Part shown: positions 1 to 29,286 of the stretch, piece after piece
How positions within the stretch are numbered: position 1 is the stretch's first letter
How the letters are laid out: each line of letters starts with the position of its first letter
From: a virus
Strand: one strand, 5' to 3'
Length of the DNA: 29,286 bases
Virus record (IMG/VR): IMGVR_UViG_3300035034_001303
Span: 1 to 29,286 of that record
Position numbers and translations under genes: made by a program
Notes under the pieces: generated by a model
Database searches by the model: none
The model's input: the letters and a program-made list of their open reading frames with translations, nothing else
Told to the model about the DNA's origin: nothing

Positions 1-86
1 AAGAGGAAAAAGAAGCTGAAATAAAAGAGGAAAAAGAAGCTGAAATAAAAGAGGAAAAAGAAGCTGAAATAAAAGAGGAAAAAGAA
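1..86 (+). repeat. 24-bp tandem repeat, three perfect copies plus a partial
   Basis: The unit AAGAGGAAAAAGAAGCTGAA plus ATAA occurs at 1-24, 25-48 and 49-72 without a mismatch, and the first 15 bases recur at 73-87. In the only open frame each unit encodes EEKEAEIK. The array runs off the left edge, so the true copy number is unknown. Confidence 0.9.
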
Positions 87-215
87 GAATTAATCATCCA
101 ATTAAATTATCAGAATTTAGTAGATCAAATTCAAATGTTAGATGAGCAAATAACAATTTTACACGATCAAATAAAGATCTTAACAAACAGGACTGACAAT
201 GAAACAGAAAACTAA
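3..215 (+). CDS. C-terminal end of a coiled-coil protein with octapeptide repeats (5' truncated)
   Basis: The reading frame is open from the left edge and stops at 213-215, leaving about 70 residues. It begins with three copies of EEKEAEIK and a partial fourth (EEKE), followed by a Leu/Ile/Gln-rich helix with a spacing typical of a coiled coil (VDQIQMLDEQITILHDQIKI). Function is not recognisable. Its stop lies 17 nt inside the next gene, so the two are probably translated as a pair. The perfect DNA repeats suggest recent expansion. The start and the N-terminal domain are outside the window. Confidence 0.6.
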   Translation, partial: EEKEAEIKEEKEAEIKEEKEAEIKEEKEELIIQLNYQNLVDQIQMLDEQITILHDQIKILTNRTDNETEN

Positions 216-918
216 GAAGTACGAAATGTTTATTTTTTTAGATGATAATAGGGATAAAATTGACCAGAAACATGTAGATAAAATATCTAAGTCTTTGCAA
301 ATTAGAAATTTACTCGAATACAAACCAATTTCAGTAACTTCTAAAATGGAAATTCTAGATGGGCAACATAGAGTTTTAGCAGCCAAGCAGCTAGGCTTAG
401 AAATATATTACGAAATTAGCGAAAGCTTGACTCACAAAGACATCATTTTGATGAATATGGCTAAAGCTTGGAACAATCAAGACTACATGAACTATTACGT
501 TAAAAATGGCTTTCCCGAATATATAAAGTTGGATGAATTCATCAAGAAAAACAGATTAACTTTTCTAGTAGCATTATATTTAACTTTTGATTCTGTAGTA
601 GACGTAAGGGAAGAGTTTCGGGCTGGAGATTTTAAGTTTCGGGATGGAGATTTTGAAGGAAAGCTGGAGATCTGCCATGAAATTGTCGATTACATTACTC
701 ACATAAACGGCTATTCATTTTACTCAAAATCAACGCGCTTCTGGAAAGCACTCTTAGTAATTGTTAGCCACGGTGAATTTGATAAAGATAGATTCATGAT
801 AAATTTGGAACGAATGATAACGAAAGTTGGGCCCAGAGTGAATAAAGCGGACTATGTTAAAATGTTTCTAGAAATTCACAACTGGAAAAGACATAATAAG
901 ATTTTTATAGATGATTAA
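199..918 (+). CDS. ParB/sulfiredoxin-fold (ParB N-terminal-like) protein
   Basis: A 239-aa protein. Residues 42-70 contain PISVTSKMEILDGQHRVLAA, the hallmark of the ParB/Srx superfamily: a strand giving a preference, then DGxHRxxAA (D54, G55, H57, R58) for nucleotide or nuclease chemistry. The remaining ~170 residues are not recognised and show no helix-turn-helix typical of chromosomal ParB, so a partition role is not established; phage ParB-like proteins can be nucleases, NTP-binding switches or modifiers. The start has AGGA upstream and overlaps the preceding gene by 17 nt. A hairpin at 928-949 closes the unit. Confidence 0.65.
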   Translation: MKQKTKKYEMFIFLDDNRDKIDQKHVDKISKSLQIRNLLEYKPISVTSKMEILDGQHRVLAAKQLGLEIYYEISESLTHKDIILMNMAKAWNNQDYMNYYVKNGFPEYIKLDEFIKKNRLTFLVALYLTFDSVVDVREEFRAGDFKFRDGDFEGKLEICHEIVDYITHINGYSFYSKSTRFWKALLVIVSHGEFDKDRFMINLERMITKVGPRVNKADYVKMFLEIHNWKRHNKIFIDD

Positions 919-927
919 AAAATTAAA

Positions 928-949
928 AAGAGGGGACGAATCCCCTCTT
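928..949 (+). terminator. Bidirectional intrinsic terminator hairpin
   Basis: A perfect 9-bp stem (AAGAGGGGA / TCCCCTCTT) encloses a CGAA tetraloop 10 nt after the ParB-like gene. The minus strand is followed by a run of T (the A-rich 914-927 on the plus strand), so it may act better for leftward transcription; the plus strand has a weaker T-rich tail near 955-962. Confidence 0.75.
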
Positions 950-1016
950 CAAGGGTTTAATTTAGAGGTCATTCCCTTGAAAATTCTGTTAGCTCTACTT
1001 GTATGTCTTGTTAGAT

Positions 1017-1214
1017 TTACTTGTAAGTCTTATTAGCTGGAGGTTTGGGATTTTTGTTTTCACGATTCTGTTTGTTATTTCCTCGTCTTTCGAATTTAGC
1101 TGGATCTTGCGGTTCATGCACTATTTTAGCACAATCAGGTTCGCGAATAATAACAACAGCGCTTAACGAAGTGCAGAGTGTAGAAGCGATTAAAGCAAAA
1201 ATAATGTTTTTCAT
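1017..1214 (-). CDS. Small exported protein with signal peptide
   Basis: A 65-aa protein. Residues 1-19 (MKNIIFALIASTLCTSLSA) form a classical signal peptide with a cleavage-like SLSA end. The mature part is polar, rich in Pro, Asn, Lys and Glu, and has no recognised domain. GAGGGA lies a few bases before the ATG. An opposing (+) frame covers the same DNA but lacks such features. A terminator-like hairpin stands only about 20 nt before the start, so expression may depend on readthrough of the replication operon. Function unknown; an envelope-modifying or superinfection role is only a possibility. Confidence 0.5.
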   Translation of the reverse strand: MKNIIFALIASTLCTSLSAVVIIREPDCAKIVHEPQDPAKFERRGNNKQNRENKNPKPPANKTYK

Positions 1215-1234
1215 ATGTCCCTCGTGTTTTTTTT

Positions 1235-1279
1235 AAAAAAAAATAGAGCTAAACAACATTAACCTTCATCTAGCTCTAT
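1235..1279 (-). terminator. Intrinsic terminator of the leftward replication operon
   Basis: On the minus strand a 9-bp stem (ATAGAGCTA at 1279-1271 with TAGCTCTAT at 1251-1243) with a 19-nt loop is followed directly by nine T. It lies between the last gene of the 4375-1399 operon and the small exported-protein gene. The loop contains AAGG and ATG, so a short leader peptide overlapping the hairpin is conceivable, but this is not supported further. Confidence 0.65.
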
Positions 1280-1370
1280 AAATTCATCAGCAGATAGCAT
1301 CTGAATTTGAAAAAACAATATAAAATTTCAACTTACATTAAAAGAGATTTCTTTAGTTTTTTTGGTTTTG

Positions 1371-1391
1371 AATGTAAAGCGGCTTTACATT
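1371..1391. repeat. 21-bp perfect palindrome, copy 1
   Basis: Arms AATGTAAAGC and GCTTTACATT flank a single G. It lies 7 nt beyond the stop of the last gene in the replication operon. An identical copy is at 19444-19464. On RNA it can form a 9-bp hairpin with a 3-nt loop. No T tract follows, so it is not an ordinary terminator; it may be a protein-binding site or a dispersed repeat. Confidence 0.85.
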
Positions 1392-1398
1392 GGGTGTT

Positions 1399-1710
1399 TT
1401 ACAAAGAGCTGATTTCTCTCTCGGCCTCTACCTCTAAATCCTTCCACAGCCCTTTGAAATTGCTATTTATGTAAACAAAAGTTCCGCTATGACTTTCTGC
1501 CATTTTAGAAACTATGTACGCGACGACTAAAAGCCTTACGTTTCTCTCATTCTCAACGCCGACTTTATCTATAACCCAATCACTTTCGTCCGTAGTATGA
1601 AAAACTTGCATAAGAGGCATTAGATGCTCGATAAAAGAGACCATTTTTTTAGATCCGAAATATCGTGTGAATTCTATCATTTGAGTTTCAATATCTTTTT
1701 TCTTAGCCAT
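1399..1710 (-). CDS. Hypothetical phage protein, last gene of replication operon
   Basis: A 103-aa protein starting MAKKKDIET. This start is chosen because GAGGGG lies 5 nt upstream of it; an in-frame ATG six codons earlier (1728) has no ribosome binding site. The protein is mostly helical by composition (for example MIEFTRYFGSKKMVSFIEHL) with no motif I recognise. It is the last member of the leftward operon, 24 nt after the RusA gene, and is followed by the palindrome at 1371-1391 and a terminator. Confidence 0.6.
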   Translation of the reverse strand: MAKKKDIETQMIEFTRYFGSKKMVSFIEHLMPLMQVFHTTDESDWVIDKVGVENERNVRLLVVAYIVSKMAESHSGTFVYINSNFKGLWKDLEVEAEREISSL

Positions 1711-1734
1711 AACACCCCTCTGTTTCAATAAAAA

Positions 1735-2205
1735 TTAAACATCGACATAAATTAAAGCAAGTTCAAATATCTCTTTGTATGTCATATGCTCGTCTGGAAT
1801 TGATATAATATGTACGTCGGTAGAGCCTATTTTGTCATGTGTGATAGATTTATTCCGAATTAACCACGAAACTTGTGCATCATCTTTCCAAACCACGCTA
1901 TTAAAAGAGTCATTCAAGAACTTCTCTAAGTTGTCAGCATCTGGTTTTTTCATATGCTGTTTAGTGTGCATTCTAACACGCTTCCAGTTTGGTAAACTTA
2001 GTGCCGCTGGTATTTTGAAATGAGCGATAACTAGCAATGGTCCTTCGAAAGGGTCTTTATCTTGCATTTGTTCAATAGCAATTTCACGAGTAGCTTTCAT
2101 ACCGCGATTACTAGGATTGAACGCTCCAAATTTCCCGAGTCTCACCGATGCTTTTGGCTTTGGAGTTAAAGGTATCGTTATTTTTATTTGATCTTGTTTG
2201 AACAT
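1735..2205 (-). CDS. rusA: RusA-family Holliday junction resolvase
   Basis: A 156-aa protein with the RusA signature: KKPDADNLEKFLNDSF at 86-101 supplies D89 and D91, and WKDDAQV at 106-112 supplies the third acidic position (D108/D109). These match the three aspartates that bind metal in E. coli RusA. The length is close to the family norm. RusA cuts four-way DNA junctions made during phage recombination and replication, and would fit with the ERF and exonuclease genes at 4920-6130. The start, with GGGAT before it, lies inside the 3' end of the preceding gene, a 95-nt overlap that is long for this genome. Confidence 0.85.
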   Translation of the reverse strand: MFKQDQIKITIPLTPKPKASVRLGKFGAFNPSNRGMKATREIAIEQMQDKDPFEGPLLVIAHFKIPAALSLPNWKRVRMHTKQHMKKPDADNLEKFLNDSFNSVVWKDDAQVSWLIRNKSITHDKIGSTDVHIISIPDEHMTYKEIFELALIYVDV

Positions 2206-2653
2206 AATTATCCCACGTCATAAATTTAAAAACAGTTCGAGGGTCATTGCTGTAGAATTTATCAGATTCTATCTTGACAATTTGCTTATAAGAGTTAATT
2301 AAAACTTTGTGTAGCATTTCGATAAAAGATAGCAGATAGTCGCATAGTTCAAAGCCGTGAACAGCAGGGGTTTTTTCAGATTTCATCTTCTTTTCAGAGA
2401 CTTCTTTTGTACCTGTATAACCCACGTAGAATCGAACTATGACGACTACTGCGGTATTAGTATTATAATATGAGCTAAAATAAGACTTCAGCATCGATTT
2501 CCATTGCGAGTTTCTAAAGAACTGAACCGATTTTGTACGGCTACCCATACTATATTTTAGGCTATAGATCATAGGCTCGCCAGGTATCGTTAATTCTCCA
2601 TTAGCTATGCTTTTTAGAACTTGATGCTTTTGAATTATCTTTTTTAAACCCAT
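2111..2653 (-). CDS. Hypothetical protein, possibly a degenerate RusA-like paralog
   Basis: A 180-aa protein starting at an ATG that shares one base with the upstream stop (TAATG). The order of elements resembles RusA: an IPGEP strand (residues 23-27), a second strand VVVIVRFYVGY, a helix with FELCDYLLSFIEML, then IESDKFYSND. The aspartates of the RusA DxDN motif are not present, so it would be inactive or would use other residues. This similarity is my inference and is weak. The last 32 codons overlap the RusA gene. Confidence 0.5.
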   Translation of the reverse strand: MGLKKIIQKHQVLKSIANGELTIPGEPMIYSLKYSMGSRTKSVQFFRNSQWKSMLKSYFSSYYNTNTAVVVIVRFYVGYTGTKEVSEKKMKSEKTPAVHGFELCDYLLSFIEMLHKVLINSYKQIVKIESDKFYSNDPRTVFKFMTWDNYVQTRSNKNNDTFNSKAKSIGETREIWSVQS

Positions 2654-2862
2654 TACGTAATCTTAATCTCTCTAACTGAATCGATCATTTCATTAGAAAT
2701 TTCAATCACTAAAGTTTTCAAAGCGTTTGACAATCTCATTTGTGCTTCTTCCGACGCAATATCAATGGCTGTATCCACTAACAATTCATAGTCTGTAAAA
2801 AACTCTTGATCACCAAACAAACGGTGTTTCGCTTGATATAGTAGCTTGCTTGTCTGTTCCAT
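2653..2862 (-). CDS. Small hypothetical protein, helical
   Basis: A 69-aa acidic protein with long amphipathic helices (EEAQMRLSNALKTLVIEI). No recognised domain. GGGCAGAAA precedes the ATG, which lies inside the 3' end of the upstream gene (53-nt overlap); its stop overlaps the next start as TAATG. The tight coupling on both sides supports a real gene. Confidence 0.55.
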   Translation of the reverse strand: MEQTSKLLYQAKHRLFGDQEFFTDYELLVDTAIDIASEEAQMRLSNALKTLVIEISNEMIDSVREIKIT

Positions 2863-3145
2863 TTTCTGCCCTTTCTTTTACTGCGTTTATAATTACTTCT
2901 TTTAATTTAGCTAGATACTCTTTGTTCGCTACACTGAGATACGGAATGTAGTCGCTTTTTCTGCCGTCGTTATATTTAACTTCTTTTTGAGGAAATGCAA
3001 ACCATGAATCATCGCCTTTAACGAAATATTTACAGTCCAAAACCTTCAAGCCGTACGGATGAATTAGCACTGAAAAGAAAGCCTTTAGACAGTCTTTATT
3101 AACTTCTTTGTATTGGCCAATTTCGACCTTCACTTCTTTACTCAT
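2810..3145 (-). CDS. SpoVG-like protein
   Basis: A 111-aa protein. Its core follows the SpoVG pattern: LKAFFSVLIHPYGLKVLDCK, then a short strand ending WFAFPQKEV (residues about 48-56), a charged turn and PYLSVANKEYLAKLKEVII, matching SpoVG's 'effective in vivo, FVAMP..., P.....R..I' order. SpoVG proteins bind nucleic acid in Firmicutes, and homologues are scattered through phages. The assignment is by pattern only. GGAGA precedes the start, which overlaps the helicase stop by 8 nt, placing it directly behind the replicative helicase. Confidence 0.45.
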   Translation of the reverse strand: MSKEVKVEIGQYKEVNKDCLKAFFSVLIHPYGLKVLDCKYFVKGDDSWFAFPQKEVKYNDGRKSDYIPYLSVANKEYLAKLKEVIINAVKERAENGTDKQATISSETPFVW

Positions 3146-4007
3146 CTATTGTCTCCATGTTTTCATAAATTTGATTATCTCTTAATTCGACATAACCGTC
3201 CCATTTCGGTTCATAAAACAAATACGAATTACCTTCCGTTCCAAACATTCTGTTTTTAGCAATTCTAACTTTAACTTTACATGGATCTGCTTGGGGATCA
3301 GTTCGTGCGCATCTATGCAATACAATAACATTATCCGCATACTGTTTGATAGAAGAGCTGCCTTTAAGTGAGTGAATACCCACTTCTTCTTGAGACGTGC
3401 CACTTTGCCTTGGGTGACAGATCAACAAAAAGTGCATAGATAGAGAAAAGGCAAGCTCATGCAACTTCTTTACGGTGTCATCAATAGCTTCATTGACTTT
3501 CTCTTTTCGTGAGTTAACTAAATAATCTAGATGATCAAGCATGACGACTTGCACGCCCAATGCTTTAGCTTTTACCAGTTGTAAAGCCAGAGTTTCTACA
3601 TTAGTTCCCGTGGTATTGGGATTGATATAGACTTTGTATTTAGCAGCCCACTCGTCGAATTGCTCATTATCACGCTTGTTAAAGTTCTGCAACTTCATAG
3701 GTCTACGCAATACGATAGAAGCAAGTTTACGCATGGTTGTCTCTGGTTTCATTTCCCAAGAGTTGATCCAAACAGGCACACCTTGCATGGCACAATTCAC
3801 CATAAGTTGAGTGCAGAATGTCGTCTTGCCACAACCCGTATCTGCTGTAATGATAGTCATTTCTCCAGGTCTTATGCCTTGTAGAAATTTATCCAAAGAG
3901 CTCCAGCCAGTTGAGTGGCCTTTCTGTATCTCATTTCGATACGTAACAGGCAAGTCCGACAAGCTGATTAAATGCTCTTCTTTAAAATCATTCATCATTT
4001 CGATCAC
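3138..4007 (-). CDS. DnaB-type replicative DNA helicase (RecA-like domain)
   Basis: A 289-aa protein that is essentially the DnaB C-terminal motor domain without the usual N-terminal domain. Walker A is ADTGCGKTTF at 55-64 (K61), Walker B is VVMLDHLDYL ending in D158, a sensor-like LLICHPRQSG is at 194-203, and GSSSIKQYADNVIVLHR and KNRMFGTEG near the end match the DnaB/SF4 motifs. It should form a hexamer that unwinds phage DNA at the fork. The annotated start is a GTG that overlaps the upstream TGA (GTGA); ATG codons at 3998 and 3995 are alternatives, as no clear Shine-Dalgarno precedes any of them. The gene directly upstream is a likely loader or replisome organizer. Confidence 0.88.
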   Translation of the reverse strand: MIEMMNDFKEEHLISLSDLPVTYRNEIQKGHSTGWSSLDKFLQGIRPGEMTIITADTGCGKTTFCTQLMVNCAMQGVPVWINSWEMKPETTMRKLASIVLRRPMKLQNFNKRDNEQFDEWAAKYKVYINPNTTGTNVETLALQLVKAKALGVQVVMLDHLDYLVNSRKEKVNEAIDDTVKKLHELAFSLSMHFLLICHPRQSGTSQEEVGIHSLKGSSSIKQYADNVIVLHRCARTDPQADPCKVKVRIAKNRMFGTEGNSYLFYEPKWDGYVELRDNQIYENMETIDE

Positions 4008-4375
4008 TTCATATTGAATTGTAAAAGAGCTTCTTTACCCTTCCATAATTCCCTTAGATAATCTTTATATAGATCTTGCATTTCATCGTTTTGAATAGTG
4101 TCTTGCTCTTTAATTGCAGGCGTGGCGCTGTTTAGCCAATTCATAATGAAATTGACATTGCCTTTTCGTTGCTTACCTTTGCTCGAGTTAAGCCAGATGA
4201 TCATTTTGTTTAGCTCAGCAGCTACATTTACATTGGGATATGTCTTAAGTAATTGCTTATTAAAATCTTCTGTAATGCCATCAAATTTCTGAGTAGTACG
4301 ATTGAAAAAGATAGTCGCTTTATTCATATCAAAAAAAACCATGTAGCATGATTTGATCTTGAAATAATTACGCAC
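4004..4375 (-). CDS. Replisome-organizer / helicase-loader-like protein
   Basis: A 123-aa protein. Residues 44-82 (TYPNVNVAAELNKMIIWLNS ... NFIMNWLNSA) match the pattern yPxvdvxxElxkmxxWL...FixnWL seen at the C-terminus of phage replisome organizers and DnaT-like loaders. The N-terminal winged-helix domain usual in these proteins is missing. It sits first in the operon and overlaps the helicase start by 4 nt. The only start that keeps all of the frame is a GTG at 4375 with a weak AGAA before it; ATG codons at 4342 and 4327 lack ribosome binding sites. The GTG lies inside a 25-bp motif repeated at 27659-27683. Confidence 0.55.
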   Translation of the reverse strand: MRNYFKIKSCYMVFFDMNKATIFFNRTTQKFDGITEDFNKQLLKTYPNVNVAAELNKMIIWLNSSKGKQRKGNVNFIMNWLNSATPAIKEQDTIQNDEMQDLYKDYLRELWKGKEALLQFNMK

Positions 4376-4387
4376 TTCTTGTAGTGT
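4363..4387. promoter_or_regulatory. 25-bp dyad motif, copy 1 (operator candidate)
   Basis: The plus strand reads AATAATTACG then CACTTCTTGTAGTGT, matching 27659-27683 at 22 of 25 positions in the same orientation. It contains the dyad CACT-N6-AGTG. It straddles the 5' end of the leftward helicase operon, while the other copy is upstream of the initiator gene. A shared repressor site is the simplest reading; but see the findings for a coding explanation. Confidence 0.45.
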
Positions 4388-4474
4388 GATATTGTTCTTG
4401 TATCAAACTAAATGAAATTGACAGATTTCATGAAGGCGTTATTAATCAAAAATGGTTAATGTGTTATTTCTAGG

Positions 4475-4498
4475 AGGGAGTTTTAAAGCTCTCTCCCT
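4475..4498 (-). other. Hairpin downstream of the RHH regulator gene
   Basis: AGGGAG (4475-4480) pairs with CTCCCT (4493-4498) across a 12-nt loop. It follows the leftward RHH gene and precedes the helicase operon. No T tract follows on the minus strand, so it is at best a weak terminator or a processing hairpin. Confidence 0.35.
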
Positions 4499-4532
4499 GA
4501 AACATATTACACTTATGCTTTGAATTCAATAT

Positions 4533-4763
4533 TTAACTGTATCTTTTTGTCACGTGCTCTCTGCTGCGCCTAAAACTTTCCCTAAGTCTTTCATTATCGC
4601 TATACACAAAAGTTACTGCATTCCTTATCAACTCACTTGCTGTAACATTATGCCCCGTGTTCATTGATTCTAAATGAGCAATGTCTTGTATCTTTTCATA
4701 TTCATCTTTCTCAAAACGTATAGAAATCACCACGCTGTTTTTCAAAGAGGACGGTCTTGACAT
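4533..4763 (-). CDS. Ribbon-helix-helix (CopG/Arc-type) transcriptional regulator
   Basis: A 76-aa protein beginning MSRPSSLKN. SVVISIRFEKDEYEKIQDIA gives the N-terminal beta strand and first helix and NVTASELIRNAVTFVY the second helix of an RHH DNA-binding domain. The start at 4763 is chosen because AAGGAAA lies 6 nt before it; the longer form from 4802 would begin at or very near the transcription start implied by TATAAT at 4815-4810. It is divergent from the exonuclease-ERF operon, so it probably represses that operon and itself; a DNA target was not identified. Confidence 0.7.
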   Translation of the reverse strand: MSRPSSLKNSVVISIRFEKDEYEKIQDIAHLESMNTGHNVTASELIRNAVTFVYSDNERLRESFRRSREHVTKRYS

Positions 4764-4919
4764 GATATTTCCTTTTTTGCACAGATCGGAGCTTTTTAAC
4801 ATAATAATAATTATAATATCTATCCAGAAAAATATAGGCTAAAAAAAATTTAAATGTTAACTTTCTTTTTTAATGCAAGAAAATAGTATGCTTATACCTT
4901 TTGAAAAAAGAGATTTAAA
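4764..4919. promoter_or_regulatory. Divergent promoter region between RHH regulator and recombination operon
   Basis: An extremely AT-rich interval. On the minus strand a perfect TATAAT lies at 4815-4810, giving a leader of about 40 nt before the regulator start; no good -35 box is seen. On the plus strand TATGCT-like and TTATAC-like hexamers near 4886-4898 could serve the exonuclease gene. The exact rightward promoter cannot be fixed. Confidence 0.4.
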
Positions 4920-5486
4920 ATGACAATGCCTAGAGTTACAGAAATCTTGAAATACTACAGTAGTTACGACAAGGTTCCTAAAGAGATATTGAACAAAGCT
5001 GCTGAAAGAGGGACTATAGTACATGCAATTTGCGCTAATATAGCTAAGGGTGCATGGGTTCCAGACTCTACAATTAACCCAACTCATTTATCTTATGTTG
5101 AGTCGTTTAGGTTATGGTCTAATGAAGTGGTTGAAACATTTGATATCATAGAAAAGCGCTATTCAGATGAAGATCTTTACTATACTGGTCAATTAGATTT
5201 TGTCATTACAACGAAAGATGGCAAGAAGATGTTAGTTGATTTAAAGACAAGCTGTGCACCTCAAAAGACCTATCCAATCCAAATGGCCGCTTACTACAAC
5301 TTGTTAAAAAAGCACGGAGAGGAAGTAGAAGGTGCGCTGATTGTTTACATTAACAAATCGGGTACATATCCAAGTGTATATACGATAGAAGATTTTACAA
5401 TTCCTTTAGAGATATTTAACTGCGCTTTGAAGTGCTGGAAGCATTTCAATCCAAGGAAATTTAAGAAAGATAACAAAGAAGAGTAA
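4920..5486 (+). CDS. PD-(D/E)XK exonuclease (RecB/lambda-exo-like fold)
   Basis: A 188-aa protein with the motifs of Cas4/RecB-type nucleases in order: RGTIVHAIC (H35), a Glu in FDIIEKR (E78), YYTGQLDFVI (D93), MLVDLKTS (D107, K109) and PIQMAAYYNLL (Q121, Y125). These residues bind metal and DNA. It is the first gene of a rightward unit and is followed 2 nt later by the ERF annealing protein, the usual exonuclease-annealase pair for phage single-strand-annealing recombination. A weak AGAGA precedes the ATG. Confidence 0.8.
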   Translation: MTMPRVTEILKYYSSYDKVPKEILNKAAERGTIVHAICANIAKGAWVPDSTINPTHLSYVESFRLWSNEVVETFDIIEKRYSDEDLYYTGQLDFVITTKDGKKMLVDLKTSCAPQKTYPIQMAAYYNLLKKHGEEVEGALIVYINKSGTYPSVYTIEDFTIPLEIFNCALKCWKHFNPRKFKKDNKEE

Positions 5487-5488
5487 CT

Positions 5489-6130
5489 ATGGAAAATAAT
5501 CTAAAAATAATGGAAAACAAGCTGAATCTGTTTCAAAGGCTTTCAGCTGTAATGAATGATCTTGATTACATTCAAAGAGGTGATAAGAAAGTCAACAACA
5601 TGTATCGATTCGTAAGTCATGATCAAGTGACGGCAAAGATACACCCGTTAATGGTTAAGTATGGAATAGTTCTGATACCAAGCATTTTAGAATTGACTCA
5701 GGATGAGAATAGAACTGTAGTAAAGTTAGAAGTGACTTTTGTTAATATAGATGATCCAATTGATAGAATCTCTAATATATTCTTTGGTTACGGAATTGAC
5801 ACTGGAGATAAAGGTCCTGGAAAGGCTGTCTCATACGCCTTTAAATATGCTATCCTGAAGACTTTCTGTCTTGAGACTGGCGATGACCCAGACCAAGACC
5901 AATATGTCGTCTACGAGGCTTTAAATGACCTTGAAGAGGAGTTTGTGTTGCCAAGCTCATTCAGTGCAAAGAAAAAGAAAGAAATTATGTCATTTTTAGA
6001 GTACAGCGCAAAAGAAAGTGGTAAAAACATAGAGATACTTAAGAAAGAAGCAGGTAGACGCATGGAAGACTTTCTAATAGCGTTTGATAAGTGGACTAAA
6101 AAAGAAATTGAATTAAAAAAGGTGGGATAA
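5489..6130 (+). CDS. erf: ERF-family single-strand annealing protein
   Basis: A 213-aa protein. KVNNMYRFVSHDQVTAKI (34-51) and GYGIDTGDKGPGKAVSYA (100-117) followed by FKYAILKTFCLETGDDPDQD are diagnostic for the ERF family, first known from P22. The length and the charged helical C-terminal tail (KKKKEIMSFLEYSAKES) fit. ERF coats and anneals single-stranded DNA, here probably made by the exonuclease encoded just upstream. A GAAGAG site supports the first of two nearby ATG codons. Its stop overlaps the lipoprotein start. Confidence 0.9.
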   Translation: MENNLKIMENKLNLFQRLSAVMNDLDYIQRGDKKVNNMYRFVSHDQVTAKIHPLMVKYGIVLIPSILELTQDENRTVVKLEVTFVNIDDPIDRISNIFFGYGIDTGDKGPGKAVSYAFKYAILKTFCLETGDDPDQDQYVVYEALNDLEEEFVLPSSFSAKKKKEIMSFLEYSAKESGKNIEILKKEAGRRMEDFLIAFDKWTKKEIELKKVG

Positions 6131-6330
6131 TGAAAAGATATTTACCGATTTGCACATCACTATGCTTAGGAACGCTTCCTTTGGCTATGTCTAGTTGCAC
6201 AGTTAGCTTTCAGAATATCAGTACTAACGGAAGGGCTGAGGATATTGTAGATGATAACCTCAGTGCAAAGGCTGAACCGACTATTTCAATTCCAGTTAGC
6301 GCAGTGCCTGAGATTCCGCTCAAGGTTTAA
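6130..6330 (+). CDS. Small putative lipoprotein
   Basis: A 66-aa protein. A basic start (MKRYLP), hydrophobic core and AMSSC give a signal peptide II with acylated Cys23; Met at -3 is less usual in the lipobox. The mature chain is 44 residues, acidic, ending IPVSAVPEIPLKV. Small phage lipoproteins can block receptors (T5 Llp, phi80 Cor) or form spanins; which applies here is not shown. It is translationally coupled to the ERF gene (TAATG) and meets the convergent membrane-protein gene with a 4-nt overlap. Confidence 0.6.
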   Translation: MKRYLPICTSLCLGTLPLAMSSCTVSFQNISTNGRAEDIVDDNLSAKAEPTISIPVSAVPEIPLKV

Positions 6331-6644
6331 GTTCTAAACTCTTTATCAAAGCCTTCTACAGGAAACGAATTATCTGTATTAGGTTTTGACAATGGAGTTG
6401 TTTGACCTTCTGTTTCCATAAACTTCTTTTTGAATATGTGCATAGCATGTAGATTAGCACACTTCTCACAAACCATTGATCTTAAGTTCATAACGAAAGT
6501 AGAATTGTATAGATCTCGTCCAGCCTTAGCAATAGCAGGTAGAGCAATTTTTAATATCTTGTAAGAGATAACAGTTCCAGAAATTACAATCGCTGGATAA
6601 ACAACGTAAGGCGAGTTCAAAGCCGTTAGTACAGAGTCAATCAT
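6327..6644 (-). CDS. Small membrane protein with one N-terminal transmembrane segment
   Basis: A 105-aa protein with a strong AAGGAAGG site. Residues 13-37 (YVVYPAIVISGTVISYKI and following) form one transmembrane helix, followed by a short basic stretch, a CEKCANLHAMH segment that might bind metal and a polar Pro/Thr-rich tail. A holin or other lysis role is possible because no other lysis gene is visible, but the sequence does not prove it. It follows the late operon in the same direction after a 210-bp AT-rich gap. Confidence 0.55.
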   Translation of the reverse strand: MIDSVLTALNSPYVVYPAIVISGTVISYKILKIALPAIAKAGRDLYNSTFVMNLRSMVCEKCANLHAMHIFKKKFMETEGQTTPLSKPNTDNSFPVEGFDKEFRT

Positions 6645-6855
6645 ATAAACCTTCCTTGTGAATTAAATTCATTTCGAATTGTAAAGAAATTGCAATAATT
6701 AATAAACATTTTGAACATACTTCAATATGTGTTTAATGAAATATTGAATTAAACATATATTCCTTCAATAAAAACAGAACAAACAAATGTTGTTAATGTA
6801 GAATCTACAGTATTTATTTTTATGTAAAAATTAAATTTTTAATGAACCTAAAAAA
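6645..6855. other. AT-rich intergenic region with two dyads
   Basis: Between the end of the late operon and the membrane-protein gene. It holds GTTTAAT (6731-6737) inverted against ATTAAAC (6748-6754) and a 13-bp palindrome TGTAGA-A-TCTACA (6797-6809). These could be part of a weak late terminator or an operator for the membrane-protein gene. No coding sequence is seen. Confidence 0.35.
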
Positions 6856-7242
6856 CTAAATATAAAAACCTTGAACGTAAATATTACCGCTGAGAACAGT
6901 ATATCCTGATCCTAAAACTGAAATTTTATAATAAAAATCTGTTTCCGGAGGAATAGGAATAACTGCTGATCCATCAGGAGTTTGAACAGAGTAACTATAC
7001 GTTGTCAAATCAAATGGTATTGATATACTTGGAAAAAGATCATCATAATCAGGTCCTGTAACTCCTGCTTTTGAAGTTGTCACTCCTGTTATTGACCCTG
7101 TAACTTCTGTTAAAACAACAAATAGATTTGTTGCAACAAAAGACTTGGCTCCCGTTGTGAATAGTTTAGTTGTTTGAAGAGTTAAAAAGTCTATGTCTTT
7201 AAAAACGAAAATCTCTTCAGTTTTTGGTTGTCTATATGCCAT
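6856..7242 (-). CDS. Hypothetical virion protein, last gene of late operon
   Basis: A 128-aa beta-rich, Thr/Ser/Val-rich protein (for example VLTEVTGSITGVTTSKAGVT) with no charged coiled coil, typical of a fibre tip, decoration or tail-associated protein. It follows three other fibre-like genes in the same direction, with AGGT before its start and only 9 nt from the upstream stop. No family recognised. Confidence 0.55.
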   Translation of the reverse strand: MAYRQPKTEEIFVFKDIDFLTLQTTKLFTTGAKSFVATNLFVVLTEVTGSITGVTTSKAGVTGPDYDDLFPSISIPFDLTTYSYSVQTPDGSAVIPIPPETDFYYKISVLGSGYTVLSGNIYVQGFYI

Positions 7243-7251
7243 TATTATTAC

Positions 7252-7734
7252 CTAAAATATTGTAAATGTTCCTTGAGACGATTCTACTACCCATCTAGAA
7301 TTTTCTGTTACACACCGTAAATTTAAACATGAGTATCTTTGTAGAGCTGTAATGCTTCCAAGCAATCCTAAAGTTGTGCTGGATGAATTCATACTTATAA
7401 TACTAGAAGGACTTGGTTGAGATATTTTAAATAGTCCAACACCTTTTCCAACAACTTGAATAAAATCTCCAACGGCACTAACAAGCGGTAATACTACGTT
7501 AACTAGAATTGAGTTATTAGTTATGTAGCCATTATTGATATCTGAAACCGCAGAAGTCGTTGTAACTTCAGTCCATTTTGTCAAATTAGTAGGTAGATTA
7601 GACCACTTTATTCCTAAGGATTCAATGTTATCCGAAGTAAGGAATCGTCCTGAAATTCCTGTATCAATTTCTAAATTCTTATTTCCGTCCGAGGTTAAAA
7701 GCGCACCTTTTTTCATTACTCCATTATATGCCAT
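7252..7734 (-). CDS. Tail-fibre-like protein
   Basis: A 160-aa protein. Residues 60-105 (SDINNGYITNNSILVNVVLP, then VGDFIQVVGKGVGLFKI) match a short beta module widely seen at the ends of phage fibres, with pattern 'NxGYIxNN...LPxxxxVGDxIxVxGKGxGxwxI', and the chain ends WVVESSQGTFTIF in the usual way. It probably forms a trimeric fibre or receptor-contacting tip. It follows the larger fibre gene by 3 nt. Confidence 0.7.
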   Translation of the reverse strand: MAYNGVMKKGALLTSDGNKNLEIDTGISGRFLTSDNIESLGIKWSNLPTNLTKWTEVTTTSAVSDINNGYITNNSILVNVVLPLVSAVGDFIQVVGKGVGLFKISQPSPSSIISMNSSSTTLGLLGSITALQRYSCLNLRCVTENSRWVVESSQGTFTIF

Positions 7735-7737
7735 AAT

Positions 7738-8781
7738 CTACTCTATATAATATTGTGAGTTAAACATTCTAACAGTGAAAGAACCGCCATCACTAGCTAT
7801 AATTTGACTTGCTTGATCGTCAATTAAAACAACACCACCTGATACAATTACAGTAATATTGTTTGTACTAGCATCAAAAGAAGTGTCTTTAATTACAAAG
7901 CTTTGACCAGATGTTAGCCCCGCTGTCGCTGGTAATGTGATCGTGCACGCGCTTGCAGAATCTACATAAACAACTTGATCTGTTGTTAAAACACTATAGC
8001 TTCCAGTAACTTCTACAACACCAGCAAGGCTTTTCGGTTGCCAAGTTGGACTAACCCCTGAGCCATTGCTTGTAAGAACTTGTGAAGCTGTTCCGAAACC
8101 AAGTGAACTTATTTGATTATTCGAACCGATTGCAATCGGCGCCGATCCCGCTAATGTTACAGATCTGATGCCTGCCATGAAACATTTCGTTACATTATTT
8201 GGTCCTGCACCCTCACTACCAATTCTAGTAACACTCGATTCGCCTAAAAGTCCATAATTCCCAATATAAATATTATTAGACTCAGCTCCTCCTGTGTTGA
8301 GATATCCCGCGTTTAATCCGATAGCAATATTATTAACACCTGAAATTACTCCAGTTAAGGGAGCTCTTCCGATAGCAATATTATTTCCACCCGTAGTACA
8401 TGAAATTGCAGCTCTATACCCATAAAAACAATTATAACTACCTGTAGAAAGAGTATTTCCAGATCTACTCCCGACATTAGTATTGTATGACCCGGCAGAT
8501 ATACTAGAGCCTGACAAAACTCCAATGTTTGTGTTTTCAGATCCTGATGTTGTTAAAGAGCCCGCATCTTCTCCAATTGATATATTTAAATTTGCATCAG
8601 ATACTTTTAAAGTTGAAACAGTTCCTGCGTTTACAAATTTAACTGTCGAACCAGCTTCTTTTGTAGAATTTTCAGCAAAAACGGTGATGTTAGCACCTGT
8701 AACAGATCCAGTGTCACCAGTTATAGTAGTGATACCACCACCACCACCACCGCTATTAACGGCTAATCCTGATTGACTCAT
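7738..8781 (-). CDS. Tail fibre with YadA-head-like repeats
   Basis: A 347-aa protein. A Gly6 linker (11-16) precedes a repetitive region (about 66-170) with NIGVLSGS, NTNVGSRSG, NIAIGRAP and NIAIGLNAG, the spacing seen in left-handed beta-roll heads of trimeric adhesins and in some phage fibres. Then come NNIYIGNYG, FMAGIRSVT, LGFGTASQVLTSNGSGVSPT (a common fibre motif) and a final beta domain (VTGSYSVLTTDQVVYVDSAS). It is probably the main receptor-binding fibre. The AAGGAGA site is strong. Confidence 0.75.
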   Translation of the reverse strand: MSQSGLAVNSGGGGGGITTITGDTGSVTGANITVFAENSTKEAGSTVKFVNAGTVSTLKVSDANLNISIGEDAGSLTTSGSENTNIGVLSGSSISAGSYNTNVGSRSGNTLSTGSYNCFYGYRAAISCTTGGNNIAIGRAPLTGVISGVNNIAIGLNAGYLNTGGAESNNIYIGNYGLLGESSVTRIGSEGAGPNNVTKCFMAGIRSVTLAGSAPIAIGSNNQISSLGFGTASQVLTSNGSGVSPTWQPKSLAGVVEVTGSYSVLTTDQVVYVDSASACTITLPATAGLTSGQSFVIKDTSFDASTNNITVIVSGGVVLIDDQASQIIASDGGSFTVRMFNSQYYIE

Positions 8782-8782
8782 A

Positions 8783-9121
8783 CTATTCTCCTTTCGCGTA
8801 GATTCCTTCTAACCAGACATCTTTAGTCGTGGCAGAAGTGCTTTCTTTAACATAGAATTGCGAATTAATTCCCATTACAAAGTTGTCAAGCTCTGAGATA
8901 GGCGGTGAATTCGTGGACAGATCATACAAAGTAAATCCCCCTGCTGGAACGAAGAAGTTATCTGTCGTTGCATCAAGGCTTATTAAAATGTCCCCATCAG
9001 TCATATTAGTGACTTTAAACGTTCTCCAATTGTGAGCAAGAGGAGCGCCAAGGGCAGCATAGGTACCTGAGATACCTGCTGCTGCAATTGTTCTAATTGA
9101 ATCTGCTCTAACTATAGCCAT
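8783..9121 (-). CDS. Hypothetical virion-associated protein
   Basis: A 112-aa protein with a compact beta-rich pattern: AHNWRTFKVTNMTDGDILIS, FFVPAGGFTLYDLSTN and QFYVKESTSATTKDVWLEGI. This resembles small proteins encoded next to fibres in many phages, probably a decoration or fibre-adaptor protein. AGGTGA precedes its start. Function not established. Confidence 0.6.
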   Translation of the reverse strand: MAIVRADSIRTIAAAGISGTYAALGAPLAHNWRTFKVTNMTDGDILISLDATTDNFFVPAGGFTLYDLSTNSPPISELDNFVMGINSQFYVKESTSATTKDVWLEGIYAKGE

Positions 9122-9129
9122 TTTATCAC

Positions 9130-9600
9130 CTATACTACTGGTTCGAATATTTCATAAGCTACAGTCGAAGTGTCTGTGCCTTGAGAAGCGAGAATCGTAA
9201 ACGAAGCACCAGCAGTTCTAGCAGACACGCCTAGCGCTGAAGGAACACCAACTGTGCCTAAATCTTGAGCAGTTAAGAAGATACGGCTATCAGCAGTTAC
9301 TGAAGTATTAGCAACAACCACGGTTCCACCCACGAGAACAGCTACGCCTTGCTTGGCATTAGATCCTTCTGCCGCCCTGAAGCCATTACCTGCTCCTAGT
9401 GTAGATATATTGCCTGTAACACTTAAATCGCCTAGTGAGCCATTAGAAAGCGAATTAGGGGTAATGTAAGCATTGTCAACAACTCCTGCTGCCACTTCTA
9501 CCGCTGTAGCTGCTCTAACTGCTGAAGGCTGTGTAGATGGTGTGCCTGTTACGCCTGGTGGATAGCCTGCATGACCTAGTGGATTTGTAAAAAGTCCCAT
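9130..9600 (-). CDS. Fibre or capsid-decoration-like protein
   Basis: A 156-aa protein. AATAVEVAAGVVDNAYITPN near residue 30 is a recurrent fibre motif, and the C-terminal half (KQGVAVLVGGTVVVANTSVT, FTILASQGTDTSTVAYEIFE) is the small beta domain common to phage fibres and capsid-decorating fibres. It has a good GGAGA site and starts a block of five fibre-like genes after a 230-bp gap, so it may have its own promoter. Confidence 0.65.
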   Translation of the reverse strand: MGLFTNPLGHAGYPPGVTGTPSTQPSAVRAATAVEVAAGVVDNAYITPNSLSNGSLGDLSVTGNISTLGAGNGFRAAEGSNAKQGVAVLVGGTVVVANTSVTADSRIFLTAQDLGTVGVPSALGVSARTAGASFTILASQGTDTSTVAYEIFEPVV

Positions 9601-9710
9601 GTTATTCTCCGTGTTGTTTAAATTGTCTAGATGTTTATAATCTTTTCTTTAATTTTTGTTTGTTTAATTGTATAGTATGTTATTGAAAGCATGCATAATG
9701 TTTTATTTAG

Positions 9711-9738
9711 TTGATTTTAATTAGCGTTTATAGATAAT
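9711..9738 (+). promoter_or_regulatory. Possible sigma70-type promoter on the strand opposite the late operon
   Basis: TTGATT (9711-9716) and GATAAT (9733-9738) are separated by 16 nt, pointing rightward within the only long gap of the late gene block. It would place a start of transcription near 9745, about 34 nt before the micropeptide ORF. In such AT-rich DNA chance matches are common. Confidence 0.3.
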
Positions 9739-9778
9739 TGATATTGTAAACACATTTAATTTTAAACAAGGTATTTAT

Positions 9779-9829
9779 ATGTTTTTAACAGCTTTGTCTC
9801 TCATGTTTATCTGGTGGGTATATGAATAA
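9779..9829 (+). CDS. Possible 16-residue membrane micropeptide
   Basis: The ORF encodes MFLTALSLMFIWWVYE and stops 1 nt before the end of the convergent ejection-protein gene. Fifteen of the residues form one continuous hydrophobic stretch. AAGG stands 9 nt before the ATG and a promoter-like pair lies at 9711-9738. It is on the strand opposite all surrounding genes. Small hydrophobic peptides of this kind can be holin-like, toxin-like (type I) or regulatory; none is proven here and the ORF is short enough to arise by chance. Confidence 0.3.
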   Translation: MFLTALSLMFIWWVYE

Positions 9830-9830
9830 T

Positions 9831-12527
9831 TTACTCACCTTCCTCTTCTAAAGTCTTATTCAAATTCTCAATAGCTACCATAAAATCAATTGTTCTATAT
9901 TTAACTTTTGAAGCTTCGATAAAAGCTCTTCTAACCCTTGGATTTATAAGCATTTTCCTGAGAACTTTGTAACCAATCAAGCTTGCTACTGTATTAGGCA
10001 ATCCCAACTTCATTAAACCAAATACACTCATAACGCCTTTTTCGTTAATACCCATAGTTTCGGTAAAAGCTTCACTAAACTTTTGCATACCTTTTTGCAC
10101 TGGGAAATCTTTTTCAGCCATTCTATCTAAGATATCTTTACCACGTTTACCTGTGGATTCTTTATCTCCTCTGGCTTTCCTACTAATACTTTCTTCACCA
10201 ACAGCTTTACTTTTTTGCATCGGTTTAAGTTTTTCAGACATTCTCTCTAGCGTCTTCTTACCTCTTGCTCCTGAAGAGTTCTTAAATTCTCTAACTTGTC
10301 TTTCAAGAGATTCTCTACCAACCTTACCTTCTAAAAGCTTAGCATTTTTTCTAAATACATCAACTCTTGATTCAAGATCTTTAAAAAATTTAACAGCTTC
10401 TTTACCGCCAATATCTTCAATATTTTTAATATTAGCAGGGTTTTTCATGAATTCGTTTAATTTATTAACATCTAGCTTACCATCTTTCAAAACAGTTTTT
10501 GCAACATCTGTAAAAGATTGATTTTCAAGATAGCTCTTTATTTCATTCCAATTCTCATTTCCTTTAAATGTCTTTTCTACAAGCTTTTGCCCTTTCTCTG
10601 TCTTCCATAGCTTCAATGTTTTCTCAGGTCTAGTTCCTTCGGTAAGGGCTGTGCTCATATCATCAATAATCCCCTGCTGAGCAAGCTTGGTTCTAGTCTT
10701 TGGGTTGTATGGGTTTTTAGACTCTACAATTTCTTTGGCTATGTTTTTACTTTTCTCAGATAGATGCTTTTCGATTTCCCTAAACTGCTTTTTAGCTTGT
10801 GAATAAGATTGAGAGTTGAGCTTTTCTAAAACCTGCTTCTCTACTTTAGCCATCTGATTTTCAGTTAAAACCTCTTTTAGATCGCTTAAGTTTGTGGGTT
10901 GATCTACAGACTTGGCAATTCTTTCGCCTACTTCATTTTTACGTATACTCTTTATAGACTTCTTACCGAATTTCCTTGCTGTAATTGCATGTGCTTCTTC
11001 TGCCAATTCGAAAGCTGCCAAGGCATCTGGATTAGTAGACAAGCCTGCCCTAACATCTTGCTTTGCACCCTTAACAACTTTTCTTAAAGCATCTTTAGCA
11101 GAGGGTTCAATTGCTGAGTAATCGATTATTTCGTTTAGTCTTTTAGCTAATTTAATAGTTTCGGAAACACCCACTTCACCAGTAGAAATAATATGTTCAA
11201 TTTTACCTTTTGAATCCCTAATAATTTTATATCCAGAATCCTCTAAAGTCGTTTCTAATGTAGAAATAACCTTTGAATATCCTTCAGGCTTTGTTTTAAT
11301 ACCTTCAATTTTGATTAAAGCTTCTCCAGCTTCCTTTCCAGTTTTTGTAGGAGTATGTGTCGATATTTCAGCAGCCTCTTCCGCTTCTTTATACAAAGGC
11401 TTGTATTTAGATTTTTCAGCTTTTAAGTTCTTGTTAATATCTTCTTTGATAGAATTTCCAAGCTCTTGCTCTGTCTGCTTTACAGGGCTAACTTCATCGA
11501 TAGTCTTTTTAAGCGTTGCATTTTCAATTTCTTCAGCTTGTTTAGAAAAGTTAAGCTCTTCTGGTTGTAATTTCTCAGGTAAATGAATCGTTTCACTTTC
11601 TAGTTTTTCAAAAGATTCCTTGCTAACTCTACCCTGCTCTAATTGTTTAGGAGTGACCGCTTCATTAGGTTTGATTTTTGATTGTGCTATTTCATTACTA
11701 GCTACTTCTAGTTCACTTTCAGCACTAGTTTTCATTATATCTTTGCTAGCATTTATTTCTGCATTAGGGATGCTTTCTACTGTTTCAAAAGCTTTCTCTG
11801 CAATTTCTTCAGTCTTACTTGGATTGATATTACTTTCTTCAATTACACTAGCTACTTTTTTTAATATCTCCTTCTTAGGAACACCTGAAGATCTAACCTT
11901 ATTTATTAAGAATTTACCAAAGGTTCCAACCAATCCAAGGCTTGATAAAAGCAGATCAAGTTTAAACCATTCAGCACCGTGGTCTAACATTTCGTTAGTA
12001 TCAGGCATTTCACCTTTGGCCACACTTTCTAATGCATTAACTGTTGCACCTGTAGAACCTGCTGCGAATAAATTAGCTACAGCACTTGCTTGTCTCTGTA
12101 AAATAGGACTTTTTCCTGCTAAATAACCGAAACCTCCACCAAATACACCAAATATTTTAGAAATAGGCATGAGAGAGCCTGTTATTTTACCAAAAGTTTC
12201 ACCCAATTCCCCTTCTTCGGGTTTAAGCGCGTCTATGTTTTCAGTTGCTCCAAAAGTTGCTCCGGATAAAAAGCCCTTAGTTACGCCTTTGGATTGTAGA
12301 AATTCTCTTTCAGTTTTAAGATCTCTCGCATATTCAAGGCGATCTTGAACAGACATGTTTTTAAGCTCTTCGACAGTCTTTTCTTCAGTTTTATAATGAC
12401 TTGCGATATCTTCTTTTGGAGTTTTATCTTCATCAACAAGTTTGAATTTTCGAGGCTTTTCATCAACAAGTTTGAATTTTCGAGGCTTGACTTTTTCGTC
12501 ATCTACTATTTCTTCTTCGTTATCCAT
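9831..12527 (-). CDS. Large internal virion / DNA-ejection protein candidate
   Basis: An 898-aa protein, the largest here. The N-terminus has two tandem KPRKFKLVDE repeats, then Gly-rich hydrophobic segments (ITGSLMPISKIFGVFGGGFG and LLLSSLGLVGTFGKFLI, about 115-205), a long Lys/Glu helical middle (about 220-800) and a hydrophobic end (VFGLMKLGLPNTVASLIGYK). This mixture of membrane-active and helical parts, its position between the tail hub and fibres, and its size are typical of podovirus proteins ejected with the DNA (P22 gp16/gp20, T7 gp15/gp16). No lytic transglycosylase motif is evident. It overlaps the upstream gene by 22 nt. Confidence 0.6.
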   Translation of the reverse strand: MDNEEEIVDDEKVKPRKFKLVDEKPRKFKLVDEDKTPKEDIASHYKTEEKTVEELKNMSVQDRLEYARDLKTEREFLQSKGVTKGFLSGATFGATENIDALKPEEGELGETFGKITGSLMPISKIFGVFGGGFGYLAGKSPILQRQASAVANLFAAGSTGATVNALESVAKGEMPDTNEMLDHGAEWFKLDLLLSSLGLVGTFGKFLINKVRSSGVPKKEILKKVASVIEESNINPSKTEEIAEKAFETVESIPNAEINASKDIMKTSAESELEVASNEIAQSKIKPNEAVTPKQLEQGRVSKESFEKLESETIHLPEKLQPEELNFSKQAEEIENATLKKTIDEVSPVKQTEQELGNSIKEDINKNLKAEKSKYKPLYKEAEEAAEISTHTPTKTGKEAGEALIKIEGIKTKPEGYSKVISTLETTLEDSGYKIIRDSKGKIEHIISTGEVGVSETIKLAKRLNEIIDYSAIEPSAKDALRKVVKGAKQDVRAGLSTNPDALAAFELAEEAHAITARKFGKKSIKSIRKNEVGERIAKSVDQPTNLSDLKEVLTENQMAKVEKQVLEKLNSQSYSQAKKQFREIEKHLSEKSKNIAKEIVESKNPYNPKTRTKLAQQGIIDDMSTALTEGTRPEKTLKLWKTEKGQKLVEKTFKGNENWNEIKSYLENQSFTDVAKTVLKDGKLDVNKLNEFMKNPANIKNIEDIGGKEAVKFFKDLESRVDVFRKNAKLLEGKVGRESLERQVREFKNSSGARGKKTLERMSEKLKPMQKSKAVGEESISRKARGDKESTGKRGKDILDRMAEKDFPVQKGMQKFSEAFTETMGINEKGVMSVFGLMKLGLPNTVASLIGYKVLRKMLINPRVRRAFIEASKVKYRTIDFMVAIENLNKTLEEEGE
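12430..12489 (-). repeat. 30-bp tandem duplication in the ejection-protein gene
   Basis: Two adjacent, essentially perfect 30-bp copies (12430-12459 and 12460-12489, differing only at the last base or so) encode KPRKFKLVDE twice near the N-terminus. Identity at DNA level, including silent positions, indicates a recent in-frame duplication. Confidence 0.85.
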
Positions 12528-13615
12528 CGCATCCCATCACTGTAAAAGCTTTCACCGTTTTCTTCGTCTTCATAAGTTTTACCTTTGTTGCTTTTTGCAT
12601 CAGGTAATCCAGGAATGTCAACTTCTTCCCCTGTTACATCATAATCTAACATTACATCCATTAAAGTTTCGGTTTCCTTATCAAACCGCTCAAGTACTTC
12701 CTTCGGAGGATTTCCGTCATACTTATTAAGCATTGCTAACTTTTCACTCGCTCTAGACTTAGCTTGTTTTGCAAAGCGTTCTAATGAATCTATTTTAGCT
12801 TCTCTATGCCAAGGAGCATCAGAACCTGAAATAGCATACATATCTTGAATTCTCTTAAGCTTTTGTGCAGCAAGAGGTCCACTAGGGTTAAATATCTTAA
12901 TAATTGGATCTATAAGAGGAAATGTAACAGCTTCTAGCTCTTTACCTGTTTTAGATAAACCAAACATAGAAAGTAATGTCCCTGTTTTTCCAAGATCTCT
13001 TGAAAGTTCCCTTCCATAGTTAATATTTTCCAAAGTAGTATCTAGCTTAGAAAGTTCATCGGTAAGGGATATGTATTTCTCTGCGTTTTTCTCTTGAGTT
13101 TTCCTGTCTAAATCGTCTTGCTTATTCATTTTATTTTTAAATAAAGCAGTTGAGTCAGCCAACCCTACATTACCTCTTAAAGCAGCTAATTGCTCTTCAG
13201 GTAAACCTAATTGCTCTAGTATTTTATTTGACCTATCTATATCCGATGTTTCTTTAAAAGCTTTCTTTTCTTTTTCAGCATTTTGTTTGTCATTAGATGC
13301 ATTTAATTTATTCTGATCTATTGTATTTCTAGCTTCTTGAAGATCTTCTGTTTTCATAGCATGTCTTTGCATCTCTTTAAAGTTCTGTTGACCTAGAACT
13401 TGCTTGTACATGTTCCTCTGAGCATCAAGACTATAAGTTTTTGTATTATTAATAGCGTTTATAATCTGATCTCCAGTGGGATTGTCTCCTAAAGCTTCTA
13501 TTGCCCTCTGCATTGACTTTTGGTCACTAGCTTGCATATAACCATCAGCAACTCCCTTCCCCATATTGCTAAAAGCTTGAGACCAATCATGGTCTGGAGG
13601 TACAACTGTTACCAT
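12506..13615 (-). CDS. Internal virion / ejection protein candidate
   Basis: A 369-aa, mostly helical and highly charged protein (for example NASNDKQNAEKEKKAFKETS) with long coiled-coil stretches from 75 to 205 and an acidic tail. It lies between the 171-aa virion protein and the 898-aa ejection candidate, the usual place for the second of three podovirus ejection proteins. Good AGGAGA site 6 nt before the ATG. No enzymatic motif seen. The 22-nt overlap with the following gene suggests coupled synthesis. Confidence 0.55.
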   Translation of the reverse strand: MVTVVPPDHDWSQAFSNMGKGVADGYMQASDQKSMQRAIEALGDNPTGDQIINAINNTKTYSLDAQRNMYKQVLGQQNFKEMQRHAMKTEDLQEARNTIDQNKLNASNDKQNAEKEKKAFKETSDIDRSNKILEQLGLPEEQLAALRGNVGLADSTALFKNKMNKQDDLDRKTQEKNAEKYISLTDELSKLDTTLENINYGRELSRDLGKTGTLLSMFGLSKTGKELEAVTFPLIDPIIKIFNPSGPLAAQKLKRIQDMYAISGSDAPWHREAKIDSLERFAKQAKSRASEKLAMLNKYDGNPPKEVLERFDKETETLMDVMLDYDVTGEEVDIPGLPDAKSNKGKTYEDEENGESFYSDGMRWITKKK

Positions 13616-13636
13616 TTTATTTCTCCTGTTGTTTTT

Positions 13637-14152
13637 TTAACCTGCTGTTGAACCTGCTGCCATTCCAGCTCCTTGCCCAGCTCCTTCTGCAAACCCTTGA
13701 AAAGCTCCCTTAGTACCAGGTTTATAGATGTTTTCAACAGTCTGTTTTCCAAGTAGTTGATTGACGCCTTGCATCTGATTTTGTTGGCTTTGTTGCTTTT
13801 CACCCTGCTGAGCTTGATACATTAGAGCCGCTAATTCACTTTGAAGATCTACACCAGCCTTGTTCTGTGCGTTTTGCATTCCAGAACCGCCTACTTGTCC
13901 ACCTGCTATGAACTTCTCTTGAAGAATTGGTAAGATGTTTTCTTGGAAGTTCTTAAGAGCAGGATTGGTAACGCCTTTATCAAAAGCTTCTTGATCAAAG
14001 CCTTTGTTACCGAATATATCTCCAAAAACACCTTCACCAGTTGTTAATCCCTGCTGAAGTAATTTCATCAACTCTTCTTGTAAAGGGTTTATTGTTGATA
14101 TTTGCTTGCTCTTTCCCTTTGTTCCAAAATATATGTCTTTAAACTTTGGCAT
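13637..14152 (-). CDS. Virion (ejection-type) protein with common phage N-terminal motif
   Basis: A 171-aa protein. Its start MPKFKDIYFGTKGKSKQIST and the stretch NPALKNFQENILPILQEKFI, followed by GGSGMQNA and DLQSELAALMYQA, follow a pattern repeated in many podoviruses just upstream of the ejection proteins. The C-terminus is Gly/Ala-rich (GAGQGAGMAAGSTAG), able to be flexible or membrane-active. It is most like the small P22 gp7-type ejection protein by position and composition. TAATG coupling with the upstream gene. Confidence 0.6.
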   Translation of the reverse strand: MPKFKDIYFGTKGKSKQISTINPLQEELMKLLQQGLTTGEGVFGDIFGNKGFDQEAFDKGVTNPALKNFQENILPILQEKFIAGGQVGGSGMQNAQNKAGVDLQSELAALMYQAQQGEKQQSQQNQMQGVNQLLGKQTVENIYKPGTKGAFQGFAEGAGQGAGMAAGSTAG

Positions 14153-14622
14153 TATTTCCTCTTAATAAAATAGATTGTTACGTAGCCTGAGAAGGCAGAA
14201 TAGTTCGTGCCACTGCTAGTTAATATTATGTCTTGACCTGTTCTAACGATTGAAACTCTATTATTAGGAGTGGTGAAATCTAAATTTGGCAGTATAATAG
14301 TTGAACTGCTAGAAAGATCTCCGCTGCTGATATAACCTTTCATTTCAATAATAGTGAAGTTGCCTGATACGCCGATCGGTATTGTATTTGTATTACCAAC
14401 CCAAGTAGAAAGAGGTAAAGTCTTTGTCCAAATAGGCTGATTGTCTACCCAAGTAAATGAAGTCATTCTCTCTCGAGTAAAATAGCTACAATCGTCAATA
14501 GTTGAGTTCACAGCGTTTGATATCAAAAGGAACATGTTTTGCAATTGATATTGGAATTGCTGTGTCTGGTCTTCAGGCTTTCCCTGGTACTTTTGCCATG
14601 AGTAGTTAGGTTGTAATTTCAT
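14152..14622 (-). CDS. Hypothetical structural protein
   Basis: A 156-aa protein. The Gln-rich N-terminus (PEDQTQQFQYQLQNMFLLIS) is helical and probably trimerises or binds the tail hub; the rest is beta-rich (SGNFTIIEMKGYISSGDLSS, YSAFSGYVTIYFIKRK). The layout suggests a small spike or hub-associated protein. It shares stop/start bases with both neighbours (TAATG), placing it in one translational chain with the tail hub. Confidence 0.55.
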   Translation of the reverse strand: MKLQPNYSWQKYQGKPEDQTQQFQYQLQNMFLLISNAVNSTIDDCSYFTRERMTSFTWVDNQPIWTKTLPLSTWVGNTNTIPIGVSGNFTIIEMKGYISSGDLSSSSTIILPNLDFTTPNNRVSIVRTGQDIILTSSGTNYSAFSGYVTIYFIKRK

Positions 14623-14801
14623 TAAATTTCTTTACTCTTGTTTGGATTTGCATCGTACTCTTCTACGCTAATATCAGGAATTATGAAGTCATTTCTTATG
14701 ATGAATTCTACCATATCATGAGCTGCTGCTTCATTATTAAACGTGTAGATGATTCTTCTTACAGGCTGATGCTCAATGACTTGATAGTACTTATAAGACA
14801 T
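14622..14801 (-). CDS. Small 59-aa protein between tail hub and spike genes
   Basis: An ORF of 59 codons beginning MSYKYYQVIEHQPVRRIIYT and ending ANPNKSKEI. The start shares bases with the tail hub stop (TGATG) and the stop shares bases with the next start (TAATG). This exact tiling in a gap-free operon, and AGGAAGGA upstream, argue that it is real. It has a small alpha/beta pattern (HDMVEFIIRNDFIIPDISVE) with no family I can name. Confidence 0.65.
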   Translation of the reverse strand: MSYKYYQVIEHQPVRRIIYTFNNEAAAHDMVEFIIRNDFIIPDISVEEYDANPNKSKEI

Positions 14802-17113
14802 CAGCTAAAGATCCTTCCTGCTGGTTTAAAGTAAGGGACCATTGCATGTATTCTCAATGGCTGATTGACCTTACCATCGTCAAAGTCTTCCTCTGCTTGA
14901 TAGATCCGCATAGTGTGAATTTTACCTACTGAACCAACATATATCCGTTTCCATATCTTACTTTGTCCATCGCCTGGCAAGCTAAGTATTGTCTCTTGAT
15001 AGAAGGTATTGAAAGTCGGTGTAATCTTGTTGTTTAAGTAGAATTGCACCCTGAATTTAGTATTTTCATTAGCTGATACAAGGAAATCTACATAGCCAAA
15101 CCTTGCTAACTGACCTTCTTCTACAAATGGATTAAAATCTTTGGTAATCACCTCAAACAAGCAGTTGATAGGGATGCCTTCCATATCAGTAATTTGAGAG
15201 CCTTCTCCAAGTTTATACACATTTCCAGCATGATCACCACCAAGGCTTATTAAAGCTCCTATAGATTGAGAGTAAGATCCCCAAGTATCTAAAGAATCTC
15301 CCCAATCATAATAGTTATTTCCCCAAGTATCTGAAGCTGTGATTCTACCATAACCAAGAACGCTAAATGGAAACTTGTAAATAGCATAAGTTCCATCTAA
15401 GTAATTAAAAGCTAGTACATTATCAGCTCTTTGAATACCACCAGATTTGTCATAAGCTTTGTAACAAAGCCATCCCTCTTTAAATTCATCGAATCTTTCA
15501 CCGTAGCATTGACCGATACTACTTTGAGAGATTGAAGGCACTGGCATTTGCTCATCAATTCTAAGATTCAATGTAAAGTCTGGTATGATTTCATCTGCTC
15601 TAGTTACATTAACCCCATCAGAACTAACAATTGCATCAGAGCCGATAGAAGAGAACCATGAATCATAGTTAATAGCAGAGAAGTTAGCGTCGCATCTCCA
15701 TAAAGAGTTAGTCGAATCCCATCTAAAAGGGCTAAATGCATCTTGCGTATAGCGAAATACCCTTTCAGAATTACTAAATCTAACAATAAGATCTGTGTTA
15801 ATATCGCTAATTGCTACTATTTTTTGAGAAGTTGTAGCAGGAAGGAACTCGTTGTTTGTAAAATTCAAAGGACTTCCAGCAGTTGACCAGAAGATATTGT
15901 TTAGTTGAGGAGCACCTTGAAAATAAATCGAAACGAGTAAAAGCCTCTCTCTTTGCAAAGATAAGTGCAATACTCTAGTGATATCGTATGGCGCTACAGT
16001 GTTTGGTTTAGCACTAGTATTGGTATTCAGGAACTTCACACAACTGCCTTCGTAATACCTAGGCTGATCTATGTTGTTTGTGATAAACGCATTGCCTTGG
16101 TAGTTAACCACGCTAAAGAAGTCCGAGAAGTCTCCTGTAAATGTATCACCTTGCACGCAACCAGAGAAAAGCATTGTATCAGTAGCTGGCCTAGCAACAG
16201 CAAATTCCATTCTCCATTCACCAGTGCTATAGTTTATATAACTATTGCTTCCTGAGAAAAGAACACTCTCTAATCTACCTGCTCCACTATCTGTTATCGT
16301 ATCAATCAATGTCGCTGTTTCTGCACTAGAATCGAATAACTGAAATGAGACAGATCCTGGCACAAGACCTGCTGTTACAGTTCCTGTTACAACTTGTGTC
16401 GATCCGTTGAATCCTGTAGTAATTCCAAGTTCTTGAATCTCGTGTGGTAATTCTGTAATACCATAATCAAGTTGCTGTAATACAGACATTTCTCCAGTTA
16501 ATGTCACCAGTTTACCAACTCTTCTAGTATTAAATACCAGAACATCTTGGCTTCCATTATTATCCATGTAAGGCTTAATTCCCATGATATCAGTATCGCC
16601 AGGAAGAGCGTCAGACTCGCGATCGTAAAACAAAATGACTGTATTGTATTGTATACCAGAATGCGTTAAGTTTGAAGGTGGTGTGTTAAATGTGACAGTT
16701 ACGTAACCTGCTGGCTGTGCTGCTACAGGAACATTTGCTATATAGTTAATTGTACCTGAACCTCCACCAGTGCTTGTTAAAACACCATTGCCATTATCAG
16801 TAAATATTTCTCTTATGCCAGGACCACCACCAAGTTTAGCTTGTATAACTGTATTTGCTGTTGTCGGTACATAAGGTAATACAGTGGTGAATGTTTGATT
16901 AACGCCATCAATTAACCCAGTCATTTGCACTGTGTCACGATAACTCATGTTTGAGATTTTATTGTATCCACCAATTTTCTCTACAACACCACGATACAAA
17001 TGAGCATTATTAAGCACTTGAAACGCATCTCTTGGAAGTAGCCACGGTTCTAGCGCTTCATCGAAACCAGTCCTGAAATTCGAAATAGGAAAGCCTTGAT
17101 ATTCTTTTGCCAT
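14801..17113 (-). CDS. P22 gp10-like tail hub / stabilization protein
   Basis: A 770-aa beta-rich protein. The core (330-770) has repeated blade-like segments, for example FSNSERVFRYTQDAFSPFRW, and ends RIHAMVPYFKPAGRIF, a motif recurrent in podovirus hub proteins that close the head-tail channel after packaging. Two inserted beta modules (about 66-160 and 231-320) share 'PxxPGSV...DxGxGxL...INYxTG' with each other and with the adaptor at 17707-18657. The N-terminus (GFRTGFDEALEPWLLPRDAF-like) is also typical. The assignment to gp10 is by pattern and position. Confidence 0.65.
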   Translation of the reverse strand: MAKEYQGFPISNFRTGFDEALEPWLLPRDAFQVLNNAHLYRGVVEKIGGYNKISNMSYRDTVQMTGLIDGVNQTFTTVLPYVPTTANTVIQAKLGGGPGIREIFTDNGNGVLTSTGGGSGTINYIANVPVAAQPAGYVTVTFNTPPSNLTHSGIQYNTVILFYDRESDALPGDTDIMGIKPYMDNNGSQDVLVFNTRRVGKLVTLTGEMSVLQQLDYGITELPHEIQELGITTGFNGSTQVVTGTVTAGLVPGSVSFQLFDSSAETATLIDTITDSGAGRLESVLFSGSNSYINYSTGEWRMEFAVARPATDTMLFSGCVQGDTFTGDFSDFFSVVNYQGNAFITNNIDQPRYYEGSCVKFLNTNTSAKPNTVAPYDITRVLHLSLQRERLLLVSIYFQGAPQLNNIFWSTAGSPLNFTNNEFLPATTSQKIVAISDINTDLIVRFSNSERVFRYTQDAFSPFRWDSTNSLWRCDANFSAINYDSWFSSIGSDAIVSSDGVNVTRADEIIPDFTLNLRIDEQMPVPSISQSSIGQCYGERFDEFKEGWLCYKAYDKSGGIQRADNVLAFNYLDGTYAIYKFPFSVLGYGRITASDTWGNNYYDWGDSLDTWGSYSQSIGALISLGGDHAGNVYKLGEGSQITDMEGIPINCLFEVITKDFNPFVEEGQLARFGYVDFLVSANENTKFRVQFYLNNKITPTFNTFYQETILSLPGDGQSKIWKRIYVGSVGKIHTMRIYQAEEDFDDGKVNQPLRIHAMVPYFKPAGRIFS

Positions 17114-17691
17114 TAGTTACCTATAGCCATCCAATAAAAGCCTGTATATTGAGCGGAACTACCTCTATCGAAATACCATTTGAATTGAGAAGTTGTAGGG
17201 GTAGCACTACCACCACTTGTTATCCTTTGAATACTTACAATAGCTCTGGCGCTAGGCACTGTACCCCCATAAGTTGGAGTTCCTGAGACATTAAAACAAG
17301 CTGTTGGAAATGCGGTTGAAAATGAAGTTGTGCCACTACCAGTACTAGTTTTAGAAACAAAACCCCATTGAATAAGAACCTTACCAATCCATTGAAACCC
17401 ACCAGTCCCAGTAGTTCCTTCGGAAAGCTTACATTGCTCACCTGAATTATCTAAGAACATAGCATTTCCGCCAGAAACATAGTACATTCCGTTGGTACCT
17501 GCTGGAAGAGAAGGAGATCCACCTAAGTTGGACATCGAAGCTTTTTTATGATATGTAAGAGATGGATTTGAAGCATTGAAATTATGCTCAAGGTTAATTG
17601 CTGTCTGCAAATGCGTAAAGTTACCCTGAATCGGTACAGTTGTTTCAGCTATAGTATTGTTTAATTGCGGTATGTTTTGATTGTAAACCAT
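17113..17691 (-). CDS. Tail fibre protein with gp53-like C-terminal domain
   Basis: A 192-aa protein. The N-terminal part contains NIPQLNNTIAETTVPIQGNF, an adaptor-like region that may attach to the hub. The C-terminal part (WIGKVLIQWGFVSKTSTGSG ... FSTAFPTACFNVSGTP ... FKWYFDRGSSAQYTGFYWMA) matches the gp53-like fibre tip domain with its conserved IQWG, FPTxCFxV and GFYWMAIG. It is likely a second receptor-contacting fibre. It overlaps the hub gene by one base. Confidence 0.75.
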   Translation of the reverse strand: MVYNQNIPQLNNTIAETTVPIQGNFTHLQTAINLEHNFNASNPSLTYHKKASMSNLGGSPSLPAGTNGMYYVSGGNAMFLDNSGEQCKLSEGTTGTGGFQWIGKVLIQWGFVSKTSTGSGTTSFSTAFPTACFNVSGTPTYGGTVPSARAIVSIQRITSGGSATPTTSQFKWYFDRGSSAQYTGFYWMAIGN

Positions 17692-17706
17692 TATAGACCT
17701 GTATTG

Positions 17707-18657
17707 TTAAAATCTTGGAACTGAGCGCTCGTACATATACTCTTCATATGTATCTTGCATGCTCACGTCTTTGTATCTGTTATATTGAACTAAGATCTCT
17801 TGGTACTGATCCATTTGGTTTAAATCGGCAAAGATCTCTAGTGATGCACCGTAAGCTATCAATGGTCCAAGGTCTGCACGAAATGGCACATCAGTGTATA
17901 TCGTGATTTCATTCTCTATTATGAAATTATCTAGACTGAATGGCGCTGGTACTTGAATACCTTCCATAGTGATTTTATACACTGTATCTGGCACTGGTCG
18001 AAGTTCGAATACCTTGTTATCGTCTCTAGTAGTCTGAATTGCATTAGATAAAGGCTTCTGCTCGTAATACAGAATTGCTCTAGGTCTATTAGCTTGGTAT
18101 GTCTGATATGAAGCGGTGATGGTTGTATTTGCAGCAGGTATAGATAAGAAAGCTAGATTAGTGACGCTACCCGTAAGATAATCGATACTACCGCTAGCAG
18201 GAGCAATAAAGCCTCCAGATCCGTTATCTTGAGCGGTTTGGGTGCCATCTGTGACATATAAACTCCCTGGTAGAATAGGATAAGCTGAAACAGGAAATGA
18301 AAAGCTGTTGTTCGTGCCATCACCCGTTGCTACTGATTGCTTATTGTATTTGTCTTGAAAGTCTGAGAAGAAGGTGTCTGGTGAAAGGTACCAATCCATC
18401 AGAAATCCATCGGCAGAAACTCTTGGATTCAACGTCTGGAACTCTTCTACTGGACCTTTGTATTTAGACTGACCTGCTTCTGTAAAAAACGAGAAGTAAG
18501 TATAGCCCCAGAAGATTTTAAGCTCCTTGGGCAATACGTATTGATAGAACTTATTTGCATAGTCTAAAATCGTGGCACTAGATAGCATCGATTCATCTAC
18601 GCGTCCTGTAGTTGCTCGTATCTTAGCTTCTATTTGCGAATAGTTCCATGTCGACAT
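17707..18657 (-). CDS. Head-to-tail adaptor / tail-tubular-like protein
   Basis: A 316-aa protein. Residues 1-60 (IEAKIRATTGRVDESMLSSA, ILDYANKFYQYVLPKELKIF) and the last 70 residues with helices (ADLNQMDQYQEILVQYNRYK) resemble the adaptor next to the tail hub in podoviruses of this kind. A beta module is inserted at about 108-190 (ILPGSLYVTDG, DNGSGGF, GSIDYLTGSV), also present twice in the hub. It is followed 15 nt later by the fibre gene. The match to P22 gp4 or T7 gp11 is functional inference, not sequence identity. Confidence 0.6.
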   Translation of the reverse strand: MSTWNYSQIEAKIRATTGRVDESMLSSATILDYANKFYQYVLPKELKIFWGYTYFSFFTEAGQSKYKGPVEEFQTLNPRVSADGFLMDWYLSPDTFFSDFQDKYNKQSVATGDGTNNSFSFPVSAYPILPGSLYVTDGTQTAQDNGSGGFIAPASGSIDYLTGSVTNLAFLSIPAANTTITASYQTYQANRPRAILYYEQKPLSNAIQTTRDDNKVFELRPVPDTVYKITMEGIQVPAPFSLDNFIIENEITIYTDVPFRADLGPLIAYGASLEIFADLNQMDQYQEILVQYNRYKDVSMQDTYEEYMYERSVPRF

Positions 18658-19055
18658 TAGACCCTCTCACAAACGAAATGTGTCTTATAACCAGCAACGT
18701 AGATCTCGGGAACACCTTCAGAATTTCTACGGTACTTCTCAAAGTTTTCTCTACATCCCTCTAAGCTTTTAATAACTTCCATGGGCAATGTGTACTGCTG
18801 TCCATCAACCAATTTGTATTGCTTAAACGGATGAGTCTTGCTTGAATGGTGAAATTCTAATACATGTCCTGGATCTCTTTGATTTCTAAAAGTGATCTTC
18901 TCCATGTGTGGAATCTCTTCTACAATAACAACTTCATCTTCTTTTAATTCTTTTTTGACTTGATCCATGGGCTCATCTGCTGGGCCACTCAAATGTTTTT
19001 CTTGAAGCTCCTCTACAGGAACCTTCTTTTCAGGTCTTTTTACTCTTAATACCAT
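18657..19055 (-). CDS. Conserved phage virion-assembly protein
   Basis: A 132-aa protein. The N-terminal 45 residues are acidic and likely disordered. The C-terminal part EKITFRNQRDPGHVLEFHHS, SKTHPFKQYKLVDGQQYTLP and MEVIKSLEGCRENFEKY match a pattern shared by small proteins beside capsid and adaptor genes in many podoviruses (INFxNQRDPGxxLEFxxxSKTHP). The role is not known to me; a head-completion or connector protein is the natural guess. Start/stop overlap with the adaptor gene (TAATG). Confidence 0.65.
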   Translation of the reverse strand: MVLRVKRPEKKVPVEELQEKHLSGPADEPMDQVKKELKEDEVVIVEEIPHMEKITFRNQRDPGHVLEFHHSSKTHPFKQYKLVDGQQYTLPMEVIKSLEGCRENFEKYRRNSEGVPEIYVAGYKTHFVCERV

Positions 19056-19084
19056 GTTATTTCTCTTTTATTAATTAGTTAAAC

Positions 19085-19435
19085 TTACATTAAATTCATC
19101 AAGCCTGCTGGCTCTGTAGCCGTTGCAGGAAATGAAACAATGTCTATCTGTCCTGAGCTAATGTAATTTTGAAAATAAGTCGTATCTACTGGTTTAAAAG
19201 AGAGGTCGTACAGGTCGAAAGTCATAGAATCAGCATCAAAATTGCCTATGATGAACCGTTTATCATTCAGCTGGCGCATACCACTTGTATTAGTTATTGT
19301 AATGGTTTGACCTAGGGCAACAGGATATGTATTTAGATCGTCAACCGATTCTAAAGTAACTGTGCCTGGTTTAGACTGAGTGATATTGGTGATGTTATAG
19401 ACTGTTCTTAAAGGAAACCCTTGTATCGGCGTCAT
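19085..19435 (-). CDS. Virion protein with FCCH-like beta domain
   Basis: A 116-aa protein: VYNITNITQSKPGTVTLESV, ITITNTSGMRQLNDKRFIIG, FDLYDLSFKPVDTTYFQNY. This is a small beta domain resembling the ubiquitin-activating-enzyme FCCH-type domain found in phage structural proteins. It is clearly paralogous to residues 92-185 of the next gene upstream. A capsid-decoration role is likely from its place behind the capsid gene. GGAG precedes the ATG, and the 21-bp palindrome abuts that site, so an RNA hairpin may influence translation. Confidence 0.6.
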   Translation of the reverse strand: MTPIQGFPLRTVYNITNITQSKPGTVTLESVDDLNTYPVALGQTITITNTSGMRQLNDKRFIIGNFDADSMTFDLYDLSFKPVDTTYFQNYISSGQIDIVSFPATATEPAGLMNLM

Positions 19436-19443
19436 TATTCTCC

Positions 19444-19464
19444 AATGTAAAGCGGCTTTACATT
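19444..19464. repeat. 21-bp perfect palindrome, copy 2
   Basis: Identical to 1371-1391 over all 21 bases. Here it lies just upstream of the ribosome binding site of the 116-aa gene and behind the hairpin that follows the 240-aa gene. In the leftward transcript it would form a 9-bp hairpin ending 1 nt before GGAG. Confidence 0.85.
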
Positions 19465-19476
19465 CAAATTTACATC

Positions 19477-19502
19477 CGAGAGGAAGTGACAGCTTCCCCT
19501 CG
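19477..19502 (-). other. Hairpin after the 240-aa decoration-like gene
   Basis: In the minus-strand transcript CGAGGGGAAG pairs with CTTCCTCTCG across a 6-nt loop: ten base pairs with one G-U. It lies about 40 nt past the gene's stop. Without a T tract it may be a partial terminator or an mRNA 3'-end protector, leaving high capsid and decoration mRNA relative to downstream genes. Confidence 0.55.
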
Positions 19503-19542
19503 TTTGTGTGATTAGCTATTCAGCGTCTGTTGGACAGACTTT

Positions 19543-20265
19543 CTAGTACCCTGTTGGAGTCTCATAAAAAGCTTCCCAAACCAGAACATCTCCATCTGCA
19601 CCAAGCACTCCTGCACCAAGAGATAGCCCTTGATATCCTTCATCTAACTGAAGACCTGCTGGAGTTGCTGGAGTTAACACCTGACCATTAATCGGGTTAA
19701 GTACTGGAGCCATAGGAGGGTATGAAATAACATCCATTTGACCGCCAGAAACATAAGTACCTAAAACAGTAGTGTTAACAGGTTTACCAAAAGTATCGTA
19801 CAAGCTAAATGTACTACCACTTAGGTTTGAAACAACAAATCGCTTAGTATTGATATCTTTCATCCCTACAACGCTAGACATTGTGAATGTCATTCCATTT
19901 ACCAAAGGCAATGAATTAGTAGGTTGAGGAGAATCAACTGTTACGACACCTGGATTTGCAGAGCTGATATTAGTAACTGTATAGACAGTGTTTTTCCAAT
20001 CTGCACCAATTACAACTTCTGAAATACCTGTAGTTGCAAGCAATGAACGAACTGGAGCACCAGCTGTATATGTATCGATAATAGCAGTTGCTTGAGGACT
20101 AGTATCTCTAAACCATTGAGAGTAGGCTACACCAGCTGCTGGAGCTGCGATTGTCTTAGTGTAGTTAGTAATAGTGAACCTATCTGGAACAAAGCCCAAA
20201 GGAAGTGTCACTCCACTTGCAATTAAAGCAGTGGTTGAATTGATTTTACCTTTTCTGTATTGCAT
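19543..20265 (-). CDS. Capsid-decoration-like virion protein
   Basis: A 240-aa beta-rich protein immediately downstream of the major capsid gene (12 nt). Residues 1-90 contain INSTTALIASGVTLPLGFVP, common in phage head proteins; residues 92-185 repeat the FCCH-like domain of the 116-aa neighbour (VYTVTNISSANPGVVTVDSP, MKDINTKRFVVSNLSGSTFS); the end is Gly/Leu-rich (YQGLSLGAGVLGADGDVLVW). AGGGGATAT precedes the ATG. Probably an abundant head decoration or capsid-fibre protein. Confidence 0.6.
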   Translation of the reverse strand: MQYRKGKINSTTALIASGVTLPLGFVPDRFTITNYTKTIAAPAAGVAYSQWFRDTSPQATAIIDTYTAGAPVRSLLATTGISEVVIGADWKNTVYTVTNISSANPGVVTVDSPQPTNSLPLVNGMTFTMSSVVGMKDINTKRFVVSNLSGSTFSLYDTFGKPVNTTVLGTYVSGGQMDVISYPPMAPVLNPINGQVLTPATPAGLQLDEGYQGLSLGAGVLGADGDVLVWEAFYETPTGY

Positions 20266-20277
20266 GATATCCCCTTG

Positions 20278-20448
20278 TTATAAGCGTTGAGTAGACAATA
20301 GACGTGTAATCCAGTTGTCACACAATAAGCGTGTTGCAAAAGGATATTTATAACCTACTGAGCCTCTTTGGTTTAATGGATCAGATGTTCCAGCAGAACC
20401 TAAAGGTTTAACTACAAACTCTGCTTCTTTGCTTCCTAGCTTTACAAC
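20278..20448 (-). CDS. Major capsid protein, exon 3 (56 codons and stop)
   Basis: Residues 259-314 of the spliced protein, beginning VVKLGSKEAEFVVKPLGSAG and ending with TSDPLNQRGSVGYKYPFATR and a short tail. DPLNQRxSVGxK is the C-terminal signature of the N4-gp56-like capsid family. It lies too short and without a start codon for ordinary gene finding. The 5' boundary is set by the intron end ...CAGATTG and by the need to keep frame with exon 2; the join gives QEAYG|VVKLG, which fits capsids of this family. Confidence 0.85.
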   Translation of the reverse strand, partial: VVKLGSKEAEFVVKPLGSAGTSDPLNQRGSVGYKYPFATRLLCDNWITRLLSTQRL

Positions 20449-20678
20449 CAATCTGTTACTTTAATGACCTATTTCTAGGCGGAGTGACCTCTTCGGATCT
20501 CTCTCACTATGTTTCCATAATGTTCAGACTATCGCTTCCCTTTCGGGTCTCTGGACTTAGTCGTTCAGGCTGCACGGTTTCCCTGCTTGCCCCTTGTTGT
20601 CCTCGTCTTTACGTTAGGATGTCCAAGTCAATCACCAAAGATTTTAATACGGCATTAGGCAGCTAAAACCTGTTGTTC
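20449..20678 (-). ncRNA. Group I intron 2 in the major capsid gene (230 nt, ORF-less)
   Basis: Minus-strand elements in order: P1 between exon ATACGGT (20685-20679) and guide GCCGTAT (20653-20647), seven pairs with the required U-G at the splice site; P3 TGGAC/GTCCA; P7 GACTA (20562-20558) with TAGTC (20531-20527); P8 CCC-GAAA-GGG (20547-20538) between the P7 strands; a P9 hairpin TATG-GAAA-CATA (20519-20508); terminal G at 20449. The P3-P8-P7 order and the U-G at the 5' site are defining for group I. Subgroup not determined. Confidence 0.88.
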
Positions 20679-21191
20679 ACCGTATGCTTCTTGTCCTAGA
20701 ATAATACTATTATAGACAGGTACTGCATCATTAGTTGCGTAACCATTAGTAGATAACAACCATCGTACATTGTTTGTCGAACCCCACTCTGCTTCCAACG
20801 CATCCATTGGATTTGGATAGTTAGCTGCGCTTAAGAAATCAGCACAAGCTTCAAGGTCCGGTTGCAATTCTACAGGCATAAAGCCCCAGTAACTACTTCT
20901 CACTGGACTTGTCGCAAATCGGTTTTCACCCTGAATTGGTTTTGTCATCAAGCGCGCATTGCCTAGTCGCAGTGCTCTAACAGCATTTTTGATATCGGAA
21001 GTAGTGATCTCAGTTGGAGTTCCACCGTTGATACCATTACTGCAGGAAATAGATGAAGCAGTTGCAACCATCATATTTCTGATCAATGTATCGATTGTCA
21101 ATCCTAGTTGCAGTGACAATACTCTTGTTGCTTCGTTAAGCACTCTATCTTGTACTGTGAACTGTACTTGATCTGTTAAAACTACAAAATT
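20679..21191 (-). CDS. Major capsid protein, exon 2 (171 codons)
   Basis: Residues 88-258 of the spliced protein: NFVVLTDQVQFTVQDRVLNE, then LGLTIDTLIRNMMVA and GFMPVELQPDLEACADF with ILGQEAYG at the end. These are the central motifs of N4-gp56-type major capsid proteins. The frame has no bacterial start codon of its own except a TTG in the intron. Both ends agree with group I splice rules (G before it, T at its end) and its length of 513 nt is a multiple of three. Confidence 0.9.
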
Positions 21192-21920
21192 CAATATGTT
21201 ACGACAACTTGCGTTGCGGGAACCTTGCTTCGAAGATTCCTCTACCCCTTTCGTAAGTAGATCAGACTATCACTTCCACCTCTCGATGGCTCTTGGGTTT
21301 AGTCGTTGCGGCTGCTCCTACAGCATTGAGCTCACGGCCTATTAGCCAGTGTCTCTCCCTGCGTAGTAGTTCTTCAGGATCTACACCTTTTTGTCTGGAA
21401 TAAGGATTTTCCCATCCGTCAAAAAGATCTATAATGTTTTTCATTTGCCTACACTTAACCTTTGAATAAGGTAAAAGCTTTTTACAAACTTGGTAGATAT
21501 GTTCTTTTTTATGAACTGTCCACCTAAACATTGGTTGATTTGTTGGTCTATCCTTTCGAACGCCTTCATCTCTCAATATACCAACGCCTAATGTATTGAA
21601 TATAAATTCTAAAGGTTCTTTCTGAACCATTCCTATTCGTATAACAGCATAATACACAGGATTTTTACGATTAGTCTGTCGTAAAGTTTCTTTTGTATCT
21701 GCTTTTAATACGCAATAAGATCCTTCTCCATCCATTAGACCTGCTATATAAGCTAGATCAAGCGCTTGCCTCTGGTTTCCATGCATAAATATCTCTCTAA
21801 TTTAACAAAGTTTCCGTAAGATATTATATTAAAAGAGAATTCATGTTTAGGGTTTCCATGTAATTACCATGAGTTTTACAACGGCATTTAGGCTGCGAGC
21901 ATGTAGATCTCTTCTTGTTT
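21192..21920 (-). ncRNA. Group I intron 1 in the major capsid gene (729 nt) carrying a LAGLIDADG ORF
   Basis: The exon ends ...TACGGT and the guide GCCGT lies about 32-36 nt into the intron, giving P1 with U-G at the splice site. P7 is GACTA (21304-21300) with TAGTC (21269-21265); a P9-like hairpin TCTAC/GTAGA follows at 21261-21241; the intron ends CATATTG. The first 50 nt resemble those of intron 2 (an AACAA start, GC-GCC-TAA, TGCCGT, TAAAA), so the two are relatives. P3-P6 were not fully resolved because they are read as part of the endonuclease gene. Confidence 0.87.
21262..21786 (-). CDS. LAGLIDADG homing endonuclease encoded in intron 1
   Basis: A 174-aa protein with one LAGLIDADG motif, LAYIAGLMDGEGS (11-23), where G20 E21 supply the usual metal-binding acidic residue; such single-motif enzymes act as homodimers. 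The remainder (FRWTVHKKEHIYQVCKKLLP, CRQMKNIIDLFDGWENPYSR) fits the fold. It should cut intronless capsid alleles at the insertion site and so spread intron 1. Its last 14 codons (TTKPKSHREVEVIV) cover both P7 strands and P8 of the ribozyme, and its TGA directly follows P7. GAGAGA lies upstream of the ATG. Confidence 0.88.
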   Translation of the reverse strand: MHGNQRQALDLAYIAGLMDGEGSYCVLKADTKETLRQTNRKNPVYYAVIRIGMVQKEPLEFIFNTLGVGILRDEGVRKDRPTNQPMFRWTVHKKEHIYQVCKKLLPYSKVKCRQMKNIIDLFDGWENPYSRQKGVDPEELLRRERHWLIGRELNAVGAAATTKPKSHREVEVIV

Positions 21921-22181
21921 ACCGTACCATTTCACTTGTGTACTGAAGTCAGTAACACTTAATGCATCGCCTGGAGGAGTTGTTCCGTCCTGAATAGGCA
22001 CTGTAGCAGCAGTTAATGTGCTGTAGCGTCTGAAGATCATTTGATCGCCAGAGTTCAAAGGAATTGTTCGCTTCTGTGCAAACATATCGTAAATGTAATA
22101 AGGTCTTGCAAGTGTCAGTAAGAGACGGTCAAAGTATGTCCGTACTTCTGGTGGTACTTGCGCGGTTGTGGTAATTGGCAT
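21921..22181 (-). CDS. Major capsid protein, exon 1 (87 codons)
   Basis: Residues 1-87 of a 314-aa capsid protein, starting MPITTTAQVPPEVRTYFDRL and ending STQVKWYG. Read without splicing it would continue ten codons into the intron (KQEEIYMLAA) and stop. Cutting after GGT (21921-21923) and joining to exon 2 gives KWYG|NFVVLTDQVQ, matching the 'YGxFvxLTDxvq' motif of N4-gp56-type capsids. The scaffold gene directly upstream and decoration-like genes downstream support the role. GGATAG precedes the ATG. Confidence 0.9.
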
Positions 22182-22196
22182 ATCTATCCATGTTGA

Positions 22197-22943
22197 TTAG
22201 ATATTTGCCATGTTCTTGCCCGCAATCTTCATAAAGTCAGCGTCAGACATGCTAGCATAGTAATCTGCTGAACTTAATGTCCCATTACCTGCAACACTCG
22301 AGAGTGACTGAGGCTTTCCAGCATTATTCATAGCTCTTTCACCGTGCATTGGTTGCTGGTTACTCAAGCTAGTGTTGTTGCCTTTTGCATTTAACTCTGC
22401 TAGAAGATATGCTGCTTCATAAGGATTGCTTGCTTTTTGAATCATTTCGGCAAACATCGGGTTTTTGCTAGTTAACTCCGGTACGTGCTGTGTGACCATA
22501 TTGTTCCAATCTTGACGTGTCGATTTAGTATTGATCGCCGTGATTGCATCTTTAAGTTCGTACCTTAAAGAATCGTTCTCACCTTTTAGCGATTCAAATG
22601 CCTTTCTAACATCTCGACTATCATCCCAATCTAAAGCAGAGTAGGCATCAGCTTGCTCTGTTTCATTGGATTGATTAGAAGAGTTTGATCTTGAGTAGGC
22701 TTCTGCTTGCCCTCTCCAATACTCACTCTCTTGTTTCAATTTAGACGTCTCATCACGTAAAGCCTTAAAGTTAAACTCTTTATCTGATTGTGGTTGATCG
22801 GCGACATCATTTCTTACGCCCGAAATATTAAGTGGATCTTCGACGACCTGATCCATATTTACGTCTGTATATGAGTTATATTGACTTGGAGCTGTATCAG
22901 GAAATAACTCACTTCCTGGAGCTGACATATCTAATTCGTCCAT
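22197..22943 (-). CDS. Capsid scaffolding protein candidate
   Basis: A 248-aa acidic, Ser/Asn/Gln-rich protein directly upstream of the capsid gene, the classical position of a scaffold. The centre is coiled coil (FKALRDETSKLKQESEYWRG; RKAFESLKGENDSLRYELKD), followed by NPYEAAYLLAELNAKGN and a C-terminal helix (ADYYASMSDADFMKIAGKNM) that could dock on the shell as in P22 gp8. It would direct procapsid assembly and then leave. 15 nt separate it from the capsid start. Confidence 0.7.
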   Translation of the reverse strand: MDELDMSAPGSELFPDTAPSQYNSYTDVNMDQVVEDPLNISGVRNDVADQPQSDKEFNFKALRDETSKLKQESEYWRGQAEAYSRSNSSNQSNETEQADAYSALDWDDSRDVRKAFESLKGENDSLRYELKDAITAINTKSTRQDWNNMVTQHVPELTSKNPMFAEMIQKASNPYEAAYLLAELNAKGNNTSLSNQQPMHGERAMNNAGKPQSLSSVAGNGTLSSADYYASMSDADFMKIAGKNMANI

Positions 22944-22994
22944 TTTTTCTCTTTTAACCTCGGCGACAGGTCTTGTTACGCCCGTTTATTAATA

Positions 22995-23405
22995 TTAAGC
23001 TAATAAAATCGAACCTGATTTCTTAGCCGCATTTCCAATGGAACTAAAGACATCCTTACTGCTTTTAGACATTTCGGATTCACTGACAGGAACATCGTAA
23101 GGAAGACATAAGTCAGGTTCTACCTCGAGTCTTTCTTCTGTGCTATTCCATCTAAAAACTAAAACACCAACCATGCCTTGTTCAGGTTTCTTAGCTATGA
23201 CTTCCCATCCTGCTACAATGGCGTTTTTGTTATGTGTATGCGGTTTTGCGGCATAAGCAATCCAGAAATCGCCATTAACAGTTTTTCTGTAAGTCTCTAC
23301 CATGCGGTGAGCATCTGCCCAACAGTCTTGTGCCATTGGTTCTCGAGTTTCACCCATTTGTTGCATGTTAGAATTTCGCTTTTCACCTATTAGCGTAGTT
23401 TGCAT
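22995..23405 (-). CDS. Conserved phage hypothetical protein
   Basis: A 136-aa protein with an excellent AAGGAG site 5 nt before the ATG. The middle NGDFWIAYAAKPHTHNKNAI and GMVGVLVFRWNSTEERLEVE form a compact beta fold; a similar 'fwIxYAxKpxxxxxNxI...W.vixxxPxxxMxG' pattern appears beside scaffolds in related phages. The tail is Ser/Lys-rich. Role unknown. Confidence 0.6.
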   Translation of the reverse strand: MQTTLIGEKRNSNMQQMGETREPMAQDCWADAHRMVETYRKTVNGDFWIAYAAKPHTHNKNAIVAGWEVIAKKPEQGMVGVLVFRWNSTEERLEVEPDLCLPYDVPVSESEMSKSSKDVFSSIGNAAKKSGSILLA

Positions 23406-23414
23406 TTTACTCCT

Positions 23415-23660
23415 TTATGACCAGTTATAATCTCTGAATTGAGAATGAGCTTGGCTAAAAGACTTCTGTGTACCGCTCTTTCCAGCCATACCATAAGCTT
23501 CATCCATTGCCTCTTCTTTCATTTCGTAAACGCCTGCTTGCCAGTTCTCTGCAACACTTTGTGGAGTTGTTTCAGATTGGTGACTAACCATAGGTTGACG
23601 CTCGTTGTTACGCTCCATGCTTTCGAAGCCACCTTGACGTCCAGAAGGATTCTCTTTCAT
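23415..23660 (-). CDS. Small Gln/Ser-rich hypothetical protein
   Basis: An 81-aa protein with GGGGA before the ATG. Low in hydrophobic residues and rich in Gln, Glu, Ser and Asn (SHQSETTPQSVAENWQAGVY), so probably disordered or helical. It lies in the cluster of small genes between portal and scaffold. No family recognised. Confidence 0.5.
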   Translation of the reverse strand: MKENPSGRQGGFESMERNNERQPMVSHQSETTPQSVAENWQAGVYEMKEEAMDEAYGMAGKSGTQKSFSQAHSQFRDYNWS

Positions 23661-23734
23661 ATAATTCCCCTTTTTGTTATTCTCACTTTGAAATGTTTGT
23701 TTTCGTATTTGAGAATGAATCGTGTTTGTTGTTT

Positions 23735-23787
23735 GCCAACTGCCTTTTGGTTTTTCTGTAAATTTTCATTTGGTGGTTGGCTTTTTT
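23735..23787 (+). terminator. Terminator-like hairpin on the strand opposite the late operon
   Basis: In plus-strand RNA GCCAACTGCC (23735-23744) pairs with GGTGGTTGGC (23772-23781): ten pairs including two G-U, followed by six T. In the minus-strand RNA two of these pairs become mismatches, so it is built for rightward transcription. No rightward gene is seen nearby. The 27-nt loop weakens the case. Confidence 0.35.
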
Positions 23788-23929
23788 ATTTACCTTTTAC
23801 TGATCTAACAGCTTTTGCGGCTTTTTGTTTTTGAGAAACACTTTTAGGTGTTGATACTCGTTCAGCTTTCTTAAGTGCAGATCTAGCCTTTTCTAAAGCG
23901 TTCTTTTTCTTCGGTTTCGATTTAAGCAT
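23786..23929 (-). CDS. 47-aa Lys-rich basic protein
   Basis: An ORF starting MLKSKPKKKNALEKARSALK and ending AAKAVRSVKGK. About a third of its residues are Lys, with Ala and Ser, resembling a histone-tail-like or DNA-condensing peptide. The start overlaps the upstream stop by 8 nt, with GGAG before it. It is the kind of small gene missed by length cut-offs. It could neutralise packaged DNA or be a processed head peptide, but that is inference. Confidence 0.55.
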   Translation of the reverse strand: MLKSKPKKKNALEKARSALKKAERVSTPKSVSQKQKAAKAVRSVKGK

Positions 23930-24188
23930 GATAAGCCACTCCTAGAAATCCTTTTTTACCCATAAAATCTTCTACTAAATGCCAACGATTATCAGAGCTT
24001 CCTGACAAGAGCCTTTGTATATTGTAATTGTCTGGCTCAATTGAAAAGCGACTCCAACCTTCAGGAAACTTGGATATGTATTTAGCTTCGAAAAAGATCA
24101 TGTAATCCCAATCATCTATATCTACTTTCTGTTTAGCTAGATTGTTTAGCTCATCCATGTCTACATTGTCATAAAATTCGAAATTCAT
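23922..24188 (-). CDS. Hypothetical phage protein
   Basis: An 88-aa acidic protein (MNFEFYDNVDMDELNNLAKQ), with several aromatic residues and an end WHLVEDFMGKKGFLGVAYHA. No family recognised. Its start shares bases with the upstream stop (TAATG) and its end overlaps the Lys-rich gene by 8 nt, so it is part of one coupled chain. Confidence 0.55.
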   Translation of the reverse strand: MNFEFYDNVDMDELNNLAKQKVDIDDWDYMIFFEAKYISKFPEGWSRFSIEPDNYNIQRLLSGSSDNRWHLVEDFMGKKGFLGVAYHA

Positions 24189-24526
24189 TATCTTCCCTCT
24201 GTTCCGTATTCAGCTGTAGGAGCTAGCGTGTCTTGCATTGCTCTTGGATTTGCGTATACTTCCTTTCCTGGCTTTACACCTTGTTCCTTTTCCCAATAAC
24301 TGTGTTGAGCTCTCTCAGCAGCTAAAGCTTTTTGTAATGGTGTTTGTCCTTTAGAAGATCTACTTGAACTTTCATTATCGTTGTTGTTGTATGATTGCTT
24401 TTCAATCTGTTCTTGTGCCCATTGACCAGGTAATGGATGAAACCTTGGATCATAGCTATTTGTTTGACCTGGCTGAGGCTTTAATGTATTCATTGCAGCA
24501 TTACCGTTTTGATTAATCTGACCCAT
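24188..24526 (-). CDS. Hypothetical phage protein, Gln/Asn/Pro-rich
   Basis: A 112-aa polar protein (NTLKPQPGQTNSYDPRFHPL; QSYNNNDNESSSRSSKGQTP) followed by a helix ALAAERAQHSYWEKEQ. Likely partly disordered. It overlaps the upstream gene by 14 nt. No function assigned. Confidence 0.5.
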   Translation of the reverse strand: MGQINQNGNAAMNTLKPQPGQTNSYDPRFHPLPGQWAQEQIEKQSYNNNDNESSSRSSKGQTPLQKALAAERAQHSYWEKEQGVKPGKEVYANPRAMQDTLAPTAEYGTEGR

Positions 24527-24722
24527 AGCTATTGCCTCGTCTTCCGTAAGTATGATTAAATTCGAGTCTAACTTCGTGATTTAAGAAAGACCAAACCTCT
24601 GTGTTATCTAAAAATACAATCCACTCATTATCAAATTCCATTCCACGGTCTACTAAGAAGTTCGCATAGCCTGAGCCTTTTGGAGTACTCATTGGTATTG
24701 GTGGATCGAGTTGTAAAATCAT
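24513..24722 (-). CDS. Conserved small phage protein
   Basis: A 69-aa protein: ILQLDPPIPMSTPKGSGYAN, FLVDRGMEFDNEWIVFLD, then TEVWSFLNHEVRLEFNHTYG and R. The pattern 'QLxPPIPvxTPKGxGxAxFLID' is one I associate with small genes near portal genes in diverse phages. A compact beta fold is likely. Role unknown. Confidence 0.6.
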   Translation of the reverse strand: MILQLDPPIPMSTPKGSGYANFLVDRGMEFDNEWIVFLDNTEVWSFLNHEVRLEFNHTYGRRGNSYGSD

Positions 24723-24914
24723 TTAATAAGCCATATTGCCATTTTCATAGTTATAAGCCTGCTGATGCTGTTTTTTCTCTTCAGCCTGCATATTCTGCAA
24801 GTCACTCATTACATCGCCAACAGAGCCTTGTTTAAGAGCTCTAATCGGACCAGGTAATCGTCCTTTTAGATTTTCACCAACTACTGGTGTATATGCTTTT
24901 TGTCCTTGAAACAT
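24723..24914 (-). CDS. Small hypothetical protein
   Basis: A 63-aa protein with KAYTPVVGENLKGRLPGPIR at the start and a Gln/Lys-rich helix (MQAEEKKQHQQAYNYENGNM). It abuts the genes on both sides with no intergenic base. No family recognised; the exact tiling supports translation. Confidence 0.5.
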   Translation of the reverse strand: MFQGQKAYTPVVGENLKGRLPGPIRALKQGSVGDVMSDLQNMQAEEKKQHQQAYNYENGNMAY

Positions 24915-25115
24915 CTAAGGTTTTCCTGAAAACTGAATACCGTCTGTATAGTCAATAGTTTGACCAGAGACACATTCGAATTGATGAGAGCTAACTAAGC
25001 AATTCATCTCTTTGACAAGGAACTCTCTTGAGTGTGGTTGCATTCCAACTGTATCTAATTGGTTTGACCAGCTCTGTTCGAATTCTCCTCTTTGATATAG
25101 ATCAAATGGTCCCAT
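24915..25115 (-). CDS. Small hypothetical protein
   Basis: A 66-aa acidic protein (MGPFDLYQRGEFEQSWSNQL ... DYTDGIQFSGKP). AGG precedes the ATG, 2 nt after the stop of the 58-aa gene. It has two Cys but no clear motif. Member of the small-gene chain behind the portal. Confidence 0.5.
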   Translation of the reverse strand: MGPFDLYQRGEFEQSWSNQLDTVGMQPHSREFLVKEMNCLVSSHQFECVSGQTIDYTDGIQFSGKP

Positions 25116-25117
25116 GT

Positions 25118-25294
25118 TTACCTCGTATTTCTTTGTAAGTCTTTAAGTCTTAAGCCTTTAGATTCTGAATGTCTATCAGATTCATTCTTAAGCATTTCTT
25201 TTATTGGGGCACCGCTCGCGTAGTTAGGTCTGATAATGTTGTTATCCTTACCTGTAGGAAGAGCGTCTTTCAACTGATCTCCAAAACTATTCAT
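25118..25294 (-). CDS. 58-aa hypothetical protein directly after the portal
   Basis: An ORF starting MNSFGDQLKDALPTGKDNNI and ending SKGLRLKDLQRNTR. The ATG follows the portal TAG with no gap, with GAGGTGA inside the portal's end as ribosome binding site, and the stop is 2 nt before the next ATG. Basic and polar, probably helical at the end. No family recognised. The tiling makes it a likely real gene. Confidence 0.6.
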   Translation of the reverse strand: MNSFGDQLKDALPTGKDNNIIRPNYASGAPIKEMLKNESDRHSESKGLRLKDLQRNTR

Positions 25295-27280
25295 CTAGTC
25301 ACCTCTCATTGGGTTTTGATTCTTTTCATTAATTGCTGGCTGAGGAACCACAGTATCTGCTGTTTTTAATCTATGCTCTTCTTCGATAGATCTAATCATT
25401 TCTAAAACTTTACCAGCGTTATTAAGATCCATTTCATCCAGTTCCTTAGCAGCTCTAACGTCATTTAACACGCTACGAGATCTTTCTTCTTGTGCAGCAG
25501 CTAGTCTCTCTTCTGATAATGCGGCATCGTACTTAATACGGCTTAATCGCTCTTCACCAAGAGATATATCTGAAAATGTTTTAGCCTTAAGAAGTTCTGC
25601 AACTTGCTGTTTATCTTCGACTTCCTGTTGTTGCGCAGCTTGTTCAGCTTCTTTCTGTTTAGCCATTTGCTCTTTGAACTTGTCATCAATCGGAAATGGT
25701 GAAAGTTCCCAAAGCATTTCATCTGGTACATTAACTCCGCCCATTCGCATTGTCCAAGCTTGCATAAACGCCCACTGTTTTTGAGTATCAGTCATCAATG
25801 TGTCGACAATATCTACGTCATATTCAAGGAATGTCTTGTTGTAGAATTCTGGCGTTGGTTCTTGCTTGATTATTCGTTGTACTTTTTCGGGAGTGTAATT
25901 TTGAATCATCTTCAGTACTTTTTTACTGAGTAGACGTTGTGCTTGATCGAAGTTGTCAATGATTGGGCCAAGTTGCATGATGGCCATTGATTGCTTCATT
26001 TTGTATAGAACTGAACTCATGCGATCAGTATTGTCATTGCCTAGAGCACCTAAATCAACCATCTCTTTCATGTCTGTATCAAAAGAGTCTTGTAATTGAA
26101 ATAAACTTTCTGGAATTGAAGGTGGATCTAAACGCTCTGCATCGCTTAACTCGAAGCCAGGGTTAAAGAAGATAACCTTACCTTGGCCAGATTGAAACAA
26201 TGCTTTTGGATTAGATACCGCTCCTGATTTAGCTTTCCATCCACTGCCGATTTGAGAGTCGACAAGATCTATAAGCTTGGATTTGAACATGTTATGTTCT
26301 TGTTGAGGATCGGATAAGATTCTGACGAGTCCTTGAATTTTCCATTGGAACAAGTCATAAGAAGGATCGAAGACTGTATAAACTGGCACAAATGGATACT
26401 CGCCAATTCCCCATGGATCTTCTCCACTATAAAGCAATTGATTCTCTACAATGATATTATATTCAACTGTCTTGTAATAACCTTCGATTACTGCTAAATT
26501 CGGAAAGAATTGCTGCATCATGGACAAGCGTTTTTTATCACCCTTCCAAGGCTTCTGCTCGCCTGTGACTTTATCTACTAGTATCCAGCCTTTCTTATAT
26601 CTCTGCTTCCAGTACTCATTGTATGCGAGTAAAGCTTGAAGTCCCCACTGTCTAGCATATGGTTCATAAGAGAACTTCTCATCTCTATTACCATAACCCA
26701 TTGCATCGATTTGATTCTCACAACCAGGAACCAAAGATTTAATTACATCTTTACTCAAGTATTTACGTCTTGCTACGAAAGTTGCATCTTCAAGATCTGG
26801 GCGAGTACTGAACGGGTCCCATATCACATCATTCCAATTATCCAAGTGAAATGAGATTTGGCCATTTACATAGTCTTTTCTATAATCGATCCAAGGTGAA
26901 ATCCAGCTTATTCCAGATACTAAAGAGTTGTGCCTAGCTTTCTTAAGTACTTCGTACCCAGCTGGCTGCATAGTGTGTCTTAGTAATTCCGTCAGTTGCT
27001 TCGCTGTCTGTTCACTAGAGTTTTCAAAAGGAACAACAATACTGGCTTGTTGATTAGCGCTTAAATATCCACTTACCATATCGATGGTCTTACGCACTTT
27101 ATTATATGTAAATGCGTTTCGTCTTTCTTCACTAAGGTACTTTATCTGTTCTAAAGACCACTGATTTGAAAGATACATCCCCACATCTTGATATGCTTGA
27201 GCGTAGTATGGATTTAACAGCATATAGGCGCGGTTATAGTCTTGAGTAAAGTCGCTAACTATTTCGTAATCAGTTGCCAT
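25295..27280 (-). CDS. Portal protein, P22-like
   Basis: A 661-aa protein (P22 portal is 725). The N-terminal half follows the P22-like family: YYAQAYQDVGMYLSNQWSLE, FTYNKVRKTIDMVSGYLSAN, VSGISWISPWIDYRKD, FHLDNWNDVIWDPFSTRPDL. Next come FKSKLIDLVDSQIGSGWKA and a long Gln/Glu coiled-coil barrel end (about 540-640). Twelve copies would form the DNA channel at one capsid vertex and dock the terminase and adaptor. AAGGTGA precedes the ATG. It is first in the leftward late unit and is separated from the terminase by a strong terminator and a (+) gene. Confidence 0.9.
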   Translation of the reverse strand: MATDYEIVSDFTQDYNRAYMLLNPYYAQAYQDVGMYLSNQWSLEQIKYLSEERRNAFTYNKVRKTIDMVSGYLSANQQASIVVPFENSSEQTAKQLTELLRHTMQPAGYEVLKKARHNSLVSGISWISPWIDYRKDYVNGQISFHLDNWNDVIWDPFSTRPDLEDATFVARRKYLSKDVIKSLVPGCENQIDAMGYGNRDEKFSYEPYARQWGLQALLAYNEYWKQRYKKGWILVDKVTGEQKPWKGDKKRLSMMQQFFPNLAVIEGYYKTVEYNIIVENQLLYSGEDPWGIGEYPFVPVYTVFDPSYDLFQWKIQGLVRILSDPQQEHNMFKSKLIDLVDSQIGSGWKAKSGAVSNPKALFQSGQGKVIFFNPGFELSDAERLDPPSIPESLFQLQDSFDTDMKEMVDLGALGNDNTDRMSSVLYKMKQSMAIMQLGPIIDNFDQAQRLLSKKVLKMIQNYTPEKVQRIIKQEPTPEFYNKTFLEYDVDIVDTLMTDTQKQWAFMQAWTMRMGGVNVPDEMLWELSPFPIDDKFKEQMAKQKEAEQAAQQQEVEDKQQVAELLKAKTFSDISLGEERLSRIKYDAALSEERLAAAQEERSRSVLNDVRAAKELDEMDLNNAGKVLEMIRSIEEEHRLKTADTVVPQPAINEKNQNPMRGD

Positions 27281-27370
27281 TCATCACCTTTGAATAAAAA
27301 ACTGAGTTTAGTACATATAGATGAAATGGTAAATGATAATTTGAATATTAAGTATGGAAGAAGAAATGAT

Positions 27371-27415
27371 AAAAAAAAGGCTGAACATCAATTAGATCTT
27401 AATTGACATTCAACC
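27371..27415 (-). terminator. Strong intrinsic terminator between terminase and portal
   Basis: In the minus-strand RNA GGUUGAAUGUCAAUUA pairs with UAAUUGAUGUUCAGCC: sixteen consecutive pairs including three G-U, loop AGAUC, then eight U. This is the best terminator in the window. It would stop leftward transcripts coming from the terminase before the portal, so the portal operon should have its own promoter in 27281-27370. Confidence 0.85.
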
Positions 27416-27566
27416 CTGAACACATTAGATTTATTCTCAAAACATAAAGATTCTAAAAAGATGAATTCCGGCAAGAGTGATTCTTTTTAAAACCATACAA
27501 ACAAGTCAAAAACCCTTTTTAATACAAAGGTTTAGAAAAAAAATAAAAATACTCCTCGTTTTTCGA

Positions 27567-27626
27567 AGACTCCCCAGGACTCCCCCGGACTCCCCCGGAC
27601 TCCCCCGGACTCCCCCGGACTCCCCC
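27567..27626. repeat. 10-bp tandem array GGACTCCCCC, five perfect copies plus one variant
   Basis: Perfect copies at 27577, 27587, 27597, 27607 and 27617; a variant AGACTCCCCA at 27567. The minus strand reads (GGGGGAGTCC)n, five G-tracts with 5-nt spacers, meeting the usual G-quadruplex rule. The 10-bp period puts each unit on the same helix face. It is strikingly GC-rich for this DNA and lies upstream of the initiator gene. Confidence 0.9.
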
Positions 27627-27658
27627 GTTTTTTTTGTATAGACTTAGTGAATAACAAT

Positions 27659-27683
27659 AATAGTTACGCACTCCCTGTAGTGT
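27659..27683. promoter_or_regulatory. 25-bp dyad motif, copy 2 (operator candidate)
   Basis: AATAGTTACG then CACTCCCTGTAGTGT, 22 of 25 identical to 4363-4387. It lies about 105 nt before the initiator start and follows the G-rich array. The dyad CACT-N6-AGTG and the placement near two replication transcription units suggest a common regulator. Confidence 0.5.
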
Positions 27684-27788
27684 ATAACTCCCGAGATTTA
27701 AGATCAACGAAAAGTGACACTGTGTAGATAAAAAAGATTTAATCTGCAAAACATGATAAATAATAAGTTTAATATAATAAGGTTTATA

Positions 27789-28754
27789 ATGACATCAGCT
27801 ACTCACTCGTTTTCGGTAGAGCTAGCGTGCAAATTGGAAAGCACGGACTTAGCTCTCGTAATAAATCACTTCATTCACTGGATTGGCGTAAATAAAAGGA
27901 AGGGCTCTAACTTCATAGATAATAGAACTTGGACTTATGACACACAAAAAGACATAGCTGCACATTTTCCATATTACACAGAAAGGCAGGTAAAATATTA
28001 CATTGAAGTCTTATGTAAACGTGGGATTTTAGTGAAAGGTAATCACAATAAATCTGCATTTGATAAGACCAATTGGTATGCCTTTGTTGATGAAAGTGAG
28101 TGGAGCTTTTCAAAAAATGTTTACGAAAGACAAAATGAGCCCATCGCAGTAAAAGACTCTGAATCTTCAAATAATGTTTACGAGAGACGAAAGTGTCTAA
28201 TGGGGGAAACCAAAGTGTCTAATGGGGAGTCCCAAAGTGTCCGACCTATACCAGTCTCTTTACCATATTCTAAAACTCAATCTCTTATAGACCATGGTCA
28301 AAAGACTATGGCCTGTGATAAATCAAAAGAAAAGACTATGGATATTTCAAAGAGATATTGCTTAACTCCTGAGCAAACAGAAATCTACGAATACCTGCTG
28401 TCTTTAAAAATTAATACAACAAGGCAAACACTTGCATATTGGGCAAAGACTTATAGCATGCAACGTTTGATTGATGTTTATAATGAATCTAAGCACAACG
28501 GAGGGCGAAATCTCGGTGGATACATGCAATCACTGCTTAAAGACAAGAAAGTCGTACACAACGCAAGTATTGAGGCAAATTCGATGTTTATGAAAGACTT
28601 CATGAAAGACAACAAGTGGCACGGACCTAAAATACATAAAAAATATGCAAAAATACCGATGGGAAGAGACTTTATAGAAATTGACTTAAACATGAATCCA
28701 TTTGAGTTTATACAATTACTAATTGAAAAATATGAGAACTACAAAACTCAATAA
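27789..28754 (+). CDS. Replication initiator protein with N-terminal winged helix
   Basis: A 321-aa protein. Start at 27789 chosen because AAGG lies 6 nt before it; an in-frame ATG at 27753 has no site. Residues 5-100 (HSFSVELACKLESTDLALVI, INHFIHWIGVNKRKGSNFID, WTYDTQKDIAAHFPYYTERQ, GNHNKSAFDKTNWYAF) match the winged-helix domain of phage and plasmid replisome organizers. Residues 110-185 are a polar linker whose DNA carries direct repeats. Residues 190-321 (LTPEQTEIYEYLLSLKINTT ... NLGGYMQSLLKD) probably bind helicase or loader. It is the only complete rightward gene in this part and lies opposite the late genes. Confidence 0.7.
   Translation: MTSATHSFSVELACKLESTDLALVINHFIHWIGVNKRKGSNFIDNRTWTYDTQKDIAAHFPYYTERQVKYYIEVLCKRGILVKGNHNKSAFDKTNWYAFVDESEWSFSKNVYERQNEPIAVKDSESSNNVYERRKCLMGETKVSNGESQSVRPIPVSLPYSKTQSLIDHGQKTMACDKSKEKTMDISKRYCLTPEQTEIYEYLLSLKINTTRQTLAYWAKTYSMQRLIDVYNESKHNGGRNLGGYMQSLLKDKKVVHNASIEANSMFMKDFMKDNKWHGPKIHKKYAKIPMGRDFIEIDLNMNPFEFIQLLIEKYENYKTQ
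28116..28341 (+). repeat. Cluster of direct repeats inside the initiator gene (origin candidate)
   Basis: Three families: AATGTTTACGARAGACRAA at 28116 and 28173 (57 bp apart); AAAGTGTCTAATGGGG at 28190 and 28212 with a partial AAAGTGTC at 28234 (exact 22-bp period); AAAAGACTATGG at 28300 and 28330. They fall in the linker between the DNA-binding domain and C-terminal part, as the iterons do in lambda O. The AT-rich 28261-28295 lies among them. Confidence 0.65.
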
Positions 28755-28853
28755 TTGATTGCAATATATTAAGCATTTAAGTAAAAACATGTTTCTGCGC
28801 TGAGCAGCGATTTGCTATTGAATAAAAAATTTACAAAAAAAAGAAGGTCTGCA

Positions 28854-29286
28854 ATGACAAAAGAAATTAAAAAAGAAGATGGAATTAACCTTAAGTCATT
28901 CATTAAGAGTTATATAGACGCATGTTTTCAAAAAGAATCGATTAAACACGCCAACCCCAACGCTGCTTCATTAACTCATACTGAACATCTCCCACCCCTG
29001 AATCAGGATCAAACGAACCCTCAGTCATTGCAAGATAACGAAACGCATCCGCACCATGAGAAGTGTAATCGTGAAAAGGCTTATCCCCATAAACCTGGAA
29101 CTTTTCATTGTAAGTCTTGCGGTAATTCTCAAGACACTTTATCCCCAATACGCATTTCTTTTCATCAAACCAGCATCTTGAAAGAAGCATACGCACAGCT
29201 TCTATCCCAGCTTCTAAGCTCAACTTTGGCGCAACACGGAAGTTCAACCCTAAGCGACGAGCTGTTTCAAGTCTTGTCTTCCCTGT
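28854..29286 (+). CDS. Open reading frame antisense to the terminase end (3' end outside window)
   Basis: Starts MTKEIKKEDGINLKSFIKSY and stays open for 144 codons to the right edge. AAGAAGG with 6-nt spacing before the ATG is a very good ribosome binding site, and the first 29 codons lie outside the terminase gene. From 28942 it runs antisense to terminase and the sequence becomes His/Pro/Ser-rich with an HCKSC pair, unlike a normal protein. Either a real gene was truncated here and continues by chance, or the two genes overlap tail to tail. Confidence 0.35.
   Translation, partial: MTKEIKKEDGINLKSFIKSYIDACFQKESIKHANPNAASLTHTEHLPPLNQDQTNPQSLQDNETHPHHEKCNREKAYPHKPGTFHCKSCGNSQDTLSPIRISFHQTSILKEAYAQLLSQLLSSTLAQHGSSTLSDELFQVLSSL
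28942..29286 (-). CDS. Terminase large subunit, C-terminal part (5' end outside window)
   Basis: The frame enters at the right edge (TGKTRLETARRLGLNFRVAP) and runs 114 residues to a TAA at 28942-28944. KLSLEAGIEAVRMLLSRCWF, DEKKCVLGIKCLENYRKTYN and FHDYTSHGADAFRYLAM are the nuclease-domain end of large terminases of the P22/T4-like superfamily; HxxxSHGADAFRYLA carries the last catalytic acidic residue. It cuts and pumps DNA into the procapsid through the portal. Unusually, a (+) initiator gene and a terminator separate it from the portal. Confidence 0.9.
   Translation of the reverse strand, partial: TGKTRLETARRLGLNFRVAPKLSLEAGIEAVRMLLSRCWFDEKKCVLGIKCLENYRKTYNEKFQVYGDKPFHDYTSHGADAFRYLAMTEGSFDPDSGVGDVQYELMKQRWGWRV

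Follow-up and report, generated by a model that had tools for sequence, protein, structure and literature searches.

The window, the whole 29,286-nt stretch of IMG/VR virus record IMGVR_UViG_3300035034_001303 that was analyzed, carries on its minus strand a major capsid gene in three exons separated by two predicted group I introns (Table 1). When the strand was read and cut, excision of 21920-21192 and 20678-20449 (minus strand) left a 314-codon capsid frame followed by a stop codon, with both 5' cuts placed after TACGGT and both 3' cuts after ATTG. An earlier note on this DNA had proposed three fragments with these cuts and a 314-residue frame assembled from 87, 171 and 56 codons, and its coordinates and arithmetic hold. 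The joined 314-residue protein was assigned to the N4-gp56 family by profile search (TIGR04387, E 2.9e-60, 204 bits, above the curated cut-off of 60) and also matched PF25209 in the Pfam profile search (E 1.7e-7) and PHROG 1357 'major head protein' (E 1.2e-41), while the three capsid pieces taken singly gave no Pfam match. Within this family its closest cultured relatives, such as Bacillus phage Page, are only 24-31% identical.

Table 1. Features of the interrupted capsid gene, in the order of transcription.
Feature	Position	Strand	Description	Basis or remark
Major capsid gene exon 1	21921..22181	-	87 codons, 261 nt	Ungapped against intact relatives L001-L027
Group I intron 1	21192..21920	-	729 nt, after codon 87, phase 0	Exact joint; compensatory changes in P1-P9
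Exon 1 frame into intron 1	21888..21920	-	KQEEIYMLAA and stop; CTC GCA GCC TAA at 21899-21888	Proposed ssrA-like degron
Intron 1 internal guide sequence	21881..21885	-	GCCGT	Pairs with exon ACGGU, U.G at splice site
LAGLIDADG homing-endonuclease ORF in intron 1	21262..21786	-	174 aa, single motif GLMDGEG	I-MsoI-like
Intron 1 P7 with P3' and P8	21265..21306	-	ACGACTA ... GATAGTC	Compensatory changes in P3 and P8
Major capsid gene exon 2	20679..21191	-	171 codons, 513 nt	Aligned to intact relatives
Group I intron 2	20449..20678	-	230 nt, after codon 258, phase 0, no ORF	Joints and covariation
Exon 2 frame into intron 2	20655..20678	-	EQQVLAA and stop; TTA GCT GCC TAA	Proposed ssrA-like degron
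Intron 2 internal guide sequence	20647..20653	-	GCCGTAT	Pairs with exon AUACGGU
Intron 2 P7 with P3' and P8	20527..20564	-	ACGACTA ... GATAGTC	
Major capsid gene exon 3	20278..20448	-	56 codons and stop, 171 nt	

Relatives of the capsid were found at 37 loci in IMG/VR, and the joined protein aligns with most of them without a gap, from end to end in one piece. Approximately 29 IMG/VR relatives are uncut, nearly all of these 87-93% identical, and since they align in one piece over 311-314 residues both capsid joins are exact; together with the TIGR04387 score this bears out the earlier proposal that the joins suit an N4-gp56 capsid. Structure prediction of an intact capsid relative by AlphaFold, with an input of 13 close homologues only, gave a pLDDT of 30 and a model unusable for the HK97 fold. 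The PF13252 profile had no matches in the window's own record and likewise none in the controls, and is hence uninformative. That the gene might be a pseudogene or a misassembly whose inserts are never spliced is a reading to which we give almost no credence, as the exons are approximately 90% identical across relatives, the same two introns occupy the same two sites in an independent contig (L035/L036, of which L036 is truncated at its end) and their folds covary.

Both introns have a P1 helix with U.G at the 5' splice site and a terminal G at the 3' end (ATTG), as group I introns do. When intron 2 was aligned with its ORF-less relatives (25 introns in all), 94.9% of the P1/P3-P9 cells were paired, and compensatory change was seen in 38 of 50 pairs across P1, P3-P8 and two P9-region helices. 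Sliding the partners by 1-3 columns as a control reduced pairing to 40-46%, and the P7 strands GACUA/UAGUC were invariant in all 25 introns. Intron 1 was set beside five relatives from the same site with the ORF excised; here 31 of 59 predicted pairs had compensatory change, including 7 of 7 in P3. The earlier note had suggested an Infernal search as a check. This fails at the Rfam gathering score, where neither intron had a group I match, although the structure is judged real from the covariation: RF00028 gave 20.3 bits on intron 2, below the gathering score of 50, and no match on intron 1 even below threshold. The general Rfam group I model overlooks many members, and covariation is a stronger test of group I identity than the RF00028 gathering score. 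At that score RF00028 overlooks the whole phage intron family and therefore annotation pipelines will too. The Twort, T4 and SPO1 phage introns belong to the same ribozyme class as the window introns, and the Twort terL intron is 92% identical to part of intron 2 over 36-38 nt.

With the U.G pair in P1, the covarying core and the exact joints, the claim that two group I introns split the capsid gene stands, and we take as confirmed, at the level of the DNA, that this is an N4-gp56-type major capsid gene with two such predicted introns. From the exact joints and the conserved ribozyme fold we infer that RNA splicing would join the three exons into the 314-residue capsid protein.

Related introns proved to be widespread in capsid genes. 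They were collected by a pattern scan for the P7/P8 core followed by blastx of the flanks, by which 122 and then 78 anchors were confirmed, an anchor being confirmed when its flanking exons were contiguous in an uninterrupted relative. The interrupted genes were almost all major capsid genes, of the N4-gp56, P22-coat (PHROG 283) and another head-protein type (PHROG 9953). Other relatives of the window capsid have related introns after codons 91-92, 103-104, 230 and about 290, and across the N4-gp56 superfamily there were 91 introns at 39 positions of the 314-residue protein, with several genes carrying two or more. The earlier note was thus correct in seeing two introns in one capsid gene, but to call this unusual was too strong. 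A capsid intron with proven splicing, that of LittleE, had already been published (Pope et al. 2013, PMC3706429). In GenBank entry MW202674.1 (16569-18084, L245) exon 1 of a P22 coat gene continues to STYQDAYFLLAA and a stop, and this coat gene is annotated as two CDS because of an unrecognized group I intron. A few related introns were found in portal-like and ribonucleotide-reductase genes, gene classes that were read by eye from the sequence. Two family introns (L375 and L441, subject L278:10377-12348) lie in an apparent ribonucleotide-reductase gene, where the frame stops at the splice site with no AA.

What the earlier note overlooked, and what we judge to be the most interesting part of the locus, is that the exon frame runs on into each intron and ends in -LAA and a stop. 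Unspliced, the window reads WYG followed by KQEEIYMLAA at the first site and AYG followed by EQQVLAA at the second, so the frame remains open for 7-10 codons. Six further introns, the first others to be seen in the family, ended in NEELQLAA, EQEALAA, AEYLLAA, IDLDLLAA, IDLDLLAA and IDLDRLAA.

The tails were then surveyed with the exon frame set by homology, blind to the tail, and tails of at least 3 residues were scored for an [AVTS]A end. Near-duplicates, judged by shared 7-mers in the first 110 nt of each intron, were removed, and a P1 of at least 4 bp was demanded. A script assigned the splice sites, some of which, weak ones with a short exon match, may be wrong. In the first set (83 introns) the [AVTS]A end was present in 41 of 70 exon-frame tails and in 3 of 127 tails of the other two frames. 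Once the hypothesis had been fixed, a second set of 58 introns was fetched with other patterns and scored in the same way; it gave 28 of 47 against 1 of 83. For both sets combined (141 non-redundant exon-confirmed introns) AA, VA, TA or SA ended 69 of 117 exon-frame tails against 4 of 210 in the other frames (p 1e-33, uncorrected for shared ancestry). As the introns share ancestry, the p-values of the survey overstate independence; the second set and the intron families of unrelated sequence lessen this problem without eliminating it. When the tails were grouped by insertion position (below 60, 60-119, 120-169 and at least 170) the proportions were 1/5, 19/46, 10/14 and 20/26 (p 0.009, post hoc); on this post hoc grouping tails would be commoner at late insertion sites, that is, where the fragment would be longer.

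About 40% of the surveyed tails of at least 3 residues have no [AVTS]A end, about one sixth of the surveyed introns end the exon frame no more than two codons past the splice site, and at the window's own site 87 a strict AA or VA occurs only in a minority of the relatives' tails. Some of the other endings recur. Across introns of P22-like coat genes (L048, L137, L039, L103, L165) and of another capsid family (L045, L050, L071, L153, L171), the recurrent tails were NSSG[LY][VI]H (NSSGLVH, NSSGLIH, NSSGYVH), AKPT[LIF]H (AKPTLH, AKPTIH, AKPTFH) and VGVTLH. These LVH- and TLH-type tails could be another degron or reflect a constraint on the guide sequence. A further set of mutually similar tails in the frame named for the P3/P4 motif SLIDLE ends in YGVS, VVAFS, EVAIS, EVAIG or VVASS (L077, L109, L110, L135, L175, L299); LEAYGVS and [EV]VA[FI]S ends recur among capsid introns and, like the LVH and TLH types, are left unexplained by the degron idea.

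Where the -LAA type of ending does occur, its conservation follows the reading frame. In the common architecture, where SLIDLE is read through P3/P4, this frame ended in AA, VA or TA in 30 of 38 introns with an exon frame leading into it, against 3 of 37 with an exon frame that misses it (p 2e-10). The spacing between 5' site and core, taken modulo 3, offsets the intron phase (phases 0, 1 and 2 in 27, 2 and 9 cases) such that the exon frame always meets the SLIDLE frame. Among 41 tails, spelled in 38 ways, the terminal alanine codon was GCG in 18, GCT in 9, GCC in 7 and GCA in 7, which at 1.87 of 2 bits leaves the third position near random, and the antepenultimate leucine was encoded by five different codons. 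The location of the tail also differs, being the P1 loop (between the 5' site and the guide sequence) in the window and the P5 loop or P6 in others. Because the ending is frame-dependent, phase-compensated, free at the third position and found in different loops, selection would have acted on the tail as protein and not as an RNA element. The same frame dependence, free third positions and variety of loops make it quite unlikely that GCNGCN-stop is an element of the ribozyme RNA (in the P1, P5 or P6 loop) with LAA incidental to it. In the class of introns with the stop 3 nt before P7 one alanine is nevertheless partly structural, since the last alanine codon overlaps the conserved P6 3' strand (GCNTGAACGAC), and in introns that encode a whole tag base pairing is possible between exon CCAU and the GUGG within the LVA codons. 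The introns, their joints and fold, and the tails are plain in the DNA, and this comparison of relatives shows conservation of the predicted -LAA end at codon and frame level.

We also considered that the tail might be selected merely as an early, well-placed stop which keeps ribosomes off the ribozyme core, the residues being irrelevant. Phage group I introns often have an in-frame stop close by, that of T4 td lying at the splice site, and the portal-like and ribonucleotide-reductase introns of the present family stop at once. We regard this explanation as unlikely, as it predicts neither Ala-Ala or Leu-Ala-Ala with free third positions nor the whole-tag mimics or frames that stay open for 18-30 codons. 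Other phages are known to make truncated or extended forms of the capsid protein, and the short product could be functional in its own right, for instance as an alternative capsid form that needs -LAA; one intact P22-like coat protein does end in CRVAA. This is very improbable for tails at about 39 unrelated positions, for which reason the fragments share no domain, and N4-gp56 proteins of the window type end in TQRL, not AA.

The endings resemble the tag that is added to unfinished proteins in bacteria by tmRNA. The ssrA tags commonly end in LAA, with LVA a working variant (PMC9382460). The likeness to the intron tails lies in the C-terminal LAA or LVA, and in some introns it extends to the whole tag. 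Introns that interrupt a P22-like coat gene 27 codons short of its end gave the tails VANDEKFALVA, VANDSSFALVA and ECANDQSFALVA; the unspliced genes read RQYTI followed by NVANDEKFALVA, NVANDSSFALVA or NECANDQSFALVA and a stop, where the spliced gene reads RQYTINNDSIP. With ARAGORN a tmRNA tag ANDERFALAA and stop was identified in a Burkholderiales genome which holds a related capsid intron (L167, L227). This tag and ANDEKFALVA are identical at 8 of 10 residues. The P22-like coat protein interrupted in this way has relatives in phages that infect Xanthomonas, Pseudomonas, Rhodoferax and Vibrio. The ssrA tag is added by tmRNA to the products of broken messages, whereas the intron tail is encoded in line with the gene and would be used, if at all, on unspliced ones.

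Published introns of unrelated sequence were read in the same manner, and those in structural genes agree. The exon frame ends with SVATAAA in the LittleE capsid intron, with SDDLAAAAA in the BAKA tail gene intron and with LEMAA in the JCL1032 tape measure intron, each followed by a stop, while an AA, VA, TA or SA tail was absent from the T4 td, nrdB and nrdD, phage K endolysin, SPO1 polymerase and Twort terL introns. In the passages of Pope et al. 2013 (PMC3706429) that were consulted, splicing of the LittleE capsid and BAKA tail group I introns is demonstrated by RT-PCR and the tail is not mentioned. As described there, these introns resemble those of the window in lying in virion structural genes, and that of LittleE carries a homing-endonuclease ORF; they differ in belonging to another intron sequence family and another host, with one intron per gene. 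In the literature searched, which included few subscription journals, no earlier report of in-frame intron-encoded ssrA-like tails was found. While ssrA tags, group I introns and their occurrence in capsid genes are known, the in-frame ssrA-like tail appears to be a new feature.

A mechanism can be proposed as follows. Bacterial ribosomes follow RNA polymerase and group I splicing first requires the complete intron transcript; as a consequence of the former, some ribosomes would reach the intron before splicing. Such a ribosome would come to a stop after anything from a few to about thirty codons, releasing a capsid fragment that ends in -LAA, which ClpXP or a similar protease may then remove before it aggregates or poisons the assembling shell. 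For unspliced RNA the tail would thus be the counterpart of what tmRNA is for broken RNA. Degradation of the fragment, its recognition by a protease and any benefit are what we infer. Taken as a whole, an N4-gp56 gene with two self-splicing introns, each bearing a fail-safe -LAA degron for unspliced fragments, is the best explanation of the locus and one that we hold with good confidence. We think it fairly likely that phage capsid and tail gene introns commonly encode an in-frame copy of the host trans-translation tag that serves quality control by giving each product of unspliced RNA a degradation signal from the outset, which as part of the same proposal would make introns tolerable in dominant-negative structural genes. 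If true, a degron carried by the intron would account in a simple way for the tolerance of introns in heavily translated, assembly-sensitive capsid genes, where translation and transcription are coupled and incomplete shell subunits could poison capsids, and would explain their accumulation there, at 39 positions in one superfamily. For annotation, when P3/P7 motifs follow closely on a capsid ORF that terminates prematurely in -LAA and a stop, the ORF probably represents an unspliced exon.

The ORF of intron 1 matched I-MsoI (3fd2; phmmer, 2.6e-10) and PHROG 5046 (3e-14), and PF00961 at 0.0011, which is below the cut-off. This predicted LAGLIDADG endonuclease would presumably drive homing of intron 1. 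As in the I-MsoI/I-CreI family a single-motif endonuclease is encoded within a group I intron, but the window ORF extends across its own intron's P7/P8 core. It spans P6, P7, P3' and P8, and its TGA stop lies immediately 3' of GATAGTC; the same layout through the intron core was seen in L035. In another intron (L034:2200-2998) an ORF-sized insert lies in the P6 region with its coding frame apparently on the opposite strand.
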